From contig NZ_CP119988.1 of NCBI RefSeq assembly GCF_029338515.1, forward strand, positions 2,976,001 to 3,040,000: DNA of 64,000 bases. Direction: 5' to 3'. This document shows, piece by piece, positions 1 to 64,000 of the stretch. The position numbers were made by a program, and so were the translations under genes. Source of the DNA: Haloglomus litoreum (GTDB taxonomy: Archaea > Halobacteriota > Halobacteria > Halobacteriales > Haloarculaceae). The notes under the pieces are model-generated. The model ran no database searches, was not told the DNA's origin, and was given only the letters and a program-made list of their open reading frames with translations. Position 1 is the first letter of the stretch, and the number at the start of each line of letters is the position of its first letter.

Positions 1-1
1 C

Positions 2-367
2 GTCGTCGTCGACACCATCCCGGACCTCCTGCTCCGGCCGTACGTCTCCGGGCGCAACCTCCACGTCGGGCTGATCATGTTCGCCTACATCTTCGGGCCG
101 CTGCTGTTCGGCTGGTACGGCATCTTCCTCGGGCCGTTCCTGCTGGTGGTGCTCTACCACTTCGCCTACCTCGTCCTGCCGGAGCTGGTCGACGGCGCCC
201 CCATCCAGCCGGCCGCGGTCGACCCCGGAACGAGCCCGTACGGCCCCGGAGCCGACGCCGCCGAGGGACTGGCGGACGAGCCCAGCGACGACCTGGAGGG
301 GGCCGAATCGAGCGGACGGCACGACGGCGACCCGGCACCGAGTCCGGACGGCGGGACCGAGGAGTGA
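2..367 (+). CDS. AI-2E family transporter, C-terminal end (partial)
   Basis: The gene runs in from the left edge, so its start is not visible. The first ~65 residues match the end of the AI-2E/PerM permease family: a PDLLLRPYVSGRNLHVG stretch followed by hydrophobic helices (FAYIFGPLLFGWYGIFLGPF, then LLVVLYHFAYLVL). The last ~55 residues are a hydrophilic acidic and Pro/Gly-rich tail, common in haloarchaeal members. The family are polytopic membrane proteins; the bacterial AI-2 export role is not established for archaea, so substrate is unknown. The downstream gene is convergent. Confidence 0.8.
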   Translation, partial: VVVDTIPDLLLRPYVSGRNLHVGLIMFAYIFGPLLFGWYGIFLGPFLLVVLYHFAYLVLPELVDGAPIQPAAVDPGTSPYGPGADAAEGLADEPSDDLEGAESSGRHDGDPAPSPDGGTEE

Positions 368-401
368 GCCGGCGGGGACTGACCACGGCTGCCCCGGGCC
401 G

Positions 402-647
402 CTACTCCAGACGGGTGCCGTCCCGGGGACAGTACTCGTGGTCGATCGCACGCGTCCGGTAGCCGCATTCGGGGCAGCTCCGGACCGGCGGCTCGTCGCC
501 GTCGTCGCCACCACGGAAGAGGAACGGGACGAACGGGAGGAGGAGGAACACGAGCAGCGTGTCGAGGTAGACGTACGCGACGACGCTCACCAGCAGGCTC
601 GCGAGGAGACCGACGGCCGCGGTGAGCAGGCGGGAACGCGAGGGCAC
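402..647 (-). CDS. small membrane protein with C-terminal zinc ribbon
   Basis: About 81 residues. An N-terminal hydrophobic stretch (roughly residues 8-45) is long enough for two closely spaced membrane helices. It is followed by a GGDDGDE linker and a compact CPEC...CPRDG zinc-ribbon motif at the end. I chose the GTG at 647 because the open frame continues upstream without a sensible start and a TTTCC-type box lies about 30 nt before this codon. It follows the SBDS gene in the same direction with a 76-bp gap. Function unknown; the ribbon suggests a membrane-tethered binding module. Confidence 0.55.
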   Translation of the reverse strand: MPSRSRLLTAAVGLLASLLVSVVAYVYLDTLLVFLLLPFVPFLFRGGDDGDEPPVRSCPECGYRTRAIDHEYCPRDGTRLE

Positions 648-723
648 GGTCGGCAGGAGGGGCCGAACCCCGGAAACGGTTGCGCTCGCCGGGGGCGGTC
701 CGGTGGCGGCCGGGGCCGCCCAG

Positions 724-1449
724 CTATCGCGTCCCGATCTCGTCCTCGTCCTTGATGACGCGGACGTCGGCCTCGCCGCTGGAGACCTCGTTACAGAGCT
801 CGTAGAACTCGTTCTGGAGTCCGGCGGGGAACTCCAGCACCCCGACCCACCCGCCGTCGGACTGCCACTCCTCGCGCTGCAGGTCACCGAACTCGCGGAC
901 CCGCGCCTGCCCGGACCCGGCGTGGTCGGCGGGCAGCCTGACGGCCATCACGACCTCGTCGAACCGGATGGGGATGACCGGGCGGAGCGCCTCCAGCGCG
1001 TCGTCGACCTGGTTCTCGACGGGCTCCATGGGGTCCACCTTGAACCCGGCCTGCTCGAGCGCGCGCTCGATGCGCTCCGGGGGGTGCGGCGTGTCGTCCT
1101 GCTGGGGGTTGACCGCGTTCCGGACGATGGTGTTGACCAGTTGCTTGTGCTTCTGCTCCTGCATCTCCCGGCGCTGTTCGGCCGTGATCTGGATCTCCCC
1201 GCGCCGGATGACCTCCGGGATGATCTCCAGCGGGTCGGTCGTCCCGAACACCTCCTCCAGCGAGTCCTCCGGCGGGCGGTCACCCCGGGAGGCGTCCTCG
1301 AAGACGTCCTCGGCGGCGATGACGTCGTCCAGCTCGCCCTCGAACTCCTCGCGCTTGATGGCGAGCGCGGCGTCCGGGTCCACCAGCACCTCGAAGCGCT
1401 GGCCGTGTGATTCCAGCCGGGCCGTCACGGCCTCGTCGAGTGATATCAT
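724..1449 (-). CDS. ribosome assembly factor SBDS (Sdo1-type)
   Basis: 241 residues, the usual length for archaeal SBDS. Residues 1-~90 form the N-terminal FYSH domain (MISLDEAVTARLESHG, VLVDPDAALAIKR, FEGELDDVIAAEDVFEDAS). The middle is the helical domain (TAEQRREMQEQKHKQLVNTI) and the end is a ferredoxin-like domain. The family acts with elongation factor 2-like GTPases in releasing the anti-association factor eIF6/aIF6 from new large subunits. A TTTTAA box about 27 nt upstream (around 1476) supports the ATG at 1449 and a leaderless transcript. Confidence 0.9.
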   Translation of the reverse strand: MISLDEAVTARLESHGQRFEVLVDPDAALAIKREEFEGELDDVIAAEDVFEDASRGDRPPEDSLEEVFGTTDPLEIIPEVIRRGEIQITAEQRREMQEQKHKQLVNTIVRNAVNPQQDDTPHPPERIERALEQAGFKVDPMEPVENQVDDALEALRPVIPIRFDEVVMAVRLPADHAGSGQARVREFGDLQREEWQSDGGWVGVLEFPAGLQNEFYELCNEVSSGEADVRVIKDEDEIGTR

Positions 1450-1584
1450 ACCGCCGGCTACGTGGGCGGATGGTTAAAAGGTGTGTCCCCTGTGGCAGCC
1501 GCATCGCGCCCGACCGGAGAGCGGCCGCTACCGGGGAGAGAACGATGGAGGAGTGGGTGGGGACGGGCGGGGACGCGACGGGCG

Positions 1585-4500
1585 TTACAGCGACCCGGTC
1601 GTGTCGTCGACGGTCCCGGTCGTGTCGTCGACGGTCCCGGTCGTGTCGTCGACGGCGTCGCCGATAGGGTCGGTCGAGTCGTCCGTCGAGTCACCGTCGT
1701 CGGAGGTGGTGTCCGAGGAGCCGTCCGACCCGTCGGGCAGCGGGTCGTCGTCACCGCTCAGGGTGTCGTCGCCACCGCTCAGTGGGTCGTCACCGCTGGT
1801 GCTGCCACTGCCCGACGAGGGGGCCCCGCCGACGACGATGTTGCGCGGGTCGCTCCCGCCGAACGTGGTCTCCTCGCTGCGGTACTCGTCGGTGCCGTCG
1901 TCGTCGACGTCCGCATCGGCGATGGCGACACGGGCCGGACCGAAGGTGTAGGAGCCGCTCGACGACGGCGCGTTGGCCGCGTAGTTCCGAGTCACCGGCA
2001 GCTCGCTCTTCTGGACCGTGCCGAAGCTGACGAGGTTGTGGGTGTCGGTCGAATCGACGATCTGGGCGTCGCTCTCGTAGTCGCCGAACCCCTCGAGCAG
2101 GTCCCACTCCTTGGGGACCTTCTCGATGATCTCGCCCTGCTCGACCTCCATCGAGTCGAGCTGGATGTTGACGCGGTTGGTCGCGCCGGGGGTGAACCGG
2201 TCACCGCTGTCCGAGCGGATCCCCTCGGCCGTGAAGGCCGGGAGCTGCTCGGCGATGAAGCTGCCGTCGAACCGGACGTCCGTCCGGGCGTCGAAGCCGT
2301 TGACCAGGCCGGGGACGTTGACGAGCTTGCCGACCACGGCCAGCCGCCGGGTCTGGTCCTTGCCGAGGTCGATGCTGGCGACGCTGCTCTGGGGCTGCTC
2401 CTGCGGGCTCAGGCTGCGGCCGTCCGTGTAGACGGTGAGCTGCACCTGACTGCCGCTGACGCTCTGGCCCTTCGCCAGGATGTTGGGCTCGCCGTGCGGC
2501 CCGGGCTGCTCCAGGTCGTAGACGAAGAAGTCGACCTGGTGACCGCCCGCCGCCATCCCGGCGTCGGTGCCGGTGATGGAGCCGACGGTCATGTCGAAGG
2601 TGACCTCGCCGCGGGTCACGTCGACGTAGCCGGCGGCGGCGCGGGCGTCCTCGGGAACGTCCAGGCCGACCGCGTGGCCGGCGCTGAAGCCGAGGTCGAC
2701 GTCCTCGCCGGGCGCGGCGTCGACCGGCTCGGTGCCGCCACCCTCGGCGACCCAGTTCCGCGTGGCCGCGTCGACGGCCGCGTCCGGGTTGACCCGGCCG
2801 TAGCCCTCGAACGGATCGCGGTCGCCGAACTGGTAGGTCGGCGCCTTCGCGCGGTGGTACGGGGCCGCCGTGAAGGCCGTCTCCGAGGCCGTCGCCAGCA
2901 GGACCTGCTTCAGCCGGAACACGTCGTTGATGCCCGACTCGGCGGGCTCCTCGATGAGGCCCGCGTCCTCCATCGCGTCGGCGACGAGGCCGGCGACGCC
3001 GCAGGTGAACGGCGAGGCCATCGAGGTACCGGCCTTGCCCGTGTACCCCTGCGGCTCGGTGTCCGTGTCGAAGTTCTCGGGGTTCGTGTCGGCCTTCGCG
3101 GCCGTCGCCAGGTCCGTGAGCGTGCCGCCGGGGGCGGTCACGTCGGGCTTCATGTACGTCGTGTTCTCGTCCTCGTCGAGCGCACCGATACCGCCCGAGG
3201 AGTAGGCCGCGATGCCGTCCTTCGGGCCGGTCGCGACCACGCTGACCGCCTCGTCGGCGACCGCGGGGTAGCCGTTCCCGTTGGCGGGCGTCGCGGCGTT
3301 ACCGGCCGCGGCGACCGTCAGGAGGCCCTTCTCCGCCATCGTGCCGATGTCGCTGACGATGCCGGAGGTGTCGAGGGTGCCGCCGGCGACACCCAGTGGA
3401 ACGCCGCCGACCGGACCCCAGGACATGTTGACCGCGCGCATGTTGAACCGCGAGGTGAACACGTCATCCGCGTGGTCCGCCAGGATGGGGACCGGGCCGG
3501 AGAGGCCCTGGAGGCCGACCAGCGAGGTGTTCGGCGCGACGCCGGAGTGGAGCGCGACCTGGTCGTCCTCGACCTGGCCGTCGTCGTCCGTGTCGGCGTA
3601 GATGTCGCGGTCACCGCTGTTCGACGCCGACTCGGGGTCGGTGAACGTCCCGATGCTGTAGGAGTCGATCCGGCCGACGGTGTTGAACCCCTGGCCCAGC
3701 GAGACGGACTCGCCCTGTGCCGAGGCGCCGCTGGGCGTCGAGGCCGCCTGGACCCGGACGATGTAGGATTCGCCCGGCTTCGCCGGGGTCGACGCCACGT
3801 TGTTGTCGTTCGTGCTGGCGTCGGAGGTGATGGTCGAACTCGCGGCGACGCCGGCCACGCCGACGATCTCGATCTCGAGGTTGTCACCGTACGCGGAGGC
3901 GTAGACGCCGGCCTCACCCTGCTCGACCTCGACGACGGCCAGCTCCGAGCCGCCCATCGTGACGGTCGTCGTCCCGCTGTCGGGACCGCTCTCGACCTCG
4001 CGCGCGATCTCGCTGGCGCGGCCGGTTCCGGCCGCGATGGAGGCAACGTGGCTCCCGTGCCCGTTGGGGTCGCGGGGCTTCGCGAGGCTGCCGTACCGGG
4101 CGCCGGCGTCGATCCAGCCGACCGTCTTGTCCGCCGGGCCGCCGAAGTCGAAGGGGCTCTCGGCCTGCGTGAGCTCCCCATCCGGGCCCTCGGGGATGTA
4201 GAAGCCGAGATCCTCGCTCGGGTTGCCGCTCTCCGAGGTGTTCGGGGAGTTCGACGAGTCGACGTAGACTGTCGCGTCGGAGATGGTGTTGACGTATAAC
4301 TCCGCGACGAAGCGGTACGTCGTCGACGGGGCGAGCTTCGCGCCCAGGATGCGCTCCGGGACGCTCCCTGTCGCGGTCCGGCTGACCGTCTCCCACTCCC
4401 CGTTGCCGACGCGCTTGTCCAGCCGGAACTCCAGGTCGTTGGCGTTCTGCTGGCTCGGACTCCAGTCGAGTTCGGCGTTCAGGAACCGCGACTCACCGGG

Positions 4501-4968
4501 GTTCGTGGAGAACTCGACGATGGTGACCTCCTGTCCGGTCGCGAACGTTCCGGGGGTGGCCTGCGCCGTCGCCGGGAAGGCGTCCGGGTTGCTGACGGCG
4601 GCCGACAGCGCGATATCGTAGATAGTCATTCCCTCGCGCTCGCTCTGGTCGACCAGCTTCAGCTCGTCACCCTCGACGATACCCCGGACGCCGTTCCAGG
4701 GGCCGAGGTCGGGGTGCCGGGCGTCGATGCCCGAGTCGTTGATGCCGAGGGTCCGGTTCGGGTTGCCGCGGTAGCCCCGCTTCCAGACCTTCCGCAGTTC
4801 CTGGACACGGGGGTTGGCGAACTTCGCCGCCATCGCCGGGTCGTCGGCCGCTGCCGTACCCGCCGAGGCACCGAGGAGGCCGGCACCGGCAGCCGCGCCG
4901 GCCGCCTTGGTGAAGGTCCGCCGCGACAGTTCGATTCCGTTCGTTTCGGATGAGTCGTCCCCACTCAT
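1585..4968 (-). CDS. Tat-exported S8 (subtilisin-like) serine protease, very large
   Basis: 1127 residues from the ATG at 4968; a longer open frame upstream lacks a signal peptide. Residues 16-41 are a Tat signal (SRRTFTKAAG...). The S8 catalytic triad is visible: Asp78 in GINDSG, His304 in GHGSHVAS and Ser649 in GTSMASP, with the oxyanion Asn557 in AAAGN. The distance from Asp to His is about 226 residues because a beta-rich segment (about 130-250, fibronectin-like in look) is inserted. A second beta-rich insert follows the His. A ~350-residue C-terminal region ends in a Ser/Asp-rich tail with a DDTTGTV repeat. Such halolysin-type enzymes degrade extracellular protein. The tail may be a cell-wall spacer (inference). 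Export folded, via Tat, fits haloarchaea. Confidence 0.88.
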   Translation of the reverse strand: MSGDDSSETNGIELSRRTFTKAAGAAAGAGLLGASAGTAAADDPAMAAKFANPRVQELRKVWKRGYRGNPNRTLGINDSGIDARHPDLGPWNGVRGIVEGDELKLVDQSEREGMTIYDIALSAAVSNPDAFPATAQATPGTFATGQEVTIVEFSTNPGESRFLNAELDWSPSQQNANDLEFRLDKRVGNGEWETVSRTATGSVPERILGAKLAPSTTYRFVAELYVNTISDATVYVDSSNSPNTSESGNPSEDLGFYIPEGPDGELTQAESPFDFGGPADKTVGWIDAGARYGSLAKPRDPNGHGSHVASIAAGTGRASEIAREVESGPDSGTTTVTMGGSELAVVEVEQGEAGVYASAYGDNLEIEIVGVAGVAASSTITSDASTNDNNVASTPAKPGESYIVRVQAASTPSGASAQGESVSLGQGFNTVGRIDSYSIGTFTDPESASNSGDRDIYADTDDDGQVEDDQVALHSGVAPNTSLVGLQGLSGPVPILADHADDVFTSRFNMRAVNMSWGPVGGVPLGVAGGTLDTSGIVSDIGTMAEKGLLTVAAAGNAATPANGNGYPAVADEAVSVVATGPKDGIAAYSSGGIGALDEDENTTYMKPDVTAPGGTLTDLATAAKADTNPENFDTDTEPQGYTGKAGTSMASPFTCGVAGLVADAMEDAGLIEEPAESGINDVFRLKQVLLATASETAFTAAPYHRAKAPTYQFGDRDPFEGYGRVNPDAAVDAATRNWVAEGGGTEPVDAAPGEDVDLGFSAGHAVGLDVPEDARAAAGYVDVTRGEVTFDMTVGSITGTDAGMAAGGHQVDFFVYDLEQPGPHGEPNILAKGQSVSGSQVQLTVYTDGRSLSPQEQPQSSVASIDLGKDQTRRLAVVGKLVNVPGLVNGFDARTDVRFDGSFIAEQLPAFTAEGIRSDSGDRFTPGATNRVNIQLDSMEVEQGEIIEKVPKEWDLLEGFGDYESDAQIVDSTDTHNLVSFGTVQKSELPVTRNYAANAPSSSGSYTFGPARVAIADADVDDDGTDEYRSEETTFGGSDPRNIVVGGAPSSGSGSTSGDDPLSGGDDTLSGDDDPLPDGSDGSSDTTSDDGDSTDDSTDPIGDAVDDTTGTVDDTTGTVDDTTGSL
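1595..1655. repeat. 21-bp tandem repeat, three copies
   Basis: Three head-to-tail copies of a 21-bp unit (CCGGTCGTGTCGTCGACGGT plus one base), the third with a terminal mismatch. The period is seven codons and encodes the repeated TVDDTTG at the C-terminus of the S8 protease, so copy number can vary without a frameshift. Confidence 0.85.
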
Positions 4969-4993
4969 GCTACACTCCGAGCTTCGATAAGGC

Positions 4994-5002
4994 ACTAAAA
5001 AC
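4994..5002 (-). promoter_or_regulatory. TATA-like box for the S8 protease
   Basis: Read on the minus strand this is GTTTTTAGT, centred about 30 nt before the ATG at 4968. It is in the position expected for a leaderless archaeal transcript and supports that start over the upstream in-frame ATG. Confidence 0.45.
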
Positions 5003-5271
5003 GGCTTGTGACAAGACCGTCCAATCCAATCACCGTTGCTAGCCGGCACTTGATGTGTGCCGAGCCGAGAGAGGCGTAAATACCCCCGTCAGAGACCCAC
5101 TCCCGCCCGGTCGAGGACGGGGGCGTTCGTTTGGACGTTTGGACGAACACCTGGTGGACCCGTCAGGTATCCTCGCCGAATGCGCGGTCAATATTTACAG
5201 CCATTCCTCGCGCGCGTAGAACACGCGTTCAGGCCGCTATCGGTCGTGTAGCGGGTTCCGCTGGGCTACAT

Positions 5272-5335
5272 CGACCCGCCCCGCTCACACCACCACAGCC
5301 ACACCGACCCGCCCCGCTCACACCACCACAGCCAC
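5272..5335. repeat. 33-bp tandem repeat, 1.9 copies
   Basis: A unit beginning CGACCCGCCCCGCTCACACC repeats with a 33-bp period; the second copy stops after 31 bp. It is perfect between copies. Being a multiple of three it keeps every reading frame open locally, which explains the spurious ORFs around it. Confidence 0.85.
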
Positions 5336-5537
5336 GCAGGCTGGCGGACTGGTGCTGGCGAGTGCGCGGCCGTCCCGATGACCCGTGGCGATGGTGGTCG
5401 ACGACGTTCGGAACGGGGGGATGCCACTTGTGGGTGGACCGAGCGACGGGGTCCAGTCCCGACGCCCGATGAGCCCGTCAGCCCGTCAATCCCCGGGTCG
5501 TTCATGGTCGTTCGTGGCGTTGCGGCCGCGAGAGCGG

Positions 5538-5546
5538 TACTAATTT
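5538..5546 (+). promoter_or_regulatory. TATA-like box for icd
   Basis: TACTAATTT centred about 30 nt upstream of the icd ATG at 5572, with no Shine-Dalgarno in between, consistent with a leaderless or nearly leaderless mRNA. Confidence 0.5.
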
Positions 5547-5571
5547 GACCCGACCCTTCGTTGAGCCGCCA

Positions 5572-6831
<1,260 letters not shown>

Positions 6832-6955
6832 GCGGCCTCGGCACCGGAGCCAAGCGTTCCCATATTGTCTCCGAACTTGACGATATATATCGGTACTTCG
6901 AGGATAGACTGTAGCCTCGATCCCTTGTCGGAGATATATCCCCTCAGCTGACGCC

Positions 6956-7774
6956 TCAGCAGGTTCGCGGTACGTCGCTCGAGTTCGGCTCGTCGTCGCT
7001 CGCCCAGCCCGGTCGCTCGAGGTCGGGGGCTGTCCCGTCGAAACTGAACGTCGTCCGCGAGGCTGTCGGGCCGTCACCCACCAGGCTGGAGAGCACGTAC
7101 TGGGCGTACGTCCCCCCTCGGGTCAGCTGCCACGAGACGTTCGCCCGGGTGACTGCAGCCGACTCCGCGTCGGCACGGACGGTCCCCGAGACGTCCGTGA
7201 GTCGGTACGTGGCGCCGCTCTCGTACCAGCCGGGTCGTGGTCGGTACGTCGTCACGCCCGAGTCCGTCCCCGTCGCCTCGTACCCGGCGACCCAGAGGTT
7301 GTTGACGAACACCGACGCCGTTCCCGAGACCGGCTCCGTCGTACTGGTCGTTTTGCGCCTGGTGACGAACGTCACGCAGTCACCGTCGCGGGACTCGCGG
7401 AGAAGGCTCACGCGGTCCTGCTCGGCGAGTTGGTCCCGTCGCTGGTCGGCAGCCTCGCCGTCCTCGACGGTGACCCGCCGGTAGACCGGCCCGTCCGGGG
7501 AACGGTACTCCTCGGAGACGACATCACGCTCGACTACGCGCTGGTACCAGGTCCCGTCGGCGGCCACGGCGCCGTCGAACGCGAGTCGTGTCTCTCCATC
7601 CACGGTGATCGCCCCGGTCGCGCTGAACGCGTCCGCCTCGCCAACGGTGAACTTGTCACCGGGTGTCGCGGCGTGTGGCGCGGACGTTGTGAACGGGTAG
7701 GCGACGGAGAGGACGAGGCCGAGGCAGACGGCCGCGAGCACGCCGATGACGAGGGCCGCAGTACGACGACGCAT
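6956..7774 (-). CDS. membrane-anchored or secreted hypothetical protein
   Basis: 272 residues. A single hydrophobic segment near the N-terminus (about residues 6-28, ALVIGVLAAVCLGLVLSVAY) is an uncleaved anchor or a Sec signal without a lipobox. The remainder is beta-rich and acidic, with repeated short strands (VDGETRLAFDGAV, YQRVVERDVVSEEYR), as in haloarchaeal outer-surface proteins of unknown function. Two Cys residues occur, one at the extreme C-terminus. I do not recognise a family beyond that. Convergent with icd. Confidence 0.6.
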   Translation of the reverse strand: MRRRTAALVIGVLAAVCLGLVLSVAYPFTTSAPHAATPGDKFTVGEADAFSATGAITVDGETRLAFDGAVAADGTWYQRVVERDVVSEEYRSPDGPVYRRVTVEDGEAADQRRDQLAEQDRVSLLRESRDGDCVTFVTRRKTTSTTEPVSGTASVFVNNLWVAGYEATGTDSGVTTYRPRPGWYESGATYRLTDVSGTVRADAESAAVTRANVSWQLTRGGTYAQYVLSSLVGDGPTASRTTFSFDGTAPDLERPGWASDDEPNSSDVPRTC

Positions 7775-7955
7775 GACGATTTGCTCGGGACTCGGAGCGC
7801 CGGTGGCTAAACACCCAGGGTCCGTAGCCGTGGCCCGTCCGGACCGGCGCGGACGAACCGCTCGGGCGGCTCCAGGGGTGGGGTGCCACGACGGCGGCGG
7901 AGTACCACGACAGCAGCGGAATAGAGAGCGGCGGAATCGATAGGGAGGGTGTGCG

Positions 7956-8681
7956 TTACTCCAGCGTGAAGCTCTCGTCGCCCGCGAGCACGTGGACCTC
8001 CGCGTTCGAGCCCGTCGCCTTCACCTCGCGGACGAAGTCGTCCGTATCGATCTCGATGGGCGGGAAGGTGTCGTAGTGCATCGGGAAGGCGTGGTCGACG
8101 TCGAGCCAGTCGACGGCGATGGCGGCCTGGGTCGGGCCCATGGTGAAGTGGTCGCCCACGGGGACGGCAGCCGCGTCCGGTTCGAGGTACGGGCCGATGA
8201 CGTCCTTCATCTCGCTCATGAGGCCGGTGTCGCCGGCGTGGTAGAACGTCGTGGAGTCGGGGTCGGACTCCTGTGTCGGCTTCGTGTCGCTGATGATGAA
8301 GCCCGCGGGCATCCCCACGTCGTACTCGTAGCCGGTCATCGCGCCGTTGGTGTGGTCGGCCCGATGCATCGTCACGAAGGCGTCGCCGCACTCGACGGTG
8401 CCGCCGAGGTTCATCCCCATCCCGCCGACGGCGTTCTCGAGGCTCATCTCGTCCTCGACGAACCCGCAGAGCTCCGGGACCGCCACGACCGTCGCGTCCG
8501 GGAACTCGCCGGCGTGGGCGATGTGGTCCTCGTGCGCGTGCGTGAGGAGCAGGTAGTCGGGGTCGTCCACGTCGCTCGGGTCGAGCGAGGTGTGCGGGTT
8601 CCCGAAGAACGGGTCGATGAGGAGGCTCGTGTCACCGACCTGTACGTGCCAGCAGGAGTGTCCGTGCCAGGTGAGTTCCAT
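7956..8681 (-). CDS. metal-dependent hydrolase, UPF0173-like metallo-beta-lactamase fold
   Basis: 241 residues. The N-terminus [10 protein letters not shown] and the [10 protein letters not shown] segment are typical of the UPF0173 group. The zinc motif is LTHAHEDH (His48, His50, Asp52, His53). Further metal ligands follow in [15 protein letters not shown] and MHYDTFPP. The fold hydrolyses a wide range of substrates, and the physiological one is unknown for this group. A GTTAAG box about 30 nt upstream supports the ATG at 8681. Confidence 0.85.
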
Positions 8682-8755
8682 GACACGAGCGACTACACTC
8701 GGCTGCGTCTTAACGGTTCAGGGGAGGGACACGTCACCGGGTGACGGGAGGTCGG

Positions 8756-9283
8756 TCAGGAGAGGTCCGCGCCACACGACGGGCAGAAGTTCTCGGTACC
8801 CTGCAGGTCGCTCCCGCAGTCCGGGCAGGTCGGCGAGTCGTCCGGGGGTTCGGCAGCCTCGCGGACGCCCTCCGGCAGGTCCTCGGCGGCCGGGAGGGCC
8901 ACGGCCTCCGCGCCCCGCTCGGGCACCGCGTCGGCGTCGACGAGGTCGGTGTCCACCAGCCGCGCGACGACCGTCGCGACCGCGGCCTCGGCGGCCTCGC
9001 GTGAGTCGGCGTCCGTGACCACCACCTGGCCGGTCCCGAAGACGAGCACCGTCGCCGCGTCGCCCTGGTAGACGACCCCGGGGAACGCATCGGGCTGGTA
9101 GGTGGTGGCCTCGATGCCCAGTTCCAGGGTCGCCATGTTCGTGTCGACCGCGGCATCGAGCGTCAGCGCGAAGACCGGGTCCGCGACCTCCACCTCCGGG
9201 ACGTCGGCGAGGTCGACGCTCGCGAGCCCCTGCACGTCGAGACCGTCGAGGGCGACCAGGAGGCGCGCGCGGTCGGCGGTCAT
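8756..9283 (-). CDS. single TBP-like half-repeat fused to a zinc ribbon
   Basis: 175 residues. Residues about 35-105 resemble one repeat of a TATA-binding protein: ATTYQPDAFPGVVYQ parallels the YEPEQFPGLVYR of TBP, and TVLVFGTGQVVVTDADS parallels its IFGSGKMVCTGAKS strand, followed by the REAAEAAVATVVARL helix. Full TBP has two such repeats; only one is present, and helix 1 is shortened. A linker leads to a C-terminal ribbon, CPDCGSDLQGTENFCPSC. Possible roles are a DNA- or protein-binding regulator of basal transcription, or a dimer mimicking TBP; this is inference. The ATG at 9283 has a TTTGG box ~26 nt upstream. Divergent from the GNAT gene. Confidence 0.65.
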   Translation of the reverse strand: MTADRARLLVALDGLDVQGLASVDLADVPEVEVADPVFALTLDAAVDTNMATLELGIEATTYQPDAFPGVVYQGDAATVLVFGTGQVVVTDADSREAAEAAVATVVARLVDTDLVDADAVPERGAEAVALPAAEDLPEGVREAAEPPDDSPTCPDCGSDLQGTENFCPSCGADLS

Positions 9284-9370
9284 GGGGATGGGTGCGGCCG
9301 GATGGGCCAAAGGCGTGCCGCTTGCCGTGGCGGACGGGGCAGTTTTGTCCGGGGGCGCCGTGCCCCCGCC

Positions 9371-9823
9371 ATGAGCGACCAGCGCGTCGAACGCGTCGCC
9401 GACGAGGCGGACCTCGACGCCGCCATCGACGTCCGTCACGAGGTGTTCGTCGAGGGGCAGGGGGTCCCACCCGAGCGCGAACTGGACGGCCGCGACGACG
9501 AGGCCACCCACTTCCTCGCCCGCGACGGCGACGAGGTGGTCGGGACCGCACGCCTTCGCGAGTACCACGACGGCGCGGGCGAGGAGCCCCGGACCGCGAA
9601 GGTCGAGCGGGTCGCCGTCCGCGAATCCCGGCGCGGCGAGGGCTGGGGGGCCCGTATCATGCAGGCGGTCGAGGAACACGCCCGCAAGGCGGGCTACGAG
9701 CGTGTCTACCTCCACGCGCAGGTCCCCGTGGTCGCGTTCTACGAGCGACTCGGCTACGAGGCCCACGGCGAGGAGTTCGAGGACGCCGGCATCCCGCACC
9801 GCGAGATGACGAAGTCGCTGTGA
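9371..9823 (+). CDS. GNAT family N-acetyltransferase (ElaA-like)
   Basis: 150 residues, a single GNAT domain. The N-terminal AAIDVRHEVFVEGQGVP and HFLARDGDEVVGTARLR strands look like the ElaA group. The acetyl-CoA loop is RRGEGWGARIM, and the C-terminal AFYERLGYEA is the usual last beta-bulge. It transfers acetyl from acetyl-CoA to an unknown amine. ATG 9371 follows a CAGTTTTG box by ~26 nt. It is convergent with the nucleoside phosphorylase, only 13 bp apart. Confidence 0.85.
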   Translation: MSDQRVERVADEADLDAAIDVRHEVFVEGQGVPPERELDGRDDEATHFLARDGDEVVGTARLREYHDGAGEEPRTAKVERVAVRESRRGEGWGARIMQAVEEHARKAGYERVYLHAQVPVVAFYERLGYEAHGEEFEDAGIPHREMTKSL

Positions 9824-9836
9824 GCGTGCCGTGCCG

Positions 9837-10634
9837 TCAGTCGGCCGCCAGCCCCCGGACGACCGCCTCGCCGAGCCGCTCCAGCAGGTCGAGGTCGTCA
9901 CCGAACAGCGGGTCCCAGCCGTCCAGCGTGACGTAGTCGCTGGGAACGAAGGCCGCACCGGCCGCCGCGCCGTGGTGCCGGGCGACCGTGAACGCGGTCG
10001 CCGCCTCCATCTCGACCGTGAGGACGCCCTCGGCTGCGTAGCGCTCGACCTCGGCGGCCGTCTCGCGGAACAGCGCGTCGACGGTCCAGGTCGGGCCGAC
10101 CCGGTACTCGATGTCGGTCCGGTCGAGGCTCGCGCGCACGGCCGACAGCACCACCGGGGCCGCCGGGACCGTCCGCTCCGGGGGCTCGTAGTGATACGAG
10201 GTGCCCTCGTCCCGCAGCGCCCGGTCGGCCACGACGGCGGTGGACTCGGGGACCCGGTCGCGCCCGTCGCCGTCGGCCGCGATGACGCCCGCCCGTCCGC
10301 AGATGCAGAACCGCTCGGTGCCCGAGTGGAGCAACGACTCCATCACCATCGCCGTCACCGGGGCGCCGATGCCGAAGCCGCCGGCGATGCCGACCGACCG
10401 TTCGCCCGGGACCCCCGGCAGCCGGTAGCAGCCACCGCCGAAGTACTGCCCCGGCAACTCCTCGCCGTCGTAGGTCTCGACCAGATGTGCCAGCAGGTCC
10501 GGGTTGTAGCAGAGAAGGATCGCCGACGGCGCCTCTGGCCGCTCGTTCCCCCGCGATTCGGCGTCCGCGGCCGCCGCGCCGGCGTCGATGACCGGCTCGC
10601 TGTCGTACTTGGTCTCGTGGAGGGGGACCGGCAT
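9837..10634 (-). CDS. nucleoside phosphorylase (PNP/UDP family)
   Basis: 265 residues. The fold is recognised by AILLCYNPDLLAHL at the N-terminus, the phosphate/ribose segment GIAGGFGIGAPVTAMVMESL, FCICGRAGVI, and the ribose-binding VEMEAATAFTVA motif (Met-Glu), as in uridine and purine nucleoside phosphorylases. It cleaves a nucleoside with phosphate to a base and ribose-1-phosphate. Uridine is the likelier substrate from overall look, but I cannot settle it. ATG 10634 was chosen over an upstream in-frame start because an A/T box near 10663 (CGTTATG on minus) fits. Confidence 0.82.
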   Translation of the reverse strand: MPVPLHETKYDSEPVIDAGAAAADAESRGNERPEAPSAILLCYNPDLLAHLVETYDGEELPGQYFGGGCYRLPGVPGERSVGIAGGFGIGAPVTAMVMESLLHSGTERFCICGRAGVIAADGDGRDRVPESTAVVADRALRDEGTSYHYEPPERTVPAAPVVLSAVRASLDRTDIEYRVGPTWTVDALFRETAAEVERYAAEGVLTVEMEAATAFTVARHHGAAAGAAFVPSDYVTLDGWDPLFGDDLDLLERLGEAVVRGLAAD

Positions 10635-10757
10635 ACCCGGTGGCCGTGTCGAGCGGGCATAACGCCTGCGCCCGCTGGCACCGGTCAAACGGGTCGCGCC
10701 CGTGACACTGGCAACAGAACCGCGCCCGTCACACCGTCAACGGTGAGGGGGCTGCAT

Positions 10758-10903
10758 ACCGCGCCGCAGGCGCGGTTTCACTCGGCCGAGACGAGCGGCC
10801 TGCCGGCCGGAGGCCGGCAGGTCCGGGTCGAGGCCGAGCATTTTTTCTGAACGTTTTTTGCGGGGAGCGGTACCCGCAGACCGGCGGCCGGGGGCCGCCG
10901 GTC
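10758..10903. repeat. three perfect palindromes with 3-nt loops, plus T-runs
   Basis: Three perfect inverted repeats stand in a row: 10758-10776 (8-bp stem ACCGCGCC, loop GCA), 10799-10821 (10-bp stem CCTGCCGGCC, loop GGA) and 10879-10903 (11-bp stem GACCGGCGGCC, loop GGG). On the plus strand two T6 runs (10841-10846, 10854-10859) follow the second one. Both neighbouring genes are on the minus strand, so the T-runs do not terminate either of them. This is the main content of the 314-bp gap upstream of the nucleoside phosphorylase. Confidence 0.8.
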
Positions 10904-10922
10904 AAGTGGTACCCGAGCCGTC

Positions 10923-10943
10923 AAAAAAGCTCGCGGTCAAAAA
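10923..10943 (-). terminator. double poly-T terminator of the HTH gene
   Basis: Read on the minus strand, T5 then T6 occur 6-27 nt after the stop codon of the HTH gene, within two near-identical GAGCTTTTTGAC repeats. Archaeal RNA polymerase terminates at such oligo-T tracts without needing a hairpin. Confidence 0.55.
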
Positions 10944-10948
10944 GCTCG

Positions 10949-11305
10949 TCAGTATTCCTCGTACGCCAGCGTCATGATGTACTGCGAGAACTGGTCGCTG
11001 GTGGCGTCGATCTCCTCGTCGCCGATGAAGGGGCTCAGCATGTCGCCGGCCATCAGCAGCGAGAAGTCCAGGTCACGGGGGTCGTGAATCGGCTCGATGT
11101 AGTAGGTATTGTGCCCGTCGTAGACGGTCTTCTCGCGCTCGATGTACCCCTTTTCCTCGAGGGCCTCGAGGATACGGCTCCCCTTCCGGGAGTCGACCTC
11201 GAGTTCCTTCCAGAAGTCGCTCTGGTGGATGCCGCCGAGCTCGCGGATCAGCGCCAGTCCGGCCTGCTCGTCCTCGGAGAGATCGTCCTCGTCGGCCGTA
11301 CTCAT
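10949..11305 (-). CDS. winged-helix (HTH) transcriptional regulator
   Basis: 118 residues. A single winged-helix domain fills residues 10-70: LALIRELGGIHQSDFWKELE (helices 1-2), SRKGSRILEALEEKGYIERE (recognition helix) and a beta wing, TVYDGHNTYYIEP. A short helical tail follows (LLMAGDMLSPFIGDEEI...). This architecture is common in haloarchaeal MarR/Lrs14-like regulators; the target is unknown. It ends at a double T-run. A CTTATG box ~29 nt before the ATG supports the start. No ligand domain is present. Confidence 0.78.
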   Translation of the reverse strand: MSTADEDDLSEDEQAGLALIRELGGIHQSDFWKELEVDSRKGSRILEALEEKGYIEREKTVYDGHNTYYIEPIHDPRDLDFSLLMAGDMLSPFIGDEEIDATSDQFSQYIMTLAYEEY

Positions 11306-11423
11306 CGTCGTGACCGACGAGACGCCACCCCATAAGACTGTTCCACCGCGCGTGCGCTCGTGGTGGGGCGTGACCGCCGGCAGGGCAACGGTGGTAGGCG
11401 GCGGCTCGCGCTCGCGGAGCGTC

Positions 11424-12380
11424 TCAGACCGACTCGTCGAGGCCGTAGACGCCCTCGTCGAGCAGTTCGCGGGTCGCGCGGCGGACGGCGTCGTCGCTGG
11501 AGCCGGGCGGCTCCCAGCCCAGGCCGGCGAGCTTCTCGACCGAGAGCCGCATCCGGGGCACGTCGCCGGTCCAGCCGCGGTCGCCACCGGTGAACTCGTA
11601 CTTGGGGTCGACACCCATCTCGTCGGCGACGATGTCGGCGAGGGTCCTGACCGAGGTCGTGGTCCGGGTCCCCAGGTTGTACGTGTTGACGGGCCGGTCG
11701 GCGTGCTCGACGACGTGGCACATCGCGTCGACGCAGTCCTCGACGTGGAGGTAGGACTTCTCCTGGCGGCCGTCGCCGAGGATCTCCAGCGTGCTCGGGT
11801 CGTCGCGGAGCTTCCCGATGAAATCCGGGATGACGGCGCCGAGCTGGAGGCGAGGCCCGACGATGTTGGCGAAGCGGAACGCCCACACCTGGAAGTCGTG
11901 GCTGTGGGCGTACACCGAGAGGAGGGACTCCTCGGCCAGCTTCGAGGCGCCGTAGACGCTGATGGGTTCCAGCGGCGCGTAGTCCTCCGGCGTCGGCCGC
12001 GGTGCCTCGCCGTACACCGTCGAGGAGGAGGTGAAGGCGACGTTCCGGACATCGACCGCGTCCATCCGCTCGATGACCCGCTGAGTCAGCGTCGTGTTGA
12101 CCCGGAACTGCTCGGTGTCGTCGCGGGAGGCGTCCTTGTCGGCGGCGAAGTGGAAGACCATGTCCGTCTCGGGGGTGATGGCCTCGGCGACCACGTCCGG
12201 CTCCGTGAGGTCGCCCTCGACCAGGTCCGTGCCGTCGGGGACCCAGTCGGGCGAGGAGTTCGAGAAGCGGTCGGCGACCAGCACGTCGGCGTCGTACTCG
12301 GCGATGAGGTGCTCGGCGAGATGCGAGCCGACGAAACCCGCACCCCCCGTGATGCAGACCCGCGCGTTCTGGAGGTCCAT
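11424..12380 (-). CDS. NAD-dependent epimerase/dehydratase (UDP-sugar epimerase-like)
   Basis: 318 residues, an extended SDR. The Rossmann motif TGGAGFVGSHLAEHL is at residues ~11-25. The catalytic Ser/Thr lies in FTSSSTVYGEA, and the YxxxK pair in SVYGASKLAEES. The C-terminal part (KYEFTGGDRGWTGDVPRMRL) is typical of the GalE/nucleotide-sugar subset. It probably interconverts UDP-sugars for glycans, on family grounds; the exact sugar cannot be read. The two neighbours (HTH gene downstream, aldehyde dehydrogenase upstream) are also on the minus strand but widely spaced. Confidence 0.85.
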   Translation of the reverse strand: MDLQNARVCITGGAGFVGSHLAEHLIAEYDADVLVADRFSNSSPDWVPDGTDLVEGDLTEPDVVAEAITPETDMVFHFAADKDASRDDTEQFRVNTTLTQRVIERMDAVDVRNVAFTSSSTVYGEAPRPTPEDYAPLEPISVYGASKLAEESLLSVYAHSHDFQVWAFRFANIVGPRLQLGAVIPDFIGKLRDDPSTLEILGDGRQEKSYLHVEDCVDAMCHVVEHADRPVNTYNLGTRTTTSVRTLADIVADEMGVDPKYEFTGGDRGWTGDVPRMRLSVEKLAGLGWEPPGSSDDAVRRATRELLDEGVYGLDESV

Positions 12381-12470
12381 TGTCGGGTGCCTGGCGGGGT
12401 CCGGGCAAGTGGCTTCTGGTCCCGACGGGGTCCCGGCCCAGATCAGCCCGGCCGGTGCGGCCGAGGCGGG

Positions 12471-14000
12471 TCAGTCGTCCTCGGTCTTGATGTCCGCCGA
12501 GAGACCCTGGGCCATCTCGATGTCCGTCGAGTTGTTGACCGTGAACGCGGTCCGCTCGGTGACGGCCTCGATGACCTCGCGGGCGCTGGGGTAGCCGTTG
12601 CCCGATTTCTTCACGCCGCCGAAGGGGAGCTGGACCTCCGCGCCGATACAGGGGAGGTTGGCGTACGCCAGCCCGACCTCGGCGTGGTCGCGGTAGTGGT
12701 TGATCTCGCGGTAGTCCTCGCTGATGACGGCACCCGCGAGCCCGTAATCGGAGTCGTTCTGGATGTCGACGGCGGTCCCGATGTCGCCGTCGTACTCGAC
12801 CAGTGCGACGTGCGGGCCGAACACCTCCTCCTGCAGGACCCGCTTCGGCTCGGCGGGGTCGTAGTCGATCTCGTAGACGAACGGGCCGACCCAGTGGCCC
12901 TCCTCGCTCCCGTCAGGGATCTCGTCGGCGGCCAGTTCCTCGCGGTCGACCAGCACGCTCGCGCCCTCCTCGCGGGCGAGGTCGTTGTAGCGCGAGAACT
13001 TCTCGACCTGGCTCTCGTCGACGAGCGGCCCCATGAACGTGTCCTCGTCCAGCGGGTCGCCGACGGCGACCGACTCGGCGAGGTCGACGAAGCGCCGCCT
13101 GAACTCGTCGTAGACGTCGGTGTGGACGATGAGGCGCTCGGAGGAGACACAGCGCTGCCCGGTCGTCTTGAACGAGGACATCACCGCGGAGTGGACCGCG
13201 ATGTCGAGGTCCGCCTCGGCGGTGACGACGATGGCGTTCTTGCCGCCCATCTCGCAGGCCGCGAGCTTGCCGGGTTCGCCACCGACCCGGGAGGCGATCT
13301 CGTGGCCGACCTGCGCGCTCCCCGTGAACAGGACGGTGTCGACGCGCGGGTCGTCGACGATCTCGCCGCCCGCCTCGCCGAAGCCCTGGACCATGTTGAA
13401 CACGCCGTCCGGGACGCCCGCGTCGGCGAGCATCTCGGCGACCGTCTCGCCGCACCAGGGCGTCTGCTCGGCGGGCTTCCAGACGACCGTGTTCCCCTCG
13501 ACCAGCGTCACCGCCATGTGCCAGAACGGGATGGCGACCGGGAAGTTCCAGGGCGTGATGCACCCGACCACGCCGCGTGGCTTGCGCCGCATGTACGAGT
13601 CCTTGCTCGCGATCTCGCTGGGGACCACCTCCCCGTGCGGGTGCCGGGCGTTGCCGGCGGCCCACTCCACCATGTGTGCGGCCTCGACCACGTCGGCGCG
13701 GCCCTCGGAGATCTCCTTGCCGCACTCGCGCGTGACGATCTCGCCGAGCTCGTCCGTGCGGTCGCGGAGCTCGTGGTAGACGTCCCAGAGGACCTCCGCA
13801 CGGTCGATGTAGGACATGGCGCGCCACTCCTCGAACGCCTCGTCCGCGGCCGCCAGCGCCCGGTCGACATCGTCGGGCGTGGCGACCGCGTACTCGCCCA
13901 GTGACTCGCCCGTGGCGGGGTCGATGCTCTCGAACGTCTCCGCACCGGTGCCGTCCACCCACTCGCCGTCGATGTAGTGTCCGGAGGGTTCGCGGGACAT
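12471..14000 (-). CDS. NAD(P)-dependent aldehyde dehydrogenase
   Basis: 509 residues from ATG 14000 (MSREPSGHYIDGEWVDG); the open frame extends far upstream only as a GC-rich shadow. Landmarks in order: TPWNFPVAIPFWHMA (catalytic Asn), FTGSAQVGHEIAS (cofactor loop), ACEMGGKN (general-base Glu, in place of the usual LELGGK), TTGQRCVSSERL (nucleophile Cys), EEVFGPH, and PFGGVKKSGNG at the end. It oxidises an aldehyde to its acid. The substrate is not evident; the closest look is to succinate-semialdehyde/glyceraldehyde-type enzymes. A GTTTTATC box ~28 nt upstream supports the start. Confidence 0.92.
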   Translation of the reverse strand: MSREPSGHYIDGEWVDGTGAETFESIDPATGESLGEYAVATPDDVDRALAAADEAFEEWRAMSYIDRAEVLWDVYHELRDRTDELGEIVTRECGKEISEGRADVVEAAHMVEWAAGNARHPHGEVVPSEIASKDSYMRRKPRGVVGCITPWNFPVAIPFWHMAVTLVEGNTVVWKPAEQTPWCGETVAEMLADAGVPDGVFNMVQGFGEAGGEIVDDPRVDTVLFTGSAQVGHEIASRVGGEPGKLAACEMGGKNAIVVTAEADLDIAVHSAVMSSFKTTGQRCVSSERLIVHTDVYDEFRRRFVDLAESVAVGDPLDEDTFMGPLVDESQVEKFSRYNDLAREEGASVLVDREELAADEIPDGSEEGHWVGPFVYEIDYDPAEPKRVLQEEVFGPHVALVEYDGDIGTAVDIQNDSDYGLAGAVISEDYREINHYRDHAEVGLAYANLPCIGAEVQLPFGGVKKSGNGYPSAREVIEAVTERTAFTVNNSTDIEMAQGLSADIKTEDD

Positions 14001-14123
14001 ATGCGGCAATATCTGCGTGGGAGGGATAAAACTGCGGCCGGCAGGGCGCGCCCGGCGCCGGGACCGGGTACGCCCCTCGCCGGCGACCTCGGTTTCTTGT
14101 ACGGGCCGCCGTAACGTACGACC

Positions 14124-14618
14124 ATGACAGACCGGACGACCCGGCGGCGGCTGCTCACGCTCGGCGGGACGGCACTCGCGACGGCGGTGGCCGGGTGCAC
14201 CGGCGACGGTGGCGATGGTGGCGGCGATGGTGGCGCCAGCCCGACCGACCAGACCGCCGAGGAACCCGACCAGGAGATCATCGTCGGGCCCGGTGGCTCG
14301 CTGAAGTTCGACCCGGCCGAGGTGACCGTCTCCCCGGGTGATACGGTGCAGTGGACCTGGGATTCGGACTTCCACACCGTGACCGTCGACAGCCAGCCCG
14401 AGGGTGAGAACTGGAGCGGCACCGGCGAGGAGACGCACGACACGGGGTACACCCACGTCCACACGTTCTCGACGGCCGGCACCTACGAGTACTACTGCCA
14501 GCCACACCGCGGCCAGGGGATGGTCGGGACGGTCACCGTCGGCTCCGGCGGCGGGGATGGGAGCGGTAGCGACTCGACGCCGACCGACGGCGGTGGGGGC
14601 GACGGCGGCGCGTACTGA
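14124..14618 (+). CDS. halocyanin-type blue copper lipoprotein
   Basis: 164 residues. A Tat-style signal (RRRLLTLGGTALATAVAGC) ends in a lipobox, with Cys at about residue 24 to be lipidated outside the membrane. After a Gly/Asp linker comes one plastocyanin domain. Its type-1 copper ligands are visible: His in SDFHTVTV, then Cys, His and Met in YYCQPHRGQGMVG. A Gly/Ser/Asp-rich tail ends the protein. Halocyanins are small mobile electron carriers on the outer membrane face. Divergent from the aldehyde dehydrogenase. Confidence 0.9.
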   Translation: MTDRTTRRRLLTLGGTALATAVAGCTGDGGDGGGDGGASPTDQTAEEPDQEIIVGPGGSLKFDPAEVTVSPGDTVQWTWDSDFHTVTVDSQPEGENWSGTGEETHDTGYTHVHTFSTAGTYEYYCQPHRGQGMVGTVTVGSGGGDGSGSDSTPTDGGGGDGGAY

Positions 14619-14697
14619 GAGCGAGACGGACCGGGGACAGGGCGTCGACGGTCCCGTCGCGGGAACCACCGGCGACCCGATGTCCGGGGTTGGAGTG

Positions 14698-14706
14698 AGT
14701 TTTATT
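14698..14706 (+). promoter_or_regulatory. TATA-like box for acyl-CoA dehydrogenase
   Basis: GTTTTATTG centred about 28 nt before the ATG at 14730, with no Shine-Dalgarno. The 31 bp from box to start match the leaderless pattern seen across the window. Confidence 0.5.
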
Positions 14707-14729
14707 GCCGCCGGACCGCAGGTTCGGCT

Positions 14730-15872
14730 ATGGACTTCGAGCTGCCGAACGAGCACCGGATGATCCGGGACACCGTCCGGGACTTCTGCGAGGCCGAGAT
14801 CGAGCCCATCGCACAGGAGATCGAAGACGAGCACCGCTTCCCCGCCGAGGTGTTCGAGGAACTCGGCGATCTGGACCTGATGGGCGTTCCCGTGGCCGAG
14901 GAGTACGGTGGGGCCGGCGGCGACTACCTGATGTACGCGCTCGTCGCCGAGGAGCTCGGCCGGGTCTCGGGCTCCATCGGCCTCTCGTACGTCGCACACA
15001 CCTCGCTCGGCAGCAAGCCCATCGAGATGTTCGGCACCGAGGCACAGAAGGAGGAGTGGCTCCGGCCGCTCGCCGAGGGCGAGGAGATGGGCGCCTGGGC
15101 GCTCACGGAGCCCTCCTCGGGCAGCGACGCCTCGGACATGGACACGATGGCCGAGAAGGACGGCGACGAGTACGTCATCAACGGGACGAAGCAGTTCATC
15201 ACGAACGCGAACGTCGCCAACTCCGTCCTCGTGAAGGCCGTCACCGAACCCGGGGCGGGGTACGACGGCATCTCCACGTTCATCGTCGACCCCGACAACG
15301 ACGACGGGTTCGAGGTCTCGACGGTGTGGGACAAGATGGGGCTGAACGCCTCGCCGACCTGCGAGCTCCAGCTCGACGACGTCCGCGTGCCCGAGGACCG
15401 CCTGCTGGGCGAGGAGGGTGAGGGCTGGAAACAGACGAAGAAGACCCTCGACGGCGGTCGCATCAGCATCGCGGCGCTCTCGACGGGACTCGCACAGGGT
15501 GCGTTCGAGGCCGCGAAGGAGTACGCCACCGAGCGCGAGCAGTTCGGGCAGCCCATCTCGAAGTTCGACGCCATCCGCGACAAGATCGTCGACATGGACC
15601 GGAAGATCGAGCGGGCCCGCCTGCTCACCCACAAGGCCGCGACGAAGTACGACAACGGGGAGAAGGTCACCCGGATCTCCTCGCTCGCGAAGCTGGACGC
15701 CTCCGAGGTGAGCCGGGAGGTCGCCGAGGAGGCCGTCCAGACGCTCGGCGGCTACGGTTACACGGAGGACTTCGCCCCGCAGCGGTTCTACCGCGACGCG
15801 AAGCTGATGGAGATCGGCGAGGGGACCAGCGAGATCCAGCACCTCGTCATCGGGCGCGAACTCGGGCTGTGA
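14730..15872 (+). CDS. acyl-CoA dehydrogenase
   Basis: 380 residues, the usual length. N-terminal helical domain (MDFELPNEHRMIRDTVRDFC), then the middle beta domain with the FAD/substrate motif WALTEPSSGSDASDM and FITNANVA, and a C-terminal helical bundle. The catalytic Glu is in EIGEGTSEIQ near the end (equivalent to Glu376 of MCAD). It introduces the alpha-beta double bond in acyl-CoA using FAD, passing electrons to an ETF. The closest likeness is to short-chain or isovaleryl/butyryl-CoA enzymes. No ETF gene is nearby. Confidence 0.92.
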   Translation: MDFELPNEHRMIRDTVRDFCEAEIEPIAQEIEDEHRFPAEVFEELGDLDLMGVPVAEEYGGAGGDYLMYALVAEELGRVSGSIGLSYVAHTSLGSKPIEMFGTEAQKEEWLRPLAEGEEMGAWALTEPSSGSDASDMDTMAEKDGDEYVINGTKQFITNANVANSVLVKAVTEPGAGYDGISTFIVDPDNDDGFEVSTVWDKMGLNASPTCELQLDDVRVPEDRLLGEEGEGWKQTKKTLDGGRISIAALSTGLAQGAFEAAKEYATEREQFGQPISKFDAIRDKIVDMDRKIERARLLTHKAATKYDNGEKVTRISSLAKLDASEVSREVAEEAVQTLGGYGYTEDFAPQRFYRDAKLMEIGEGTSEIQHLVIGRELGL

Positions 15873-15943
15873 CCCTACGGCCCACGGTGGGCCCCGGAGC
15901 GGTTCCCGGATGCTTTTAGTCCGCAGCGCGACCGCCCACGTGT

Positions 15944-16198
15944 ATGGTCCCCCTTCCCCTCCAGTCGTTCGGCGGGCCGTTCCTCGTATTCCGGCTGTTC
16001 GGCCTGTTGTTCGCCGCCATCGGCGCGCTCAACCTGGTCCGTCCCCGTGCGATGACCGCCTACCAGATCCGGCAGCGACACGGCGACATCCAGGGCACCA
16101 TCGAGCCCTCGCGGACGCGGTTGCTGTTCACCCGCCTCATGGGCGGCGTGGGCGTCGTCATCGGACTCGGCCTGGCTGCGGGGCTCATCGGCCCCTGA
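15944..16198 (+). CDS. small two-helix membrane protein
   Basis: 84 residues. The first helix is about residues 12-32 (FLVFRLFGLLFAAIGALNLV) and the second about 62-82 (LMGGVGVVIGLGLAAGLIG). A polar loop between them, RPRAMTAYQIRQRHGDIQG, carries the only charged stretch. The layout resembles DUF6199-type small membrane proteins, from memory. A CTTTTAGT box ~27 nt before the ATG supports expression as its own unit. Function unknown. Confidence 0.6.
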   Translation: MVPLPLQSFGGPFLVFRLFGLLFAAIGALNLVRPRAMTAYQIRQRHGDIQGTIEPSRTRLLFTRLMGGVGVVIGLGLAAGLIGP

Positions 16199-16414
16199 CC
16201 GACCCCGCGCCGCACGTGCCGGGGCCACGGCGGGAACCGGCCGTCCGGTCCCTCGAACCCCGCGGTCCGCTCGGAGCGATGCATCCGCGAGGGTCGCAGA
16301 GCCCACAAGAGGTTTGGCCCTGAAATCCGGAGACGTTCACGCGGGTCCCCGGGTAGGGGAGGACCCGCACCGCCGTTCAGGACCCGGAGCGGCGGTGCCG
16401 GGCACGGCTCCCGC

Positions 16415-16960
16415 TCACTCCGGGCGCTCCCAGCCGTCCGTGAACGCAGCGTACCGGTGGAGATCGACGCGCTCGCCGCCGACGAACGCCTCGCGGTCGA
16501 GGACGGCCTCCTCGTGGAAGCCGGCCTTCTCCAGCGCCCGCATCGACGCCGGATTGTGCTCGTACACCGTCGCGACCAGCTTCTCGAGGCGCCGCTCGTC
16601 GAACGCGAACGCGGTCAGCAGCGCCACCGCGGCCGTGGCGTATCCCTCGTTCCAGTGGTCCGGGTGGATGGCGTACCCGAGTTCCGCGACGCCCCAGTTC
16701 TGCTGGACGTCACCGAACCCGATGTGGCCGACGCGGGTGCGCTCGCCGTCGACGGATGCGGCGACGAGCAGGTCGACGCCGTCGGCCTCGTCCAGCGACT
16801 CCCACCACTCGCGCTCCTGGCGGGCGTTCGTCGGCTCGCGATGGCTGATGGTCCGCCAGACGCGCGGGTCGTTGAGTTGCGACCGGAAGAAGTCGAGGTC
16901 GGCCTCCTCGATGGGGTGGAGCGTGACCGTCTCGCCGCGCAGGAAGACAGGACCGGGCAT
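16415..16960 (-). CDS. GNAT acetyltransferase, RimJ/RimL type
   Basis: 181 residues. The N-terminus FLRGETVTLHPIEEADLDFF and the RQEREWWESL segment are typical of the Acetyltransf_3 (RimJ/RimL) subgroup. The acetyl-CoA site is ELGYAIHPDHWNEGYATAAV, and NPASMRALEKAGFHEEA is the C-terminal signature. The ATG at 16960 starts right at the conserved N-terminus; the longer open frame upstream is a shadow. Members acetylate protein N-termini or antibiotics; the target here is unknown. Confidence 0.85.
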   Translation of the reverse strand: MPGPVFLRGETVTLHPIEEADLDFFRSQLNDPRVWRTISHREPTNARQEREWWESLDEADGVDLLVAASVDGERTRVGHIGFGDVQQNWGVAELGYAIHPDHWNEGYATAAVALLTAFAFDERRLEKLVATVYEHNPASMRALEKAGFHEEAVLDREAFVGGERVDLHRYAAFTDGWERPE

Positions 16961-17043
16961 ACCCGAACACCCAGGCCCGCCGGGTTGACTCTTCCCGTGG
17001 CGTGCCAGGGATTCGCACAGGAGGTTCCCGACTGCCGGGCCAC

Positions 17044-17610
17044 TCAGAGCCGGGCGGCGTGGTAGCGATACAGCGCCTCGCGGGCGAGGCCGACGAGGAA
17101 CCGGTCGCCACCGATGGAGAGCCCGACGAGCCCGGCGAGGAAGACGATACCCCACGCGACACTCACGAGGGCAGCCGACCCCGGCGGCGCACCTGCGAGG
17201 AGTCGCCGGGCGATGACGATGGCGCCGTCGAGTGCGTCGACGAAGCGGCCGTAGCCCACGACGACGATGACGAGTCCGAACAGGGCGGCGATCCCGTCGA
17301 CAGCGTGGCGGGCCGGCTCCGGACGGTGCTGGTCGAGGAAGGTGACGAGCACGTCGCGCGCGCCGAACTCCGGGGCGCGGCCCCGCTTCTGGCGGACGTA
17401 CGAGACCACGACGGCAACCCCGAGGCCGACCCACAGGAGGGCCGCGAAACCCAGTCGGGCGCGCGAGGCCGTCGTCCCGGCGGCCTCCGCGAGCGGGCCC
17501 GCCAGCACCGGCGTCGCCCGGTGGACGACCAGCGCGAACAGGGCGAACGCGATGGCGGCCCGGAGGTGGCCGTACTCCGGGTAGCGGACGGTGAACGAGG
17601 GCCGTTCCAT
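17044..17610 (-). CDS. polytopic membrane protein of unknown function
   Basis: 188 residues with about four hydrophobic segments: AIAFALFALVVHRATPVLAG, FAALLWVGLGVAVVVSY, IAALFGLVIVVVGYGRF and AWGIVFLAGLVGLSIGG. Basic residues are clustered between segments 2 and 3 (VRQKRGR). The C-terminus (LAREALYRYHAARL) is amphipathic. I recognise no family. It ends 83 bp upstream of the GNAT gene start on the same strand. Confidence 0.6.
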   Translation of the reverse strand: MERPSFTVRYPEYGHLRAAIAFALFALVVHRATPVLAGPLAEAAGTTASRARLGFAALLWVGLGVAVVVSYVRQKRGRAPEFGARDVLVTFLDQHRPEPARHAVDGIAALFGLVIVVVGYGRFVDALDGAIVIARRLLAGAPPGSAALVSVAWGIVFLAGLVGLSIGGDRFLVGLAREALYRYHAARL

Positions 17611-17703
17611 GCCCGTTCGGGGATTCGGAACGACTTGAGGTTCCCGGCCACCGAGGGTGGATCCTGCAGCAGGTATTTCCGACCATCAATCGACGGCCGA
17701 CCC

Positions 17704-18084
17704 GTGAGACCAGTCTGGTTCCTGCGCGTCGAGGGCCTCGCGGTGCTCGGCGGCGCACTGGGGGGCTACTTCACGCTGGACGGACCGCTGTGGCTGCTCG
17801 CGCTGCTGGCGCTGGCGCCCGACCTCTCGATGGTGGGCTACCTCGCCGGGCCGCGGGTCGGGAGTCTCTCGTACAACGTCGTCCACACCTACACGCTCCC
17901 GCTCGCGCTCGGCGGGGTCGGCGCGTGGGCCGACATCCGTTTCGCCATGCTCGTGGCGGCCGTCTGGGCGGGCCACATCGGCGCCGACCGGCTGTTCGGC
18001 TACGGCCTGAAGTACGAGACCGGGTTCCGGGACACGCACCTGTCGACCCAGCCCATGCCGCCGGGGCTCGGGCGATCGGACTGA
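17704..18084 (+). CDS. DUF4260-like membrane protein
   Basis: 126 residues starting at a GTG at 17704, which sits 28 nt after a TATTT box; there is no ATG in frame nearby. The protein has three or four helices and matches the DUF4260 pattern: RVEGLAVLGGALGGYF, LLALAPDLSMVGYLAGPRVG, YNVVHTYTLPLAL, AVWAGHIGADRLFGYGLKY and the closing FRDTHLS. Family members are found in bacteria and haloarchaea with no known role. It is followed 69 bp later by nth. Confidence 0.78.
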   Translation: MRPVWFLRVEGLAVLGGALGGYFTLDGPLWLLALLALAPDLSMVGYLAGPRVGSLSYNVVHTYTLPLALGGVGAWADIRFAMLVAAVWAGHIGADRLFGYGLKYETGFRDTHLSTQPMPPGLGRSD

Positions 18085-18153
18085 GCCGACGACGAACCGG
18101 ACACCCGGGCCGGGAACGCCACGACTGAAGGGGGCGCCGCCCGCGACACCGCT

Positions 18154-18837
18154 ATGGGCACGCCACTCTCGTCGCGGGAGGCACAGGCCGCCGAGGCCGT
18201 CGACCGGCTGTACGAGCAGTACCCCGAGCCGGAGATCTCGCTGCGCTTCTCGAACCGCCTCGAACTCCTCGTCGCGGTCGTCCTCAGCGCGCAGTGTACG
18301 GACGAGCGCGTCAACGAGGTCACAGCGGACCTGTTCCAGAAGTACCAGTCGGCCGCCGACTACGCGAACGCGAGCGAGGAGCAGCTCGCCGAGGACATCT
18401 ACGGCATCACCTTCCACAACAACAAGGGCGGCTACCTGAAGGGTATCGGCGAGATCCTCGTCGACGAGCACGACGGCGAGGTGCCCGACTCGATGTCGGC
18501 GCTGACGGACCTCCCCGGCGTCGGCCGCAAGACCGCGAACGTCGTCCTCCAGCACGGCCACGAGGTCGTCGAGGGCATCGTCGTGGACACGCACGTCCAG
18601 CGCATCTCCCGGCGCCTCGGCCTCACGGAGGCGGAACGCCCGGAGGCCATCGAGCAGGACCTGATGGGCATCGTCGCCGAGGACGACTGGAAGGAGTTCA
18701 CCCACCTCCTCATCAGCCACGGCCGCGAGACCTGCACCGCACGGAACCCCTCGTGCGGGGACTGCGTGCTGGCCGACATCTGTCCCTCGGAGCGGGGGGA
18801 CGCCGAGGTCGACCTCGCCAGCGGCGAGGCGTGGTGA
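18154..18837 (+). CDS. nth: endonuclease III (DNA glycosylase/AP lyase)
   Basis: 227 residues. The helix-hairpin-helix is LPGVGRKTANVV with catalytic Lys126, followed by the GPD-type Asp145 in VVDTHVQR. The [4Fe-4S] ligands follow the exact Nth spacing C-x6-C-x2-C-x5-C (Cys194, 201, 204, 210). It removes oxidised pyrimidines and nicks the abasic site in base-excision repair. All key residues are present, so it should be active. The ATG at 18154 opens just before the conserved EAVDRLYEQYPEPE. Confidence 0.95.
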   Translation: MGTPLSSREAQAAEAVDRLYEQYPEPEISLRFSNRLELLVAVVLSAQCTDERVNEVTADLFQKYQSAADYANASEEQLAEDIYGITFHNNKGGYLKGIGEILVDEHDGEVPDSMSALTDLPGVGRKTANVVLQHGHEVVEGIVVDTHVQRISRRLGLTEAERPEAIEQDLMGIVAEDDWKEFTHLLISHGRETCTARNPSCGDCVLADICPSERGDAEVDLASGEAW

Positions 18838-19193
18838 CGAGCGGGACGACGCAGCTGGCCCGTCGGTGCGTGCTCACCCGTCAAGTCCCCCCGGCGCGCG
18901 CTGGCGGCTGTGCCGGAGGCCAGCTCCCGCCCAGCGCGCGAGGGCCGAGAAGCACAGGCCGGAGCGAAGCGGAGGCCAAGCATCGCAGGCGGCTGGTGAG
19001 GGACGAGGTCCACCGACCCGACCGACCCACGCCGAGGCGTCCGGCGACGCACCAGCGCCGCCGGGGTGTCATCAGGTCGGCCACCATCCCGGTGACTGCT
19101 CGACCCATTACCGATATATCAATACACTACGTCGTGCGAAGCGCATATTCAACGAAAAATTGCGAGTTCGTAGAGTAATAGCACGGATACTCG
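18838..19193. other. convergent intergenic region, 356 bp
   Basis: Lies between the convergent nth and 19194 genes. The left two thirds are GC-rich with no open frame of note. The last 90 bp are clearly A/T-rich. On the minus strand this holds a T5 run (19155-19159), about 35 nt after the stop of the 19194 gene, a plausible terminator. I see no RNA gene. Confidence 0.5.
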
Positions 19194-19697
19194 TTATGTG
19201 ACGACGTACCGGAGGACGTACCGCGACAGTCCCGTCAGCCACGCGATGAGCCAGAAGAAGGTGTAGCCGAACACGCCGACCCGGAGCCGGGAGCGCCAGT
19301 GGCTCATCCGGTCGGAGCCGATCTCCTCCAGCAGCACGTCCTCGTCGTAGTCGTGGTAGAGGTCGTGTTCCCACTTCGCCCGGAAGATGCGGACGATGCC
19401 GGTGAACCCGAACAGGAGGAAGGCGTAGGCGGTGAAGCCGAGGAAGGCGTGGACCGCCGAGTAGCCCCCGAACTGGGCGGAGTGCCCCCAGATGCCGAAC
19501 AGGCGGGGGAACATCCAGCCGACCAGCGGAACCGTCGTCAGGGTCAACCCCGTGAGGATGAACTTGAGGTGGTAGGTGAGGACGCCCCAGGTCACCGCCT
19601 CGGCGTCGATCATGATCCACGCGCCGTAGAGGAAGCAGGGGAGCGACAGCGTCACCGCCACGGCGACCAGCGTGGCGACGAGGGCGTCGGCGACCAT
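19194..19697 (-). CDS. four-helix membrane protein (DUF7321-like), bc-locus associated
   Basis: 167 residues, starting at ATG 19697 (a GTG lies one codon upstream). Four hydrophobic segments: ATLVAVAVTLSLPCFLYGAW, FILTGLTLTTVPLVGWMF, HAFLGFTAYAFLLFGFTG and VFGYTFFWLIAWLTGLSRY. Several His residues sit near helix ends (YHLKF, IWGHSAQF, AVHAFLG), which could matter in a haem- or quinone-linked role (inference). I recall this as the haloarchaeal DUF7321 family, found beside cytochrome bc genes, as here. Function unknown. Confidence 0.65.
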   Translation of the reverse strand: MVADALVATLVAVAVTLSLPCFLYGAWIMIDAEAVTWGVLTYHLKFILTGLTLTTVPLVGWMFPRLFGIWGHSAQFGGYSAVHAFLGFTAYAFLLFGFTGIVRIFRAKWEHDLYHDYDEDVLLEEIGSDRMSHWRSRLRVGVFGYTFFWLIAWLTGLSRYVLRYVVT

Positions 19698-19830
19698 CAC
19701 CCGGCGCTAGGCGGGCAGGCGGTTTGAGGCTCCCGATGGCGGAAGGCGCGTCCACGGGGGCCGGAAGGGCCGACGCCGTCCGCTCCGGGCGTGTCCGCGG
19801 CCCGGCCCCCGGTCCGGCCGCATCCCCGAT

Positions 19831-20514
19831 TCAGTCCTCGGTCCCGGCGAGGAGGTGGTCCATCAGGTTCGCCTGGGCACGGCGGAGGTGCTCGCCGACC
19901 GTCGAGGGGTCGAGGTCGAGCCGTTCGGCGATGTCGTCGGCGGTCGCCTCCCGGGGGACGTCGTAGTAGCCCAGCTCGTGGGCGGTCCGGACGACCTCCC
20001 GCTGGCGGGCCGTGAGGGCGTCGAGCGGTGCCGATGGTCCCTGGTAGTCCGCGAAGCGCTCGACCCGTGCATCGACGCCGACCTCGTCGAGTCGCTCGAC
20101 CCCACGACTGATGTCGGCCTGCGAGCCGACGATGGCGACCTGTATCCCCCGCTCGTCCATCCCGCGGACGTCCCGGGTGATGACCTCCTGCTCGGGGAGT
20201 TCGGGGATGCGGAGTTCACAGAGGTAGGTCGCGCCGTCCCCGGACTCGGGGAGGCGCTCCCACCAGACGACCGGGTCGAGAGCGTCGAGTCGGCCGGCGG
20301 CCACCGGACGCTCGAGCCGCACGAGGACGATTCCGGTCGACCCCCGCCAGACGAGGTCGGTCACGTCACGGATCCCCGCCTCGTCGACGACCTCGAACAG
20401 GTCGCCCAGACCGAGCGTCTCCAGCTGGGCCCAGTCGAGCTGCAACACGGCCTCGCGCACGTCCGGCATCCGGGCGGCGATGTGTGGCCGACGGGCAAAG
20501 TCGTTCTGCCCCAT
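19831..20514 (-). CDS. Bat-type HTH transcriptional regulator
   Basis: 227 residues. The C-terminal HTH_10 domain is typical of bacterio-opsin-activator-like regulators: LTARQREVVRTAHELGYYDV, then TADDIAERLDLDPSTVGEHL, then RRAQANLMDHLL. The N-terminal ~150 residues form the beta-rich sensor-like half found in this group, with no recognised PAS or GAF. An alternative start at 20469 (MPDVREAVLQL) would be 15 residues shorter. It is divergent from the first gene of the cytochrome bc locus with only 51 bp between, so it is a candidate regulator of that locus. Confidence 0.8.
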   Translation of the reverse strand: MGQNDFARRPHIAARMPDVREAVLQLDWAQLETLGLGDLFEVVDEAGIRDVTDLVWRGSTGIVLVRLERPVAAGRLDALDPVVWWERLPESGDGATYLCELRIPELPEQEVITRDVRGMDERGIQVAIVGSQADISRGVERLDEVGVDARVERFADYQGPSAPLDALTARQREVVRTAHELGYYDVPREATADDIAERLDLDPSTVGEHLRRAQANLMDHLLAGTED

Positions 20515-20565
20515 GGCCGGAGCGCGTCGGAAACGGTTTACCGGGCGCAACCGTACGTTCGGGCG

Positions 20566-21441
20566 ATGGCTGACCCCCGGTCGACCCCCAGCGAGGACGG
20601 CCCCGATGCCGACGACCCCCCGGCAGACGAGTCGGCCGCCGACCGAGGACACGACGGGGACGCGGCCGACGACGGCGGGTCGCCGGACGAGTTCTCCACC
20701 GAGGAGCTCCGGGCGCAGGTCGAGGAGAAGTACGATTTCGAGGACTTCAAACCGGAGGACATGAAGCGGATGTCCCCGGAGGAGTGGGACGCGGCGTTCG
20801 ACCCCGAGACCTGGATCACCGGCGAGGAGCTGATGGACCGGGTGGAGGCCGACATCAAGGCCGCCGTCGTCCGCCGCGACGTGTTCGCCCGTATCGAGCG
20901 GCTGGACGACCCCGACCGCATCGTGGCCTACTCCGACGAGGGGTACGCCGTGGTCTACGGGGACGGGAGCATCGAGGGCTCGGGCACGGTCCTGCGCGAC
21001 GTGAAGCCAGTCGTGGCGCTCTGTTCGATGGAGGAGTACGAGCCCGACGAGATGCCGGACGGCGACCTGCTGCCGGACCCCATGGAGGTGCCGGAGGGGA
21101 GCGGCGAGCGCGGGAACCTGATGCTGCAGATCGTCGCCGGCATCCAGCTCCTCGCCGGGCTGGTCCTGCTCGGCGGCGGTGTCCTCTCCGCGCTGGACGG
21201 CACCGAGGGGAGTTCCATCCTCGTCATCGCCGGGGTGGGCTTCCTCTTCATCGCGTTCGTCCTCTTCTTCACGGTGGCGAACGCCCGGCTCTCGGACAAG
21301 TTCCGGGCCGAGGAGTACCGCAACCGGCTCCGGGCCATCGGCGTAGAGGGCGAGGATCGGCCGGAGTTCATGGACGACCTCGTGGCCGAGCACCCGGAGC
21401 TGGTCGAGCCCGACGACGAGGACGGCGAGACGGCCGCCTGA
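20566..21441 (+). CDS. bc-locus membrane protein (DUF7319-like)
   Basis: 291 residues. An acidic, disordered N-terminus (~50 residues) is followed by a soluble helical/beta domain (STEELRAQVEEKYDFEDF, WITGEELMDRVEADIKAAV, YAVVYGDGSIEGSGTVLRDV). Two C-terminal helices follow (LQIVAGIQLLAGLVLLGGG; VIAGVGFLFIAFVLFFTV). I recall it as the haloarchaeal DUF7319 family, which heads the cytochrome bc gene cluster. A GGTTTA box ~28 nt upstream supports ATG 20566. Likely an accessory or assembly factor of the complex (context only). Confidence 0.65.
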   Translation: MADPRSTPSEDGPDADDPPADESAADRGHDGDAADDGGSPDEFSTEELRAQVEEKYDFEDFKPEDMKRMSPEEWDAAFDPETWITGEELMDRVEADIKAAVVRRDVFARIERLDDPDRIVAYSDEGYAVVYGDGSIEGSGTVLRDVKPVVALCSMEEYEPDEMPDGDLLPDPMEVPEGSGERGNLMLQIVAGIQLLAGLVLLGGGVLSALDGTEGSSILVIAGVGFLFIAFVLFFTVANARLSDKFRAEEYRNRLRAIGVEGEDRPEFMDDLVAEHPELVEPDDEDGETAA

Positions 21442-21550
21442 GACCGGCCGACCGGCGATTGCAGCGGGGTTGATACGCCGCCCTCGAACCGGCGTGTCTG
21501 CCGCCTTCGGACCCGACCGCGGCCGGGGCGACGGCCCCGCGTTCGGTGAG

Positions 21551-21556
21551 TTTATA
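21551..21556 (+). promoter_or_regulatory. TATA box for the halocyanin-bc operon
   Basis: TTTATA about 31 nt upstream of ATG 21585. It is the clearest TATA box in this locus and probably drives the halocyanin gene and the tightly packed genes after it. Confidence 0.55.
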
Positions 21557-21584
21557 GGCGCGTAAACCCGAGTCCGTGGTGTAT

Positions 21585-22139
21585 ATGAACAGACGGGAGT
21601 TTCTGCGGACCGGCGCCGGGGCGACCGCGGTCGCCGCGGCGGCGTCCGCCAGCACCGCGGGCACGGCCAGCGCCCAGGCCGCCGAGGTCGCCGTCGGCCC
21701 CGGCGGCAACCTCGTCTTCGAGCCAGCGGAGGTGTACGTCGCACCCGGCGAGACCGTGAGCTGGAGCTGGGACTCGGACAACCACAACATCCAGGTCCTC
21801 AACCAGCCCGACGGCGCCGAGTGGGAGGGCACGGAGGGTGAAAAGACGGTGACGTACAACACCGGCCACACCTACGAGTACACCTTCGAGACGACGGGCA
21901 CCTACGAGTACCAGTGCTTCCCGCACGCGCCGTCGATGGCCGGACAGGTCATCGTCAACGAGAGCGGGGAGGCGCCCTCCAGCGGCGGGCAGAAGGAGGC
22001 CGACCCCAAGCACATGGGGGTCCCCATCCAGGCGCACTTCGTGGGCATCGCGACCATCCTCGCCATCTTCGTGTCGCTGATGTTCACGTTCTTCCTGCTC
22101 AAGTACGGCGAGAGCCCGCACGCGAGCGGAGGTGACTGA
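21585..22139 (+). CDS. membrane-anchored halocyanin of the cytochrome bc locus
   Basis: 184 residues. Tat signal MNRREFLRTGAGATAVAAAA with no lipobox, then a plastocyanin domain with type-1 copper ligands: His in DNHNIQV and Cys/His/Met in YQCFPHAPSMAG. A C-terminal helix (FVGIATILAIFVSLMFTFFLL) tethers it to the membrane. It probably passes electrons out of the bc complex, in the place of cytochrome c, to a terminal oxidase (inference from context). It is clearly paralogous to the halocyanin at 30171. Next gene starts 1 bp after its stop. Confidence 0.9.
   Translation: MNRREFLRTGAGATAVAAAASASTAGTASAQAAEVAVGPGGNLVFEPAEVYVAPGETVSWSWDSDNHNIQVLNQPDGAEWEGTEGEKTVTYNTGHTYEYTFETTGTYEYQCFPHAPSMAGQVIVNESGEAPSSGGQKEADPKHMGVPIQAHFVGIATILAIFVSLMFTFFLLKYGESPHASGGD
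22128..22135 (+). promoter_or_regulatory. perfect Shine-Dalgarno for the DUF7318-like gene
   Basis: GGAGGTGA lies inside the end of the halocyanin gene, 5 nt before ATG 22141. It is an exact complement to the 16S rRNA tail and is one of the few strong ribosome sites in the window, as expected for an operon-internal start. Confidence 0.75.
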
Positions 22140-22140
22140 C

Positions 22141-22527
22141 ATGAGTTCCGGCAACAACACCTACGGCGCGATCCACCGCTACGAGCCCCCGAGCGAGTCG
22201 ACGGCGGCGCTCATCGGCATCGTCCTCCTGACGGTCGTCGAGGTCGTCTTCGTCGGCCTGTTCACCTACGGGCTCGTCGCCGGGTGGGGCCTGAGCGAGT
22301 TCGGGAACATGTTCCTGGGCGGGATGCTCGCCGTCATCTTCCTGGACCTGGCGTTCATCCTGCTGCTGTACCGGAAGGAGTTCCTCCCCGACGTGATGAT
22401 CGTCAAGAAGCGCCGGCGGAAGTGGGAGGACCTCTACGTCCGCGAGGAGGACATGTACGGAACCGATTCGCTACCCGACGCCTGGGAGTCGGTGAAGCGC
22501 GCGGTGTACCCCTACTACAAGAAATAA
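22141..22527 (+). CDS. two-helix bc-locus protein (DUF7318-like)
   Basis: 128 residues. Helix 1 is about 25-48 (LIGIVLLTVVEVVFVGLFTY) and helix 2 about 60-78 (GGMLAVIFLDLAFILLLY). A basic, cytoplasmic tail follows (VKKRRRKWEDLYV). It sits between halocyanin and Rieske genes: it starts just after the halocyanin stop with a perfect Shine-Dalgarno and its stop codon shares one base with the Rieske ATG. A small subunit or assembly partner of the bc complex is likely by context. I recall it as DUF7318. Confidence 0.7.
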   Translation: MSSGNNTYGAIHRYEPPSESTAALIGIVLLTVVEVVFVGLFTYGLVAGWGLSEFGNMFLGGMLAVIFLDLAFILLLYRKEFLPDVMIVKKRRRKWEDLYVREEDMYGTDSLPDAWESVKRAVYPYYKK

Positions 22528-23372
22528 TGAGCGCAGACGACAAGTACCCGGCCGAGAGCGGCCGACGGCGCTTCGTCAAGGGCGTCGTCGGGAGCGCGAC
22601 CCTGGCCGGAATCGGTACCGGCTCGGCGGTCGCGGTCAACACCGCTACCTCCTCGTCCGGGGCCGGCGGCGGTATCACACAGTACTTCGCCATCGAGAAC
22701 ACCGACGGCCCCGCCCCGCGCGGGATGCCGCAGGTGCCGGTCCGGAAGAACTCCAGCGGCGAGCTGGAGGGCATCTGGCCCGACACCGTCGAGGACGGCG
22801 TCGCGCAGATGGAGCTGGGCGGCTCGACGTACTCGTCGGCCGCGTTCCAGTACTGCGGCGTGCAGACCTACCCCGGTGTGCAGCCCGACGCCGACCAGAA
22901 CAACGTGTTCAAGGCGGCTGCCTCGCCGCCGTACGACTGGCAGTCCGAGGAGGTGGAGGCGGGCGACCCCATCACGGCGGACCTGTTCGAGGACTTCCGT
23001 GAGTGGAACGGCGGCATCGGCAAGTCCGGGCTGGGCAAGCCCGCGATGGCGACCTGGCGCTCCGAGGACGTGCCGCCCTCCTCGACGATTCCGGTACAGG
23101 TGCTCCGGTCGCCGAAGATCATCGAGATGCGCGAGAACCCGCCGGAGGGCATCGACGGGAACTGGCTGCGCGCCTCCACCACCGAGGACGGCTTCATGGC
23201 GTGGGTCGACAAGTGCACGCACTTCTGCTGCGTGCCGGCGTTCAAGGCCTACGAGGGCAGCGCGAAGTTCGGCGGCGAGGACGCCGTCTACTGCCAGTGC
23301 CACCAGTCCATCTACGACCCCTTCAGCATCCAGCGAGTCTCGTTCGTCGCGCTCCCGCGGCCGAGCGAGTGA
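22527..23372 (+). CDS. Rieske [2Fe-2S] protein of the cytochrome bc complex
   Basis: 281 residues. A Tat signal-anchor opens the protein (GRRRFVKGVVGSATLAGIG), as usual for Rieske subunits. The cluster motifs lie near the end: CTHFCC (Cys, His) and CQCHQS (Cys, His), holding the [2Fe-2S] centre, with the extra Cys pair for a disulphide. The spacer between the boxes (VPAFKAYEGSAKFGGEDAVY) is longer than in mitochondria. It ends with YDPFSIQRVSFVALPRP. It accepts electrons from quinol at the outer face. Its ATG overlaps the previous stop (TAATG). Confidence 0.92.
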   Translation: MSADDKYPAESGRRRFVKGVVGSATLAGIGTGSAVAVNTATSSSGAGGGITQYFAIENTDGPAPRGMPQVPVRKNSSGELEGIWPDTVEDGVAQMELGGSTYSSAAFQYCGVQTYPGVQPDADQNNVFKAAASPPYDWQSEEVEAGDPITADLFEDFREWNGGIGKSGLGKPAMATWRSEDVPPSSTIPVQVLRSPKIIEMRENPPEGIDGNWLRASTTEDGFMAWVDKCTHFCCVPAFKAYEGSAKFGGEDAVYCQCHQSIYDPFSIQRVSFVALPRPSE

Positions 23373-23458
23373 CGGGGCGCGAACCACGGCTATAAGTCGC
23401 ATCGGCACTAACGAACGGGCAGGCGGAACCCCCGGAAACCGGGAGACGGGAACACAAC

Positions 23459-24253
23459 ATGAGTCTGGAACGCAAAGACGACTTCGACCACGAAGGCTGG
23501 ATGAAGGAGCGGGACCTCACGCCAGTCGAGACGGTCTACCTCACGACCCTGATGTGGCTCGACAAGCGGCTCCGCATCGTTGATTACCTCGAACTGCTCG
23601 AGGACCTGTACTACAAGATCAACATGCAGATGCCGAAGAGCCACACGGAACAGTACAACCTGGACAACAAGTTCTGGTACTGGTACCCACTGTACGCGCT
23701 CGGGAGCTTCAGTACCATCGCCTACGTAGTGGCAGCCATCTCCGGCGCACTGCTGGGCTTCTACTACTCGCCCGCGACCACGGGCGACCCCTCGACCGCG
23801 TACAACTCCATCACGTTCATCATGACCGACCTGCGCTTTGGCTTCTTCCTCAGGAGTCTCCACCGCTGGTCGGCACAGGTGATGGTCGCGGCGGTCTTCC
23901 TCCACATGCTGCGCGTCTACTTCACGGGCGCGTACAAGGAGCCCCGCGAGCTCAACTGGATCATCGGCATCGTGCTCATCTCGCTGACGATGGTCTTCGG
24001 GTACACGGGCTACCTGCTCCCGTGGGACCAGCTGGCCTTCTGGGCCGGGCAGATCGGGGTCGAGATGGCGTTATCTGTGCCGCTGGCGGGTGAGTGGGTG
24101 GCCCAGCTACTGTTCGGCGGGTTCACCCTGAGCCAGTCCACGTTGCAGCGGATGTACATCCTGCACGTGTTCTTCCTGCCGTTCATCACGACGGCGCTCA
24201 TCGCCATCCACATCGGCATCGTCTGGATGCAGGGCATCGCGGAGCCGCACTGA
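23459..24253 (+). CDS. cytochrome b, N-terminal (b6-like) subunit
   Basis: 264 residues. It holds the four-helix haem domain of cytochrome b. The haem ligand pairs are visible as HRWSAQVMVAAVFLH (H-x13-H) and, later, HVFFLPFITTALIAIH (H-x14-H), the second spacing being b6-like. The Qo region VFGYTGYLLPWDQLAFW is conserved. Together with the next gene it forms a split cytochrome b as in b6f complexes. It oxidises menaquinol and moves protons. Gap to the next start is 6 bp. Confidence 0.93.
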   Translation: MSLERKDDFDHEGWMKERDLTPVETVYLTTLMWLDKRLRIVDYLELLEDLYYKINMQMPKSHTEQYNLDNKFWYWYPLYALGSFSTIAYVVAAISGALLGFYYSPATTGDPSTAYNSITFIMTDLRFGFFLRSLHRWSAQVMVAAVFLHMLRVYFTGAYKEPRELNWIIGIVLISLTMVFGYTGYLLPWDQLAFWAGQIGVEMALSVPLAGEWVAQLLFGGFTLSQSTLQRMYILHVFFLPFITTALIAIHIGIVWMQGIAEPH

Positions 24254-24259
24254 TCAACA

Positions 24260-25057
24260 ATGACCGACGAACACACCACCACGGACGAGGAGACGGAGAC
24301 AGCCACCGACGGTGGGCAGGAGGCGGCGGCCGACGGGAGCGGCATCGTCGCCCCCGACGACGAGACGCCCACCTGGCGCGAGCGCAAGGAGCGCACGCAG
24401 GGCCTCTCGCAGCTCACCTACGAGTACTTCGAGCGGGCCCGCCGCGAGGACCAGGACCTCCGGACCGAGAGCGACTACGTCGAGCGCGACGTGCTCGCGT
24501 TCCCGGTCTGGCCCCACGAGATGATCCGGAACCTGGCGCTGACGAGCTTCTTCGTCGGCATGATCATCTTCCTGTCGGCGGCGCTGCCGCCCCACATCGG
24601 GGCGCCGGCGAACCCCTCGCAGACCCCGGCGGTCATCCTGCCGGACTGGTACCTCTACTGGTCGTTCGGCCTGCTCAAGCTCGGCCCGCTCAACCCCGAG
24701 CTGGCCCTGCTGGGCGGCCAGAAGCTGATGGCCGACCGGACCTACGGCGTCGTCGCCAACCTGGTCGTCGTCGGCTTCATCGCCATCGTCCCCTTCCTGA
24801 ACAAGGGGGCGGCCCGCCGACCCGTCGAGCAGCCGTTCTGGGCGGCCGTCGGCGTCTTCGGCGTCCTGTTCGCCATCACCATCAGCGCGCTGTCGGTCAA
24901 GAACCTCGCGCCCATGGACGCGCACCTGCTGTTCGACCTGACGTTCCTGGTGCCGTTCGTCGGTGGCTTCCTCTCGTACGCGGTGTTCAAGTCGATGCGC
25001 GAGGGGTACATGTTCGAGCTGAACCGGCGCTACTACCGGCTGCGGCCGCCGAAGTGA
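24260..25057 (+). CDS. cytochrome b, C-terminal (subunit IV-like)
   Basis: 265 residues. A ~85-residue hydrophilic N-terminal extension is rich in Glu/Asp/Thr. Helices follow: IRNLALTSFFVGMIIFLSAA, YGVVANLVVVGFIAIVPFL, FWAAVGVFGVLFAITISAL and LLFDLTFLVPFVGGFLSY. The Qo motif is ILPDWYLYWSF (PDWY for the usual PEWY). It completes the split cytochrome b. The long acidic extension is an unusual but haloarchaea-typical feature. Confidence 0.9.
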   Translation: MTDEHTTTDEETETATDGGQEAAADGSGIVAPDDETPTWRERKERTQGLSQLTYEYFERARREDQDLRTESDYVERDVLAFPVWPHEMIRNLALTSFFVGMIIFLSAALPPHIGAPANPSQTPAVILPDWYLYWSFGLLKLGPLNPELALLGGQKLMADRTYGVVANLVVVGFIAIVPFLNKGAARRPVEQPFWAAVGVFGVLFAITISALSVKNLAPMDAHLLFDLTFLVPFVGGFLSYAVFKSMREGYMFELNRRYYRLRPPK

Positions 25058-25266
25058 CGCCGTAGCGTCCCGTTCCTCACCGTCCCCGTCTCTCATCACG
25101 TCCACACCGCACGTCCGACAGCGACGCGGCTCGCCGTCCCTCGCGCACGTCCTCCACGACGCGGCGGTCGGGCGCTCCCCGATTGGCCGGCGCTCCGCCC
25201 GTGCCCGACCAGCAGCACCCTGCCGGACTCTCAACCCTCAAGTGCGTCGCTCGCCTAGGTCGGCCG

Positions 25267-25650
25267 ATGACGGACAGCGAGGCCGAGGCGTCGGCGGGCG
25301 CCGGGGACCCGGCACCGGACCACGCACCCGACCCGGAGCTCAAGGAGGGGCCGTCGGTCTCGGACGCCGAGGTCGACCCCGAGGGTGCGGGCGGCCGGGA
25401 CGTGGTCGTGCCGCTGGCGCTGTACAAGCGCATCACCGTCTTCTCGACGCTGTTCGCCGTGGTCGCGGTGCTGGCGGGGTTCGTCCTGCTCGACACCGCG
25501 ACCGGCCGCGCGAGCCGCGAGTTGAGCGAGGTCAACGTGGTGCTGGCGGTCGCTGGCCTGCTGAGTATCGGCGCCGGCGCGGCGGTGTACGCCTTCTCGA
25601 CACGGTTCCGGACGGCGGGAATGGGAAACCCTAAAGACGGCGAGAACTAA
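25267..25650 (+). CDS. two-helix bc-locus membrane protein (DUF7315-like)
   Basis: 127 residues. An acidic N-terminal half (~50 residues, Glu/Asp/Pro-rich) is followed by two helices: STLFAVVAVLAGFVLLDTA and VVLAVAGLLSIGAGAAVYAF. ATG 25267 was chosen because the upstream open frame is GC-rich filler. The next gene begins 8 bp after its stop. It is recalled as DUF7315, found with the haloarchaeal cytochrome bc genes. Role unknown. Confidence 0.65.
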   Translation: MTDSEAEASAGAGDPAPDHAPDPELKEGPSVSDAEVDPEGAGGRDVVVPLALYKRITVFSTLFAVVAVLAGFVLLDTATGRASRELSEVNVVLAVAGLLSIGAGAAVYAFSTRFRTAGMGNPKDGEN

Positions 25651-25658
25651 GCGCGAGT

Positions 25659-25928
25659 ATGGCAGACGAGTTCGCCAAGGGCTTCGGTATCCTCGTGACA
25701 GCGGGGCTGGGCTGGATGACGCTCGCCGGCTGGTACACCACGGCCGGCTTCGAGGACACACAGCTCATCGCCCCGGAACCGGCGGCCGCGAACTTCTACG
25801 ACACCGTGGCACTCCTGCTGAAGGACGTCCTGTTCTGGTTCGCCATCATCGGGGCGATCACCTTCTGGGTCGTCATCCCGGCGATGCGGGAGGCCCGTCG
25901 CGCCTTCGAGGGCGAACCGGAGAACTGA
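25659..25928 (+). CDS. two-helix bc-locus protein (DUF7314-like)
   Basis: 89 residues. Helix 1 is about residues 8-28 (FGILVTAGLGWMTLAGWYTT) and helix 2 about 50-72 (LLLKDVLFWFAIIGAITFWV). It ends EARRAFEGEPEN. It follows the previous gene by 8 bp and is probably the last gene of the bc operon. Recalled as DUF7314. Possibly a small structural subunit, by position only. Confidence 0.65.
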   Translation: MADEFAKGFGILVTAGLGWMTLAGWYTTAGFEDTQLIAPEPAAANFYDTVALLLKDVLFWFAIIGAITFWVVIPAMREARRAFEGEPEN

Positions 25929-26035
25929 GCCGCCGCCGTTCGACATCCTCTGCACCGACCGTCGGTCCCTTCCTCACGCCTGCTTCGACCGGGAGCGACG
26001 CGAACCACCACGTCTACCGGGGACTCGGCCGTGGC

Positions 26036-27097
26036 TCAGACCTCGCGCTCGACCACGAACCGGGTGAAGTCGGCGAGTTGCTCGGCCGGTCCCGGTTCGA
26101 GGTCGGCCTCGTCGAGGTGGTCGCGGGCGTCCGCGGCGAGCGCCTCGGCCTGCTCGCGCGCGTACTCGACGCTGCCGGTCGATTCGATGATCTCGATGGC
26201 CTCGCGGACCTCGGCGTCGGTGTTCTCGTCGCTCCAGAGGATGTCGACGAGCCGCTCGGCGTCGTCGCGGTCGGCGTTGGTGACCGCGTGGATGACGGGC
26301 AGGGTCTTCTTGCCCTCGCGGATGTCGTTGCCGACACCCTTGCCGAAGTCGCCGCCGGCCTCCATCGCGTGCTCGATGTCGAGGATGTCGTCGGCGATCT
26401 GGAAGGCGACGCTCATCGACTCGGCGAAGCGGGCGACGTGGAGTTCGTCGTCCTCGTTGTCCGTGATGATGGCGGCCAGCCGTGCGACGATGCGGCCCAG
26501 CGCGCCCGTCTTGCACGCGGACATCTCCAGGTACTCCGCCTCCGTGAGGTCGACCTCGCGGGCGTTGTGCCACCGGATGTCCATCCCCTGGCCGAGATGG
26601 GTCCGGTTGAGCTCGTGCATCAGCATCTCGTAGGCCGCGAGCCGGGTCTCCGCGTCGAGCTCCGCGGGGTTCCGGGTGAGTACCTTCAGCGGGAGGAAGT
26701 ACATCGCGTTGCCGGCGTTCAGGGCGATATCGACGCCGAACTCGTGGTGGAGGGCGGGCTCGCCACGGCGCATCGTCGCGCCGTCCTCGACGTCGTCGAC
26801 GATGATGGTCCCGTTGTGGAGGATCTCCGGGATACAGGCGTACTGGAGGTAATCGTGGGGGTCCTCGCCGAACCCCTCGACGAGGACCAGCAGCAGGACC
26901 GCGCGCCACCGCTTGCCGCCGCGGTCGAGGAGGTTCCAGATGGGGTCGGCCAGTGCCGTCTGGATGGCCTCGGGGTCGTACTGGTAGGCGGCAGGGCCGA
27001 AGAAGTCGGTGAGGTAGTCCGCGTCGACCTCGCGGGGGAGCAGCTCCTCGATGGTCTCGTCGACGACCGGCCGCCACTCCGCGAGTACCTCGCGCAT
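26036..27097 (-). CDS. polyprenyl (geranylgeranyl-type) diphosphate synthase
   Basis: 353 residues from ATG 27097. The first Asp-rich motif is IIVDDVEDGATMRRG (DDxxxD-like) and the second is QIADDILDIEH. The chain-length and diphosphate residues GGKRWR and GGDFGKGVGNDIREGKKTLP are present. It condenses isopentenyl diphosphate onto allylic primers, probably to C20 for archaeal lipids or quinone tails. I cannot set chain length from sequence alone. A CGTTTAG box ~27 nt upstream supports the start. Convergent with the bc operon. Confidence 0.9.
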   Translation of the reverse strand: MREVLAEWRPVVDETIEELLPREVDADYLTDFFGPAAYQYDPEAIQTALADPIWNLLDRGGKRWRAVLLLVLVEGFGEDPHDYLQYACIPEILHNGTIIVDDVEDGATMRRGEPALHHEFGVDIALNAGNAMYFLPLKVLTRNPAELDAETRLAAYEMLMHELNRTHLGQGMDIRWHNAREVDLTEAEYLEMSACKTGALGRIVARLAAIITDNEDDELHVARFAESMSVAFQIADDILDIEHAMEAGGDFGKGVGNDIREGKKTLPVIHAVTNADRDDAERLVDILWSDENTDAEVREAIEIIESTGSVEYAREQAEALAADARDHLDEADLEPGPAEQLADFTRFVVEREV

Positions 27098-27191
27098 GGG
27101 CAATCGGAATCCGGGACCGGACTAAACGCTTGCGCGTCGCTCCGGCGTCCATCGGGCCACGGTGACCATCGGCGGCCGGAGGGGGTCGCAG

Positions 27192-28493
27192 TCAGTACGG
27201 CCAGTCGCCGGTCACCTGCAGGCCCTCCGCGTAGTCCTCGGCGTCGAGTTGTGCGGCGATGGCCTCGGGCTCGCGGTGTGCGACCGTCGTCCCCTCGTCC
27301 GCGAGGTGGACGACCAGTTCGGTGATGAGGACGGCCTGCTCGCGGAGGGTCCGTGGCTCCAGTTTGTCCAGCGTGTCGGCCCGGGTGTGCCCCCAGCCCC
27401 GGTCCGCGGAGCCGGTCTCGCTCGTCAGGTGGTAGCCGGGGACGCCCCACTTGACGTACTGCCAGTGGTCGCTGTGCGGGCCCAGGCGGGGCGTCGTCGC
27501 GATGGGGTGGTCGAACCGGTCGGCGACCACCCCGACCGCGTCCCGGAGTCCGTCGAACCCGTGCGTGTAGGCCTTCAGCGTCCGCGCGACGCCGACGCCG
27601 TCGTTGTTGACGACCGCCACCACGTCGTCGTGGGCGCGCTCCTCGGCGTCGTACCCCGAGCCGAGCAGCCCCACCTCCTCGGCACCGAAACAGACCACGT
27701 GGACCCGGGTGTCGAGTTCGGCCTCGCGCGCGGCCAGCGTCCGGGCGAGTTCGACGACCATCGCCGTGCCGGCGCCGTTGTCGCCCGCGCCCTCGGCGAT
27801 GTCGTGGGCGTCGACGTGGCTCGTCAGGAGGACCGCCTCGTCGGTATCGGGCCCGAGGTCGGCGTGGACGTTCTGGCTCGTCGCCGGGGGCGTCTCGCAG
27901 TCGACCCGGACCGTCACGGGCTCGCCCGCATCCCGACGTGCGAGGCGGGCGCCAACCTCCTTCGAGACGCCGACAGCGGGGATGTCGCCGATGGGTGCGC
28001 CGGGCGTCCCGACGCTGCCGGTCGGCGCGAGGCAGCCCTCGACGTGGTTGCGGAAGACGAACGCCGCCGCGCCGCCCTCGACCGCACGGTAGTACTTCTC
28101 GCGCCGGTGGAGGAAGCGGTCGTACCACCCGGGCACGTTCGAGGCCGCCATGACGACCGCCCCCTCCAGGTCGCGGTCGAAGTCCCCGGGGAGGCCGTGG
28201 CCCACGTCGACCAGTTCGCCGCTCACCTCGCCCGCTGGCGAGCGCGGGAGGGCGATGCACTCCTCGGAGCCCGCGGCGGCCTCCACCGAGGACGAGCCGC
28301 GGACCCACCCCTGGATGTCGAACTCGTCGAGATGGGCGTCGCGCGCGCCGACCGCCGCCAGCGCGTCACGGGTCGCCTCGGCCGCCTCGCGCTCGCCCTC
28401 GCTCCCGGCCATCCGGTTCCCGATGTCGACCAGCCGCTCCAGGTGGTCCCAGCCGACATCGCTCGTGAACGTCTCGCCGATCCAGTCTGCCAT
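27192..28493 (-). CDS. M28 family zinc aminopeptidase
   Basis: 433 residues. The di-zinc site of M28 is visible: TSHVDAHD (His), GAGDNGAGTAMVVELAR (bridging Asp), CFGAEEVGLLGS (Glu base and Glu ligand), NNDGVGVA (Asp) and, near the end, WGHTRADTLDKL (His). A PA-like inserted domain is at about residues 90-185. No signal peptide is seen, so it is probably cytoplasmic. It removes N-terminal amino acids from peptides. A CTTTTTG box 27 nt upstream supports ATG 28493. Confidence 0.88.
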   Translation of the reverse strand: MADWIGETFTSDVGWDHLERLVDIGNRMAGSEGEREAAEATRDALAAVGARDAHLDEFDIQGWVRGSSSVEAAAGSEECIALPRSPAGEVSGELVDVGHGLPGDFDRDLEGAVVMAASNVPGWYDRFLHRREKYYRAVEGGAAAFVFRNHVEGCLAPTGSVGTPGAPIGDIPAVGVSKEVGARLARRDAGEPVTVRVDCETPPATSQNVHADLGPDTDEAVLLTSHVDAHDIAEGAGDNGAGTAMVVELARTLAAREAELDTRVHVVCFGAEEVGLLGSGYDAEERAHDDVVAVVNNDGVGVARTLKAYTHGFDGLRDAVGVVADRFDHPIATTPRLGPHSDHWQYVKWGVPGYHLTSETGSADRGWGHTRADTLDKLEPRTLREQAVLITELVVHLADEGTTVAHREPEAIAAQLDAEDYAEGLQVTGDWPY

Positions 28494-28658
28494 GGCACCG
28501 TCGGGGGGCGGCGAGGTCAAAAAGGGCGGCGCCCCGCGTCGAGCAGGGCGGGCGGGAACCCGACCGGAGCCCCCAGGGGCGGAGGTGAGTCGTTTTGCCC
28601 CCGGAGAAGTGGGCGCCGATTGGAAAGTTTGAAACGCGCATACGACCGAACGTGGGGT

Positions 28659-29102
28659 ATGGCCGAGCCACTCGTCAACCTCTTCGGGCCCGTGGATACG
28701 TTCCTGGGGCCGTACATCGAGTACGTCCTGCTGGCGCTGCTGGTGGTCAACATCGGTGCCCGGGCGCTCGAGTACGAGCGCATCAAGAGCCAGGTCGCCG
28801 ACGGCGGCGCCGACGCGGTCAGCCGGCATCCGCTCCGCGTCGGGACGAACTTCCTGCTGCTGGCGGGGTCGTTCTACTACCTGACCGTCCACCACCACGG
28901 CGGGATGGTGTTCTCGATCCTCGTGCTCGGACTGTTCCTGACGGACCTGTTCGAGTTCGAGTCCCGGAAGGTGGAGGCCCGCCGGGAGATCGACATCGAG
29001 CGCCCGAAGGGCGCCATCGCCGCCTCGCTGCTCGCGCTCATGTACATCGGCTACCAGACGGTGTTCTTCATCATCGAACCCGTCTGGTCCTCGGTCGTCT
29101 GA
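28659..29102 (+). CDS. four-helix membrane protein of unknown function
   Basis: 147 residues. Hydrophobic segments: YVLLALLVVNIGARAL, VGTNFLLLAGSFYYLTVH, MVFSILVLGLFLTDLFEF and GAIAASLLALMYIGYQTVFF. There is a His-His-His run after helix 2 (TVHHHGGMV), and a polar stretch EARREIDIERPKG. It is divergent from the M28 peptidase. Function unknown; the pattern is typical of a conserved haloarchaeal family. Confidence 0.7.
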   Translation: MAEPLVNLFGPVDTFLGPYIEYVLLALLVVNIGARALEYERIKSQVADGGADAVSRHPLRVGTNFLLLAGSFYYLTVHHHGGMVFSILVLGLFLTDLFEFESRKVEARREIDIERPKGAIAASLLALMYIGYQTVFFIIEPVWSSVV

Positions 29103-29252
29103 GCGCGCCCGGACGACAGCCGACCGCGGTTCTCCGATACGCTTCTTCTGGTGCCCGACCACCACGCCCATCCTGCAGTCACCCGGCCAGCGGCGGCGCT
29201 TCCGGGGCGTCTTTCCGGGGGCTTATGTCGTCGCCCGCCGACGGTTCCGGAC

Positions 29253-30032
29253 ATGAGCGACGAGGGGGTCCTCCGGCGGCTCGGCGTGGTCGGCGACGGG
29301 GAGGTCGCCCGGGCCGTGCTGGGGGCCGCCGAGCGGGCCGGACTCGACACCGTCGAGGGAGGGGCCCGTGCGATGGCCGAGGAGCGCAGCGTCGACGCCA
29401 TCGTGACGGTCGGGGAGTCGGCGCTGACCGCGCTGGCACGGCACGGCGTCTCGGCCGCCATCCTGCCCGTGGGGGCAGTGTCGGGCGTGGGGGCGGTTCC
29501 GTCGCCGGCAGCCGAGCGGGGCGTCGGCTCGCTCGTCGCGGGCGAGTTCGAGGTGTCCGAGCATCCCGTGCTGGCCACGAGCGGGCCGCTGGACGATGTG
29601 CGCGCGCTGTTCGACCTCACGCTGGTCACCGAGGAGGCCGCACGTATCTCCGAGTACACGGTACGCTCGGGGACGACGACCGTCCGGCAGTTCCGCGCCG
29701 ACGGCGTCGTGGTCGCGACGCCGGCAGGGAGTTCGGACTACGCGCGGGCCGCGGGCGGGCCGGTGGTGGGCGCCGGGACCGGCGTGGTGAGCGTCGTCCC
29801 GATATCCCCGTTCGCGACGGACACGGACCACTGGGTGCTGGCCGACGACTCGGTCGTGCTCCGCGTCGACCGCGACGAGGCACCGGTCGAGCTGCTGGCC
29901 GACGGCCGCTCGGCCGGCCGCGTGGCCCCGGGCGAGGACGTCCGGCTCCGACCGACGGACAGCGTCCGCCTGCTGCAGGTCCCGGAGGGCCGCTCCCCGT
30001 TCGACGAGCGGGGGGTCCCGGCCGACCGATAG
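29253..30032 (+). CDS. NAD kinase-like protein lacking the GGDGT motif
   Basis: 259 residues. The fold is that of NAD kinase: the second motif is well kept (DGVVVATPAGSSDYARAAGGPVV), as are GTGVVSVVPISPF and the C-terminal strands. But the nucleotide/catalytic motif GGDGT is replaced by VGESA (VTVGESALTALARHG), so the catalytic Asp is a Glu and the Gly pair is lost. A true kinase is therefore uncertain; it may be a paralogue with a different or no catalysis. A GCTTATG box ~30 nt upstream fits ATG 29253. Confidence 0.72.
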   Translation: MSDEGVLRRLGVVGDGEVARAVLGAAERAGLDTVEGGARAMAEERSVDAIVTVGESALTALARHGVSAAILPVGAVSGVGAVPSPAAERGVGSLVAGEFEVSEHPVLATSGPLDDVRALFDLTLVTEEAARISEYTVRSGTTTVRQFRADGVVVATPAGSSDYARAAGGPVVGAGTGVVSVVPISPFATDTDHWVLADDSVVLRVDRDEAPVELLADGRSAGRVAPGEDVRLRPTDSVRLLQVPEGRSPFDERGVPADR

Positions 30033-30134
30033 GACGACGGCCCCGTGCCGGGGACCGCGGCCACGGCCCCACGACGGCGCCCCCGGCCCGGCGGAACGGG
30101 GGTGCGGTCGGCGAGTGCACGGCGGCCTCGAACC

Positions 30135-30143
30135 GATATATTC
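30135..30143 (+). promoter_or_regulatory. TATA box for the second halocyanin
   Basis: GATATATTC centred ~32 nt before ATG 30171, standing out in a GC-rich background. The same spacing is seen for the paralogous halocyanin in the bc locus. Confidence 0.55.
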
Positions 30144-30170
30144 AGGGGCGGGTAGTAGCTAGGCACAGGC

Positions 30171-30737
30171 ATGACAGGACACGACTCGTCCGCCGGGGAG
30201 GTCAGCCGTCGCGGCTTCCTCCGCGCGGCGACCGGCGGCGCGGCGGCCGCGGGCACGGTCGCTGCCACGAGCGGGAGCGCCGCGGCCCAGGCCGCCACCG
30301 TCACCGTCGGTCCCGGCGGTGACCTCGTCTTCGAACCCGCGACCGTCTACGTCGCCCCCGGCGAGACGGTGACGTGGGAGTGGGACTCGAACAACCACAA
30401 CATCGTCGTCAACTCCCAGCCCGAGGACGCCAACTGGGAGGGGACCGAGGGGCCCGAGACGCAGACGTACGACGAGGGCCACACCTACGAGTACACGTTC
30501 GAGACGACGGGGGAGTACGAGTACGTCTGCTTCCCGCACGCGCCAGGGATGGCCGGCAAGGTCGTCGTCAACGAGGACGGCGCCTCCCCGACGCCGGAGC
30601 CGGTCAGCGGTCCGCCGGAGATCCCGGACTCGGCGAAGACGCTCGGCATCGCCACCGTCTTCGGGATGCTGTCGACGCTCGGATTGGCTTACTTTTTCAT
30701 GAAATATGGAGGAGATTACGAAACTCCCGACGAATAG
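30171..30737 (+). CDS. Tat-exported, C-terminally anchored halocyanin
   Basis: 188 residues. Tat signal SRRGFLRAATGGAAAAG, then a plastocyanin domain with copper ligands in NNHNIVV (His) and VCFPHAPGMAG (Cys, His, Met). A Pro/Glu linker leads to a final helix, LGIATVFGMLSTLGLAYFF. It is ~60% like the bc-locus halocyanin by eye. Base use turns sharply A/T-rich over its last ~55 bp (from about 30684), just where the low-GC recombinase gene begins. The C-terminus MKYGGDYETPDE may therefore have been supplied by an insertion. Confidence 0.88.
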   Translation: MTGHDSSAGEVSRRGFLRAATGGAAAAGTVAATSGSAAAQAATVTVGPGGDLVFEPATVYVAPGETVTWEWDSNNHNIVVNSQPEDANWEGTEGPETQTYDEGHTYEYTFETTGEYEYVCFPHAPGMAGKVVVNEDGASPTPEPVSGPPEIPDSAKTLGIATVFGMLSTLGLAYFFMKYGGDYETPDE

Positions 30738-30740
30738 ATA

Positions 30741-32030
30741 TCAGTTATCGAGATATTCTCGGATATAATCCTCGTTATTATCGATAATACGGTCGAGGAT
30801 TGTACTATCGAGCTGAGGTGGTTGTGCGGCCTCTTGACGAGAGCTACATCTCCCATCATTCCGGTCTGATACGCCAGCAGTCCGGCTGAGTCGAAGAATC
30901 GTCGAGCAGGAGGGGCACTCGACAGGGTCGGAAGAGTTCGATAGATCTTCGCCACACGATCTACAGGTGCTCAGTCGGGGACGTCCCACTTCGAGCGAGT
31001 TCTCCCCAGTTAGCTCATACTGTGATAGTACCGACCGGAGATGCTCGTCGTCCGAGACGTGGCTGTATCGCTGGAATCTCGTCGAATCGGGTTTCCAGCC
31101 GACCATGAAGCAGATTTGCTGAGTCCCAAGACCATCTCGAACCATCTGGGTGATAGCAGTATGTCGGAATCGATGTGGGTGGACCTTCTCGGGGTCCACG
31201 TCAGCCTCACGTGCAAGTTCTCGGAGAGCCCTGTGGGCCGCTCGAGGAGAAAGGACTGTTCCTGCATCGACGCCGACGCTTTCCCCCTCTCGAATGCAGA
31301 AGAACGGAGCAGAATCATCCTCCGCACACGGGTGCTTGCGTTTCCAGGCTCTGAAGAAAGGGGTGGCCCACATCAAGGGGCGCACACCGGACGCACCTTT
31401 CAGTCCAACCGCTTCGTCGTTCAACCTCATGAGCCCAATCGAGCTTGATAGGTCGATGTCACGGACACGGAGCGAACAGATCGCACTAATTCGCTGACCA
31501 GTAGCAAGTAGACCAGCGGCCAGAGCCGTATCCCTGGGACGGTTCTCGACAGAAACCAACCCGGTCGACTCCTCGCGAGTGAGCAGGTCATCGCCCGTGA
31601 TTGCGGTCTGGACGGGCTGTCCGATTTCGATTTCACTTGCCCAGTCCCGTCCCAACCAGTCGAAGTACCCCCGAAGATACGTTCTGTAATTTCGAACGGT
31701 CCCAGAAGCGTATCCATCTTCAGGGGCCTCGGGGTGGGCACCAGACTCCAGGTCGTCCACGAACTGCCTCACCTCCTCGAGACCACAGAGTTCACGGAGT
31801 GGAACCTCGGAACGCTCAGCGAGCAATCTGAGATTGTAGACCTTGTTGAAGATAGTCTGCAGGCCGTTATCCGTCTCCGTTCGCAGATACTCGAAGTACC
31901 TGCACATCTGCTGCCGTTCATCCGAGGTGAGTGATTCTGATTGTTCGAGGAGTCGGAGCTGATTCTGCAGGCGTTCCTCCAGATTGGAGGGGTCATCGAC
32001 GGAGTTCACACTGAACCGCTCTCCTTCCAT
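30741..32030 (-). CDS. tyrosine site-specific recombinase with C-terminal zinc ribbon
   Basis: 429 residues. The N-terminal SAM-like DNA-binding domain is ~50-150 (YLRTETDNGLQTI, TVRNYRTYLRGYFDWLGRDW). The catalytic domain shows the first Arg in LLATGQRISAIC, HPHRFRH (H-x-x-R) and the nucleophile Tyr in TRFQRYSHVS. A zinc ribbon follows (CRSCGEDL...CPSC) and then a Ser/Asp-rich tail. Such proteins integrate or resolve mobile DNA. The gene is much less GC-rich than its neighbours and uses A/T-ending codons, a sign of transfer. It sits alone, its stop 3 bp from the convergent halocyanin stop. Confidence 0.85.
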   Translation of the reverse strand: MEGERFSVNSVDDPSNLEERLQNQLRLLEQSESLTSDERQQMCRYFEYLRTETDNGLQTIFNKVYNLRLLAERSEVPLRELCGLEEVRQFVDDLESGAHPEAPEDGYASGTVRNYRTYLRGYFDWLGRDWASEIEIGQPVQTAITGDDLLTREESTGLVSVENRPRDTALAAGLLATGQRISAICSLRVRDIDLSSSIGLMRLNDEAVGLKGASGVRPLMWATPFFRAWKRKHPCAEDDSAPFFCIREGESVGVDAGTVLSPRAAHRALRELAREADVDPEKVHPHRFRHTAITQMVRDGLGTQQICFMVGWKPDSTRFQRYSHVSDDEHLRSVLSQYELTGENSLEVGRPRLSTCRSCGEDLSNSSDPVECPSCSTILRLSRTAGVSDRNDGRCSSRQEAAQPPQLDSTILDRIIDNNEDYIREYLDN

Positions 32031-32087
32031 ATCGGTTATAAAATCTAGCCGTCTCGCAGGATTGGGTCAGGAAGGATTAAATCGGAT

Positions 32088-32393
32088 TCAGAGCGCGTCG
32101 TCCGGCTCGTGGCGGTCCGCCATCCGCCCGGCCTCGGCCGCGTACTGTTCGACGAGTTCTGGGTCGCCCACGTCACCGAGGTTCCCCGGTTCGACCTCGA
32201 CAGCGGCCGTCGTCTCCCGGTGGTCGCCGGTGAACGACGTGAGTGCCCGCTCCTTCCGGTAGTACCGCGTGCCGTCGGGCGTCGCGTAGGTCAGGATGAT
32301 GAGGTTCTGCTCGTCGTCGGAGTAGGTCCGCTCGACGAGCCACACGCGCACCGTCTCGGTCGCCGACGCGGCATCTGTTTCACTCTGATTCAT
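32088..32393 (-). CDS. small acidic hypothetical protein
   Basis: 101 residues. One compact alpha/beta domain: VRVWLVERTYSDDEQNLIIL, then YATPDGTRYYRKERALTSF, then an acidic C-terminal half (VGDPELVEQYAAEAGRMADR). It has no signal or membrane helix. High Asp/Glu and GC-rich codons match the host, in contrast to the recombinase beside it. I recognise no family. ATG 32393 opens just before the conserved-looking region. Confidence 0.55.
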   Translation of the reverse strand: MNQSETDAASATETVRVWLVERTYSDDEQNLIILTYATPDGTRYYRKERALTSFTGDHRETTAAVEVEPGNLGDVGDPELVEQYAAEAGRMADRHEPDDAL

Positions 32394-32481
32394 ACCGCAA
32401 ACTAGTCGGTAGAGCACCATCACGCTTCCGCCGGTTCCCAGCTCGTGAGGTCGGCCGGAAAACCAGCGGCTCGGAACCGTC

Positions 32482-33015
32482 TCAGACCGAGTCCGGCGAG
32501 GTGTGGATCTCCAGGTCCACGTCCCGGGATTCGCCCTCGAGGTCGGCGACGATGCGCCGGACGATGCGCTCGGCCTCCTCCTGGATGAGCGGTTTCACCC
32601 GCTCGATCACCCAGCCGATGGAGACGAAGCGCGGGAGGTCGACGGCGTCCTCGTCGGCCGAATCGGGGAAGAACTGGATCTGCAGGCGGACCCGGGTGGC
32701 GTGCTCGCGGTCCGGCGGCACCGCCTCGTCGGGTAGCGCCTCGACCACCCATCGCCCGCGCGCGTCGATGTCCTTGACGACCGTCCAGTCCAGCCGGTCG
32801 GGCGGCTCGACCGCGACCACCCGTGACCGTGCGGTGTAGGTCAGCTTCCACCACGCGAAGTGGAGGTCGTACTCCGTGCCGGGGCCGCCGTCACCGTGCT
32901 GGTCCACGCGGTCGAGGTACTCCGAGTAGCGCGCGTAGCCCGGGAAGTCCACGAGGAAGGCGTGGGCCTCCTCGGGGGTGATGTAGACGACGGTACTGAC
33001 CTCGACGGTGTCCAC
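32482..33015 (-). CDS. SRPBCC/COQ10-type ligand-binding protein
   Basis: 177 residues from a GTG at 33015, placed 28 nt after a CCTTAC box. The fold is that of START/polyketide-cyclase proteins: VSTVVYITPEEAHAFLVDFP, then ARYSEYLDRVDQ, the strand YDLHFAWWKLTYTARSRV, and a long C-terminal helix (IERVKPLIQEEAERIVRRIV). This matches the coenzyme-Q-binding COQ10-like subset, which carry lipids such as quinones. A ligand cannot be read. The upstream open frame is a shadow. Confidence 0.78.
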   Translation of the reverse strand: MDTVEVSTVVYITPEEAHAFLVDFPGYARYSEYLDRVDQHGDGGPGTEYDLHFAWWKLTYTARSRVVAVEPPDRLDWTVVKDIDARGRWVVEALPDEAVPPDREHATRVRLQIQFFPDSADEDAVDLPRFVSIGWVIERVKPLIQEEAERIVRRIVADLEGESRDVDLEIHTSPDSV

Positions 33016-33097
33016 GCCCGGGAATCGGGCCCACAGGCCGTAAGGGTTCCGCGCCGAAACCGGCAGGTTCCTGACGGGCGGTGGTCGACTGACAGGT

Positions 33098-33889
33098 ATG
33101 TCCGACGAAGACGACGCGAGTTCCGACGGCACGGGTCCGGACGTGGTCGTGGTCGGTGGCGGCGTCGCCGGTCTGACGGCGGCCGTCTTCACGGCCCGGG
33201 CTGGACTGGAGACGCTCGTGGTCGACGACGGAGAGTCCATCCTCCGGCGCAACGCCCATCTGGAGAACGTCCCCGGCTTCCCGGCCGGCGTGAACGCGCG
33301 GCTGTTCCTGGACCTGCTGGCGGAGCAGGCCGGGAAGAGCGGTGCGGCGTTCCACGAGGGTCGCGTGACGGGACTCGACCCCGACGACGAGGCCCACGCC
33401 GTCCGCGTGGAGGGCAGCGACGGTGAGCAGGTGCTGACGGCCCCGTTCGTCGTGGCCGCGTCCTGGAGCGACGCCTCCTATCTCGAGGGGACCGGTGTCG
33501 CGCTGCTGGAGCGGGGCTCGAAGACCTACGCCGACACGGACGACGACTGCGGCCGGACCGCCGTCGACGGGCTGTACGCGGCCGGGCGGCTGGCGACGAA
33601 GGCCCACCAGACCGCCGTCTGCGCGGGTCACGGCGCGGAGGTCGGTCTCGCGGTCATCGAGGACAGCGACACGGCGTTCTACCACGACTGGGTCGCCCCC
33701 GAGGGCTACTTCACCGACCGCGACCGTGAGGTGCCGCCGGGCTGTGAGGAGATCGACGAGGAGGAGTGGAACGCACGGGCCGCGGCCGCCCGCGAGCGGA
33801 TGCGCGAAGCGTTCGCCGACCCGCACCCGGACGACCCGACGATGCACCCCAGCGTCGTGGCGAAGCGAGCGCGGGAGGAGGACGGATAG
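33098..33889 (+). CDS. short thioredoxin-reductase-like FAD protein
   Basis: 263 residues. The N-terminal FAD motif is VVVGGGVAGLTAAVFTARAG, and the C-terminal FAD-contact segment is DGLYAAGRLATKAHQTAVCAG. Between them the NADPH-binding domain and the CxxC active site of TrxR are absent, which explains the short length (normal ~310-340). A final ~70 residues are acidic and helical (EEWNARAAAARERMREAF). It may be an FAD-only oxidoreductase that takes electrons from a partner. Divergent from the SRPBCC gene. Confidence 0.72.
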   Translation: MSDEDDASSDGTGPDVVVVGGGVAGLTAAVFTARAGLETLVVDDGESILRRNAHLENVPGFPAGVNARLFLDLLAEQAGKSGAAFHEGRVTGLDPDDEAHAVRVEGSDGEQVLTAPFVVAASWSDASYLEGTGVALLERGSKTYADTDDDCGRTAVDGLYAAGRLATKAHQTAVCAGHGAEVGLAVIEDSDTAFYHDWVAPEGYFTDRDREVPPGCEEIDEEEWNARAAAARERMREAFADPHPDDPTMHPSVVAKRAREEDG

Positions 33890-33973
33890 TTCGTTTGGAT
33901 CGTAGATATTACTATAGACCGACTGGCGTTACTTCATAATCAGGAATTGACGAGTTATGAACAGACTACCCAG

Positions 33974-34198
33974 TCAGTAGCCAGTCAGTCCGCGCGTGAA
34001 CGCGGCGTAGCCGACGATCAGGAAGGCGAGGCCGATGGTGACCCCGAGAGCCGTCATCAGGTCCCCACCGGTACCACAGGCCCCCGTGGTGAGCGAGCCG
34101 ACCAGGCAGCCCCGTTCGCCGAGGACGGGTGACGCCGCCACGAGGACCAGTCCGAGGAGGGCGAGCGCCGGGCCCGTGACCACGTTCGCTTGGCGCAT
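33974..34198 (-). CDS. small two-helix membrane protein
   Basis: 74 residues from ATG 34198. Helix 1 is about residues 8-25 (GPALALLGLVLVAASPVL) and helix 2 about 48-66 (ALGVTIGLAFLIVGYAAF). The loop between carries a Cys pair (RGCLVGSLTTGACG) that could form a disulphide on the outside. The longer open frame upstream is antisense to coaBC. No family recognised. Divergent from coaBC with 171 bp between. Confidence 0.5.
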   Translation of the reverse strand: MRQANVVTGPALALLGLVLVAASPVLGERGCLVGSLTTGACGTGGDLMTALGVTIGLAFLIVGYAAFTRGLTGY

Positions 34199-34369
34199 AC
34201 GCGGAACGGGTGGGCAGACCCTGTTATAGCTTTCGCCGGGTGGAGTGGCGTTCGAACCGGGGAGCATGGCTGATCGGCGACCGTGGGGCGGGTTGCGAAG
34301 CAGGTCCCCCGACGCGCACGGAGCGCCCGGTGCGGGGGACTCAATACCCCGTCGGGCCAACGGCGGGCT

Positions 34370-35548
34370 ATGCTGGAGGGTGTGAACGTCGCGCTGGGGG
34401 TGTCGGGCTCCATCGCGGCGGTGAAGACGGTCGAGCTGGCACACGAGTTGCGCCGCCACGGGGCCGAGGTGCGCGCTGTCACCACCGACGCCGCGACGGG
34501 CATCATCCACCCGTGGTCGCTGGAGTTCGCCACCGAGAACGATGTCGTGACCGAGATCACGGGCCGGGTCGAGCACGTCGAGCTCTGCGGCCGGGAGGGC
34601 TGGGCGGACGTGTTCCTCGTCGCGCCGGCCACGGCCAATACGGTCGGGAAGATCGCGGCGGCGGTCGACGACACCCCGGTCACGACCTGCGCGACGGTCG
34701 CGCTGGGCGCGGACGTACCGCTGGTCGTCGCGCCGGCGATGCACGAGCCGATGTACGACCATCCGGGCGTCCTCGAGTCGCTGGACCGGCTGGAGGGGTG
34801 GGGCGTCGACTTCGTCGACCCGCGCATCGAGGAGGGGAAGGCGAAGATCGCCACCGAGGCCGACATCGTCACCGAAGTCGCCCGGGCGGCGGGCCCGGAC
34901 CCGCTGGCCGGCCGGGAGGTGATCGTCACGAGCGGCGCGACGAGCGAGCGCATCGACCCCGTTCGGACCATCACCAACCGTGCCTCGGGGCGGACGGGTC
35001 GCGCGGTGGCGCGGGCGTGCTACGTGCGCGGGGCGGACGTGACGCTCGTCCACGACGGCCCGGACGAGGCGTACGCGACCGTAGAGCGGGTCGAGAGTGC
35101 CGCGGAGATGCTCGAGGCCGTCGAGGCACACGCCGACGACGCCGACGCGCTCGTGAGCGCGGCGGCCATCTCGGATTACACGGTCGCCGGGAGCGACGAG
35201 AAGATCCGCTCCGGTCAGGACCTCACCCTCGAACTCGAACCGACACCGAAGCTCATCGACACGGTCCGCGAGGCCCACCCCGACCTCACCATCGTCGGGT
35301 TCAAGCTGGAGACGAGCGGCGACGACGACGCGCTGGTGGGGAAGGCCCGGGAGACGCTCGACCGTGCGGGCCTGGCCTTCGTCGTCGGGAACGACGCCTC
35401 GGTCCTGGGCGAGGCGGAGACGCGGACCCTGTTCGTCCGAGAGTCGAGCGTGAGGGAGTTCGTCGGCAGCAAGGACGGCCTCGGACTGCGGGTCGCCGAG
35501 GAACTGGCCGCCGAACTGGACGCGGCGTCTGACGGCGACGGGAACTGA
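34370..35548 (+). CDS. coaBC: CoaBC: phosphopantothenoylcysteine synthetase/decarboxylase
   Basis: 392 residues. Residues 1-~185 are the flavin-dependent decarboxylase (CoaC): VALGVSGSIAAVKTVELA (FMN), ATGIIHPW (catalytic His), VAPATANTVGKIA and the VVAPAMHEPM loop. The remainder is the synthetase (CoaB): VTSGATSERIDPVRTITN and SGRTGRAVARACYVRG, followed by the SAAAISDYTV segment. The fused enzyme makes phosphopantetheine from phosphopantothenate and cysteine in CoA synthesis. Archaea of this group use the CTP form. ATG 34370 follows a CAATAC box by 25 nt. Confidence 0.93.
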   Translation: MLEGVNVALGVSGSIAAVKTVELAHELRRHGAEVRAVTTDAATGIIHPWSLEFATENDVVTEITGRVEHVELCGREGWADVFLVAPATANTVGKIAAAVDDTPVTTCATVALGADVPLVVAPAMHEPMYDHPGVLESLDRLEGWGVDFVDPRIEEGKAKIATEADIVTEVARAAGPDPLAGREVIVTSGATSERIDPVRTITNRASGRTGRAVARACYVRGADVTLVHDGPDEAYATVERVESAAEMLEAVEAHADDADALVSAAAISDYTVAGSDEKIRSGQDLTLELEPTPKLIDTVREAHPDLTIVGFKLETSGDDDALVGKARETLDRAGLAFVVGNDASVLGEAETRTLFVRESSVREFVGSKDGLGLRVAEELAAELDAASDGDGN

Positions 35549-35644
35549 CTCCCCGGGCGGCGAGCGGCGACAGCCGGCCGGACACTTCAACCCCCGGCTG
35601 GCTTCGGCACAATCGACACCTTCCTGACTCCCCGTTCAGCGCGT

Positions 35645-36022
35645 ATGCAGCCACTACCCGACAGCAGCGCGGTCGGCGGCTACCTCCTGCCGACGGCCAT
35701 CGCGGCGGTGCTGGTGCTCGTGCCGCTGTTCCTGGGGGGAGTGGTTGGGTACCGGACGGTGGGTCGGACGAGCGACCGCCTCCGCGCGGGGGCACGGGCG
35801 GGCGCCGCACTCACCGTCCTCGCCACGGCCGGGGTGGGGCTCTACGCGTTCACCGTCCTGCCGGGGGCCTCCGGGTACGACGTGTCGACCCTGCTGACGC
35901 TCCTCCCGACGCTTGGCATCGCCTGGGTCCTGTTCGCCGGGCTCTACAGCGTCTGCGTGTCGGTCATCGGGAGCGTCCTGGGCGGGTACATCCGGAGGCG
36001 GGCGACGTACGCCTCGGCCTGA
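35645..36022 (+). CDS. three-helix membrane protein of unknown function
   Basis: 125 residues. Segments: YLLPTAIAAVLVLVPLFLGG, AALTVLATAGVGLYAF and LLTLLPTLGIAWVLFAGLYSV, then an SVIGSVLGGYIRRR end with a glycine-zipper look. The charged loop RTSDRLRAGARAG lies between helices 1 and 2. It resembles the small haloarchaeal DUF5518 membrane proteins, but I am not sure. It lies 96 bp after coaBC and 46 bp before the SDR gene, same strand. Confidence 0.6.
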   Translation: MQPLPDSSAVGGYLLPTAIAAVLVLVPLFLGGVVGYRTVGRTSDRLRAGARAGAALTVLATAGVGLYAFTVLPGASGYDVSTLLTLLPTLGIAWVLFAGLYSVCVSVIGSVLGGYIRRRATYASA

Positions 36023-36068
36023 GGGGCCGACGCGAACGCTTAACACCCGACCAGCCGACCCGCCCGGC

Positions 36069-36848
36069 ATGCTCGAGGACACGACGGCGCTGGTGACCGG
36101 CGCCTCCCAGGGGATCGGCCGCGAGATCGCGACGACCTTCGGCGGCTACGGCGCGAACGTCGTCTGTGCCGCCCGGAGCGCGGACGCCATCGACGAGACC
36201 GCAGCGGCGGTCACGGACGCGGGCGGCGAGGCGGTCGCCGTCGAGACCGACGTGACCGCGGAGGACGACGTGGCGGCCGTGGTCGAGGCGACGGTCGACG
36301 AGTTCGGCGGCCTGGACTGTCTCGTCAACAACGCCGGCATCGGCGGCCCCGTCCAACCGGTCCACCGTATCGACGCCGACGCGTTCCGCCGGACCCAGGA
36401 GGTGAACGTCGTCGGGCCGTTCCTCTGTGCGAAACACGCCGAGGAGCACCTGCGCGAGTCCGACCGGGGCAGCGTAATCAACATCGGCTCCATCGGCGGA
36501 AAACGGCCGTATCCCAACCGCCTGGCGTACGCCGCCTCGAAGATGGCGCTTGTCGGGATGACGCGGACGCTGGCCTATGAACTCGGTCGGGACGGCGTCA
36601 CCGTCAACACCGTCCTGCCGGGGCCCATCGAGGGCCCGCGTGTCGAGGAGATGGTCGCAAAGCAGGCCGAACTGGCCGGTGTCGAGCGGGCCGAACCGGC
36701 AGACATCGGCCCCGACGACTTCGCGCTCGCGGAGTTCATGCTAGATGCGAGCGAGGTGGCAGAGCAGGTCGCGTACCTCGCCAGCGAGCGAGGCCGCCAC
36801 ATCACCGCCCAGGAAATCGGGGTCGACGCTGGCGGGACCTGGTACTGA
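36069..36848 (+). CDS. short-chain dehydrogenase/reductase (SDR)
   Basis: 259 residues, classical SDR. Cofactor motif TGASQGIGREIA (about 10-21); NNAGIGG; catalytic Ser in INIGSIGG, Tyr and Lys in YAASKMAL; and LPGPIEGPRV. The closing VDAGGTWY is usual. The Ala-Arg-Ser after strand 2 (VVCAARSAD) suggests NADP preference. The substrate is unknown; 3-oxoacyl-(ACP) and sugar SDRs look alike. ATG 36069 follows a CTTAAC box by 27 nt. Confidence 0.9.
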   Translation: MLEDTTALVTGASQGIGREIATTFGGYGANVVCAARSADAIDETAAAVTDAGGEAVAVETDVTAEDDVAAVVEATVDEFGGLDCLVNNAGIGGPVQPVHRIDADAFRRTQEVNVVGPFLCAKHAEEHLRESDRGSVINIGSIGGKRPYPNRLAYAASKMALVGMTRTLAYELGRDGVTVNTVLPGPIEGPRVEEMVAKQAELAGVERAEPADIGPDDFALAEFMLDASEVAEQVAYLASERGRHITAQEIGVDAGGTWY

Positions 36849-36897
36849 GGCCGCCCAGGAGTGAGGATGCCGGCCGACGAGCGGAGCGACCGCCGAC

Positions 36898-37371
36898 TCA
36901 GTCGTCGGCGGGGTCGGTGGCCTCGCCCTCGGTTGGGTCGTCGACCCCGTCGCTGCCGCCCGGCCAGCTCACGTCGCCGGCGAAGTCGACGCCCATCCGC
37001 TGGGCGGCCCGGCTGATCATGTGCGAGCCCGTCGGGGCCGTGACGAACAGGAAGACGATGCCGACCAGCGAGACGAGGCCGGCACCGCGCGGCCCGAAGT
37101 AGGCCGTGTTGGCCAGCAGGATGGAGGCGGCGCCGATGGTGGTCGCCTTGCTGGTGGCGTGCATCCGGTTGTAGACGTCCGGGAGCCGCATGAGGCCGAC
37201 CGTCCCGATGATGAGGAAGAACGCCCCGAGCGCGACCAGCGCGACGACGACGGCGCCACGGATGGGGCCGACGGTCGGCGCGCCGCCGCCCTCCGTGACG
37301 AGGACGACAGGGTCGAGCGTGCGGGCGAGCGCGGGCAGCGTGGTGGCTGCGGTGGTCGGTCCGGTCATCAT
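36898..37371 (-). CDS. mnhG: Mrp Na+/H+ antiporter subunit G
   Basis: 157 residues. Three helices: IRGAVVVALVALGAFFLIIG, then TIGAASILLANTAYFG, then GLVSLVGIVFLFVTAPTGSHM. The signature GLMRLPDVYNRMHATSK between helices 1 and 2 is diagnostic of MnhG/MrpG. A hydrophilic acidic tail (GSDGVDDPTEGEATDPADD) is added. Its start overlaps the mnhF stop (ATGATGA). It is the last gene of the operon. Confidence 0.93.
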   Translation of the reverse strand: MMTGPTTAATTLPALARTLDPVVLVTEGGGAPTVGPIRGAVVVALVALGAFFLIIGTVGLMRLPDVYNRMHATSKATTIGAASILLANTAYFGPRGAGLVSLVGIVFLFVTAPTGSHMISRAAQRMGVDFAGDVSWPGGSDGVDDPTEGEATDPADD

Positions 37372-37655
37372 TCGATGATGTCCCCCTCCGTCACGTAGCG
37401 GGCGACGGTGATGGTACTGATGAAGCCGATGATGGCGAGGACGAGGGCCACGTCGGCGAACAGGCCGCGGGCCGTGAACATCGCGTACAGCGCGGCGATG
37501 GCGACCACGTTCGTCCCGATGACGTCCAGCGCGACGACGCGGTCGGGCGTCGTCGGACCGACGATGACGCGATAGCTCGCCACGAGGGTCACCGCTGCCG
37601 AGAGCACGAGGCCCGCGAGCATGACGGGGTCGAGGAAGGCCGGTTCACTCGCCAT
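37368..37655 (-). CDS. mnhF: Mrp Na+/H+ antiporter subunit F
   Basis: 95 residues from ATG 37655. Three helices: VMLAGLVLSAAVTLVASYRV, VVALDVIGTNVVAIAALYAM and DVALVLAIIGFISTITVARY. The motif VGPTTPDRVVALDVIGTN is the MnhF/MrpF signature. The usual length is ~90. The start overlaps the mnhE stop by 11 bp and the stop overlaps mnhG by 4 bp, so translation is coupled. Confidence 0.93.
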   Translation of the reverse strand: MASEPAFLDPVMLAGLVLSAAVTLVASYRVIVGPTTPDRVVALDVIGTNVVAIAALYAMFTARGLFADVALVLAIIGFISTITVARYVTEGDIIE

Positions 37656-38286
37656 CGGACTCACCTCCCCCGTCGGTGCCGGCCGCACGGTCGGGCTCGG
37701 CCACGCGACGGCCCCCGTCGGCCGAGGGCTGTCCCGGTCGCTCCGGGACCGGCGTGGTTGGATCCCGCCCCTCGAAGATGACGAGCGCGTAGTCCTCCCA
37801 CGTCCGGATGGGCGCGAGGACCGAGGCGGGGTCCTGGCAGTTGATGGCGTGGACGTACAGCGTGTTGGTCTCTGCGTCGTGGTCCATGGTGAGCGTGCCG
37901 GGGGTGAGGGTGATGGAGTTCGCGATGGTGGTGATGGCGGCGTCGGACTCGACGCGGAGCGGCACCGCGACCACGTCCGGTTCGATGGGCATCGACGGCG
38001 CGAGGACGCGGTACGCCACGTCGACGTTGGCGGTGATGAGTTCGCGGATGAACACCGCGATGTAGCGAAGCGCGTACGGGACCGAGCGGAGCGACGGCCG
38101 GATGGCGAACTCGTCCTCGTAGAAGTTCCGGAGCGCGAACGCCGTCGGGAACCCGACGAGCAGCCCGATGATGAACTCCTCGGCGACCACCACGAGGCCA
38201 CCGGGCAGCGGCGTCGGGTCGACGCCGCGGACGAACAGGAACAGGACGGCCAGTCCGAGGCCGATGGCCGGCCAGCGGCGCGTCAT
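37645..38286 (-). CDS. mnhE: Mrp Na+/H+ antiporter subunit E
   Basis: 213 residues. An N-terminal helical part (AIGLGLAVLFLFVRGVDPTP; EEFIIGLLVGFPTAFALR) is followed by the soluble domain seen in MnhE: VPLRVESDAAITTIANSITL, TLTMDHDAETNTLYVHAI. A ~45-residue Gly/Asp/Arg-rich tail extends it beyond the usual ~165. The start overlaps the mnhD stop (ATGA). Confidence 0.9.
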   Translation of the reverse strand: MTRRWPAIGLGLAVLFLFVRGVDPTPLPGGLVVVAEEFIIGLLVGFPTAFALRNFYEDEFAIRPSLRSVPYALRYIAVFIRELITANVDVAYRVLAPSMPIEPDVVAVPLRVESDAAITTIANSITLTPGTLTMDHDAETNTLYVHAINCQDPASVLAPIRTWEDYALVIFEGRDPTTPVPERPGQPSADGGRRVAEPDRAAGTDGGGESDGE

Positions 38287-40115
38287 CGGCCATCACCCCG
38301 GAACTCGCGGAGTCGCTCGGCGATGTCGTGCGTGCCGTCGCTGCCGCCACCGTCGGCGAGCGCCTCCCCCGCGGTGGTGGGGTCGACGGCGTCGACGTAG
38401 GCGCCCGTATCGAGCGCGGCGTTCGCGGCGTCGGTCGCGGCCGTGTACAGCGGGTCGAAGCCGACGCCGAGCGCGACCAGCAGGACCGCCAGCGCCAGCG
38501 TGCACGCCACGAGGACGGGGTCGGCGATGCTCGCGGCGGCCGAGACATCGTCGCCGGGGCTGCCGTGAGCATCGTCGTGCGCCCCCTCGTGGCTGCTCGG
38601 CGCGTCCCCGTCCTCGTCACCCTCGGCGTGGCCCCCGTCGGCCACGGCGGCGCCGTCGTGGGTCCCGTCGACGCCCGCCAGCGCGGCGACCGCGGCCGCC
38701 CGGACCCGCGGCCCGGGCTCGCCCCAGAAGGCGCGGTTCCAGGCGCGGGTCACGTAGGCGATGGTCAGGACGGCGCCGGCGAGCGCGACCACCAGCGCGA
38801 GCGGTGCGCCCGCGCGGACCGCCGTGTCGAAGACGAGCAGCTTCGCGAAGAAGCCCGTCAGCGGCGGGATACCCACGAGCGAGAGCGCGCCGATGAGGAA
38901 GGCCCCCGAGAGGACCGGCGTCGCCTCCGTCAGGCCGCCCAGGTCGGACAGGCGGGTGGAGCCGACGGCGTCCTCGACGGCGCCGACCGCGAGGAACAGC
39001 AGCGCCTTCGCGAGCCCGTGGTTGACGCTGTAGACGAGCGCCGCCGCGATGCCCAGCGTCCGGACCGCGGGGTCGGTCGCGGTCGCGGCCACGGCCAGCG
39101 GGAGGACGATGAAGCCGATCTGGCCGATGGAGGAGTACGCCAGCAGGCCCTCCATGTCGGGCTGGTCGATGGCGCCGAGGCCGCCGAGGAACGTGCTCGC
39201 GGTCGCCATGAGGAAGAGGACGGGCCCGAAGAAGGCGAGGAAGCCCAGCTCGGGGCCGCCCTCGATGCCCGGGAGCGACACCGCGAGTGGCGCGGCCGCG
39301 AAGACGGTGAAGTAGAGCCGGAGGACCGCGTAGACGCCGACCTTCTTGACGACGCCCGCGAGCATCGCCGTCGTCGGGGCGGGCGCCGCCCGGTAGGCGT
39401 CGGGGACCCAGAACTGGAACGGGACGACGCCCGCCTTCAGGAGGAACACGACGAGCAGGACCGCGGAGAGGCCCAGCACGGGCGCCGGGTCGATGCCGTA
39501 GGCCGCGGGTTCGGCGAGGCGGCGGGCCATGTCGGCCATGTTGAGCGTGCCCGTCGTGGCGTAGAGACCGCCGATGGCCAGCAGCATGACCGCGCTCCCG
39601 AGCAGGTTGAGGACGGCGTACTGGAGCGCCGCGCGGGTGGCGTCGGCGTCGCTGTGGAACGCGACGAGCACGTACGAGGACATCAGCATCACCTCGAACC
39701 AGACGAACAGGTTGAAGATGTCGCCGGTGAGGAACGCGCCGGTGACGCCGACGACCATGAGGTGGTAGAGCGCGTGGTAGGAGAGGCGCTGGCCCTCGCG
39801 GTCGATGCTGCGGACGCCATAGACGGCAGCGACCAGCGAGACGACGGCGGCCAGTGCCAAGAGCAGCACCGAGAGCGGGTCGGCGACGAGCGTGATGCCG
39901 AACGGGGCGTCCCAGTTCGACACCTGGTAGACCAGCCGGTTGTCCGGGTCGAGCTGGACCGCGCGGAACAGTGCCGCGACACCGACGAGGTACGCGACGG
40001 CACCCGCGACCGAGACGCCGCGCTGGAGGCGAGGGCCCCACCGCGTCAGCAGCGCGAGGATGGCGGTCAGGAGTGCAGCTAGCAGCGGCGCGACGACGAC
40101 CTGCGGGGCCGACAT
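38283..40115 (-). CDS. mnhD: Mrp Na+/H+ antiporter subunit D (proton-conducting, NuoN-like)
   Basis: 610 residues, about 14 helices. The core NuoL/M/N-like channel shows WFEVMLMSSYVLVAF, SAVLLVVFLLKAGVVPFQFW (key Lys), the AYRAAPAPTTAMLAGVVKKV loop and NHGLAKALLFLAVGAV (Lys), with GIPPLTGFFAKL. It moves protons against Na+ with MnhA. Between the last two helices is a ~50-residue His/Asp/Glu-rich loop (five His) not usual in MnhD. Its start shares one base with the mnhC stop. Confidence 0.92.
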   Translation of the reverse strand: MSAPQVVVAPLLAALLTAILALLTRWGPRLQRGVSVAGAVAYLVGVAALFRAVQLDPDNRLVYQVSNWDAPFGITLVADPLSVLLLALAAVVSLVAAVYGVRSIDREGQRLSYHALYHLMVVGVTGAFLTGDIFNLFVWFEVMLMSSYVLVAFHSDADATRAALQYAVLNLLGSAVMLLAIGGLYATTGTLNMADMARRLAEPAAYGIDPAPVLGLSAVLLVVFLLKAGVVPFQFWVPDAYRAAPAPTTAMLAGVVKKVGVYAVLRLYFTVFAAAPLAVSLPGIEGGPELGFLAFFGPVLFLMATASTFLGGLGAIDQPDMEGLLAYSSIGQIGFIVLPLAVAATATDPAVRTLGIAAALVYSVNHGLAKALLFLAVGAVEDAVGSTRLSDLGGLTEATPVLSGAFLIGALSLVGIPPLTGFFAKLLVFDTAVRAGAPLALVVALAGAVLTIAYVTRAWNRAFWGEPGPRVRAAAVAALAGVDGTHDGAAVADGGHAEGDEDGDAPSSHEGAHDDAHGSPGDDVSAAASIADPVLVACTLALAVLLVALGVGFDPLYTAATDAANAALDTGAYVDAVDPTTAGEALADGGGSDGTHDIAERLREFRGDGR

Positions 40116-40588
40116 CAGGCCTCACCCCCCTGGTCGCGGGGTCCTTCGTCGGCGCCGTCGGACTCCGGTGCCCCGGCGTCCGCCCCGGGCTGGCCACCGT
40201 CCGCGCGGGCCTCCGCGGCGGCCGCCTCGGGGCCCTCGAACGGGTTCGACGCCAGCTCCGCGAGGTCGATGGTCCCGTTCTCCTCGTAGACGCGGAAGGT
40301 GAGGACCAGCGCGAACGCCGTGGTCCCGAAGCCGATGACGATGGCCGTCAGGACGAGCGCCTGGACCAGCGGGTCGGCGAACGGGGCCGAGGCGCCGCCG
40401 GTCAACACTGGCGCGTCGGCACCCTCCTGCCCCGTCAGGCCGAAGCCCATCGTGACGAGGTAGAGGTTGGCCGCCTGCGAGATGATGGCCACGCCCCAGA
40501 CGACACGGACCACGTCCCGCCGCAGGACGAGGAACGTCCCGAGCGCGAACAACAGTCCGAGCGCGAGCGCGAGGACGACTTCGACCAT
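40115..40588 (-). CDS. mnhC: Mrp Na+/H+ antiporter subunit C (NuoK-like)
   Basis: 157 residues. Three helices of the NuoK fold: LALALGLLFALGTFLVLRRD, VVWGVAIISQAANLYLV and QALVLTAIVIGFGTTAFALV, with the conserved DPLVQALVLTAIVIGFG signature. A hydrophilic tail of ~50 residues (EARADGGQPGADAGAPESD) lengthens it over the usual ~110. ATG 40588 overlaps the small-ORF stop (TGATG), so it is coupled. Confidence 0.92.
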   Translation of the reverse strand: MVEVVLALALGLLFALGTFLVLRRDVVRVVWGVAIISQAANLYLVTMGFGLTGQEGADAPVLTGGASAPFADPLVQALVLTAIVIGFGTTAFALVLTFRVYEENGTIDLAELASNPFEGPEAAAAEARADGGQPGADAGAPESDGADEGPRDQGGEA

Positions 40589-40704
40589 CAGGCCGTCACC
40601 TCCGGAAGTTCGTCGTAGATGCCGGACATTAGTGTATCATCCGGGCGTTTGACCGTGTATTCGCCATCTTCGGTCGAGAGCCGTGGAATTTCGATGTTCA
40701 TCAT
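40588..40704 (-). CDS. 38-residue ORF fitted between mnhB and mnhC
   Basis: A 38-residue frame, MMNIEIPRLSTEDGEYTV plus KRPDDTLMSGIYDELPEVTA, no helix, acidic. Its start overlaps the mnhB stop (ATGA) and its stop overlaps the mnhC start (TGATG), so it fills the gap exactly, in the operon frame logic. It is visibly more A/T-rich than the genes on either side. It is not a known Mrp subunit. The perfect coupling on both sides argues that it is translated, but without homologues I cannot prove it; it could be a recent insertion that kept coupling. Confidence 0.5.
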   Translation of the reverse strand: MMNIEIPRLSTEDGEYTVKRPDDTLMSGIYDELPEVTA

Positions 40705-41171
40705 TCCTTGCCCACCACCGCGAGGATCGTCAGGAGCGAGCCGACGACGACGAAGTACACCCCGAGGTCGAACGCGAGCGCGGAGGCGTACTCCAGCGTG
40801 CCGTACAGCGGGACGCCCTCGAGGAAGACGACCGCCTGCGTGAGGAACGGCACCTCGAAGAGCATCGCGGCCACGCCCGAGCCGAACGCGAGCGCCAGCC
40901 CCGCGGCGAACGTCCGCTCGTAGGATTCGGTCGGCCCCGACAGCAGCCCGTAGCCCTCCGAGCGGGTGACGAGGTCGCGCCGGACCGTATCGATGCCGTA
41001 GATGACGTACATCAGGACGAACGCCGTCGCCGTGAGGACGCCCGCGATGAAGCCCCCGCCCGGCAGGTTGTGCCCCTGGATGAGGAGCGCGACCGCCGTG
41101 ACGGCGATGATGGGGACCACGGTGCGGGTGACCGTCTTCGCGATGACCGTCGGCTCGCGGTCCTGGGTCAT
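40701..41171 (-). CDS. mnhB: Mrp Na+/H+ antiporter subunit B
   Basis: 156 residues, four helices. Signature segments: TVTRTVVPIIAVTAVALLIQ, GHNLPGGGFIAGVLTATAFV (the GHxxPGGGFxxG motif), FAAGLALAFGSGVAAMLF, and LAFDLGVYFVVVGSLLTILA. It overlaps mnhA (ATGA) upstream and the 38-residue ORF downstream. Confidence 0.94.
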   Translation of the reverse strand: MTQDREPTVIAKTVTRTVVPIIAVTAVALLIQGHNLPGGGFIAGVLTATAFVLMYVIYGIDTVRRDLVTRSEGYGLLSGPTESYERTFAAGLALAFGSGVAAMLFEVPFLTQAVVFLEGVPLYGTLEYASALAFDLGVYFVVVGSLLTILAVVGKE

Positions 41172-43711
41172 CGGGCCTCACCCCCCTCGGTCGTGTCCAC
41201 GTCGGTAGCGCCGCCGTCGGTCACGGGCGACTCCTCGGGCCCGCGCCCGCCAGGCTCCGTGACCTCCGGGTCGTCGCCGCCCACGTCCGTCCGGGCCCGC
41301 ATCCCGATGAGCGTCAGCACCGAGAGGGCGGCCATCGCGACGACGGAGATCTCCCCGAGCGTGTCGAACGCCCGGAAGTCGACGAGGATGACGTTCACGA
41401 CGTTGCTGCCGCCGCCGTAGTCGCCGAATATCGGCCCGTGTTCGGCCGGCACGCCCGCGCGGGCGAGGAAGAACTCGAAGATGGGGCCGTCGGGCTGGGC
41501 GCTCGTCGCGACGATGACCGTCGCGAAGACCGTGAAGCCGACGAGCGAGGCCAGCGCCGCGTCCGCGACGGTCCGGGCGCGAGAGCGAATCTCGCCGTAG
41601 TAGGCGGGGAGCTTGTCCAGCACGAGCAGGAAGATGACCAGCACGAGGGTCTCGATGACGAGCTGGGTCAGTGCCAGGTCGGGTGCGTGCGCGAGGATGT
41701 AGACGATGGCGACCATGAACCCGAGGATAGAGAGCGTGAGGACGCCGGCGATGTGCGAGGGCGCCCGGGCGACGGCCATCGCGCCCACGACCGCCACGCC
41801 GAGTACGAGCACGAGCGGAACGGGCGGGACGGCGCCGACGCCCTCGACGGTCACCGCACCGGCGGCCGCGTACCCCGCGAGCGCGAGGACCGAGGTGCCG
41901 AGCATGAACGGTGCGGCGTAGGTGCGGAAGGCCCCGCCGTGGACGGCGATGGCGAGCCGGCGAGAGACGCCGTTCGCACCCTCCGTGAGGCCGTCGTAGT
42001 ACCAGTTCGGGCTGGTGTAGTCGACCGCCCGGGCGCGACGGACGCCAGCGTGGAGCCGGTCGTAGAACGGGTAGGCGACCCCGCCCAGCGCGATGGTCAG
42101 CAGGCTCATCCCGAGGTACGGCGTGAAGCTGAACAGCTTCGGGATGGAGAGCTTCAGCGAGTGGGCCTCGACGCCGACCGGAACGCTCGCCTCGAACGCC
42201 GACTGGACGATGGCGTCGATGGCGACCTGCGGGACGACGCCCGCGACGATGGCGATGGCCGCCAGCAGCGCGGGCGGCGCGAGCATCGAGAGCGGCGGCC
42301 GGTGGACGTCCACGTCGGCCAGCGCGTCGGGTCGGTCCCCGAAGAACAGCGAGAGGAACTTCAGCGAGTAGAGGAACGTGAACACGCTGCCGAAGACGGC
42401 GATGGCTGGGTAGAGCCAGAACCAGCCTCCCTGTGCCTTGGCGACGTAGTAGGTCGTCTCGAACAGCAACTCCTTCGACCAGAAACCGTTGAACGGCGGC
42501 ACCCCGGCCATCCCGAGCGCGGCGATGCCCGTGATGCCCGCGACGATGGGGAGGTCCTTCCGCAGCCCGCCGAGCTCGGATATCTTCCGCGTGTGCGCCT
42601 CGTGGGCGATGATGCCCGCGACGAGGAACAGGGTCGCCTTGAAGACGGCGTGGTTGAAGATGTGGAACGCGCCCGTCTCCGCGCCGAGTTCGAGCGCCTC
42701 CGAGCCGGCCAGCCCGTAGCCCGCGATGATGAGGCCCAGGTGCGACGCGGTGGAGTACGCGAGCAACTCCTTGATGTCGGTCGCGCCGACCGCGAGGATG
42801 GCGGTGATGGTCATCGAGACGAGCCCGAGCGTCGCGAGCAGGAGCGTCCACTCCGGAATCGCGGGCAGGTCCGGGACGAACAGCGGCCGGAAGCGCCCCA
42901 CCAGGTAGACCCCCGCCTTGACCATCGTCGCGCTGTGGAGGAACGCCGAAACCGGCGTGGGCGCCTCCATCGCGTTCGGCAGCCAGACGTGGAACGGCGC
43001 CTGTGCGGATTTGGTCACCGCGCCCACGGCCACGAGCGCGAGCGCGGGCACGAACAGGCTCGACGCGCGCAGCGCCTCCCGTACCGCGTCGCCGTTGGCG
43101 ATGAGCGAGTTCTCGGTGCCGATGAGGACGAACGTCCGGCCCGCGGCGGTATCGCCGGAGGCGAACGCGAGGACGAGGAAGCCCGCGAGCATGAACAGGC
43201 CGCCCGCGACCGTGATGAGCATCGATTTCCGGGCGGCGTACTGGGAGGCGGCCTCGCGCTGGTGATGCCCGATGAGGAGGAACGAGGTGACCGATGTGAG
43301 CTCCCAGAAGACGAAGAGGGCGAGGAGGTCGGCGGCGAACGCGACGCCGAGCATCGACCCCATGAACGCCAGCAGCGTGGCGTAGTACTTGACGTGGCCG
43401 TGCTCGTGGGCCATGTAGCCGTAGGAGTAGGTGAAGACGAGGACGCCGACGCCGCTCGCGAGGAAGCCGATCAGCAGCGCGAGCCCGTCGACGTACAGCG
43501 TGAGGGTGACGCCCAGCGAGGGGATCCACGGCAGCTGGACCGCGCCCTCGGCGCCGTACTGCGTCGCGAGGAGGCCGAAACTGGCCGCCGCGACGAGGGC
43601 CGCGAAGAAGGCGACCCGCTGGCCGAGGACGCGGAACAGCGCCGGGACCAGCAGGGCCGCGACGAACGGCAGGGCGAGCGCGGCCACGAGGACGCCGGCG
43701 TCCGGTTGCAC
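41168..43711 (-). CDS. mnhA: Mrp Na+/H+ antiporter subunit A
   Basis: 847 residues starting at GTG 43711. The NuoL-like region includes FWELTSVTSFLLIG, KSAQAPFHVWLPNAMEAPTP (Lys and Pro) and NHAVFKATLFLVAGIIAHEA. The C-terminal third adds the MbhD/DUF4040 part (HAPDLALTQLVIETLVLVIF) and the MbhE-like segment (NVVNVILVDFRAFDTLGE), then a hydrophilic tail. This is the main Na+/H+ exchange subunit with MnhD. The start is set by the TATA box at 43740 and the lack of an ATG; the TTG further upstream is less likely. Confidence 0.93.
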   Translation of the reverse strand: MQPDAGVLVAALALPFVAALLVPALFRVLGQRVAFFAALVAAASFGLLATQYGAEGAVQLPWIPSLGVTLTLYVDGLALLIGFLASGVGVLVFTYSYGYMAHEHGHVKYYATLLAFMGSMLGVAFAADLLALFVFWELTSVTSFLLIGHHQREAASQYAARKSMLITVAGGLFMLAGFLVLAFASGDTAAGRTFVLIGTENSLIANGDAVREALRASSLFVPALALVAVGAVTKSAQAPFHVWLPNAMEAPTPVSAFLHSATMVKAGVYLVGRFRPLFVPDLPAIPEWTLLLATLGLVSMTITAILAVGATDIKELLAYSTASHLGLIIAGYGLAGSEALELGAETGAFHIFNHAVFKATLFLVAGIIAHEAHTRKISELGGLRKDLPIVAGITGIAALGMAGVPPFNGFWSKELLFETTYYVAKAQGGWFWLYPAIAVFGSVFTFLYSLKFLSLFFGDRPDALADVDVHRPPLSMLAPPALLAAIAIVAGVVPQVAIDAIVQSAFEASVPVGVEAHSLKLSIPKLFSFTPYLGMSLLTIALGGVAYPFYDRLHAGVRRARAVDYTSPNWYYDGLTEGANGVSRRLAIAVHGGAFRTYAAPFMLGTSVLALAGYAAAGAVTVEGVGAVPPVPLVLVLGVAVVGAMAVARAPSHIAGVLTLSILGFMVAIVYILAHAPDLALTQLVIETLVLVIFLLVLDKLPAYYGEIRSRARTVADAALASLVGFTVFATVIVATSAQPDGPIFEFFLARAGVPAEHGPIFGDYGGGSNVVNVILVDFRAFDTLGEISVVAMAALSVLTLIGMRARTDVGGDDPEVTEPGGRGPEESPVTDGGATDVDTTEGGEAR

Positions 43712-43735
43712 GGTTCCGAGTCGCGCGCGGGCGGG

Positions 43736-43744
43736 CAATAAGGG
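43736..43744 (-). promoter_or_regulatory. TATA-like box for the mnh operon
   Basis: Read on the minus strand CCTTATTGC, centred ~29 nt before GTG 43711. It is the only A/T-rich patch there, and sets both the operon promoter and the mnhA start. Confidence 0.5.
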
Positions 43745-43849
43745 TTGTCGATTGGGTTCCGCCGCCGAGTTCGCGTGCAGGGGCTATGCTGGCGTGGGGG
43801 TAGCACGGCCCCGAACACGTATGTCCCGGGGACGCGTCCGTCCTCCCGG

Positions 43850-44344
43850 ATGAATCGGACCCACGTCGCTGGCGCGGTTCTCCTCGCGGCCTGTTTCGGC
43901 GTCGCGCTGGCGGCGGGCCCGTACGGTGCCGACATCCGGTCGCTGACCACGGGCGAGGACCGGAACGCCTACGCGACGGGGACGATGGATGCCACGGTCC
44001 TCGACGCACCCGACACGGTCAGACTCGACCGCTACACCGAGAACGGGACCACGCGGTATCGTCTGCTCGTCCCCGCGGCGACCGTCGGCGTAGCGAACGT
44101 CTCGGGACGACCGGTCCTGACCTACAAACTGCGGATCGGCGGCATCGGACACACCCGCGGCACCGCACACGTCCTGAGCGAGGCCCAGGAGGGCGAATTC
44201 CGGACGACGCTCGACGCCTCGACGCTCGCGGCCGAGCGCATCGAGAGCGACGCGTACACCGGCGATCTGACGCTCGTCGTCCGGAGCGACCGGGGCACCC
44301 AGCGCATCCACGAGGCGAACGTGACCGTTCAGGTCACCCGGTGA
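43850..44344 (+). CDS. secreted hypothetical protein
   Basis: 164 residues. Residues 1-~25 are a Sec signal or single anchor (HVAGAVLLAACFGVALAAGP). The mature part is beta-rich (TGTMDATVLDAPDTVRLDRY, RYRLLVPAATVGVANVSGRP, SDAYTGDLTLVVRSDRGTQ), with NGT and NVT sequons suited to N-glycosylation. No known domain recognised. It is divergent from the mnh operon, 138 bp away. Confidence 0.6.
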   Translation: MNRTHVAGAVLLAACFGVALAAGPYGADIRSLTTGEDRNAYATGTMDATVLDAPDTVRLDRYTENGTTRYRLLVPAATVGVANVSGRPVLTYKLRIGGIGHTRGTAHVLSEAQEGEFRTTLDASTLAAERIESDAYTGDLTLVVRSDRGTQRIHEANVTVQVTR

Positions 44345-44545
44345 GCCGGCGGAAAATTCCTCATTAATACCGAACAACGCCCGATTAACTATATGGTCAG
44401 CATATGGTGAGGAGATATGGGGGACACGAAAGGGTTCGCTCGAGTCGACCGCGGGCCGAGCGAATCCACGGGGGTCATCCTGATCGCCTTCATCCTCGGC
44501 ACCTCCGCCGCGGCGTTCGCCTTCACAAAATCTCAACCCGGAAGT

Positions 44546-44563
44546 CCACGACATCAGTCGTGG
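44546..44563. repeat. left-end hairpin of the IS1341 element
   Basis: Seven-bp stem CCACGAC / GTCGTGG with loop ATCA, ~20 nt inside the left end. It mirrors the right-end hairpin (one stem base and one loop base differ). In this family TnpA recognises such hairpins on the single-stranded ends. Confidence 0.8.
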
Positions 44564-44628
44564 GAGGAAGCCGACAGGGTTTGATTCCTCCCTGCGATTA
44601 AACCCATGACTTCCGGACGGCTCCTGAA

Positions 44629-44637
44629 GTTTATCAG
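44629..44637 (+). promoter_or_regulatory. TATA-like box for tnpB
   Basis: AGTTTATCA, centred ~26 nt before ATG 44658. It lies inside the element, so tnpB carries its own promoter. Confidence 0.45.
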
Positions 44638-44657
44638 TCAGAGCGCAGCACTCTGGT

Positions 44658-45920
<1,263 letters not shown>

Positions 45921-46056
45921 CGACGTTCCAGCAGGAGTCGGGCACCGCTCCGAACATCGCCTTCGGGTACCAGTACGAGGGCCACGACAACGACAGCACG
46001 CGCGACCTGCAAATCGTCGTGGACTCCGAGAACGGCGGCATAGAGGCGGACAACAG

Positions 46057-46098
46057 CTTCGGGGGCGAGCACGTCACCTTCGGGGGCGAGCACGTCAC
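46057..46098 (+). repeat. 21-bp in-frame duplication in the pilin pseudogene
   Basis: CTTCGGGGGCGAGCACGTCA plus one base occurs twice in tandem, then its first bases again. It encodes a repeated FGGEHVT. Being seven codons it leaves the frame open. Confidence 0.85.
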
Positions 46099-46379
46099 CT
46101 TCGTCTGCAAGGAGGGCAGCTGTGGGGACATCCACGAGTGGACGTTCGACGACGTGACGAGCGGGAGCGGTCCGGACGGTCGGTTCATCGCTGGCGACAC
46201 GCTGACGCTCGATGCGTCACCCTCCCCGCCCGAAATCGATCGGAACGCGATCCTCCGCATCCGCTGGGAGGAGCCGGCGCCACAGGGCAAGACGGTCATC
46301 GTCGGCGTCTGGCGCGGGCCCGCTGCCTGACGGCGGCGCACTTCGCCAAGTTTTCACCCCCCGGTGCGCAACCCGCGAC

Positions 46380-46946
46380 ATGGACCGGCTTCGTCAGTCC
46401 CTGCTGGACGCGCCGATCATCGAGAAGGACGGCTACCACTACTTCGTCCACCCCATCAGCGACGGGGTCCCGATGCTGCGGCCCGAACTCCTCCGGGAGA
46501 TCGTCATCAGCATCATCCGGAAGGCCGACCTCGACGTGGACAAGATCGTCACGCCCGCGGCGATGGGTATCCACATCTCCACGGCCGTCTCCCTGATGAC
46601 CGACATCCCGCTCGTCGTCGTCCGCAAGCGCAAGTACGGACTGGAGGGCGAGGTCTCGCTCTCGCAGGTCACCGGCTACTCCGAGTCCGAGATGTACATC
46701 AACGACGTCGAGCCCGGCGACCGCGTCCTCGTGCTGGACGACGTCCTCTCGACCGGCGGGACACTGACGGCCATCACGGGCGCGCTCGACGAGATCGGGG
46801 CCGAGATCGCCGACATCGTGGCCGTCATCAAGAAGGAGGGCGGCGAGAACAAACTCGAGACGACCGATCACGAGGCCAAGACGCTCATCAACGTCGACGT
46901 CGTCGACGGCGAAGTCGTCATCGTCGACGAGAACGGGGACGACTGA
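46380..46946 (+). CDS. hpt: purine (hypoxanthine/guanine-type) phosphoribosyltransferase
   Basis: 188 residues. The PRPP motif is [17 protein letters not shown]. It also has [15 protein letters not shown] and the hood region [16 protein letters not shown]. The N-terminus ([18 protein letters not shown]) is typical of archaeal Hpt. It salvages a base with PRPP. The base preference (hypoxanthine or guanine versus adenine) cannot be read with certainty. An AGTTTTCA box lies 27 nt before ATG 46380, just after the pilin pseudogene stop. Confidence 0.87.
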
Positions 46947-47859
46947 ATCGGAGCGGGCCGCTGCCATCGAGAGCGGGATGGCGCGCGGCACAGCCCTCCG
47001 AGCGTTGTCGAGAGCCATCCTGCACTCCGGGCGACGGTCTGCACAACCTCGACGAACAGTGCTACCCCGAGGGTGCCCAGCGGTGAGGTAGAACTATCGT
47101 TCGCTGCACGACACGATAGGCAATGGACCTGTGGGTCTACTCGCGGCCGATGGCCTATCTCTCATGCTGGTGGCCATCCTGAGCCTGCTCGTGCTGCTCC
47201 TACTTTTCTACCTGAGCGTGTAGACGTGATTCGGCGTGACCGGCGCTCGCGGCTGTATTCGAGTCGATAGCGTCCGTCCGGCACCCTCCGCTCTTCTAAG
47301 GGTAGATGATTCCTCCGGTAGGAAGGTGGGTACCTTGATCAAGCGACTGGCTAGACAACCGGTGTAGACGCTCTGCGGGAGCGACCACGATTGTCGAGAA
47401 GTGCCACACAGGTGCCGAACGACCCGTCCAGAGCCGATGCGCGTCAATGCCAGAATCACGGTACCTGTCGGATTGGCAGCTGTTCATGACCGAAGCAGTC
47501 CTAAGGTTGGCGCCGCCGGGCGTTTCTCCCAACCTTACTACGTTCCTGCTGGCTGACTATTTCGAGTGAGCCAAGGCTGCAGGCCCCCGAGACGACGGCT
47601 CGACCCCGCACACCGTATCGGCGCTCGCTCGCTGCCGCTCGTGCCACTGCGCTATCGAATCATCCCTCCTCGACTGCTACCACACCTGTTCTACCGGTGC
47701 CCCCGACCAACCCTAGACGACTCCTCCGCGCCCCCGAGCGTTCATCGAGACCACTCGAGCGACAGTCCGTGCTTCCGCTGGGTTGGACGCGCCGGGGCGT
47801 CGGTGACAATTAGAGAGGCTATCGTGTTTACGGAGACGGTCGATACGGTCGTCGCGTCC
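46947..47859. other. gene-poor stretch, ~910 bp, less GC-rich
   Basis: No gene I can support. The base make-up is visibly less GC-rich than in the core. The open frames present (47073-47270, 47566-47865 plus; 47208-47532 minus) have scrambled residue use, no promoter and no family likeness. One tiny frame, 47131-47223, would give a 30-residue one-helix peptide (MLVAILSLLVLLLLFYLSV at its end) from a GTG, unproven. It may be decayed mobile or intergenic DNA. Confidence 0.45.
47131..47223 (+). CDS. possible 30-residue single-helix peptide
   Basis: From GTG 47131: VGLLAADGLS followed by MLVAILSLLVLLLLFYLSV and a stop. It would be one hydrophobic helix. Weak: no clear promoter or Shine-Dalgarno, and hydrophobic runs of this size occur by chance. 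The ATG eight bases earlier is in another frame. Confidence 0.2.
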   Translation: MGLLAADGLSLMLVAILSLLVLLLLFYLSV

Positions 47860-47877
47860 GAATAGCGGGAAGTAGAT
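47860..47877. repeat. near-copy of the tRNA-iMet 3' end (att- or guide-like)
   Basis: GAATAGCGGGAAGTAGAT matches 16 of 18 bases with GAATAGCGGGCGGTAGAT at 49212-49229, the 3' end of the initiator tRNA-Met, in the same orientation. The two copies are 1352 bp apart and enclose the second tnpB. It begins about 30 bp beyond the tnpB stop. Confidence 0.7.
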
Positions 47878-47907
47878 ACCAGTTGCTCCGATGCTTGTCC
47901 GTGTCGG

Positions 47908-49095
47908 TCACCCGGGGACGAACGTCCCGTTGGCGGTGACGGTCCCAGACTTCAGGGCACACTGGCGGGTGCCCGTCCCCCGTGACGACTGAGGGCCACG
48001 ATGGACGTGTTTGAGCGCGACGTTCTTCGCCGCGTTGTAGTCGGCATTCGCCTCCGATCCACAGGCGACGCAACAGAAGTGTCCCCTGCTCCGCCGGTTC
48101 CCATCGGCGACGTGGCCACAATCGGAACAGCCCTTCGAGGTATCCCGCGGGTTGACGGAGACGACCTCGATTCTGGATGCCGCTGCCTTGTAGCGGAGGT
48201 ATTCTCGGAGCTGGCGAAAGGCCCAGATGTGGAACCAAGTCGCTTCCGGCAGCTCGTCGCGAATCCCGGTCAACTCCTCGACGGCGATGGTCGAGCAATC
48301 GTGGCGCAGCGCTTCCTCCACGATCCCGTTTGCAATCTCGTGGAGCCGTTGTCGATGGCGTCGTTCCTCGTTGCCCGACAGCTGTTGCAGCGTCCGATGG
48401 GCACTCCGCGTTCCCGTCTGCTGCAGCGAGGCTCGGCGTCGATCGAACTGCCTGCGCTCGTGGGTCGCCTCTCGACCGCTGAAGAATCGCGCCGTGCTCG
48501 TGACGGCGATGTTCTCGACGCCGAAGTCGACCCCGAGGACCGCTCCGTCCTCGGCAGCTAGCTGTTCCTTCGGCCGTCGAAACCCGATGTGGAGGTAGAA
48601 CTCCCCGTCGCGAACCGTGAGCGAACTCTCCGTGACAGACCACCGGTCGGTATTCAGGTAGCGGTACTGGTAGCCATCGTCGTCCTCGGGTAGTACGAGC
48701 TCCGGTCGAACACGCCCCTCTACGGTCGTGAGCGAAACCGTCCCATCGTCGAACAGCGTCATCGTCCGTGCGTCGTACGGGACGGTCGGGCTGGTAAATC
48801 GTGGCTTCGAGGCTTGGCGACCGGCTGACCACCGGTCACGGACACCAGCAATCGCCTCTGCAGCCCGGTGCGTGGCCAGAATCGCGTGCTGGCTCTTCAG
48901 CTCGGTCGACTCGCGGACCTCATCGTAGACACGTGACTGGAGCGCCAGCTTCTCCGTGACTCCGGGGAAGCCGCGGTCGACCGCGAGCTGACAACCACGG
49001 CGGAATTCATCAATCGTACGCTCGAGTAGCCGAAGGTCAGATTCCTCTACACGAAGCCGCGTAATCGCCGTCCGGTAGAGGTACTCGTCGGCCAC
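47908..49095 (-). CDS. tnpB: second TnpB nuclease, beside tRNA-iMet
   Basis: 395 residues, starting at GTG 49095; no nearby ATG is in frame. The triad is intact (VLGVDFGVEN, TIAVEELTGI, NADYNAAKNVA), as is the zinc finger (KGCSDCGHV...FCCVACGSEA). It is only distantly like the other TnpB. An AAATATC box lies ~23 nt before the start. The 3' end shares ACGGACAAGC with the other element, but I see no end hairpin after it. Upstream, 49150-49168 is a 7-bp A/T palindrome (ACATATA/TATATGT). No tnpA is present. It may be a fixed, not mobile, copy. Confidence 0.9.
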   Translation of the reverse strand: MADEYLYRTAITRLRVEESDLRLLERTIDEFRRGCQLAVDRGFPGVTEKLALQSRVYDEVRESTELKSQHAILATHRAAEAIAGVRDRWSAGRQASKPRFTSPTVPYDARTMTLFDDGTVSLTTVEGRVRPELVLPEDDDGYQYRYLNTDRWSVTESSLTVRDGEFYLHIGFRRPKEQLAAEDGAVLGVDFGVENIAVTSTARFFSGREATHERRQFDRRRASLQQTGTRSAHRTLQQLSGNEERRHRQRLHEIANGIVEEALRHDCSTIAVEELTGIRDELPEATWFHIWAFRQLREYLRYKAAASRIEVVSVNPRDTSKGCSDCGHVADGNRRSRGHFCCVACGSEANADYNAAKNVALKHVHRGPQSSRGTGTRQCALKSGTVTANGTFVPG

Positions 49096-49211
49096 GAGGC
49101 CGAATGCTGCGTTTTGATATTTGAAGTCTTGCCGGGAGAGGTGTATTAGACATATATCGAATATATGTTGTGGGGATCGTGGAGAAGTCTCTAGAATACT
49201 TATTTCCCGGG

Positions 49212-49229
49212 GAATAGCGGGCGGTAGAT
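49212..49229. repeat. 18-bp segment at the tRNA-iMet 3' end, repeated at 47860
   Basis: Spans the T-arm and acceptor 3' strand of the tRNA plus three flanking bases. Its near-copy lies 1352 bp away, beyond the second tnpB. The segment is preceded (on the minus strand) by TTCAA in the T-loop. Confidence 0.7.
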
Positions 49230-49289
49230 TTGAACTACCGGTCTCCGGGTTATGAGCCCGGCGGAATCTCCTGGCTATCCCAGCCCGCT
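49215..49289 (-). tRNA. initiator tRNA-Met (CAU)
   Basis: 75 nt, no intron, no encoded CCA. The acceptor stem is AGCGGGC / GCCCGCT, with A1-U72 as in initiators. Anticodon loop CTCATAA gives CAU, on a stem CCGGG / CCCGG with the three G-C pairs diagnostic of initiator tRNA. The T-arm is GGTAG-TTCAAAT-CTACC. The elongator tRNA-Met in haloarchaea usually carries an intron, which this one lacks. Confidence 0.95.
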
Positions 49290-49385
49290 ACCAACTCGTA
49301 GCGCGACACCCCGGTTAAGGGTTGTGCTATCGGCGTCGCAATGAAACGAAGTCACACACGGCGGCGGGGCGAGCGCTCACCAGAT

Positions 49386-49877
49386 TCACGTCTCCATATC
49401 GTGGACGCGCCAGGTCAGGAGGCTCTCGGCGACGTAGTTGATGCTGAGGCCGACGCCGATACCGATGCCGTTGGCGACGGTGGGCCAGATGTCACCCCCG
49501 GCGACGACGAACGTGATGTCGGTCCACGCGGTGAGGACGTACAGCGTGGCGAACGCCACGGCCAGTCCGACCGACCGCACGAGGTGGGACTTGAGCCAGC
49601 GCCGGACGAGCGCGACCGGCCCGGCGCCGCCGTGGTCGGCGAAGGTCCAGTTGTCGTTGAGCAGGAACATCAGGGTGATGGAGGCCTCCGCGCCGATGGC
49701 CTTCGCGACCAGGGGGCGGCCGGCGAGCACCGCCTCGACGACGAACCCGCCGGTGAGGAGCGCGACGATGACCGTCTCCAGCGAGGCGCCGGCGACGCCG
49801 ACCGAGACGAACTGGCCGATGCGGCCGGCCGAGGCGAGCGCCTGAATCCGGGCACGCAGGAGGTCGGCGACGCTCAT
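49386..49877 (-). CDS. GtrA family membrane protein
   Basis: 163 residues, four helices. Signature GQFVSVGVAGASLETVIVA near the N-terminus and NDNWTFADHG between helices 2 and 3 (typical GtrA NxxWTF). The last helix ends GLSINYVAESLLTWRV. GtrA proteins help move lipid-linked sugars over the membrane. Its ATG overlaps the stop of the next glycosyltransferase (ATGA), so the two are coupled and probably work together. Confidence 0.9.
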   Translation of the reverse strand: MSVADLLRARIQALASAGRIGQFVSVGVAGASLETVIVALLTGGFVVEAVLAGRPLVAKAIGAEASITLMFLLNDNWTFADHGGAGPVALVRRWLKSHLVRSVGLAVAFATLYVLTAWTDITFVVAGGDIWPTVANGIGIGVGLSINYVAESLLTWRVHDMET

Positions 49878-50662
49878 GGGTGGCGATCACGGTCGACGAG
49901 GGCGGTCTCGTCCGCCCGCCGGCGCGCGATGGCGTCGTGCAGGCGGCTGTCCTGCAGGCGCTTGGCGCGGTGGCGGGCGACGAACAGGGCGGTCCCGAGG
50001 GAGACGGCGGTGTCGACGGGGTCGACGGTCGAGCCGGGCTGGTCCTCCCACTCGATGGGGACCTCCAGGACCCGGAGGCCGAGCGCGCCGGCCATCGCGA
50101 TGAGCTCGACGTCCCAGGCGAAGCCGGCCTCGTACAGGTGTGGCCGGACTGTCTCCCAGGCGGCGGCCGAGATGGCCTTCGCGCCGCACTGGTAGTCGTA
50201 GCAGTCCGCGTCCAGCAGTCGACGCGCGAGCCAGGCGAACGCGTCGCCGAGCCGCCGGCGGGCGAACGTCTGGTGGCCCACGACCACCGACTCGGGGTGC
50301 CGGCGGGAGCCCACCGCGAGGTCGGCTCGGTCGTCGAGCACCGGCTCGACGATGCTCCGCAGGCTCTCGGGTGGGGTGGAGCCGTCGGCGTCGGCGAACG
50401 CCAGCACGTCCACCTCGTCGACGAGCGCCTCGAAGCCGGCGGTGATCGCGGCGCCCTTCCCACGGCGCTCGGGGGCGACCGAGACGACCGCGTCGGGGAG
50501 GGCCTCGCGGACGGCCTCGGCGGTGCCCGCCGTGGGCGCGTCGAGTTCGATACGGACGGCCGCCGGGTCGAGCGCCGAGCGACAGGCTCGGACGTACGCG
50601 GTGAGCCGATCCACGTCCGGCCGGTAGGCCGGTACGACGAGTCCCAGCGACCGGTCAGCCAT
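49874..50662 (-). CDS. GT2 glycosyltransferase (dolichyl-phosphate hexose synthase-like)
   Basis: 262 residues, GT-A fold. N-terminus LGLVVPAYRPDVDRLTAYVR; then RRGKGAAITAGFEALVDEVD; the DxD metal motif in LAFADADGSTPPESLRSI; VVGSR...; and DYQCGAKAISAAAWETV. It resembles DPM1/AglJ-type enzymes that charge dolichyl phosphate with a sugar, the step before GtrA-type flipping. It lacks large C-terminal helices. An ACCGTTTTTGC box ~27 nt upstream supports ATG 50662. Confidence 0.87.
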   Translation of the reverse strand: MADRSLGLVVPAYRPDVDRLTAYVRACRSALDPAAVRIELDAPTAGTAEAVREALPDAVVSVAPERRGKGAAITAGFEALVDEVDVLAFADADGSTPPESLRSIVEPVLDDRADLAVGSRRHPESVVVGHQTFARRRLGDAFAWLARRLLDADCYDYQCGAKAISAAAWETVRPHLYEAGFAWDVELIAMAGALGLRVLEVPIEWEDQPGSTVDPVDTAVSLGTALFVARHRAKRLQDSRLHDAIARRRADETALVDRDRHP

Positions 50663-50737
50663 CGGCCACGGGTCGGAAGCGGGGGAGCAAAAACGGTTCG
50701 ACTGCGGGACAGGGCGTCCGGAGCAGCCCGGTCCCGG

Positions 50738-51358
50738 TCAGGCGTCCTCGAGTGGCTCGATGACGCCGGAGAGGCCACAGAACGCCAGCGGCGCTGCCCC
50801 GCCGTCGTCGCCCTCGAGGACGCGCGCGGCGGCGGTGTCGACGGAGTCGCGCCGGGCCGCGATCTCGGCCGCCGACGGCGAGAGGCTCTCGTGGCCCGTC
50901 CGGGCCGGGGCGTTGCCGCCGTCGGCCTCGTCGACCGCGACCCACTCGGCTGCTCCGCCGGCCGGTGCGGGTGCCTCGTCGCCGCTCGCGACGGCGACCG
51001 CGGACGCGACGCCGTAGTGGGCCTCCGCGGTCGCATCCAGTTCGACGGTCCGCCTGAGCAGTTCGACCGCCGGGTCCGTCTCGGGGGGCTCCCGGCTGAA
51101 ACAGTCCACCTTCGGGCGGGCGCCCGGCCGCTTCGGCACCACGAGGACCGTCCGGCCGGCGATGTCGGCCTCGCCCGTCCGCTCCGTGCGCGTGCCCGCC
51201 GTCCGTCGGTCGATCACGAGGACGTCGGCCCGCTTCGCGGCCGCGACGGCCGCCCGGGAGACCTCGCTGGGGAGCCGGTCGACCAGCCGCTCGGCCCGGC
51301 TCGCCGAGACGGCGAGCCCGGGGGTCGAACCGGACATCCACGCACCACCAGTAGCCAT
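50738..51358 (-). CDS. hypothetical acidic protein
   Basis: 206 residues from ATG 51358, chosen because a TTATAC box lies 27 nt before it; a longer frame from 51424 would begin upstream of the box. The middle reads ADVLVIDRRTAGTRTER, ADIAGRTVLVVPKRPGARPK and LDATAEAHYGVASAVAVAS. There is an Ala/Gly/Asp-rich low-complexity region and a final LAFCGLSGVIEPLEDA. No helix or family recognised. Divergent from the DUF2298 gene. Confidence 0.55.
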   Translation of the reverse strand: MATGGAWMSGSTPGLAVSASRAERLVDRLPSEVSRAAVAAAKRADVLVIDRRTAGTRTERTGEADIAGRTVLVVPKRPGARPKVDCFSREPPETDPAVELLRRTVELDATAEAHYGVASAVAVASGDEAPAPAGGAAEWVAVDEADGGNAPARTGHESLSPSAAEIAARRDSVDTAAARVLEGDDGGAAPLAFCGLSGVIEPLEDA

Positions 51359-51382
51359 ACGCCGAGCGAGGTGTGGAGCACG

Positions 51383-51388
51383 TATAAC
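51383..51388 (-). promoter_or_regulatory. TATA box for the 50738-51358 gene
   Basis: TTATAC on the minus strand, 27 nt before ATG 51358. It decides that start over the upstream in-frame ATG at 51424. Confidence 0.5.
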
Positions 51389-51510
51389 GAGTCGCACTAG
51401 TTCGGACCGTTCGAGATCGTTCACCGGGCGATAGTGGTCCGTTAAATGGCCGTTAAAACGGCGCAGGAGTGGGAAAGACGTATGGTCGGCGGCACCCGTC
51501 CAACGGTCGA

Positions 51511-54018
51511 ATGGAGTACCTGCTGGTCGGCGTCTGGCTGGTGACGTATCTGGCGCTGGGGCTGGCGGCCCTGCCGGCGGCCGCGTGGCTGTTCCCCGGG
51601 TTCGCCGACCGAGGCGCGGCGTTCGCGCTGCCGCTCGCGCTCGCGGTCCTCGGTGTCGTCGGCTACCTCGTCGGGCAGGTCGCCTTCGGCTGGCCGGCGC
51701 TGGTCGCCGGCCTGCTCGCGCTGGTCGGCGCCTCCTATCTCGCCGGCGACATCGACATCGACCGCAGTCGCGCCGCCGAGGCGGCCGCCGTCTTCACCGT
51801 CGGCTTCCTGTTCGTCGTCGCGGTCCGCGCGTTCGACCCCGCCGTCCACCCCATCGGCGGCGAGAAGTTCCTCGACTTCGGCCTCCTCAAGTCGCTGCTC
51901 CGGACCGCCGCCGCGATGGGGACGCTCGCCCCGGAGGATATGTGGTTCGCGGGCGAACCCGTCCAGTACTACTACGGGGGCCACATGCTCGCGGCCCTGC
52001 TGACGACGCTGACGAGCACGCCCGGGCGCTTCGCCTACAACCTCGCGCTCGCGGGCTTCTTCGGGGCGCTCGTCGTTGCCGCCTGGGGCATCGCGAGCAA
52101 CGTCGCCGCCGCGCAGGGCGCCCCCCGACGCTTCGCCGGGGCGCTGGGCGCCTTCTTCGCCGGCATCGCCGCGAACTTGCAGACCGCCGCGCTGATTCTG
52201 CTCTGGCTGCTCCCGTCCGGCCTCGCGTCGGGGCTGGTCGGCGCCCTCGGGCTGGACCCCGAGGTCGCGGGCTGGACGCCCGCCGACTTCTCCTACTGGT
52301 CGGCCTCACGCGTCATCCCGGGCACCATCAACGAGTTCCCCCTGTTCGCGTGGCTGAACGGCGACCTCCACGCCCACATGATGAGTACGCCGTTCACGCT
52401 CCTGCTGGCCGCCATCCTGTTCGCCTACTGGCGGACGCCCGAGGCGGAGGTGACCCGGCGCCGGCTCCTCGTCTTCGGTCTCGTGCCGCCGCTGGCTGGC
52501 TTCATCGCCATCGTCAACACCTGGTCGTTCCCGACCGCGGCGGGGCTCACCTTCCTCGTGCTGACGTTCGCCCCGACGCGGCCCTCGACGCTGCTGCCCG
52601 ACCGGGTCCGTGGACGGCTCCCGGACCTCGCGCGAGCGGACGGCGGCGTCACGGCCGGCACGGGAACGGAACCCGCCGAATCCGACGAGGCAGCAGCCGA
52701 CGCCGGCCTCGGGGACCGCCTCCGGGAGGAGGTGCTCCGGTCGGGCATCGCGCTCGGTCTCGCCGCCGCCATGCTCGTCGTCGGGACGCTCTGGGCACTC
52801 CCGTTCTGGCTCGGCACCGCGAGCGGGCGGTCCATCGGCTTCCTCCCCGGCCGGAGTTCGCTCGGCGGCCTCCTGCTCGTCCACGGCGCCTTCCTGCTGG
52901 CCTTCGGCGCCTACCTCGGCCGACGCGTCGGCCAGGACCTCCGGAGCGTCGAACAGCCCCTCCTGACGGCGCTCGTCTCGACGCTGTTCTCGCTCGCGGC
53001 CCTCTCGGTCCCGCTGTACGTCATCCCGCTTCCGGCCGGGAGCGGGCTCCCGGTCTCGCTGGTCCTGCTCGGCGCCGTCCTCGTCACCGGGAGCCGGCTG
53101 GACCCGTTCGCGGACCTCTCGCTCCCGGTCCTGCTGGCGCCGTATCTCGTCCTGACGGCGTACGCGATGGACTTCGCCGCGCTCGCGCTGTTCGGGCCGC
53201 TCGTGGTCGCCGGCTGGGTCCTGCTCCGGCTTGACCGCGACGTGGGCTACGAGACACTGCTGGTCGTCGCCGGGGCCGGCCTCGTGGTCCTCGTCGAGTT
53301 CCTCTACGTCATCGAGCGCGCCGGCCCCGAACGCTTCAACACCGTCTTCAAGACCTACGCGCAGGTGTGGGCGCTCTGGGCGCCCGCGATGGGCGTCGTC
53401 CTGACGCGACTGATCTTCGCCGGCCGGGCCTCCTTCGACGCGCCCAACGCCGACACCTGGCGCACGGTCGGCCGAGTGAGCGCCGCCGCACTGGTGTTCC
53501 TCACCGCGCTGTACGCCGGCTTCGCCGTCCCGACACACTTCAACGCGGGCGGCCCGGCATCGCTCGACAGCACGGCGTTCGTCGGGCAGTCGCATCCGGC
53601 CGAGGCCCGTGCCATCGGTTACATCGACGGGTTGGAGGGCCAGCCGAACATCGTCACCGCGGCCCCGGCGGGTTACCGCTGGAACCCGCAGGCCGGCAAG
53701 GGGGCCGCCGCCCCCGCCTCGCTGACCGGGGTGCCGACGGTCGCGGGCTGGTACCACGAGATCGGCTATCGCGGCCAGCCGGCCTACCAGGAGCGCGTCG
53801 ACGACGTCGAGACCATCTACACCGGCTCCACCGAGCAGCAGCTCGAGCTGCTGGACGCCTACGACGTGGAGTACATCTACGTCGGCCCCGCCGAGCGCAA
53901 CCGCTACGACGGTACCACGCTGGGCGCCCTCCGGAACCACGAGGCCGTCTCCGTGGTCCACCAGTCCGGTGGGAACAACGGCGTCGTCCTCCTGCGAGTG
54001 GACCAGTCGAAGCTGTAG
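51511..54018 (+). CDS. DUF2298 polytopic membrane protein
   Basis: 835 residues with many helices, the whole length of a DUF2298 (archaeal YYY-domain) protein. The N-terminus MEYLLVGVWLVTYLALGLAA is followed by RAFDPAVHPIGGEKFLDFGL, then PVQYYYGGHMLAALLTTLTS (the YYY motif with His), SYWSASRVIPGTINEFPLF and WLNGDLHAHMMSTPFTLL. The last ~250 residues lie outside the membrane. These motifs recall membrane glycosyltransferases of the GT-C type (inference). It sits by GT2, GtrA and GT4 genes, supporting a glycan role. Confidence 0.85.
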   Translation: MEYLLVGVWLVTYLALGLAALPAAAWLFPGFADRGAAFALPLALAVLGVVGYLVGQVAFGWPALVAGLLALVGASYLAGDIDIDRSRAAEAAAVFTVGFLFVVAVRAFDPAVHPIGGEKFLDFGLLKSLLRTAAAMGTLAPEDMWFAGEPVQYYYGGHMLAALLTTLTSTPGRFAYNLALAGFFGALVVAAWGIASNVAAAQGAPRRFAGALGAFFAGIAANLQTAALILLWLLPSGLASGLVGALGLDPEVAGWTPADFSYWSASRVIPGTINEFPLFAWLNGDLHAHMMSTPFTLLLAAILFAYWRTPEAEVTRRRLLVFGLVPPLAGFIAIVNTWSFPTAAGLTFLVLTFAPTRPSTLLPDRVRGRLPDLARADGGVTAGTGTEPAESDEAAADAGLGDRLREEVLRSGIALGLAAAMLVVGTLWALPFWLGTASGRSIGFLPGRSSLGGLLLVHGAFLLAFGAYLGRRVGQDLRSVEQPLLTALVSTLFSLAALSVPLYVIPLPAGSGLPVSLVLLGAVLVTGSRLDPFADLSLPVLLAPYLVLTAYAMDFAALALFGPLVVAGWVLLRLDRDVGYETLLVVAGAGLVVLVEFLYVIERAGPERFNTVFKTYAQVWALWAPAMGVVLTRLIFAGRASFDAPNADTWRTVGRVSAAALVFLTALYAGFAVPTHFNAGGPASLDSTAFVGQSHPAEARAIGYIDGLEGQPNIVTAAPAGYRWNPQAGKGAAAPASLTGVPTVAGWYHEIGYRGQPAYQERVDDVETIYTGSTEQQLELLDAYDVEYIYVGPAERNRYDGTTLGALRNHEAVSVVHQSGGNNGVVLLRVDQSKL

Positions 54019-54107
54019 GCGCGGGTTTGGGTGCGTCTTTTCCGGATTTTGCAACCGTATCCGGCGACGGTGGAGCTGCCCGTGGACGCTCTCTCACGAT
54101 TACGGCA

Positions 54108-54187
54108 ACGGAGACACCTACGAAGCCCTCGCGCTCTCGCACGACAACACCGACGACGGAGACACCTACGAAGCCCTCGCGCTCTCG
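54108..54187. repeat. 32-bp direct repeat, 48-bp period
   Basis: ACGGAGACACCTACGAAGCC and the next 12 bases (to CTCTCG) occur identically at 54108-54139 and 54156-54187. The 16-bp spacer differs. A 48-bp period keeps frame, but there is no gene here. Confidence 0.85.
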
Positions 54188-54241
54188 ACCATCCGGGAGT
54201 CGCTGCGCTCCTCACTCGCTCCCTGCGGTCGCTCGTTGTCT

Positions 54242-54288
54242 CCGAAAATCGGAGATTTTCGGGATCACGAGACGGCTCCGCCGTCTCG
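54242..54288. repeat. two adjacent tri-loop palindromes
   Basis: 54242-54262: stem CCGAAAATC / GATTTTCGG, loop GGA. 54268-54288: stem CGAGACGGC / GCCGTCTCG, loop TCC. Both are perfect 9-bp stems and are only 5 bp apart. Confidence 0.85.
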
Positions 54289-54664
54289 GACGACGGTGCT
54301 TGCTTCCTCCGGGATGGGTCGAGAGCGCTCGCCCTTCGAGTCCGCCAGGAGATTGAACGTGTCACGGGCGCAGTGGCCCTGCCCTTCCTCGAGGTCGCGC
54401 GGGCCTCCCGTTGGTCGGCCACGCGCTCCCGGCCAGAGAGTGGTGGCCCAGCCAGCCGGTTCCGAGACCAGGAAGCGCGCCAGCGCCTCCCCGTGACGAA
54501 CCCCGAGGCGCCCTGCCGCCGAGGGGGTGAGTCGCTCACGGCGCTGGCGCGGGGAGGTGTGGGGCCACTAGCACTCCGCTGGAACCACCATGCGCGAACG
54601 CCCGGTGCGACAGGCCAGAGGACGGGACTGAAAGGGGCCGCTCGGCTGGCGGCTCTGCCGTCCT

Positions 54665-54749
54665 CAGAACGCGAAGCGTTCTGACGGGCTGCACGAGAGC
54701 TCCGCTCTCGTGAACGCCAGCTATACATTTCTCGGCTCCGCCGAGAAAT
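54665..54749. repeat. three tri-loop palindromes
   Basis: 54665-54683: stem CAGAACGC / GCGTTCTG, loop GAA. 54692-54712: stem CACGAGAGC / GCTCTCGTG, loop TCC. 54727-54749: stem ATTTCTCGGC / GCCGAGAAAT, loop TCC. All are perfect. The TCC loop and G/C pair next to it recur in several of the hairpins of this region. Confidence 0.85.
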
Positions 54750-54910
54750 CGCTCGACGAAGGCGGCCGAAGCAAGCACCGCAGGGCGCCTCCGGCGCCCG
54801 AGGAGCGCAGCGAGACCCCCGAGTCGAGCGGGCGGGGGCTTTCTATCCGGTGCTTGTCTGGCGGTACTGTCGCAGGGAGAGCAAACGGGGGCTTCCAACA
54901 GAGCCGTCCA

Positions 54911-55003
54911 ATGAAATACTCACCAGACAACCACATAGTATTCTTCAGTACGAAATATCGATATTAAATCGTGTATTTACAGAGAGGTACAAGATTAATA
55001 GAA
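54911..55003 (+). pseudogene. remnant of an IS200/IS605 tnpA (Y1 transposase)
   Basis: MKYSPDNHIVFFSTKYRY then a stop, continuing in another frame as NRVFTERYKINRT. Together these match the start of Y1 transposases (YHIVFVTKYRRxVFTEE), which hold the strand with the first His. Only ~30 residues remain. The A/T-rich bases differ from the surroundings. The likeness is short, so this is tentative. Confidence 0.4.
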
Positions 55004-55070
55004 CTACAACCCAGCCACACGACAGCGACAGCGTTTAGCGCAGGGCGGGTTGACGACGGATATCCACAGT

Positions 55071-56162
55071 ATGCGGGTCCTCAACTACCTCGAACTGGAG
55101 GACCAGTTGGAGCGCAGCGGCATCGGCACCAGCACCGCCCACCAGCGCGCGGCGCTGGCCGACACCGAGCACGAGTTAGAGACCTCGCCGTGGGCCGGCG
55201 GCTCCCCCGTCTCCGCGGCCGGCCGCCGCCTGCTGGGCGACCGGTTCTTCCGCGAGTACGACCTCGCGCACTGCAACGTCATCGGCCCCGGGAGCGTCGC
55301 GGTCGCGCGCCACGCGAAGCGCAACTCGATTCCGCTCGTCCTCCACGCCCACGTCACCGCCGAGGACTTCGGGGAGTCGTTCCGCTTCTCCTCGCAGGTC
55401 GCCGGGCCCCTGCGCCGCTACCTCAGGTGGTTCTACTCGCAGGCCGACCTCGTGCTGGTCCCCTCGGAGTACACCCGCTCGAACATCGAGACGTATCCGG
55501 TCGATGCGCCCATCCGACAGATCACGAACGGCGTCGACGCCTCGCGGCTCGATGGTCACGAGCGACTCCGCGACGAGTACCGCGACCGGTACGACATCGA
55601 GGGGATGAGCGTGTTCACGGTCGGGAGCGTCTTCGAGCGCAAGGGCCTGACGACGTTCTGTGAACTCGCGCAGCGAGTCGACTACGACTTCACCTGGTTC
55701 GGCCACGTCGACGAGGGGCCACACGCCTCGCCCGTCGTCAGGGAGTGGACCAGCGACCCACCGGAGAACGTCACGTTCACCGGCTGGGTCGAGGACGTCC
55801 GCGGCGGCTACGGCGCCGGCGACGTGTTCCTGCTGCCCACGAAGGACGAGAACCAGGGCATCGTCGTCCTCGAGGCGATGAGCTGCGGGAAGGCCGTCGT
55901 CCTGAGCGACATCCCCGTCTTCCGCGAGTTCTACACCGACGGCGAGGACTGTCTCATGTGCTCGTCGTTCGAGGAGTACGTCGAGGCGCTGGACCGGCTG
56001 GCCGAGAACCCGGACCTTCGCGAGCGCCTCGGCGAGAACGCGAAGGAGACGGCCGCCGAGCACTCGCTGGAGCGGGTGGCGCGCGAGCTGGACGACGCCT
56101 ACCGGTCGGTCGCCGGAGAGACACCTGACGGAGCCCCAGGGGACCAGTCGGACCACACTTGA
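55071..56162 (+). CDS. GT4 glycosyltransferase
   Basis: 363 residues, GT-B fold. The N-terminal half has MRVLNYLELEDQLERSGIG and the AHCNVIGPGSVAVARHAKR region, where a donor/acceptor helix begins. The C-terminal half has ADLVLVPSEYTRSNIE, VFTVGSVFERKGLTTFCELA, VTFTGWVEDV, and the nucleotide-sugar Ex7E-type loop DENQGIVVLEAMSCGKAVV. It transfers a sugar from a nucleotide donor to a glycan. ATG 55071 is chosen, not the TTG at 55050. It lies at the end of the glycosylation region. Confidence 0.85.
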   Translation: MRVLNYLELEDQLERSGIGTSTAHQRAALADTEHELETSPWAGGSPVSAAGRRLLGDRFFREYDLAHCNVIGPGSVAVARHAKRNSIPLVLHAHVTAEDFGESFRFSSQVAGPLRRYLRWFYSQADLVLVPSEYTRSNIETYPVDAPIRQITNGVDASRLDGHERLRDEYRDRYDIEGMSVFTVGSVFERKGLTTFCELAQRVDYDFTWFGHVDEGPHASPVVREWTSDPPENVTFTGWVEDVRGGYGAGDVFLLPTKDENQGIVVLEAMSCGKAVVLSDIPVFREFYTDGEDCLMCSSFEEYVEALDRLAENPDLRERLGENAKETAAEHSLERVARELDDAYRSVAGETPDGAPGDQSDHT

Positions 56163-56208
56163 CGGGGGGTGCCTCACCGGCCCCTCCGGTGGTTCCCCGT
56201 GGAAGTGG

Positions 56209-56796
56209 TCATCCGTCGTCGAGTTCCGGATACTCCAGATGGAGCGTGCCGTCGAGCGTGTAGCCACGACCGAGGATACCGCCGGCGGCGAGGTCGATGG
56301 TGGTGTCGATGGCGAGCGCCGTGGCCCCCGCCGCCCCCGGGACAACGAGGAGTTCGAGCGTGCTGATGGTCTCGTCGGCGAGGTCGTCCAGGTCGGAGAG
56401 TTCGACGACCGTTCCGAGGGCCTCGTCCGGCGTGTGCAGTGCCACCGAGGGTGGCGGGGAGCTGTCGCCCTCGACGGGGGAGACGACGGCCACCTTCGCG
56501 GGCGACTCCGTCGCCGTCTCCGGCATCCAGACCCGCAGCCGGACGCGGTCGACGGTCGTCCCCTCCCGGTGCCAGATCTCGGTCGAGAGCTCGAGCCGGC
56601 CGGCGACCACACTCCCGTCGACACCGAGATGTCCGACCTCCGCCCCGCCAGACTCGAAGACGAGGGCCTTCCGCCCGGGCGAGTCCACGCTCACGTGCGG
56701 GTCCGACAGCGTCCGGCGACCCGCGACCGCGCTACATCCCGCCGTCGCCGTGATTCCCGCACCGCAGACCGTCGCGAGGTACGCGCGTCGGTTCAT
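56209..56796 (-). CDS. lipoprotein of unknown function
   Basis: 195 residues. Signal MNRRAYLATVCGAGITATAGC is Tat-like with a lipobox Cys at residue 21. The mature part is beta-rich (PHVSVDSPGRKALVFESGG, GRLELSTEIWHREGTTVDRV, ILGRGYTLDGTLHLEYPELDDG) and probably lies on the outer face. A CTGTTAG box ~27 nt upstream supports ATG 56796. No family recognised. Confidence 0.65.
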   Translation of the reverse strand: MNRRAYLATVCGAGITATAGCSAVAGRRTLSDPHVSVDSPGRKALVFESGGAEVGHLGVDGSVVAGRLELSTEIWHREGTTVDRVRLRVWMPETATESPAKVAVVSPVEGDSSPPPSVALHTPDEALGTVVELSDLDDLADETISTLELLVVPGAAGATALAIDTTIDLAAGGILGRGYTLDGTLHLEYPELDDG

Positions 56797-56977
56797 GCGC
56801 TCGGCTACTGGGCCGGTACCCTAACAGGTGGTGGAAGGACAAAGGCGCGTTTGGCTCTCGACGGGCGCCCCCCGGTCGGGCGGGTCGGGCACACCTCCCG
56901 CCGAGGAGCCGAGGGCGGACCGAGCGCTCGTCGTGCGGTCGATCCAGGAGAGTCCGTGAGAGATGGGTGCCGGTCGT

Positions 56978-57157
56978 TCAGGCCGAGCGGGACTCGACGA
57001 CCTCGAGGACCTCCGCCTCGACGTCGGCGAGGCCGCCCGTGGGCCGGGCGAGGACGTGGCCGCAGACGGCACACGCGACCTCGGTGGAGGCCTTCCCGAA
57101 GACGGTCTGTTCGTTCTCGCAGTCCGGACACTGGACCGAGATGAAGTCCCCAGCCAT
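56978..57157 (-). CDS. rps27e: 30S ribosomal protein S27e
   Basis: 59 residues. Zinc finger of S27e with Cys10/13 and Cys29/32 (VQCPDCENEQTVFGKAST; ACAVCGHVLARPTGG). Its start overlaps the stop of L44e (ATTA), an order conserved in archaea. The C-terminal ADVEAEVLEVVE is the usual end. It binds 16S rRNA on the small subunit. Confidence 0.96.
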   Translation of the reverse strand: MAGDFISVQCPDCENEQTVFGKASTEVACAVCGHVLARPTGGLADVEAEVLEVVESRSA

Positions 57158-57438
57158 TATTCGGTCAGCTCCAGCTTGCCGGCACGCCATCCCTCGCGGA
57201 GGTGGGCCTTCCCACAGTCCGAGCAGCGGTAGCGCAGGTCGGTCTTCTTGGTGGGCTTGTCGCCACCGGGCACCTTCGAGAAGCGCCCGGCGTTCCCGAT
57301 GACGCTCTTGCCCCGGCGGGTACGGCGAGCGTCCCACTTCGTGCCCGAGGACCGGCCGGTCCGGACCTTCTCCACCTCGTGCTGGTGGTGGGCGTTGCAG
57401 TGCGGGCAGTACGTGTTGAACCGGCGTGGCATCTCCAT
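57157..57438 (-). CDS. rpl44e: 50S ribosomal protein L44e
   Basis: 93 residues. [20 protein letters not shown], then [36 protein letters not shown]. The two CxxC pairs form the zinc site. It is near the E-site of the large subunit. A CGTTTTAC box ~28 nt upstream supports ATG 57438. It is coupled with S27e. Divergent from the 57569 gene. Confidence 0.96.
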
Positions 57439-57568
57439 AGGTTGTCGGCGGTAGCGCGTCGGACGGTAAAACGGGTTCGGTTCCGCCGCAGACGCCGCGG
57501 CGAGCACCCGCCGTCGGAACGCCCGGTGCTTCGACACGCTTAACCACCGATGCTCGCAACGTGGACGC

Positions 57569-57835
57569 ATGAAGCGGCTCATCATCCACGGGGACCCCGG
57601 CATCCGCAAGGACGCCGTCATCGAGGTCGACGGCGAGGAACTCGTCTGCTTCGCGATCGCCCGCCAGGGCGACTGGCACGGCCCCGACCGCGTCCAGCTC
57701 TGGTGCACCGTCGGGACCGAGGACGAGCGCGAGACGTTCGACACCCGCGATTTCATCCCGATGCACATGGAGGTCGAGAACGTCGACGCCGAGGCCGTCA
57801 CGGTCCTCAGCGAGAAGAGCGACCTCGCGGTCTGA
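57569..57835 (+). CDS. HAH_0734-type small conserved protein
   Basis: 88 residues. [20 protein letters not shown], then [20 protein letters not shown], then [20 protein letters not shown] small beta-rich protein that I recall as the haloarchaeal HAH_0734 family, unknown in function. It is divergent from the L44e-S27e pair. A GCTTAACC box ~28 nt upstream gives a leaderless start. Confidence 0.78.
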
Positions 57836-57896
57836 CGCCGCCGCCGACACGGCCGCAGCCGGGACCCTTTTCGCCGCCGCACCGCTACGCCCAGCC

Positions 57897-58622
57897 ATGT
57901 CCTCGCGCGGCGCCTCCATCGAGGGAGTCACCCTCCGCGACCGCGCGGTCCACCTCGAGCGCGCCGACGCACTCGTCCTCGCGGACACCCACCTCGGCCG
58001 CGACGAGGCCTCGAACGTCCAGCTCCGCATGGGGGAGGACACCGACATCGTCGAGCGGGTCGGGGTGCTGCTCGAACGGTTCGAGCCCGCCGAACTCGTC
58101 GTCGCGGGCGACCTCCTCCACTCGTTCGAGGGCGTCCCGCGTGGCGTCCGCGAGTCGCTGGGCGACCTCCGGACGGCTGCCGAGGCGGCCGACGCCCACG
58201 TGGTCGTCACGCCCGGCAACCACGACACGATGCTCGCCGACCTGTGGGACGGCCCCACCGTCGACGCGTACACGCTCGCCGACGGCGACCGCGAGGTGGT
58301 GGTCTGCCACGGACACGAGGACCCGGCCGGAATGGACGCGGACCTGTACGTCGTCGGCCACGACCACCCGACCATCGAGATCGAGGGACAGCGCCGCGCC
58401 TGCTACCTCCACGGCCGCGAGTGCTACCGGGGTGCGGACCTGCTGATGCTCCCCTCGTTCACGCGGCTGGCGGCGGGGGCGCCCGTCAACGGGATGGGGA
58501 CGGCCGATTTCATGTCGCCACTCGTCACGGACGCGGACCTCCTTCGACCGACGGTCCGGGACGAGCGCGCCGACGAGACGCTGGCGTTCCCGCCGCTGGG
58601 GCGGTTCCGGGAGATGCTGTAG
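57897..58622 (+). CDS. metallophosphoesterase
   Basis: 241 residues. All five blocks of the calcineurin-like fold are present: [10 protein letters not shown] (DxH), [10 protein letters not shown] (GD), [10 protein letters not shown] (GNHD), VVCHGHEDP (GH) and [10 protein letters not shown] (GHxH). It has the look of the archaeal ICC/MJ0037-like phosphoesterases, distinct from Mre11 (no capping domain). The substrate is unknown. A CCTTTTCG box lies ~27 nt before ATG 57897. Confidence 0.88.
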
Positions 58623-58651
58623 CCGCCGCCCGGCAGCGCCGGCGGGACCGT

Positions 58652-59938
58652 TCAGATCCCCTGCTCGTCCAGCACCGCGCGGGCCGCTCGGCCGCCCGAG
58701 TCGAGCGCCGCGTGGATGGAGGACCACGAGGTGTAGTCGCCCGCCAGATACACGGGACCGGCGGGCTCGCCGACGCCGGGCAGGTCGTCGCGGAAGCCCG
58801 GCGGCTGGGCGAACTGCGCGAACGCGACGCGGTCGGTGTGCTCGTGTTCGATGTCGTCGAAGCGGTGCTCGGGGTACCAGTCGGCCAGCGCCTCGCGCAC
58901 CTCGGCGGTCAGGGCGTCGTCGTCAGCGTCCTCGACGTCCAGCCAGGTCGCGCTCAGCAACTGGCGGTCATCGGGGGCGTACTCCGGCGCCACCGCGGAG
59001 AGCGGGACGACCTCGTTCGGCCGGTCGTCGGCCGCGTTCAGCAGGATGCGCCCGCCCGTCCGGAGGTCCTTGTGCGCCGGGAGCGAGTAGTAGCCCGTCG
59101 TGCAGCCGCGGGCCTCGTCGGGCGTGGCGACCCCCGTCAGCTCCGTGGCGGCCCTCGGGTTCGTCGCGACCACGCAGGCGTCGAAGCGGCGGGTCCCGGT
59201 CACGCCCTCCAGCGTGAGCGCCACCCCGTCCGTCCGGGCGTCGTCCCCGTCGGGCTCGACCGACGTGACCGTCTCCCCGGTGTGGAGCGTGACGTCGGCG
59301 CGCTCGGCCCGCGTGGCGAGTTGCTCGGGGATGGCGCCCATCCCGGCCGCCGGGACGGCGATGGCGCCCTCCGAGAGGCACTTGAACGTGTACTGGAAGA
59401 CCGCCGCCGAGGATCCGAGCGAGCGGTCGAGCGTGATGCCGCCGTAGAACGGCTCCGCGAAGTGCTCGACGAGCGCCGTCGAGAAGCCGTAGTCGGCGAG
59501 GAACGACCGGATCGACCGGTCCTCCCCGGCGAAGATCTCGCGCTCGGACTTCCCCTTCAGCTCGCGCTGCAGCCGGAACAGTCGCAGTTTGTCCGCGGTG
59601 CGGACGTCCCGGTTGAGGAGCGTCGGGACGAGCGCGCCGAGGTCCCGGAGCGGGTCCGACAGCGTCGAGCGGTGGCCCGGCCGGCAGATGACCGCGCCGG
59701 GCGGGAACTCCCGCAGGTCCAGCCGGTCCAGGTCGAGTTCGCGTCGGGCGGCCGGGTAGCCGGTGAACAGCACCTGGAACCCGCGGTCGAAGGTGTAGCG
59801 CCCGTCGTGGGTCGAGCGGACGCGGCCGCCGAACTCGTCGCGGCGCTCGAACAGTTCGACGCGGGCGCCGGCCTCCGCGAGTCGACGGGCGGCCACGAGT
59901 CCGGCGAGCCCTCCACCGACGACGGCGACATCTGTCAT
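58652..59938 (-). CDS. FAD-dependent oxidoreductase, protoporphyrinogen-oxidase-like
   Basis: 428 residues. Rossmann FAD motif VAVVGGGLAGLVAARRLAEAG at residues ~4-24, then ERRDEFGGRVRS, and the C-terminal PVYLAGDYTSWSSIHAALDS contact. This is the amine-oxidase/PPOX/phytoene-desaturase fold, in the group of haloarchaeal NAD(P)/FAD enzymes with unset substrates. No quinone or haem gene lies nearby. A GGTTTAG box 27 nt upstream supports ATG 59938. Confidence 0.85.
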   Translation of the reverse strand: MTDVAVVGGGLAGLVAARRLAEAGARVELFERRDEFGGRVRSTHDGRYTFDRGFQVLFTGYPAARRELDLDRLDLREFPPGAVICRPGHRSTLSDPLRDLGALVPTLLNRDVRTADKLRLFRLQRELKGKSEREIFAGEDRSIRSFLADYGFSTALVEHFAEPFYGGITLDRSLGSSAAVFQYTFKCLSEGAIAVPAAGMGAIPEQLATRAERADVTLHTGETVTSVEPDGDDARTDGVALTLEGVTGTRRFDACVVATNPRAATELTGVATPDEARGCTTGYYSLPAHKDLRTGGRILLNAADDRPNEVVPLSAVAPEYAPDDRQLLSATWLDVEDADDDALTAEVREALADWYPEHRFDDIEHEHTDRVAFAQFAQPPGFRDDLPGVGEPAGPVYLAGDYTSWSSIHAALDSGGRAARAVLDEQGI

Positions 59939-60028
59939 GCCCGGCGGTTCTCGCGGCGGGGACTAAACCGCTGTCGTCGCCGGCTCGGGAGGAGAAGGAC
60001 TACAGTCGGGCCCCGACGAGCGACCCGC

Positions 60029-60244
60029 GTGTTCGGACGCCTTGCGACCGTCGTGGCGCTCGGGAGCGGCCTCGTCGCGCTTCTCGTCGGTGGCCTCGGG
60101 CTCGTCGGTGTCTACGGCGGACTCACGGCTGCGGGCTGCGACGGCCCCTGGGGCCCCTGCTCCCCGGTCATCCACGTCCCCAAGGTCCTGGTCGGCGCGG
60201 GCGGCCTGCTCCTCGCCCGCTCGCTCGTCCGCTGGTCCCCGTGA
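60029..60244 (+). CDS. small two-helix membrane protein
   Basis: 71 residues from GTG 60029. Helices: LATVVALGSGLVALLVGGLG and VLVGAGGLLLARSLVRW. The loop TAAGCDGPWGPCSPVIHVP has two Cys. No ATG is in frame. It is divergent from the oxidase and 57 bp upstream of the threonine-synthase-like gene. Function unknown. Confidence 0.45.
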   Translation: MFGRLATVVALGSGLVALLVGGLGLVGVYGGLTAAGCDGPWGPCSPVIHVPKVLVGAGGLLLARSLVRWSP

Positions 60245-60300
60245 CCACCCCTGGCCGCGAAAGACAGCCCTTTGGCCACGCACGCCCCAACTCCCGGCCA

Positions 60301-61505
60301 TGGAGACGACGGACGCGTTCACCGGGCTGGAGTGTCTGGACTGCGGGGCCTCGTTCGACGCCGCCGACGAGCCGGGGCGGTGTCCCGACTGCGGCGGCGT
60401 CCTCGACCCGACCTACGACTACGACGCGCTGGACCTGACACGCAACTCCTTCGCGCGCGACCCCATCCGCGCCGGCCGCGCCGGTATCTGGCGCTACGAG
60501 GCCGTCCTGCCGTTCCCGCGCGAGGCGGCCGTCACGATGGACGAGGGGGGCACGCCGCTCGTCGAGGCACCCCGGCTGGCCGAGGAACTGGGCGTCGGAC
60601 GCGTGCTCGTCAAGGACGAGGGCCGGAACCCGACGGGCGTGGCCGCCGACCGCGGCGCCGCCGTCGCGGTGTCGGCGGCCGCACAGCACGGCGCGACCGA
60701 CGTGGCGATGGCCTCGCCCGGCAACGACGGCCAGGCGGTCGCCGCGTACGCCGCCCGCGGCGGCATGGACTCGCACACCTTCGTCCCCTCGCGCGCCTCG
60801 TTCGTCAACAAGGCCATGATCAACGTCCACGGCGGCGACATGTACGTCGTCGAGGGGCGCATCGACGACGCCATCGAGGCCTACGAGGACGTCCAGGCCG
60901 AGCGTGACGACTACTACGCGCTCCAGCGGTTCGTCACGCCCTATCGACACGAGGGGCGCAAGACCGTCTACTACGAACTCCTCGAACAGCTCGAGTGGGA
61001 GCTGCCCGACGCCGTCGTCTGCCCGACGGGCGAGGGTGTCGGTCTCGTCGGCGTCCACAAGGCCGCCCGCGAGTGCCGGGACCTCGGGCTGGTCGACGAC
61101 GTGCCGCCACTGTACGCCGCCCAGTCCGACGGCTGCGCCCCCATCGTCGAGGCGTTCGACGAGGGCCGCGACGAGGCCGAGCCGGTGGAGTACCCGGACA
61201 CCATCTGCGGCGACCTGGAGATTCCCGAGCCCGCGCGGAGCGACCTCGTGCTGGACGCCCTGCGCGACACCGGCGGCGGTGCCGTCGCGGCCGACGACCA
61301 GGACATCATGGACACGGCCGCGACCATCGCGCTCCACGAGGGGCTCGAGGCGAGCGTCGCGAGCGCGGCTGCCGCCGCCGGCGCGTGGGAGCTGTCGCAG
61401 GACGAGACGTTCGGCGAGGACGACACCATCGTCCTGCTGGGCGCCGGGGCGGGCAACAAGGACGCCGACACCATCCGGAGCCGGTTGATGGCGAAAGGGA
61501 TGTAG
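60301..61505 (+). CDS. threonine-synthase-like protein lacking the PLP lysine
   Basis: 401 residues... of the threonine synthase fold, with the N-terminal zinc ribbon (LECLDCGASFD...CPDCGG) seen in archaeal members. The scaffold is kept: MDEGGTPLVEAPRLAEELGV, RVLVKDEGRNPTG, FVTPYRHEGRKTVYYELLEQ and YPDTICGDLEIPEPAR. But the PLP motif TFKDRG reads VAADRG (residues 114-119), so the Schiff-base Lys116 is Ala. The phosphate/substrate loop AGNAGQ reads PGNDGQ, and the GGG loop near 240 reads GEG. Catalysis by the usual route is not possible. It may be a pseudoenzyme or do something else. Confidence 0.85.
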
Positions 61506-61715
61506 AGAACGCCACCACAGGGATCCCGCACCGATTACCGCACACGACCTACCAGAGAAGACACTTGCTCGTTCTTGCTCGCCGTCGCTGGCTCCCCCGG
61601 GAGGTCGTGGACGGCGACCCGTGGACGGGCGGTGGCAGCCCGCCGTGTCACCCTTCGCGCACGGGCCGACTGCCACGGCGAGCGCGCGAGGGGAGCGTTC
61701 GATCGGGGACGCGTC

Positions 61716-62504
61716 TCACGAGGGCGACGAGCAGAGGTCGTCGCTCCACGGGATGGCACCGTTCTCCACGATGGCCTCGGGGTCGAGATTGGCGAACACG
61801 GTGTTCGCGGCGCCGAACGGCCCGATGGGTGTCGGGTCCGGGTTCTCCTCGCTCGGCATCGCCGTCTCGCCGAAGTCGGTCGCCGTCTCGTCGCCGACGA
61901 CCACCCGCATGACCATCCCCAGCTCCTCGTGGGGGCCACAGTAGATGTCGTACACGCCTGGTTCCTCGAACCGGTACAGCCACGAGACCTCGGGGCCGAT
62001 CATCGGCGACGAGAACGGTGTGGCGGCCTCGGGGATGCGCCGCTGCCGGTCGAAGGCCTCGGCGTAGGCCGTCACGGTGTGGTCGCCGGCGATGCGCCCG
62101 TTCGCCAGGTTGTCCACACCTTCGAACAGCACCGTCTCCCCCGGCCGGACGGCGAGGCCGGCGGGGTCGAACATGAACCCGCCACACGGAGCCTCCGCGT
62201 CTGCCAGTTCCACGTGCGTCTCCACGGTGTAGTCCGCCGACACCGGCCGCTCGATCCCACCGTACTCCCCCGGGAGGACGGTGAACCCGGAGAACGGGTG
62301 GATGCAGCCCTGCTGCCGGCAGCGGTTGCGGTCACCGTCGCGGCCCCTATCGCCATCGCCCCTCCCATCGCCGCCTCTCCCATCGCCGCCGCCCTGTTGA
62401 GCCGCTGCGCCGGCGCCGCCGACGAGCGGGATCGCTGTCGTTGCACCTATCGCCTTCAGGAGCGTCCGCCGTCCGGGGGACGCTCCGTCGGTTGTTCGGT
62501 CCAT
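61716..62504 (-). CDS. Tat-exported cupredoxin-domain protein
   Basis: 262 residues. Signal GRRTLLKAIGATTAIPLVGG (Tat), a Gly/Asp/Arg low-complexity linker (about residues 38-60), then a beta-rich domain. Copper-site residues are seen in AGDHTVTAY (His) and YDIYCGPHEELGMVMRV (Cys, His, Met), the order used by plastocyanin-like proteins. A cysteine before it (RQQGCIHPFSG) may pair with the one in APCGGF. It ends PWSDDLCSSPS. It has no lipobox and no C-terminal helix. It is the fourth cupredoxin of the window and the most divergent. Confidence 0.8.
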   Translation of the reverse strand: MDRTTDGASPGRRTLLKAIGATTAIPLVGGAGAAAQQGGGDGRGGDGRGDGDRGRDGDRNRCRQQGCIHPFSGFTVLPGEYGGIERPVSADYTVETHVELADAEAPCGGFMFDPAGLAVRPGETVLFEGVDNLANGRIAGDHTVTAYAEAFDRQRRIPEAATPFSSPMIGPEVSWLYRFEEPGVYDIYCGPHEELGMVMRVVVGDETATDFGETAMPSEENPDPTPIGPFGAANTVFANLDPEAIVENGAIPWSDDLCSSPS

Positions 62505-62832
62505 GGTTCCTTGTGAGTCGTACGTGTCCCACGCCGCCAGGGGCGTGGGAGACGCACCCGACCGGTAGCACCCGTGACACCGTTGTTATTCGGGACGATT
62601 CGTCCGAAAGGTTGGGATTTCTCCGGGGGCGGTCGTGCCGGTTCGCGCGACGAGCGCGTGGTGGTGCACCGGGATCGGGGCTCCGCTCTGATCGCCGTCA
62701 CGCGGGTCCGTTCGGCCACATCCGGTAATCCGACCGTTCGTGCGCGAAACGCAGCCTTGTGGGTGCCCACTGGAACCTGACGGGGCGACGATCGGTGGTC
62801 CAGCCGGCGGCCGAGCGTCGGATGGCCGGCCG
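62505..62832. other. intergenic region, 328 bp
   Basis: Upstream of the cupredoxin gene and downstream of the saccharopine-dehydrogenase-like gene (both minus). It holds one hairpin: stem CCCACGCC / GGCGTGGG (62528-62549, loop GCCAGG), about 24 nt before the cupredoxin start. I see no gene. Confidence 0.45.
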
Positions 62833-63903
62833 CTACGCCCCGACGATGCGGACTGGCTTCTCGTCGGTCCGTTCGACGCCGTCGATCTCCAGCACGAGGT
62901 CGGGCCCGTAGACCCCGCCGGGCGTCCCGAAGCCGGCCTCCCACTCCCCGTCGAGCACCTTCCGCGCGATGAGCAGCGCCGCGTCCACGGTCAGCGTGTA
63001 GGTGTTCGGCGTGACGAGCCGCGAGACGACGCGCTGCTCGTCGTTCGAGGCCTCGCCCCAGACGTAGCAGTTCGTGTGCTCGCGGGTGGCCTCGTCCGGC
63101 CCCTCGACCGTGGCGTGGACCAGGTCCTGCAGCGTATCGGTCACGCCCGGCAGGTCGAAGACCGGCGCGAACAGGTCCGAGGACCGCATCATGAGCCGTG
63201 CGATGCCCGGGACCGCGGTGTAGACGGTGACGTTCCCGATGCCGGTGGTGTGGTACGCGGTCGAGACGTCGCCCCAGGGGATGGTGACGGCGCCGGTCTT
63301 CCCGCGGCCGAAGTCGATGCGGCGAGTCTCGTGGGCCGACCCGACCGACTGGATGCGGCCGTCGCGCCGGACCGCACCGCCCTCGCCCATCGAGTTCACG
63401 GCGGTCGCGGCCGTCCCCGGCGAGAGGCCGCCCTCGGCCTGGAAGCCCAGCCGGAGGTCGGTCGCGTCCGGGAGCCGCTCGGCGAGGTGCGCGGCCAGAC
63501 AGTCCGTCGGCACCACGTCGAAGCCGACGCCGGGCATCACCTGGACGCCCGCGTCCGTCGCCTCGTCGTCACGGGCCGCGAGGGACTCGAACACCTCGAT
63601 CTCCCCGGTGATGTCGAGGTAGTGGGTCCCCGTCTCGATGCAGGCCTCCACCATCGGGCGATGCGTCTCGACGAACGGGCCGGCGCAGTGCAGCACCGCG
63701 TCGACGTCGGCCGCGTCCAGTTCCGCGGCCGCGTCGTCCGCGTCGAGGTCGAAGGCGCGGTGCGGGAGGTCGAGTTCGGCCGCCAGGTGCTGGGTCTTCG
63801 CCCGGTCGCGGCCGGCCAGCGTCGGCTCCTCACCCGCCGCGGCCGCCTGGCGGGCGATGAGGTCACCCGTGTACCCGTAGGCGCCGTAGATGAGCAGGTC
63901 CAT
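62833..63903 (-). CDS. saccharopine-dehydrogenase-like / trans-acting enoyl reductase family
   Basis: 356 residues. Rossmann motif MDLLIYGAYGYTGDLIARQ, then TLAGRDRAKT and VLHCAGPFVETHRPMVEAC, as in saccharopine-dehydrogenase-like and trans-acting enoyl reductases. The middle has YLDITGEIEVFESLAARDDE and the VMPGVGFDVVPTDCLAAHL segment. Substrate unknown. ATG 63903 is chosen as a GGTTTAGG box lies ~28 nt upstream; the longer in-frame start at 63972 adds a proline-rich stretch not seen in the family. Confidence 0.85.
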   Translation of the reverse strand: MDLLIYGAYGYTGDLIARQAAAAGEEPTLAGRDRAKTQHLAAELDLPHRAFDLDADDAAAELDAADVDAVLHCAGPFVETHRPMVEACIETGTHYLDITGEIEVFESLAARDDEATDAGVQVMPGVGFDVVPTDCLAAHLAERLPDATDLRLGFQAEGGLSPGTAATAVNSMGEGGAVRRDGRIQSVGSAHETRRIDFGRGKTGAVTIPWGDVSTAYHTTGIGNVTVYTAVPGIARLMMRSSDLFAPVFDLPGVTDTLQDLVHATVEGPDEATREHTNCYVWGEASNDEQRVVSRLVTPNTYTLTVDAALLIARKVLDGEWEAGFGTPGGVYGPDLVLEIDGVERTDEKPVRIVGA

Positions 63904-64000
63904 GCCCGGGCGGTCCGCCGGGGGCGGCCTAAACCCACCGGAGGCATGGACCGGGGCCGACCCGACGGACATCCGCCCGACGGGCTTTTGCGCGGGCCGC

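Follow-up and report, generated by a model that had tools for sequence, protein, structure and literature searches.

The window analysed here is a stretch of 64,000 nucleotides from contig NZ_CP119988.1 of the haloarchaeon Haloglomus litoreum (positions 2,976,001 to 3,040,000), and coordinates refer to the window unless the genome is named. Its minus strand carries an Mrp antiporter operon in the order mnhA-mnhB-ORF-mnhC-mnhD-mnhE; the Pfam domains found around the ORF are MnhB, Oxidored_q2 (MnhC), MNHE and antiporter domains. The upstream gene mnhA (41168–43711, assigned by Pfam, with an uncertain start at 43711 or 43738) is joined by an ATGA overlap to mnhB (40701–41171, 156 aa, Pfam MnhB), the end of which reads GGC AAG GAA TGA. 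The end of mnhC (40115–40588, 157 aa, Pfam Oxidored_q2) is overlapped by mnhD (38283–40115, assigned by Pfam). mnhB identity was 84–96% within the genus by a genome search, and 83% in H. irregulare. Just upstream of the operon, the plus strand contains a 420-aa ORF (44658–45920) that has four cysteines of the CxxC type close to the C-terminus (CSKCGHQ...CTECGYEADGDYNAAKNIG) and that we take to resemble an IS605/IS200-type TnpB transposon protein.

mnhB and mnhC are separated by an insert of 115 nt, which is spanned by a minus-strand ORF of 38 codons (40588–40704) with the predicted peptide MMNIEIPRLSTEDGEYTVKRPDDTLMSGIYDELPEVTA. The first ATG (40704–40702) shares 4 nt with the mnhB stop codon (ATGA). 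A second ATG in the same frame (40701–40699) forms a TGATG with that stop codon and would shorten the peptide by one codon. At the other end, the ORF stops at TGA 40590–40588, the last A of which also belongs to the mnhC ATG (40588–40586), giving a TGATG with a 1-nt overlap. Both ends therefore carry overlaps of the lengths (4 or 1 nt) that define ORFs coupled by termination-reinitiation. Inside the ORF, 7 nt ahead of the mnhC ATG, lies a Shine-Dalgarno (SD)-like motif, GGAGGTGA (40596–40603, minus strand), which doubles as the coding sequence for most of the peptide tail ..EVTA. No listed ORF of this kind in the window genome has a longer exact match to the anti-SD complement than its 8 nt. 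A putative second SD-like stretch, GGTGGTGGGC (40710–40719, minus strand), is located within mnhB ahead of the first ATG, and its GGTGGTGGG portion is also found in many haloarchaea at the end of mnhB. The ORF has a G+C content of 0.53, compared with 0.70 in both mnhB and mnhC. The coordinates, the double coupling and the A/T-richness relative to the neighbours described in an earlier sequence-only reading are all borne out by sequence and translation, as is the placement of the ORF outside the classical seven-subunit set.

All five Haloglomus species examined have a doubly coupled ORF at the same position; it is exactly 38 codons long in four of them and 43 in the other. This constancy, together with the position between two subunit genes, would fit a small protein acting as accessory subunit or modulator of the antiporter, which the sequence-only reading had offered as an uncharacterised micro-subunit, but the properties of the peptide argue against it. 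Replacement divergence proceeds about as fast as silent divergence in three close Haloglomus pairs (dN/dS of 0.65/0.70, 0.80/0.78 and 0.68/1.21, ratios of about 0.6 to 1.0; codon comparisons with H. irregulare were saturated, and one such pair gave no dN value). The same pairs give 0.02/0.29, 0.04/0.37 and 0.03/0.32 for mnhB, and the flanking genes stand near 0.1. Across the five species the net charge of the peptide varies from −6 to +6 (−6, +2, −3, +6 and −2), and no membrane or hydrophobic segment was found, the best 17-residue hydropathy being −0.18 in the window and at most 0.04 overall. The window peptide matched only itself at E below 0.3 in searches of 39 genomes and had no family match in Pfam or NCBIfam. 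The insert of H. irregulare aligns with those of the other Haloglomus species at near-random identity (33–40 of 116). The constant length of 38 codons was dropped as an argument because of this near-random identity and because unrelated ORFs at the same junction in other archaea range from 14 to 72 codons. In sequence, hydropathy and conservation the ORF has no link to any Mrp/Mnh subunit, although it shares their operon; neither a conserved protein sequence nor membrane segments are present, and an accessory subunit is quite unlikely.

The part of the peptide nearest to mnhC is more alike among close relatives. Peptide tails read ..ELPEVTA, ..EPTEVTA and ..ESTGVTA, and the last third is still common to the three A/T-rich Haloglomus ORFs, partly because the SD motif sits there; weak peptide constraint may exist in this segment. 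A short ORF directly ahead of mnhC, whose tail is similar among close relatives, could be read as a regulatory leader peptide, the sequence of which stalls ribosomes and thereby controls mnhC. We consider this highly unlikely. The SD motif itself encodes the tail, which is absent from H. irregulare, and there is no Rfam match to the ORF stretch. The RNA of the five Haloglomus stretches does not fold better than shuffled sequences (z from −0.26 to 1.43), so that an RNA element at the ORF is unlikely. By dN/dS, Rfam and folding, neither a conserved peptide nor a signal-sensing RNA structure was found. The alternative offered by the sequence-only reading, a leader of the antiporter, may hold only if the word is taken to mean an ORF that brings ribosomes to mnhC. 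An origin from a repeat family was likewise rejected: neither the genome itself nor the related ones (39 genomes) contain a second copy of the 117 nt or a second long DNA match, the other matches being short and weak, and the best non-self DNA match (E 0.001) covers the last 33 nt at the same locus of a congener.

To place the ORF in a wider context, mnhB-mnhC junctions were collected from searches of relatives, genus, family and order, from contigs of named genomes and from fetched stretches; in one search 173 of 392 genomes matched at E 1e-30, and loci were taken for most of the best matches listed. After removal of 10 of the 227 loci, 217 with both genes readable yielded 186 distinct junctions, from which nine bacterial ones were set aside. 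The 177 distinct archaeal junctions comprise 133 direct ATGA overlaps, 24 in-frame inserts, 19 out-of-frame inserts bridged by an ORF (termed relays below), one junction without an overlapping start and no other type. The in-frame inserts appear as N-terminal extensions of MnhC of up to about 40 residues. Direct mnhB-mnhC overlaps in relatives, which the sequence-only reading would have counted, together with absent ribosome footprints, against its proposal, are common (133 of 177), yet every out-of-frame spacer contains a coupled ORF, which that reading did not foresee. The upstream junction behaves differently: an overlapping mnhB start follows mnhA in all 163 readable junctions (14 further loci were too short), indicating that inserts are a trait of mnhB-mnhC and not of every operon junction.

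Each of the 19 out-of-frame inserts can be read without interruption from the mnhB stop codon onwards, the frame, of 14–72 codons, ending in a stop codon that overlaps the mnhC start. Their lengths are all congruent to 2 modulo 3, the only phase that permits both overlaps. Taking both classes together, the 43 inserts of at least 5 nt fall into phase 0 (24) or phase 2 (19), and phase 1 does not occur. As a yardstick, same-strand neighbour gaps of 20–300 nt in 864 kb of the window genome, with the second copy of a duplicated stretch excluded, show phases 0, 1 and 2 in 80, 100 and 110 of 290 pairs, phase 1 accounting for about one third. Compared with this yardstick, Fisher's test gives p = 1.1e-7 for all inserts and 1.1e-5 for the out-of-frame inserts, the junctions being treated as independent though related by descent. 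The relay state forms 10 separate groups on a tree of MnhB and MnhC (a quick, single-operon tree, so that horizontal transfer could alter the count); with equal odds of phases 1 and 2, this outcome in 10 groups has a probability of 0.5^10, about 0.001, before later length changes are counted. Such changes have occurred in two groups, where gaps of 115, 130 and 55 nt and of 37, 46, 64, 82 and 139 nt, respectively, all keep the phase. The peptides of different groups look unrelated, which also speaks against an accessory subunit.

How far could a decaying intergenic spacer mimic this pattern? Taken alone, the openness of the window ORF is weak evidence, its frame remaining open in 31% of shuffles of its own interior, and the spacer evolves free of peptide constraint, as a chance open frame would. 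Openness is weak evidence for the other inserts as well, because shuffles of these GC-rich sequences remain open in 17–100% of draws, and it is the phase rule that carries the argument. Chance does not account for the phase and the stop position shared by all 19 relay junctions from 10 groups, an arrangement evidently kept by selection across relatives and replicated in nine leuC-leuD junctions (below). The window ORF, obeying the same rule as all five Haloglomus species and all 19 archaeal out-of-frame spacers, goes beyond chance, and a fortuitous frame is extremely unlikely. A further possibility is that translation of the spacer serves only to shield the mRNA against polarity or decay, with the mnhC overlap as a secondary trait. 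Inserts of at least 5 nt are indeed open from the mnhB stop codon in both classes, as shielding would predict; however, frames in phase 1 running past the mnhC start, or frames that stop shortly ahead of it, would serve this purpose too, and yet every one of the 19 stops overlaps the start codon. Protection of the mRNA as the sole function is therefore very unlikely.

The same architecture was found at a second junction. A doubly coupled ORF of 55 codons occupies a hairpin-rich spacer at window genome positions 3358314–3358481, between genes that are presumably leuC and leuD, names we assign from sequence resemblance; similar-looking spacers are present in several genera. A second doubly coupled ORF, of 28 codons with a GGGGGTGG motif, precedes leuC (3356813–3356899), and from these sequences the leu operon seems to hold two relays. 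LeuD was searched in the family and order, and 77 loci were read (40 of them fetched, one without LeuD) in a sample that leans towards close relatives of the query. The 76 distinct leuC-leuD junctions comprise 61 direct junctions, five in-frame extensions, nine relays and one unclassed case. Each of the nine relays has an open frame with coupling at both ends; they look partly homologous and hairpin-rich by eye, and hence represent fewer than nine independent events.

A scan of 864 kb of the window genome with a home-made gene caller revealed a modest genome-wide excess of relays, which follow 22 of 69 coupled starts compared with 71 of 638 control starts (these counts still include both copies of a duplicated 42-kb stretch and one ORF that was counted twice). 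Once the second copy was removed, 17 relays remained in 281 gaps, six of them with an SD of at least 5 nt, and nine gaps lack a relay despite a strong SD. Many single relays of the scan are uncertain, since the control rate predicts that about 7 of 64 coupled starts lead to a relay by chance. One doubly coupled ORF of 37 aa (window genome 3232696–3232809) contains a hydrophobic stretch (MSAVRTGPGVKFFVLSHLVVGLLGIVLGGVLVAGGGL) and, in contrast to the mnh relay, may encode a genuine small membrane protein. The duplicated stretch is an exact tandem duplication of about 42.4 kb at about 3.23–3.32 Mb of the window genome, outside the window; at an offset of 42382, samples of 500 nt match with identity 1.0 across most of the first copy. 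The gene beside it presumably encodes an integrase, judged by resemblance, and the duplication reflects either an element integrated in tandem or an artefact of assembly.

These observations point to the ORF being a translational relay that keeps mnhC tied to mnhB, in which the ORF is predicted to be translated, selection acts on the frame and the peptide is incidental; we assign this reading a probability of about 0.8. Ribosomes ending mnhB would reinitiate at the overlapping relay ATG, translate the 115-nt spacer and terminate within the mnhC start codon. A second reinitiation, aided by the GGAGGTGA motif, would then take place at mnhC. The translation of mnhC would thereby be linked to that of mnhB over an insertion that otherwise breaks termination-reinitiation. 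The selected features would be the open frame, the length congruent to 2 modulo 3, both overlaps and the SD at the end, and not the peptide. In Haloferax volcanii, reinitiation is nearly lost when a gap of about 20 nt intervenes, and a collapse is seen in E. coli as well, according to the accessible text of Huber et al. (2023, PMC10666635); coupling was strict in all nine overlapping pairs tested in H. volcanii, according to that of Huber et al. (2019, PMC6728339). Because reinitiation collapses across such gaps, a gap of 115 nt should uncouple mnhC, and the bridging frame would restore contact. Expression of mnhC would depend on the ORF, and the likely benefit is a balanced supply of MnhB and MnhC.

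A broader proposal, to which we give somewhat less than even odds, is that haloarchaea possess a class of translated but content-free relay ORFs in which only the phase, the openness and the overlaps are under selection, and which may allow foreign or expanding DNA to settle in coupled subunit pairs (mnhB-mnhC, leuC-leuD and others); hairpin-rich inserts with such frames could be an archaeal counterpart of the mycobacterial interspersed repetitive units (MIRUs). The absence of one of the three insert phases from the sample provides natural evolutionary evidence for selection on translational coupling itself in archaeal operons. It also serves as a warning to small-protein surveys that an ORF may be conserved, and probably translated, yet have no useful protein product. 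The mnhB-mnhC and leuC-leuD junctions offer ready test objects for the distance that post-termination ribosomes can travel.

A literature search on the Mrp antiporter and haloarchaea showed nothing on the mnhB-mnhC junction among the five papers listed. Across the titles and abstracts listed, in a literature with few subscription papers, no report of coupled bridging, relay or mini-ORFs was found, nor, within the same literature and the portions of it available, a description of sequence-free bridges recurring at one junction. The closest known systems each share part of the architecture. Termination-reinitiation at ATGA and TGATG overlaps (PMC6728339, PMC10666635) resembles the present case, as far as the accessible text goes, in overlap types, organism group, the SD before the downstream start and the involvement of subunits of heteromeric complexes. 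There, two functional genes overlap, whereas here an ORF with no evident protein function stands between them and is coupled at both ends; the accessible portions of the two papers do not mention bridging ORFs. In MIRUs (Supply et al., 1997, as summarized in the available part of the review PMC12548453), a sequence inserted at a coupled gene start contains a short ORF that keeps the coupling (−4 nt), and the review treats them as a possible natural case of ribosome delivery by short ORFs. The window ORF is likewise coupled to its flanking genes at the site of insertion; MIRUs as described there are a repeated family, whereas the 117 nt of the window have no second copy and the relay groups look unrelated. 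The short upstream ORFs that 'deliver' a ribosome in the same part of that review (PMC12548453) are like the relay in serving the initiation of the next gene and not a protein. Such an upstream ORF is coupled to one downstream gene, whereas the relay would itself be fed by the upstream gene and pass the ribosomes on.

What the first reader, a model, noticed from the sequence alone, without database searches (positions are those of the whole stretch)
47860..49289. TnpB gene flanked by initiator tRNA-Met and a near-copy of its 3' end
The 18-mer at 47860-47877 (GAATAGCGGGAAGTAGAT) matches 16 of 18 bases with the tRNA-iMet 3' end at 49212-49229, same orientation, 1352 bp apart, with only tnpB2 between. 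Under uniform bases such a match within 1.4 kb has odds near 3 in 100,000. Two readings. (a) An attachment-site pair: the DNA between is a tiny integrative element in tRNA-iMet, the intact tRNA restored by the element. (b) The copy is the guide part of the TnpB omega-RNA, as it lies ~30 nt past the stop, where the RNA 3' end should be. It would then point at tRNA-iMet. Either is unusual for a solo tnpB.
Basis: partly seen in the sequence, partly recalled or inferred. Interest (0 to 1): 0.72.

Follow-up and report, generated by a model that had tools for sequence, protein, structure and literature searches.

The report
TnpB nuclease guided to essential tRNA
In salt-loving archaea a small RNA-guided DNA-cutting gene sits just behind an essential tRNA gene and carries a guide copied from that tRNA, while the host's own tRNA has been changed so that it should escape the cut; this looks like a natural "cut the old version, carry the resistant version" selfish element, known so far only as an engineered gene drive.

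Summary
The 18-mer match is real (16/18, 0 of 3000 shuffles) and is not isolated. The window TnpB (genus Haloglomus) belongs to a haloarchaeal subfamily in which 30 of 135 copies have a same-strand tRNA just upstream (2 opposite-strand). In 32 such loci the sequence right after the element's right end, where the omega-RNA guide lies, is the 3' half of that same tRNA (iMet, Ser, Thr, Ile, Arg, Gly, Leu, Pro). It starts exactly after the T-loop TTCAA, which is also the TAM of ordinary copies.

Guides match tRNA alleles of relatives without the element (Thr: 11/11 exact over 12 nt, including genus-specific alleles). The host's own tRNA always escapes: all 26 loci with TTCAA have at least 2 mismatches in guide positions 1-12; low-mismatch loci have TTCGA instead. 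In three Halorubrum species the altered tRNA, tnpB and guide are 94-100% identical, between flanks that are 86-92% identical or unrelated, so they moved as one unit. In Haloglomus tnpB is under purifying selection and the guide is conserved.

Best reading: an RNA-guided toxin-antidote (cleave-and-rescue-like) element built from an IS200/IS605 TnpB. Cleavage and drive are inferred, not shown. The window copy is an old, vertically inherited member.

The parts
49215..49289 (-). initiator tRNA-Met gene with altered 3' half (C7-G66 pair; guide-region sequence ATCTACCGCCCGCTA)
   Evidence: ARAGORN 49214-49290 and Rfam RF00005; usual haloarchaeal sequence is ATCTACCTCCCGCTA or ATCCACCTCCCGCTA
49230..49234 (-). 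TTCAA in the tRNA T-loop = sequence of the TAM / insertion site of this TnpB subfamily
   Evidence: ordinary copies: 42 of 63 have TTCAA at the left end
49212..49229 (-). tRNA 3' half that would be the self target; mismatches to the guide at guide positions 7 and 8
47908..49095 (-). tnpB, 395 aa, RuvC D-E-D and four zinc cysteines intact, no tnpA beside it, ordinary left end lost
   Evidence: ORF; Pfam OrfB_IS605 and Cas12f1-like_TNB; TnpB/Cas12f chains in the PDB; catalytic columns; dN/dS 0.11-0.16 in Haloglomus
47894..47903 (-). CACGGACAAG, conserved right-end (omega-RNA scaffold) motif
   Evidence: exact or one mismatch in 28 of 32 tRNA-linked and 83 of 94 ordinary copies, 1 of 126 shuffles
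47878..47883 (-). right end of the element (ACTGGT; GTTGAT/GTTGAC in relatives)
47860..47877 (-). guide part of the omega-RNA: displaced 3' half of a tRNA-iMet, ATCTACTTCCCGCTATTC
   Evidence: TAM plus first 14 nt exact in 17 of 392 haloarchaea, mostly in the tRNA-iMet gene itself

Best explanation
This is an IS200/IS605-type tnpB element fixed next to an essential tRNA gene, working as an RNA-guided toxin-antidote unit. An ordinary copy inserted after a TTCAA in a tRNA T-loop sequence, either the gene itself or one of the tRNA-end repeats that often follow haloarchaeal tRNA genes. The tRNA 3' half thereby came to lie directly behind the element's right end and became the omega-RNA guide. TnpB so programmed recognises TTCAA plus about 12-16 nt of the tRNA and should cut just past the tRNA 3' end. 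Only cells whose tRNA gene had changed survived: two or more seed mismatches kept functional by compensating or wobble pairs, or TTCAA to TTCGA. Since then the altered tRNA (antidote) and TnpB+guide (toxin to unaltered alleles) are linked, and can spread together when haloarchaea exchange DNA, because unaltered alleles are cut and repaired from the unit. Shown by sequence: the insertion rule, guide identity, match to element-free alleles, escape of the own tRNA, co-transfer as a unit, selection on TnpB. Inferred: expression, cutting, and drive. The Haloglomus copy is an old, vertically inherited member.
For: Same-strand tRNA upstream in 30 of 135 subfamily copies against 2 opposite (sign test 2e-7). 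Guide position holds the same tRNA's 3' half in 32 loci, 30 of them directly behind a right-end-like hexamer. At least 14 linked/unlinked changes on the TnpB tree, so many independent captures. Thr-GGT: 11/11 guides exact (12 nt) to element-free alleles, including Halorubrum's ATCTCGG and genus g21's ATTCCGG; altered C65 in 6/6 element genomes against 5 of 145 others, one of them a tnpB fossil (Fisher 3e-8). Ser-GGA: TTCGA in 1 of 34 family genomes, the one with the element. Ser-CGA: G088 differs from congener G050 in the compared T-arm only by TTCAA->TTCGA. All 26 TTCAA loci have >=2 mismatches in positions 1-12; 4 of 6 TTCGA loci have <=1 (p 4e-4). Double mismatches at 1-12 abolish ISDra2 TnpB cleavage (PMC10097598); an archaeal TnpB tolerates single mismatches at TTTAA but much less at TTTGA (PMC11043419). 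Empty site G024/G167: right junction exact for 42 nt, then 2.3 kb collinear. An ordinary copy splits a tRNA-Ser at TTCAA^ATC. Halorubrum unit transfer. RuvC intact 31/31. Guide conserved while the flank behind it is random.
Against: No expression or cleavage data. Element-free genomes with altered tRNAs exist (Thr: G096, G165, G175, G089; Ser: G108, G184), which must be read as losses, transfers or chance. Natural T-stem variation falls in the same guide positions for Ser-CGA and iMet, so some mismatches there may be drift. The iMet guides of Haloglomus each differ by one base from the commonest allele, so activity against that allele may be weak. TAM and guide length are inferred from flanks. 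Self-escape alone does not prove drive.
Confidence: 0.7

Rival explanations
1. Guard: the TnpB is domesticated to protect the tRNA integration hot spot. The guide cuts incoming integrative elements (or tRNA-end satellites) whose attachment sites carry the usual tRNA 3' half, and the host tRNA was altered so that it is spared.
For: The same anatomy fits; tRNA-end repeats with TTCAA and the target are common next to tRNA genes; purifying selection on TnpB.
Against: No viral contig carried the Thr target, and the six iMet hits are full tRNAs whose flanks look like bacterial phages, though haloviruses are poorly sampled. Transfer as a unit with its tRNA and no ordinary end fits a selfish unit better.
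Confidence: 0.15
2. Scar: TnpB was active only at and shortly after insertion. The escape changes in the tRNA record that past self-cutting, and the present loci are inert leftovers.
For: Ordinary left end is lost in most copies; fossils exist (G001, G179); Haloglomus guides have drifted by one base.
Against: RuvC triad intact in all 31; dN/dS 0.11-0.19 in pairs with measurable divergence; guide conserved while the flank is random; recent transfer in Halorubrum.
Confidence: 0.12
3. One reading: a tiny tRNA-integrated element bounded by an attachment-site pair made by a site-specific integrase.
For: Duplicated tRNA 3' end flanking the interval.
Against: No integrase in the interval; the right copy sits exactly at the IS right end in the parallel loci; the TTCAA insertion rule is shared with non-tRNA copies.
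Confidence: 0.02
4. Chance similarity or tRNA-end repeat with an unrelated tnpB beside it.
For: Second tRNA-end copies are common downstream of tRNA-iMet.
Against: Those copies follow TTCAA-like sequence, mostly at 100-250 bp; guide copies follow the IS right end and match eight amino-acid kinds of tRNA.
Confidence: 0.01

Closest known systems
IS200/IS605 TnpB with omega-RNA (ISDra2, S. islandicus TnpB7)
   Same: RuvC nuclease, right-end RNA with guide from the flank, TAM equal to the insertion site, ordinary relatives in the same subfamily
   Different: left end and mobility lost in most copies, guide always a tRNA 3' half, host target altered to resist
Synthetic Cleave-and-Rescue / home-and-rescue gene drives (PMC7951863, PMC7968924)
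   Same: guided nuclease against an essential gene, tightly linked cleavage-resistant version of that gene, transfer as one unit
   Different: natural, archaeal, tRNA target, resistant allele in place rather than a second copy; drive not demonstrated
Homing endonuclease genes in introns or inteins
   Same: selfish nuclease tied to a conserved essential gene, expected to spread by repair of the cut empty allele
   Different: RNA-guided, no splicing; self-protection by changed bases rather than by interruption of the site
tRNA-integrated elements of archaea
   Same: use the tRNA 3' end, tRNA kept intact, 3' end duplicated
   Different: no integrase; boundary set by an IS right end and TTCAA
Solo tnpB genes of haloarchaea with omega-RNAs/sotRNAs (PMC12558985)
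   Same: haloarchaeal IS200/IS605 TnpB with expressed 3' RNA
   Different: passages read do not describe tRNA-directed guides

Membership tests
IS200/IS605 TnpB nuclease | OrfB_IS605 / Cas12f1-like TNB domains | tested here: met
   Pfam hits above cut-off, TnpB/Cas12f structures by sequence
IS200/IS605 TnpB nuclease | RuvC D-E-D triad | tested here: met
IS200/IS605 TnpB nuclease | right-end RNA motif followed by a guide taken from the flank | tested here: met
   sequence level only; RNA not tested
IS200/IS605 TnpB nuclease | left end at a fixed insertion motif (needed for ordinary mobility, not for being a TnpB) | tested here: not met
   ordinary copies TTCAA|...GCGGTAGCGCGGAG; window copy lacks this end, so it is a TnpB but not an intact IS element
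IS200/IS605 TnpB nuclease | programmable DNA cleavage | not testable with these tools
   needs bench work
Cleave-and-rescue / toxin-antidote drive | guided nuclease aimed at an essential gene | tested here: met
   guides equal tRNA alleles of element-free relatives; targeting itself inferred
Cleave-and-rescue / toxin-antidote drive | tightly linked resistant version of that gene | tested here: met
   32 loci: seed mismatches or TAM change; resistance itself inferred
Cleave-and-rescue / toxin-antidote drive | nuclease and resistant gene transferred together | tested here: met
   Halorubrum trio only
Cleave-and-rescue / toxin-antidote drive | biased inheritance caused by the cut | not testable with these tools
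   needs matings
Tyrosine-integrase element in a tRNA | integrase gene inside the element | tested here: not met
   only tnpB between the copies

The most novel reading that the evidence does not exclude
A natural, RNA-guided cleave-and-rescue gene drive: TnpB guided by a captured tRNA 3' half destroys unaltered alleles of essential tRNA genes, and the linked altered tRNA is the rescue. The unit has arisen many times independently across haloarchaea, has rewritten tRNA genes, and spreads between species by homing at the tRNA.
Probability: 0.5. Interest if true: 0.95.

Novelty: new variant of a known kind. Interest (0 to 1): 0.88.

Why it matters
TnpB is the ancestor of Cas12, and how its nuclease serves the element or host is an open question. 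Here the guide, its target, the escape changes and the transferred unit can all be read from genomes, so a natural form of a drive known only as engineering becomes directly testable in culturable archaea. It also explains otherwise odd changes in highly conserved tRNA genes, and gives a natural record of which mismatches and TAM changes block TnpB in vivo.

Tried and rejected
Chance match: rejected (and the parallel loci). Integrase/att pair: rejected (no integrase, boundary at the IS right end). Insertion necessarily inside the functional tRNA: weakened, because tRNA-end repeats are common landing sites and L017 keeps a left end behind TTCAA in what looks like such a repeat; L160 shows insertion into a tRNA gene proper. 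Guide pointing elsewhere in the own genome: nothing but the tRNA. Viral attachment-site targets: none found. Shared left end carrying the tRNA 3' half across families: not seen, the tRNA-tnpB spacer is not visibly conserved. Searches gave no matches because my gap minima were too long by 1-2 bases; repeated with fixed-length patterns. No paper found in the held library describes tRNA-directed TnpB guides; subscription papers and preprints are mostly not held, so prior description elsewhere cannot be excluded.

Full report
What was checked. The 18-mer pair is in the sequence as described. On the minus strand the order is tRNA-iMet (49215-49289), tnpB (49095-47908), right end (…GAGCAACTGGT) and then ATCTACTTCCCGCTATTC (47877-47860); the tRNA reads TTCAA ATCTACCGCCCGCTATTC at the matching place. 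It is more than chance (0 of 3000 shuffles), and a search of the genome for TAM+guide finds only the tRNA. The window lies in a Haloglomus genome: its two closest relatives at this locus are Haloglomus halophilum ZY41 and a MAG (83% and 79% TnpB identity).

The pattern is recurrent. Among 135 loci of this TnpB subfamily from the haloarchaeal order, 30 have a same-strand tRNA within 700 bp upstream of tnpB and 2 an opposite-strand one. With three further Halorubrum/Halopiger loci (and one unrelated tRNA neighbour, L160, set aside) there are 32 linked loci. In these, the bases directly behind the right end (GTTGAT, GTTGAC, GTCGAT, GTTGGT…) are the 3' half of the same tRNA, beginning at the base after the T-loop TTCAA/TTCGA. 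The tRNAs are iMet (4), Ser-CGA (7), Ser-GGA (2), Thr-GGT (11), Ile-GAT (2), Arg-GCG (2), Gly (2), Leu and Pro. L154 (Gly-GCC) is the weakest case: only its first nine bases match. Ordinary copies of the same subfamily sit at TTCAA (42 of 63; TTCGA 4) and end in GTTGAC. So the T-loop TTCAA is the insertion motif and presumed TAM, and the copy lies where the omega-RNA guide is expected. The TnpB tree needs at least 14 linked/unlinked changes (quick tree, parsimony), hence many independent captures.

The guide matches alleles of relatives without the element. Of 151 genomes with a detected tRNA-Thr-GGT (my count from the listing), about 101 read ATCCCGGCCTAGGC, 29 ATTCCGGCCTAGGC, and 5 Halorubrum ATCTCGGCCTAGGC. 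All 11 Thr guides are exact over 12 nt to one of these, and the genus-specific forms agree: Halorubrum elements carry ATCTCGG, genus g21 elements carry ATTCCGG as in their element-free congener G161. The element-bearing hosts instead have altered tRNAs (C65 in place of G65, often CTC for CCT at 66-68), with the 49-65 pair flipped and G·U and G-C exchanged, so pairing is kept. C65 is found in 6/6 element genomes against 5 of 145 others (Fisher 3e-8), one of which (G179) has a truncated tnpB. For Ser-CGA the G024 guide equals the tRNA of its congener G167, and the G175 guide equals the allele of nine congeners. For iMet the window guide with its TAM is the exact tRNA-iMet allele of other haloarchaea, including three species of a genus in the same family; 17 of 392 genomes have the sequence, in some only in a tRNA-end repeat.

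The host's own tRNA always escapes. Every one of the 26 loci with own TTCAA has at least two mismatches in guide positions 1-12. Four of the six TTCGA loci have at most one (Fisher 4e-4). In tRNA-Ser-GGA, 33 of 34 genomes of the family have TTCAA; the single TTCGA is the genome with the element (G300), whose congener G326 has TTCAA. G088 differs from its congener in the compared T-arm only by TTCAA->TTCGA. An inverted copy in G078 (L164), not counted above, also has a Ser-CGA guide and a TTCGA tRNA. This is what published data on TnpB would require: double mismatches at positions 1-12 abolish ISDra2 TnpB cleavage, which cuts 15-21 nt past the TAM (PMC10097598); an archaeal TnpB tolerates single mismatches at a TTTAA TAM but loses activity with mismatches at TTTGA (PMC11043419). 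That TTCGA is a weak TAM here is an analogy.

Insertion and mobility. Comparison with an element-free congener gives the junction directly: in G024 the right end is followed by ATCGCTCCCTCGGCGTTTTTCTCGCC…, exact for 42 nt to the G167 tRNA 3' half and flank, then 2.3 kb collinear. L160 is an ordinary copy that splits a tRNA-Ser(GGA) at TTCAA^ATC (no such case in 5703 control joins). Many haloarchaea carry extra copies of the tRNA 3' end with TTCAA, mostly 100-250 bp behind the tRNA, and L017 keeps a recognisable left end behind TTCAA in such a context, so the safe landing site may often be a repeat rather than the gene. In three Halorubrum species the upstream flank is 86-92% identical, the tRNA 100%, the non-coding spacer 98.5-100%, tnpB plus right end 98.4-99%, the guide 94-100%, and beyond the guide there is no clear homology. 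The altered tRNA, tnpB and guide thus moved between species as one unit, apparently with both junctions in tRNA sequence.

The window copy. The locus GT2-GtrA-tRNA-iMet-tnpB is shared by G000, G002, G003 and (67% DNA identity) G018. G001 keeps only the start of tnpB and an altered tRNA, and other genera have the tRNA locus without tnpB. Within Haloglomus dN/dS is 0.11-0.16 with dS 0.7-1.2. The 18-nt guide is 88-100% conserved while the flank behind it is random; the three guides differ by one base each from the commonest tRNA-iMet allele. RuvC residues are intact in all 31 full-length linked TnpBs. The copy is therefore old, probably immobile by ordinary transposition (left end gone), and still selected.

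How it most likely works. Step 1, insertion at TTCAA in a tRNA-end sequence: shown. Step 2, the flank becomes the guide: shown at sequence level, RNA not seen. Step 3, TnpB cuts tRNA alleles that match: inferred from the universal escape. Step 4, altered tRNAs survive: shown as association. Step 5, unit transfer: shown in Halorubrum. Step 6, transfer biased by cutting: inferred; in Haloferax, CRISPR targeting does bias recombination towards the targeting strain (PMC12814878). The logic is that of cleave-and-rescue elements (PMC7951863), but membership there is unproven without matings. A guard role against integrative elements and an inert scar remain possible.

Limits. Sampling is one genome per species; related lineages are not independent; the spacer and left end are usually too eroded to date insertions. 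Altered tRNAs without an element exist (G096, G165, G175, G089 for Thr; G108, G184 for Ser). Natural T-stem variation overlaps the guide seed for Ser-CGA and iMet; Thr-GGT and Ser-GGA are the clean cases.

Noticed in passing
L248, L249, L250, L256, L261, L265 and iMet loci L042-L064 (e.g. L059 with four extra copies): Short units of about 120-170 bp follow tRNA-iMet in about half of the haloarchaea examined: the tRNA 3' half, a hairpin, an inverted T-loop fragment (GATTTGAA), then CG..GTTCAAATC and the tRNA 3' half again. They look like a tRNA-end satellite or remnant of a site-specific element and carry TAM+target of these TnpBs.
   Followed up: partly
L173 (G096), L175 (G165), L176 (G175), L177 (G089); L183 (G108), L184 (G184): Altered tRNA-Thr or tRNA-Ser alleles like those of element hosts, without a detectable tnpB; possible scars of lost elements or transferred resistant alleles.
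   Followed up: partly
L188 (G001) and L174 (G179): Fossil elements: altered tRNA followed by only the first ~40-70 codons of tnpB.
   Followed up: yes
L164 (G078:C59): TnpB pointing towards a tRNA-Ser-CGA in the opposite orientation; its guide matches that tRNA over 13 nt and the tRNA has TTCGA.
   Followed up: partly
L160 (G364:C17): Ordinary copy with left end inside a tRNA-Ser(GGA) next to other tRNA genes, possibly on an extrachromosomal tRNA cluster.
   Followed up: partly
window 44658-45920 (+): Second tnpB of another branch (Pfam OrfB_IS605, Cas12f1-like TNB) about 3 kb away; the genome has about 11 TnpB relatives. Its guide was not examined.
   Followed up: no

Follow-up and report, generated by a model that had tools for sequence, protein, structure and literature searches.

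A threonine synthase-like gene of the haloarchaeon Haloglomus litoreum probably encodes a recurrently evolved pseudoenzyme of the fold-type-II PLP family, in which the catalytic lysine and the cofactor loops decayed repeatedly while a PLP-independent role was kept. The gene (60300..61505, + strand) lies in a 64,000-nucleotide stretch of DNA, here called the window, and encodes a protein of 401 aa with a PALP fold and an N-terminal zinc ribbon. In the literature collection searched, this haloarchaeal protein was not the subject of any paper.

Identity of the gene and its cofactor site

The open reading frame begins with an ATG at 60300 and has no internal stops. An earlier sequence-only reading of this DNA had set the start at 60301, which is one base late and breaks the frame. 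Third-position GC content is 0.95, the level to be expected of a real gene given the GC richness of this haloarchaeal window. A PF00291 (PALP domain) match of 222 bits follows the zinc ribbon. The AlphaFold2 model (pLDDT 94.7, pTM 0.93) was most similar to plant threonine synthase 2c2b (Z 50.2, 394 residues aligned, rmsd 2.1), and thus the protein belongs by domain and fold to the fold-type-II (tryptophan synthase beta) superfamily, its fold being intact as modeled. Against NCBIfam, it scored 329.9 bits with PRK08197 (NF006050, cut-off 303) and 140.8 bits with TIGR00260 thrC, below the cut-off of 167.1. The automatic name threonine synthase arises because only the broader PRK08197 model is passed, and this name is probably wrong. 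Sequence, fold and zinc ribbon are shared with the PRK08197 family, which includes lysine-bearing orthologs at the same locus; the difference is that the window protein has lost the lysine and the PLP loops.

These losses are seen in four segments. The former PLP-lysine motif (60624..60656, +) reads RNPTGVAADRG where the family has RNPTGTFKDRG, and residue 116, encoded by GCC (60645..60647, +), is an alanine in place of the Schiff-base lysine. A phmmer alignment set NPTGVAADRG opposite NPTGSFKDRG of the solved threonine synthases 2d1f and 2zsj, with Ala116 facing the lysine, so that the lysine-to-alanine replacement first noticed in the sequence-only reading was borne out. The changes that it had described in the PGNDG and GEG loops were likewise confirmed by comparison with SAGNAGQA and PTGGGVG of lysine-bearing relatives: the asparagine loop is ASPGNDGQA (60711..60737, +; family ASAGNAGQA) and the phosphate loop is PTGEGVG (61023..61043, +; family PTGGGVG). 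Judging by the role of this loop in known fold-type-II structures, E245 would presumably occupy the binding place of the PLP phosphate. The C-terminal pyridine-side loop is also altered, to LGAGAGNKD (61437..61463, +; family LNTGAGNKD), which changes T382 to Ala. The window protein therefore has neither the lysine of the (S/T)FKDRG motif of ThrC, nor an intact phosphate loop, nor a pyridine-side Thr or Ser, and it is more degraded than most of its relatives. The zinc ribbon is retained, as had been noted together with the open frame: cysteines C12, C15, C28 and C31 (60333..60392, +) are present here and in most lysine-less relatives.

The sequence-only reading had further proposed a search for a second thrC with an intact motif, whose absence together with threonine prototrophy would count against a different role. 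We detected three further relatives in this genome. One of them, L002, contains the lysine motif NPTGSFKDRGM as well as STGNTSA and PVGNAGN, and scored 290 bits with TIGR00260 (cut-off 167); on these grounds, a canonical thrC is present. Positions 210-211 are Asn-Ser in canonical ThrC, and we take these residues to be the substrate-phosphate ligands of the Thermus enzyme. In window-type proteins they are TF or variable, and even haloarchaeal relatives with the lysine have other residues at this pair, implying from sequence comparison that the ancestor of the locus proteins may already have had a different substrate. Disruption of thrC3 (HVO_2969) alone by a transposon made Haloferax volcanii auxotrophic, and a mixture of glycine, serine and threonine rescued the mutant (PMC4300041). 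This result would fit a situation in which only one of several paralogs is the genuine threonine synthase, and that gene may correspond to the canonical clade described here.

Recurrent lysine loss at one locus in Halobacteriales

Homologs (E 1e-70 or better) were detected in 277 of 293 Halobacteriales genomes, the sampled genomes being a subset, and a few genomes had none above this threshold. We aligned 188 distinct homologs, with loci from many families, of which 79 contained the lysine (including seven canonical ThrC or other outgroup sequences) and 109 did not; the set was picked to include lysine-less copies, and the ratio of 109 to 72 is no frequency. With 109 distinct lysine-less homologs collected, chance is excluded as the origin of the lysine loss. 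Lysine-less versions occurred in most Halobacteriales families and persisted throughout whole genera. Position 116 was Lys in all lysine-bearing relatives and Ala, Thr, Leu, Val, Arg, Asp, His, Phe, Tyr, Glu, Gly or Gln in the others. In the genus of the window organism, one genome has SFKDRG, two have TFTDRG, one has TFDDRG and the window has VAADRG. The two TFTDRG Haloglomus genomes have an ACG codon where the lysine-bearing sister has AAG, and their other PLP motifs are intact. Conservation of VAADRG across species, raised in the sequence-only reading, was not observed, the genus alone showing Lys, Thr, Asp and Ala; its contrary concern, that the altered motif might be confined to one strain, was removed by the finding of lysine loss in many genomes. 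A purposeful replacement by alanine was rejected given the free variation at this position among lysine-less proteins, and strain-specific decay or a sequencing error was rejected given the same state in many genomes. Outside Halobacteriales, one phylum-wide search returned weaker matches, for the most part one in each genome, in the score range expected for canonical ThrC.

Phylogenetic analyses pointed to repeated loss. With PLP-motif columns masked, a FastTree phylogeny required 14 losses under Dollo or 6 changes under Fitch parsimony (9 and 5, respectively, without masking). An IQ-TREE analysis of 84 sequences under a profile mixture gave 7 state changes, at least 4 of which were forced by strongly supported branches. 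The one-origin topology appeared in none of 200 bootstrap trees of this analysis, and the AU test rejected a single lysine-less clade (lnL difference 357, p-AU 4.4e-5). Some of the changes may be regains, notably in a TVKDRG group of three sequences (L133, L135 and L138; family f1, genus g11). The lysine is kept in this group, although its phosphate loop has decayed to PLDGTAG, PLEGTEG or PQEGTDG; this lysine is either a late remnant or was regained without function.

The gene neighborhood is shared by both versions. A divergent gene for a FAD amine-oxidase-type flavoprotein (PF01593; 58652..59938, - strand; no NCBIfam match at E 1e-30) precedes the window gene, and the divergent arrangement was found in the family of the window organism (f1) and in f4. 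This flavoprotein gene adjoins the locus in many families, for lysine-bearing and lysine-less versions alike; in the full set of aligned loci, it lay no more than 700 bp from 59 lysine-less and 16 lysine-bearing versions. A membrane-protein gene takes its place next to both versions in Natrialbaceae. Shared neighbors imply that the lysine was lost in place, and the observations together indicate that it was lost several times at one vertically inherited locus, not once. Shared synteny and the AU test both contradict a single ancient lysine-less paralog, and this reading was rejected. The neighborhood gave no functional clue: conservation of the flavoprotein gene and of the downstream HD, GNAT, DtxR or eIF2-alpha/L44e genes follows family lines and points to no single pathway. 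Downstream of the window gene is a gene for a probable secreted plastocyanin/azurin-type copper protein (PF00127; 61716-62504, - strand), which had no match at the syntenic locus of four related genomes compared.

Selection, the locus signature and rival explanations

Pairwise, approximate dN/dS values (NG86) were 0.10-0.35 for lysine-less pairs, with a median of 0.18, and the median for lysine-bearing pairs was also 0.18. The window gene had values of 0.25-0.28 against its congeners, and its neighboring genes ranged over 0.13-0.42 in the same comparisons. Neither a disrupted frame nor a dN/dS near 1, as in a pseudogene, was seen for the window gene, which combines loss of the catalytic residue with an open frame and purifying selection, as in a pseudoenzyme. 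A window-type gene is thus not decaying in general. The sequence-only reading had proposed selection for a different role; conservation of the fold and purifying selection after loss of the site are in line with this proposal, but the loss occurred several times rather than once.

Broken copies were also observed. In two genomes, the locus gene was matched in two pieces, as if split by a frameshift (G120:C1:549324-550552 and G251:C1:343289-344485), and both genomes retain an intact, lysine-bearing second copy. Given these split copies and the few genomes without a homolog, the locus protein is not universally needed. Of two Natrinema hispanicum records, one has a frameshifted C-terminus (L048) and the other is intact (L045).

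Loss of conservation was enriched in the cofactor motifs. Among columns with 95% or higher conservation in the lysine-bearing set, the four PLP motifs held 11 of the 31 that were lost in lysine-less proteins versus 7 of the 65 that were kept (Fisher p 0.0099). Outside these motifs, we identified a six-residue signature common to lysine-bearing and lysine-less orthologs of the locus: N175 and R187 (in 60822..60860, +), P299 and E307 (in 61194..61220, +), and M397 and G400 in its C-terminal part (61488..61499, +). The six residues occurred in 98-100% of locus-type lysine-bearing and 96-100% of lysine-less proteins, but in only 0-6% of 17 second copies that keep every PLP motif; these second copies are lysine-bearing paralogs located elsewhere in some genomes and form one clade. 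P299 and E307 were present in 100% of both locus types and in 0% of the second-copy paralogs. N175 itself was used to separate the lysine-bearing groups and is not independent; the other five residues are. As the strongest hint obtained, the signature suggests, from sequence conservation, a PLP-independent function older than the lysine loss, although it could instead reflect structural, lineage-specific features rather than a binding surface.

Other explanations have to be weighed against this evidence. The window protein might still be the organism's threonine synthase and act by an unusual mechanism, as the automatic annotation and the PRK08197 score imply, but this is extremely improbable: the lysine that the mechanism requires is absent, TIGR00260 is passed by L002 with its intact motif and missed by the window protein, and the substrate-side pair at 210-211 is changed. 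The auxotrophy caused by the thrC3 insertion alone would argue in the same direction, provided that the counterpart of thrC3 here is the canonical paralog. Continued use of PLP, through another lysine such as K105 or K171 or noncovalently, is very unlikely. K171 is kept in 108 of the 109 lysine-less proteins; however, it is equally conserved in canonical ThrC and so is not a new lysine, and K105 is absent in several lysine-less lineages (ADEG, VDEG). Solved structures of Lys-to-Thr mutants of tryptophan synthase beta hold active-site ligands (e.g., 2tys), which would favor continued use, but here the GGG phosphate loop and T382 were lost in the same proteins.

We regard it as unlikely, too, that the emptied pocket gained a new, PLP-free catalytic activity and that the protein is still an enzyme, of another kind. 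Near-invariance of D117, R118, Q145, K171, H177, R216, Q275 and D333 in lysine-less proteins would fit such an activity, yet most of these polar residues show the same degree of conservation in canonical PLP threonine synthases, no new residue was gained at the lysine position, and the pocket loops vary freely among lysine-less lineages, unlike a shared new active site. Similarly doubtful is a decaying gene, made redundant by duplication or by a sufficient canonical ThrC and on its way to a pseudogene. The split frames in two genomes, the frameshift in one Natrinema hispanicum record and the loss of the PLP loops would agree with decay. Against it are the low dN/dS values among lysine-less pairs, the maintenance of both the locus signature and the columns outside the PLP motifs, the endurance of lysine-less copies over whole genera, and the open frames of 109 distinct lysine-less sequences from many families, although a collection based on long ORFs under-counts broken copies.

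Proposed role, precedents and significance

The preferred explanation, repeated conversion to a pseudoenzyme, would start from a vertically inherited haloarchaeal locus encoding a protein with a PLP-independent role, either in addition to catalysis or in its place. Since this role needs no cofactor, decay of the lysine and of the loops for phosphate and pyridine would have recurred in separate lineages, and the fold, the zinc ribbon and the locus-specific residues would meanwhile have been held by purifying selection. The window protein would then neither bind PLP covalently nor make threonine. It may be a dimer that serves as a binding or allosteric partner, or a metabolite sensor, possibly interacting through a surface with N175, R187, P299, E307, M397 and G400. 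A more tentative proposal, which we put forward with somewhat less than even confidence, is that the locus protein was bifunctional before the lysine loss and that lineages independently dropped the enzyme half while an order-wide PLP-independent role stayed.

Noncatalytic relatives of PLP enzymes have precedents. SPTLC1/LCB1 of serine palmitoyltransferase is a PLP-fold subunit without the lysine and is the partner of an active homolog; it differs in being of fold type I and in forming a known obligate heterodimer. AZIN1 and ADC are ornithine decarboxylase homologs that lack activity and regulate a pathway (PMC2748086). They resemble the window protein as inactive homologs of a PLP enzyme with a regulatory role, but are animal proteins of another fold type with antizyme as a known partner. 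Within the same fold, the closest precedent is a TSB-like pseudoenzyme of plants, a noncatalytic tryptophan synthase beta paralog that carries E190A and D386E as key changes and allosterically activates its partner TSA (PMC12727527). It, too, is a fold-type-II PLP enzyme that became noncatalytic and was kept for an allosteric role. However, it is a paralog whose key changes, according to that paper, do not include loss of the PLP lysine, whereas in haloarchaea the lysine and loops were lost repeatedly in same-locus orthologs. For the window protein, a noncatalytic role in binding or regulation is the most likely one, and it may be a regulatory partner of threonine synthase.

In the usual case, a pseudoenzyme is a single ancient paralog. 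At this locus, orthologs occur at graded stages, with the lysine present, the lysine alone gone or all PLP loops gone, and in several independent series, which allows a direct test of which parts of a PLP enzyme are dispensable as long as its other function persists. If the proposal of a bifunctional ancestor is true, the locus provides natural replicates of the conversion of an enzyme to a pseudoenzyme. Since the NF006050 cut-off admits the lysine-less window protein, such haloarchaeal proteins are labeled threonine synthase, probably wrongly in many cases, and this misannotation would mislead metabolic models. A PLP-independent role, if found, would be a hidden second function of a threonine synthase relative, present order-wide in archaea.
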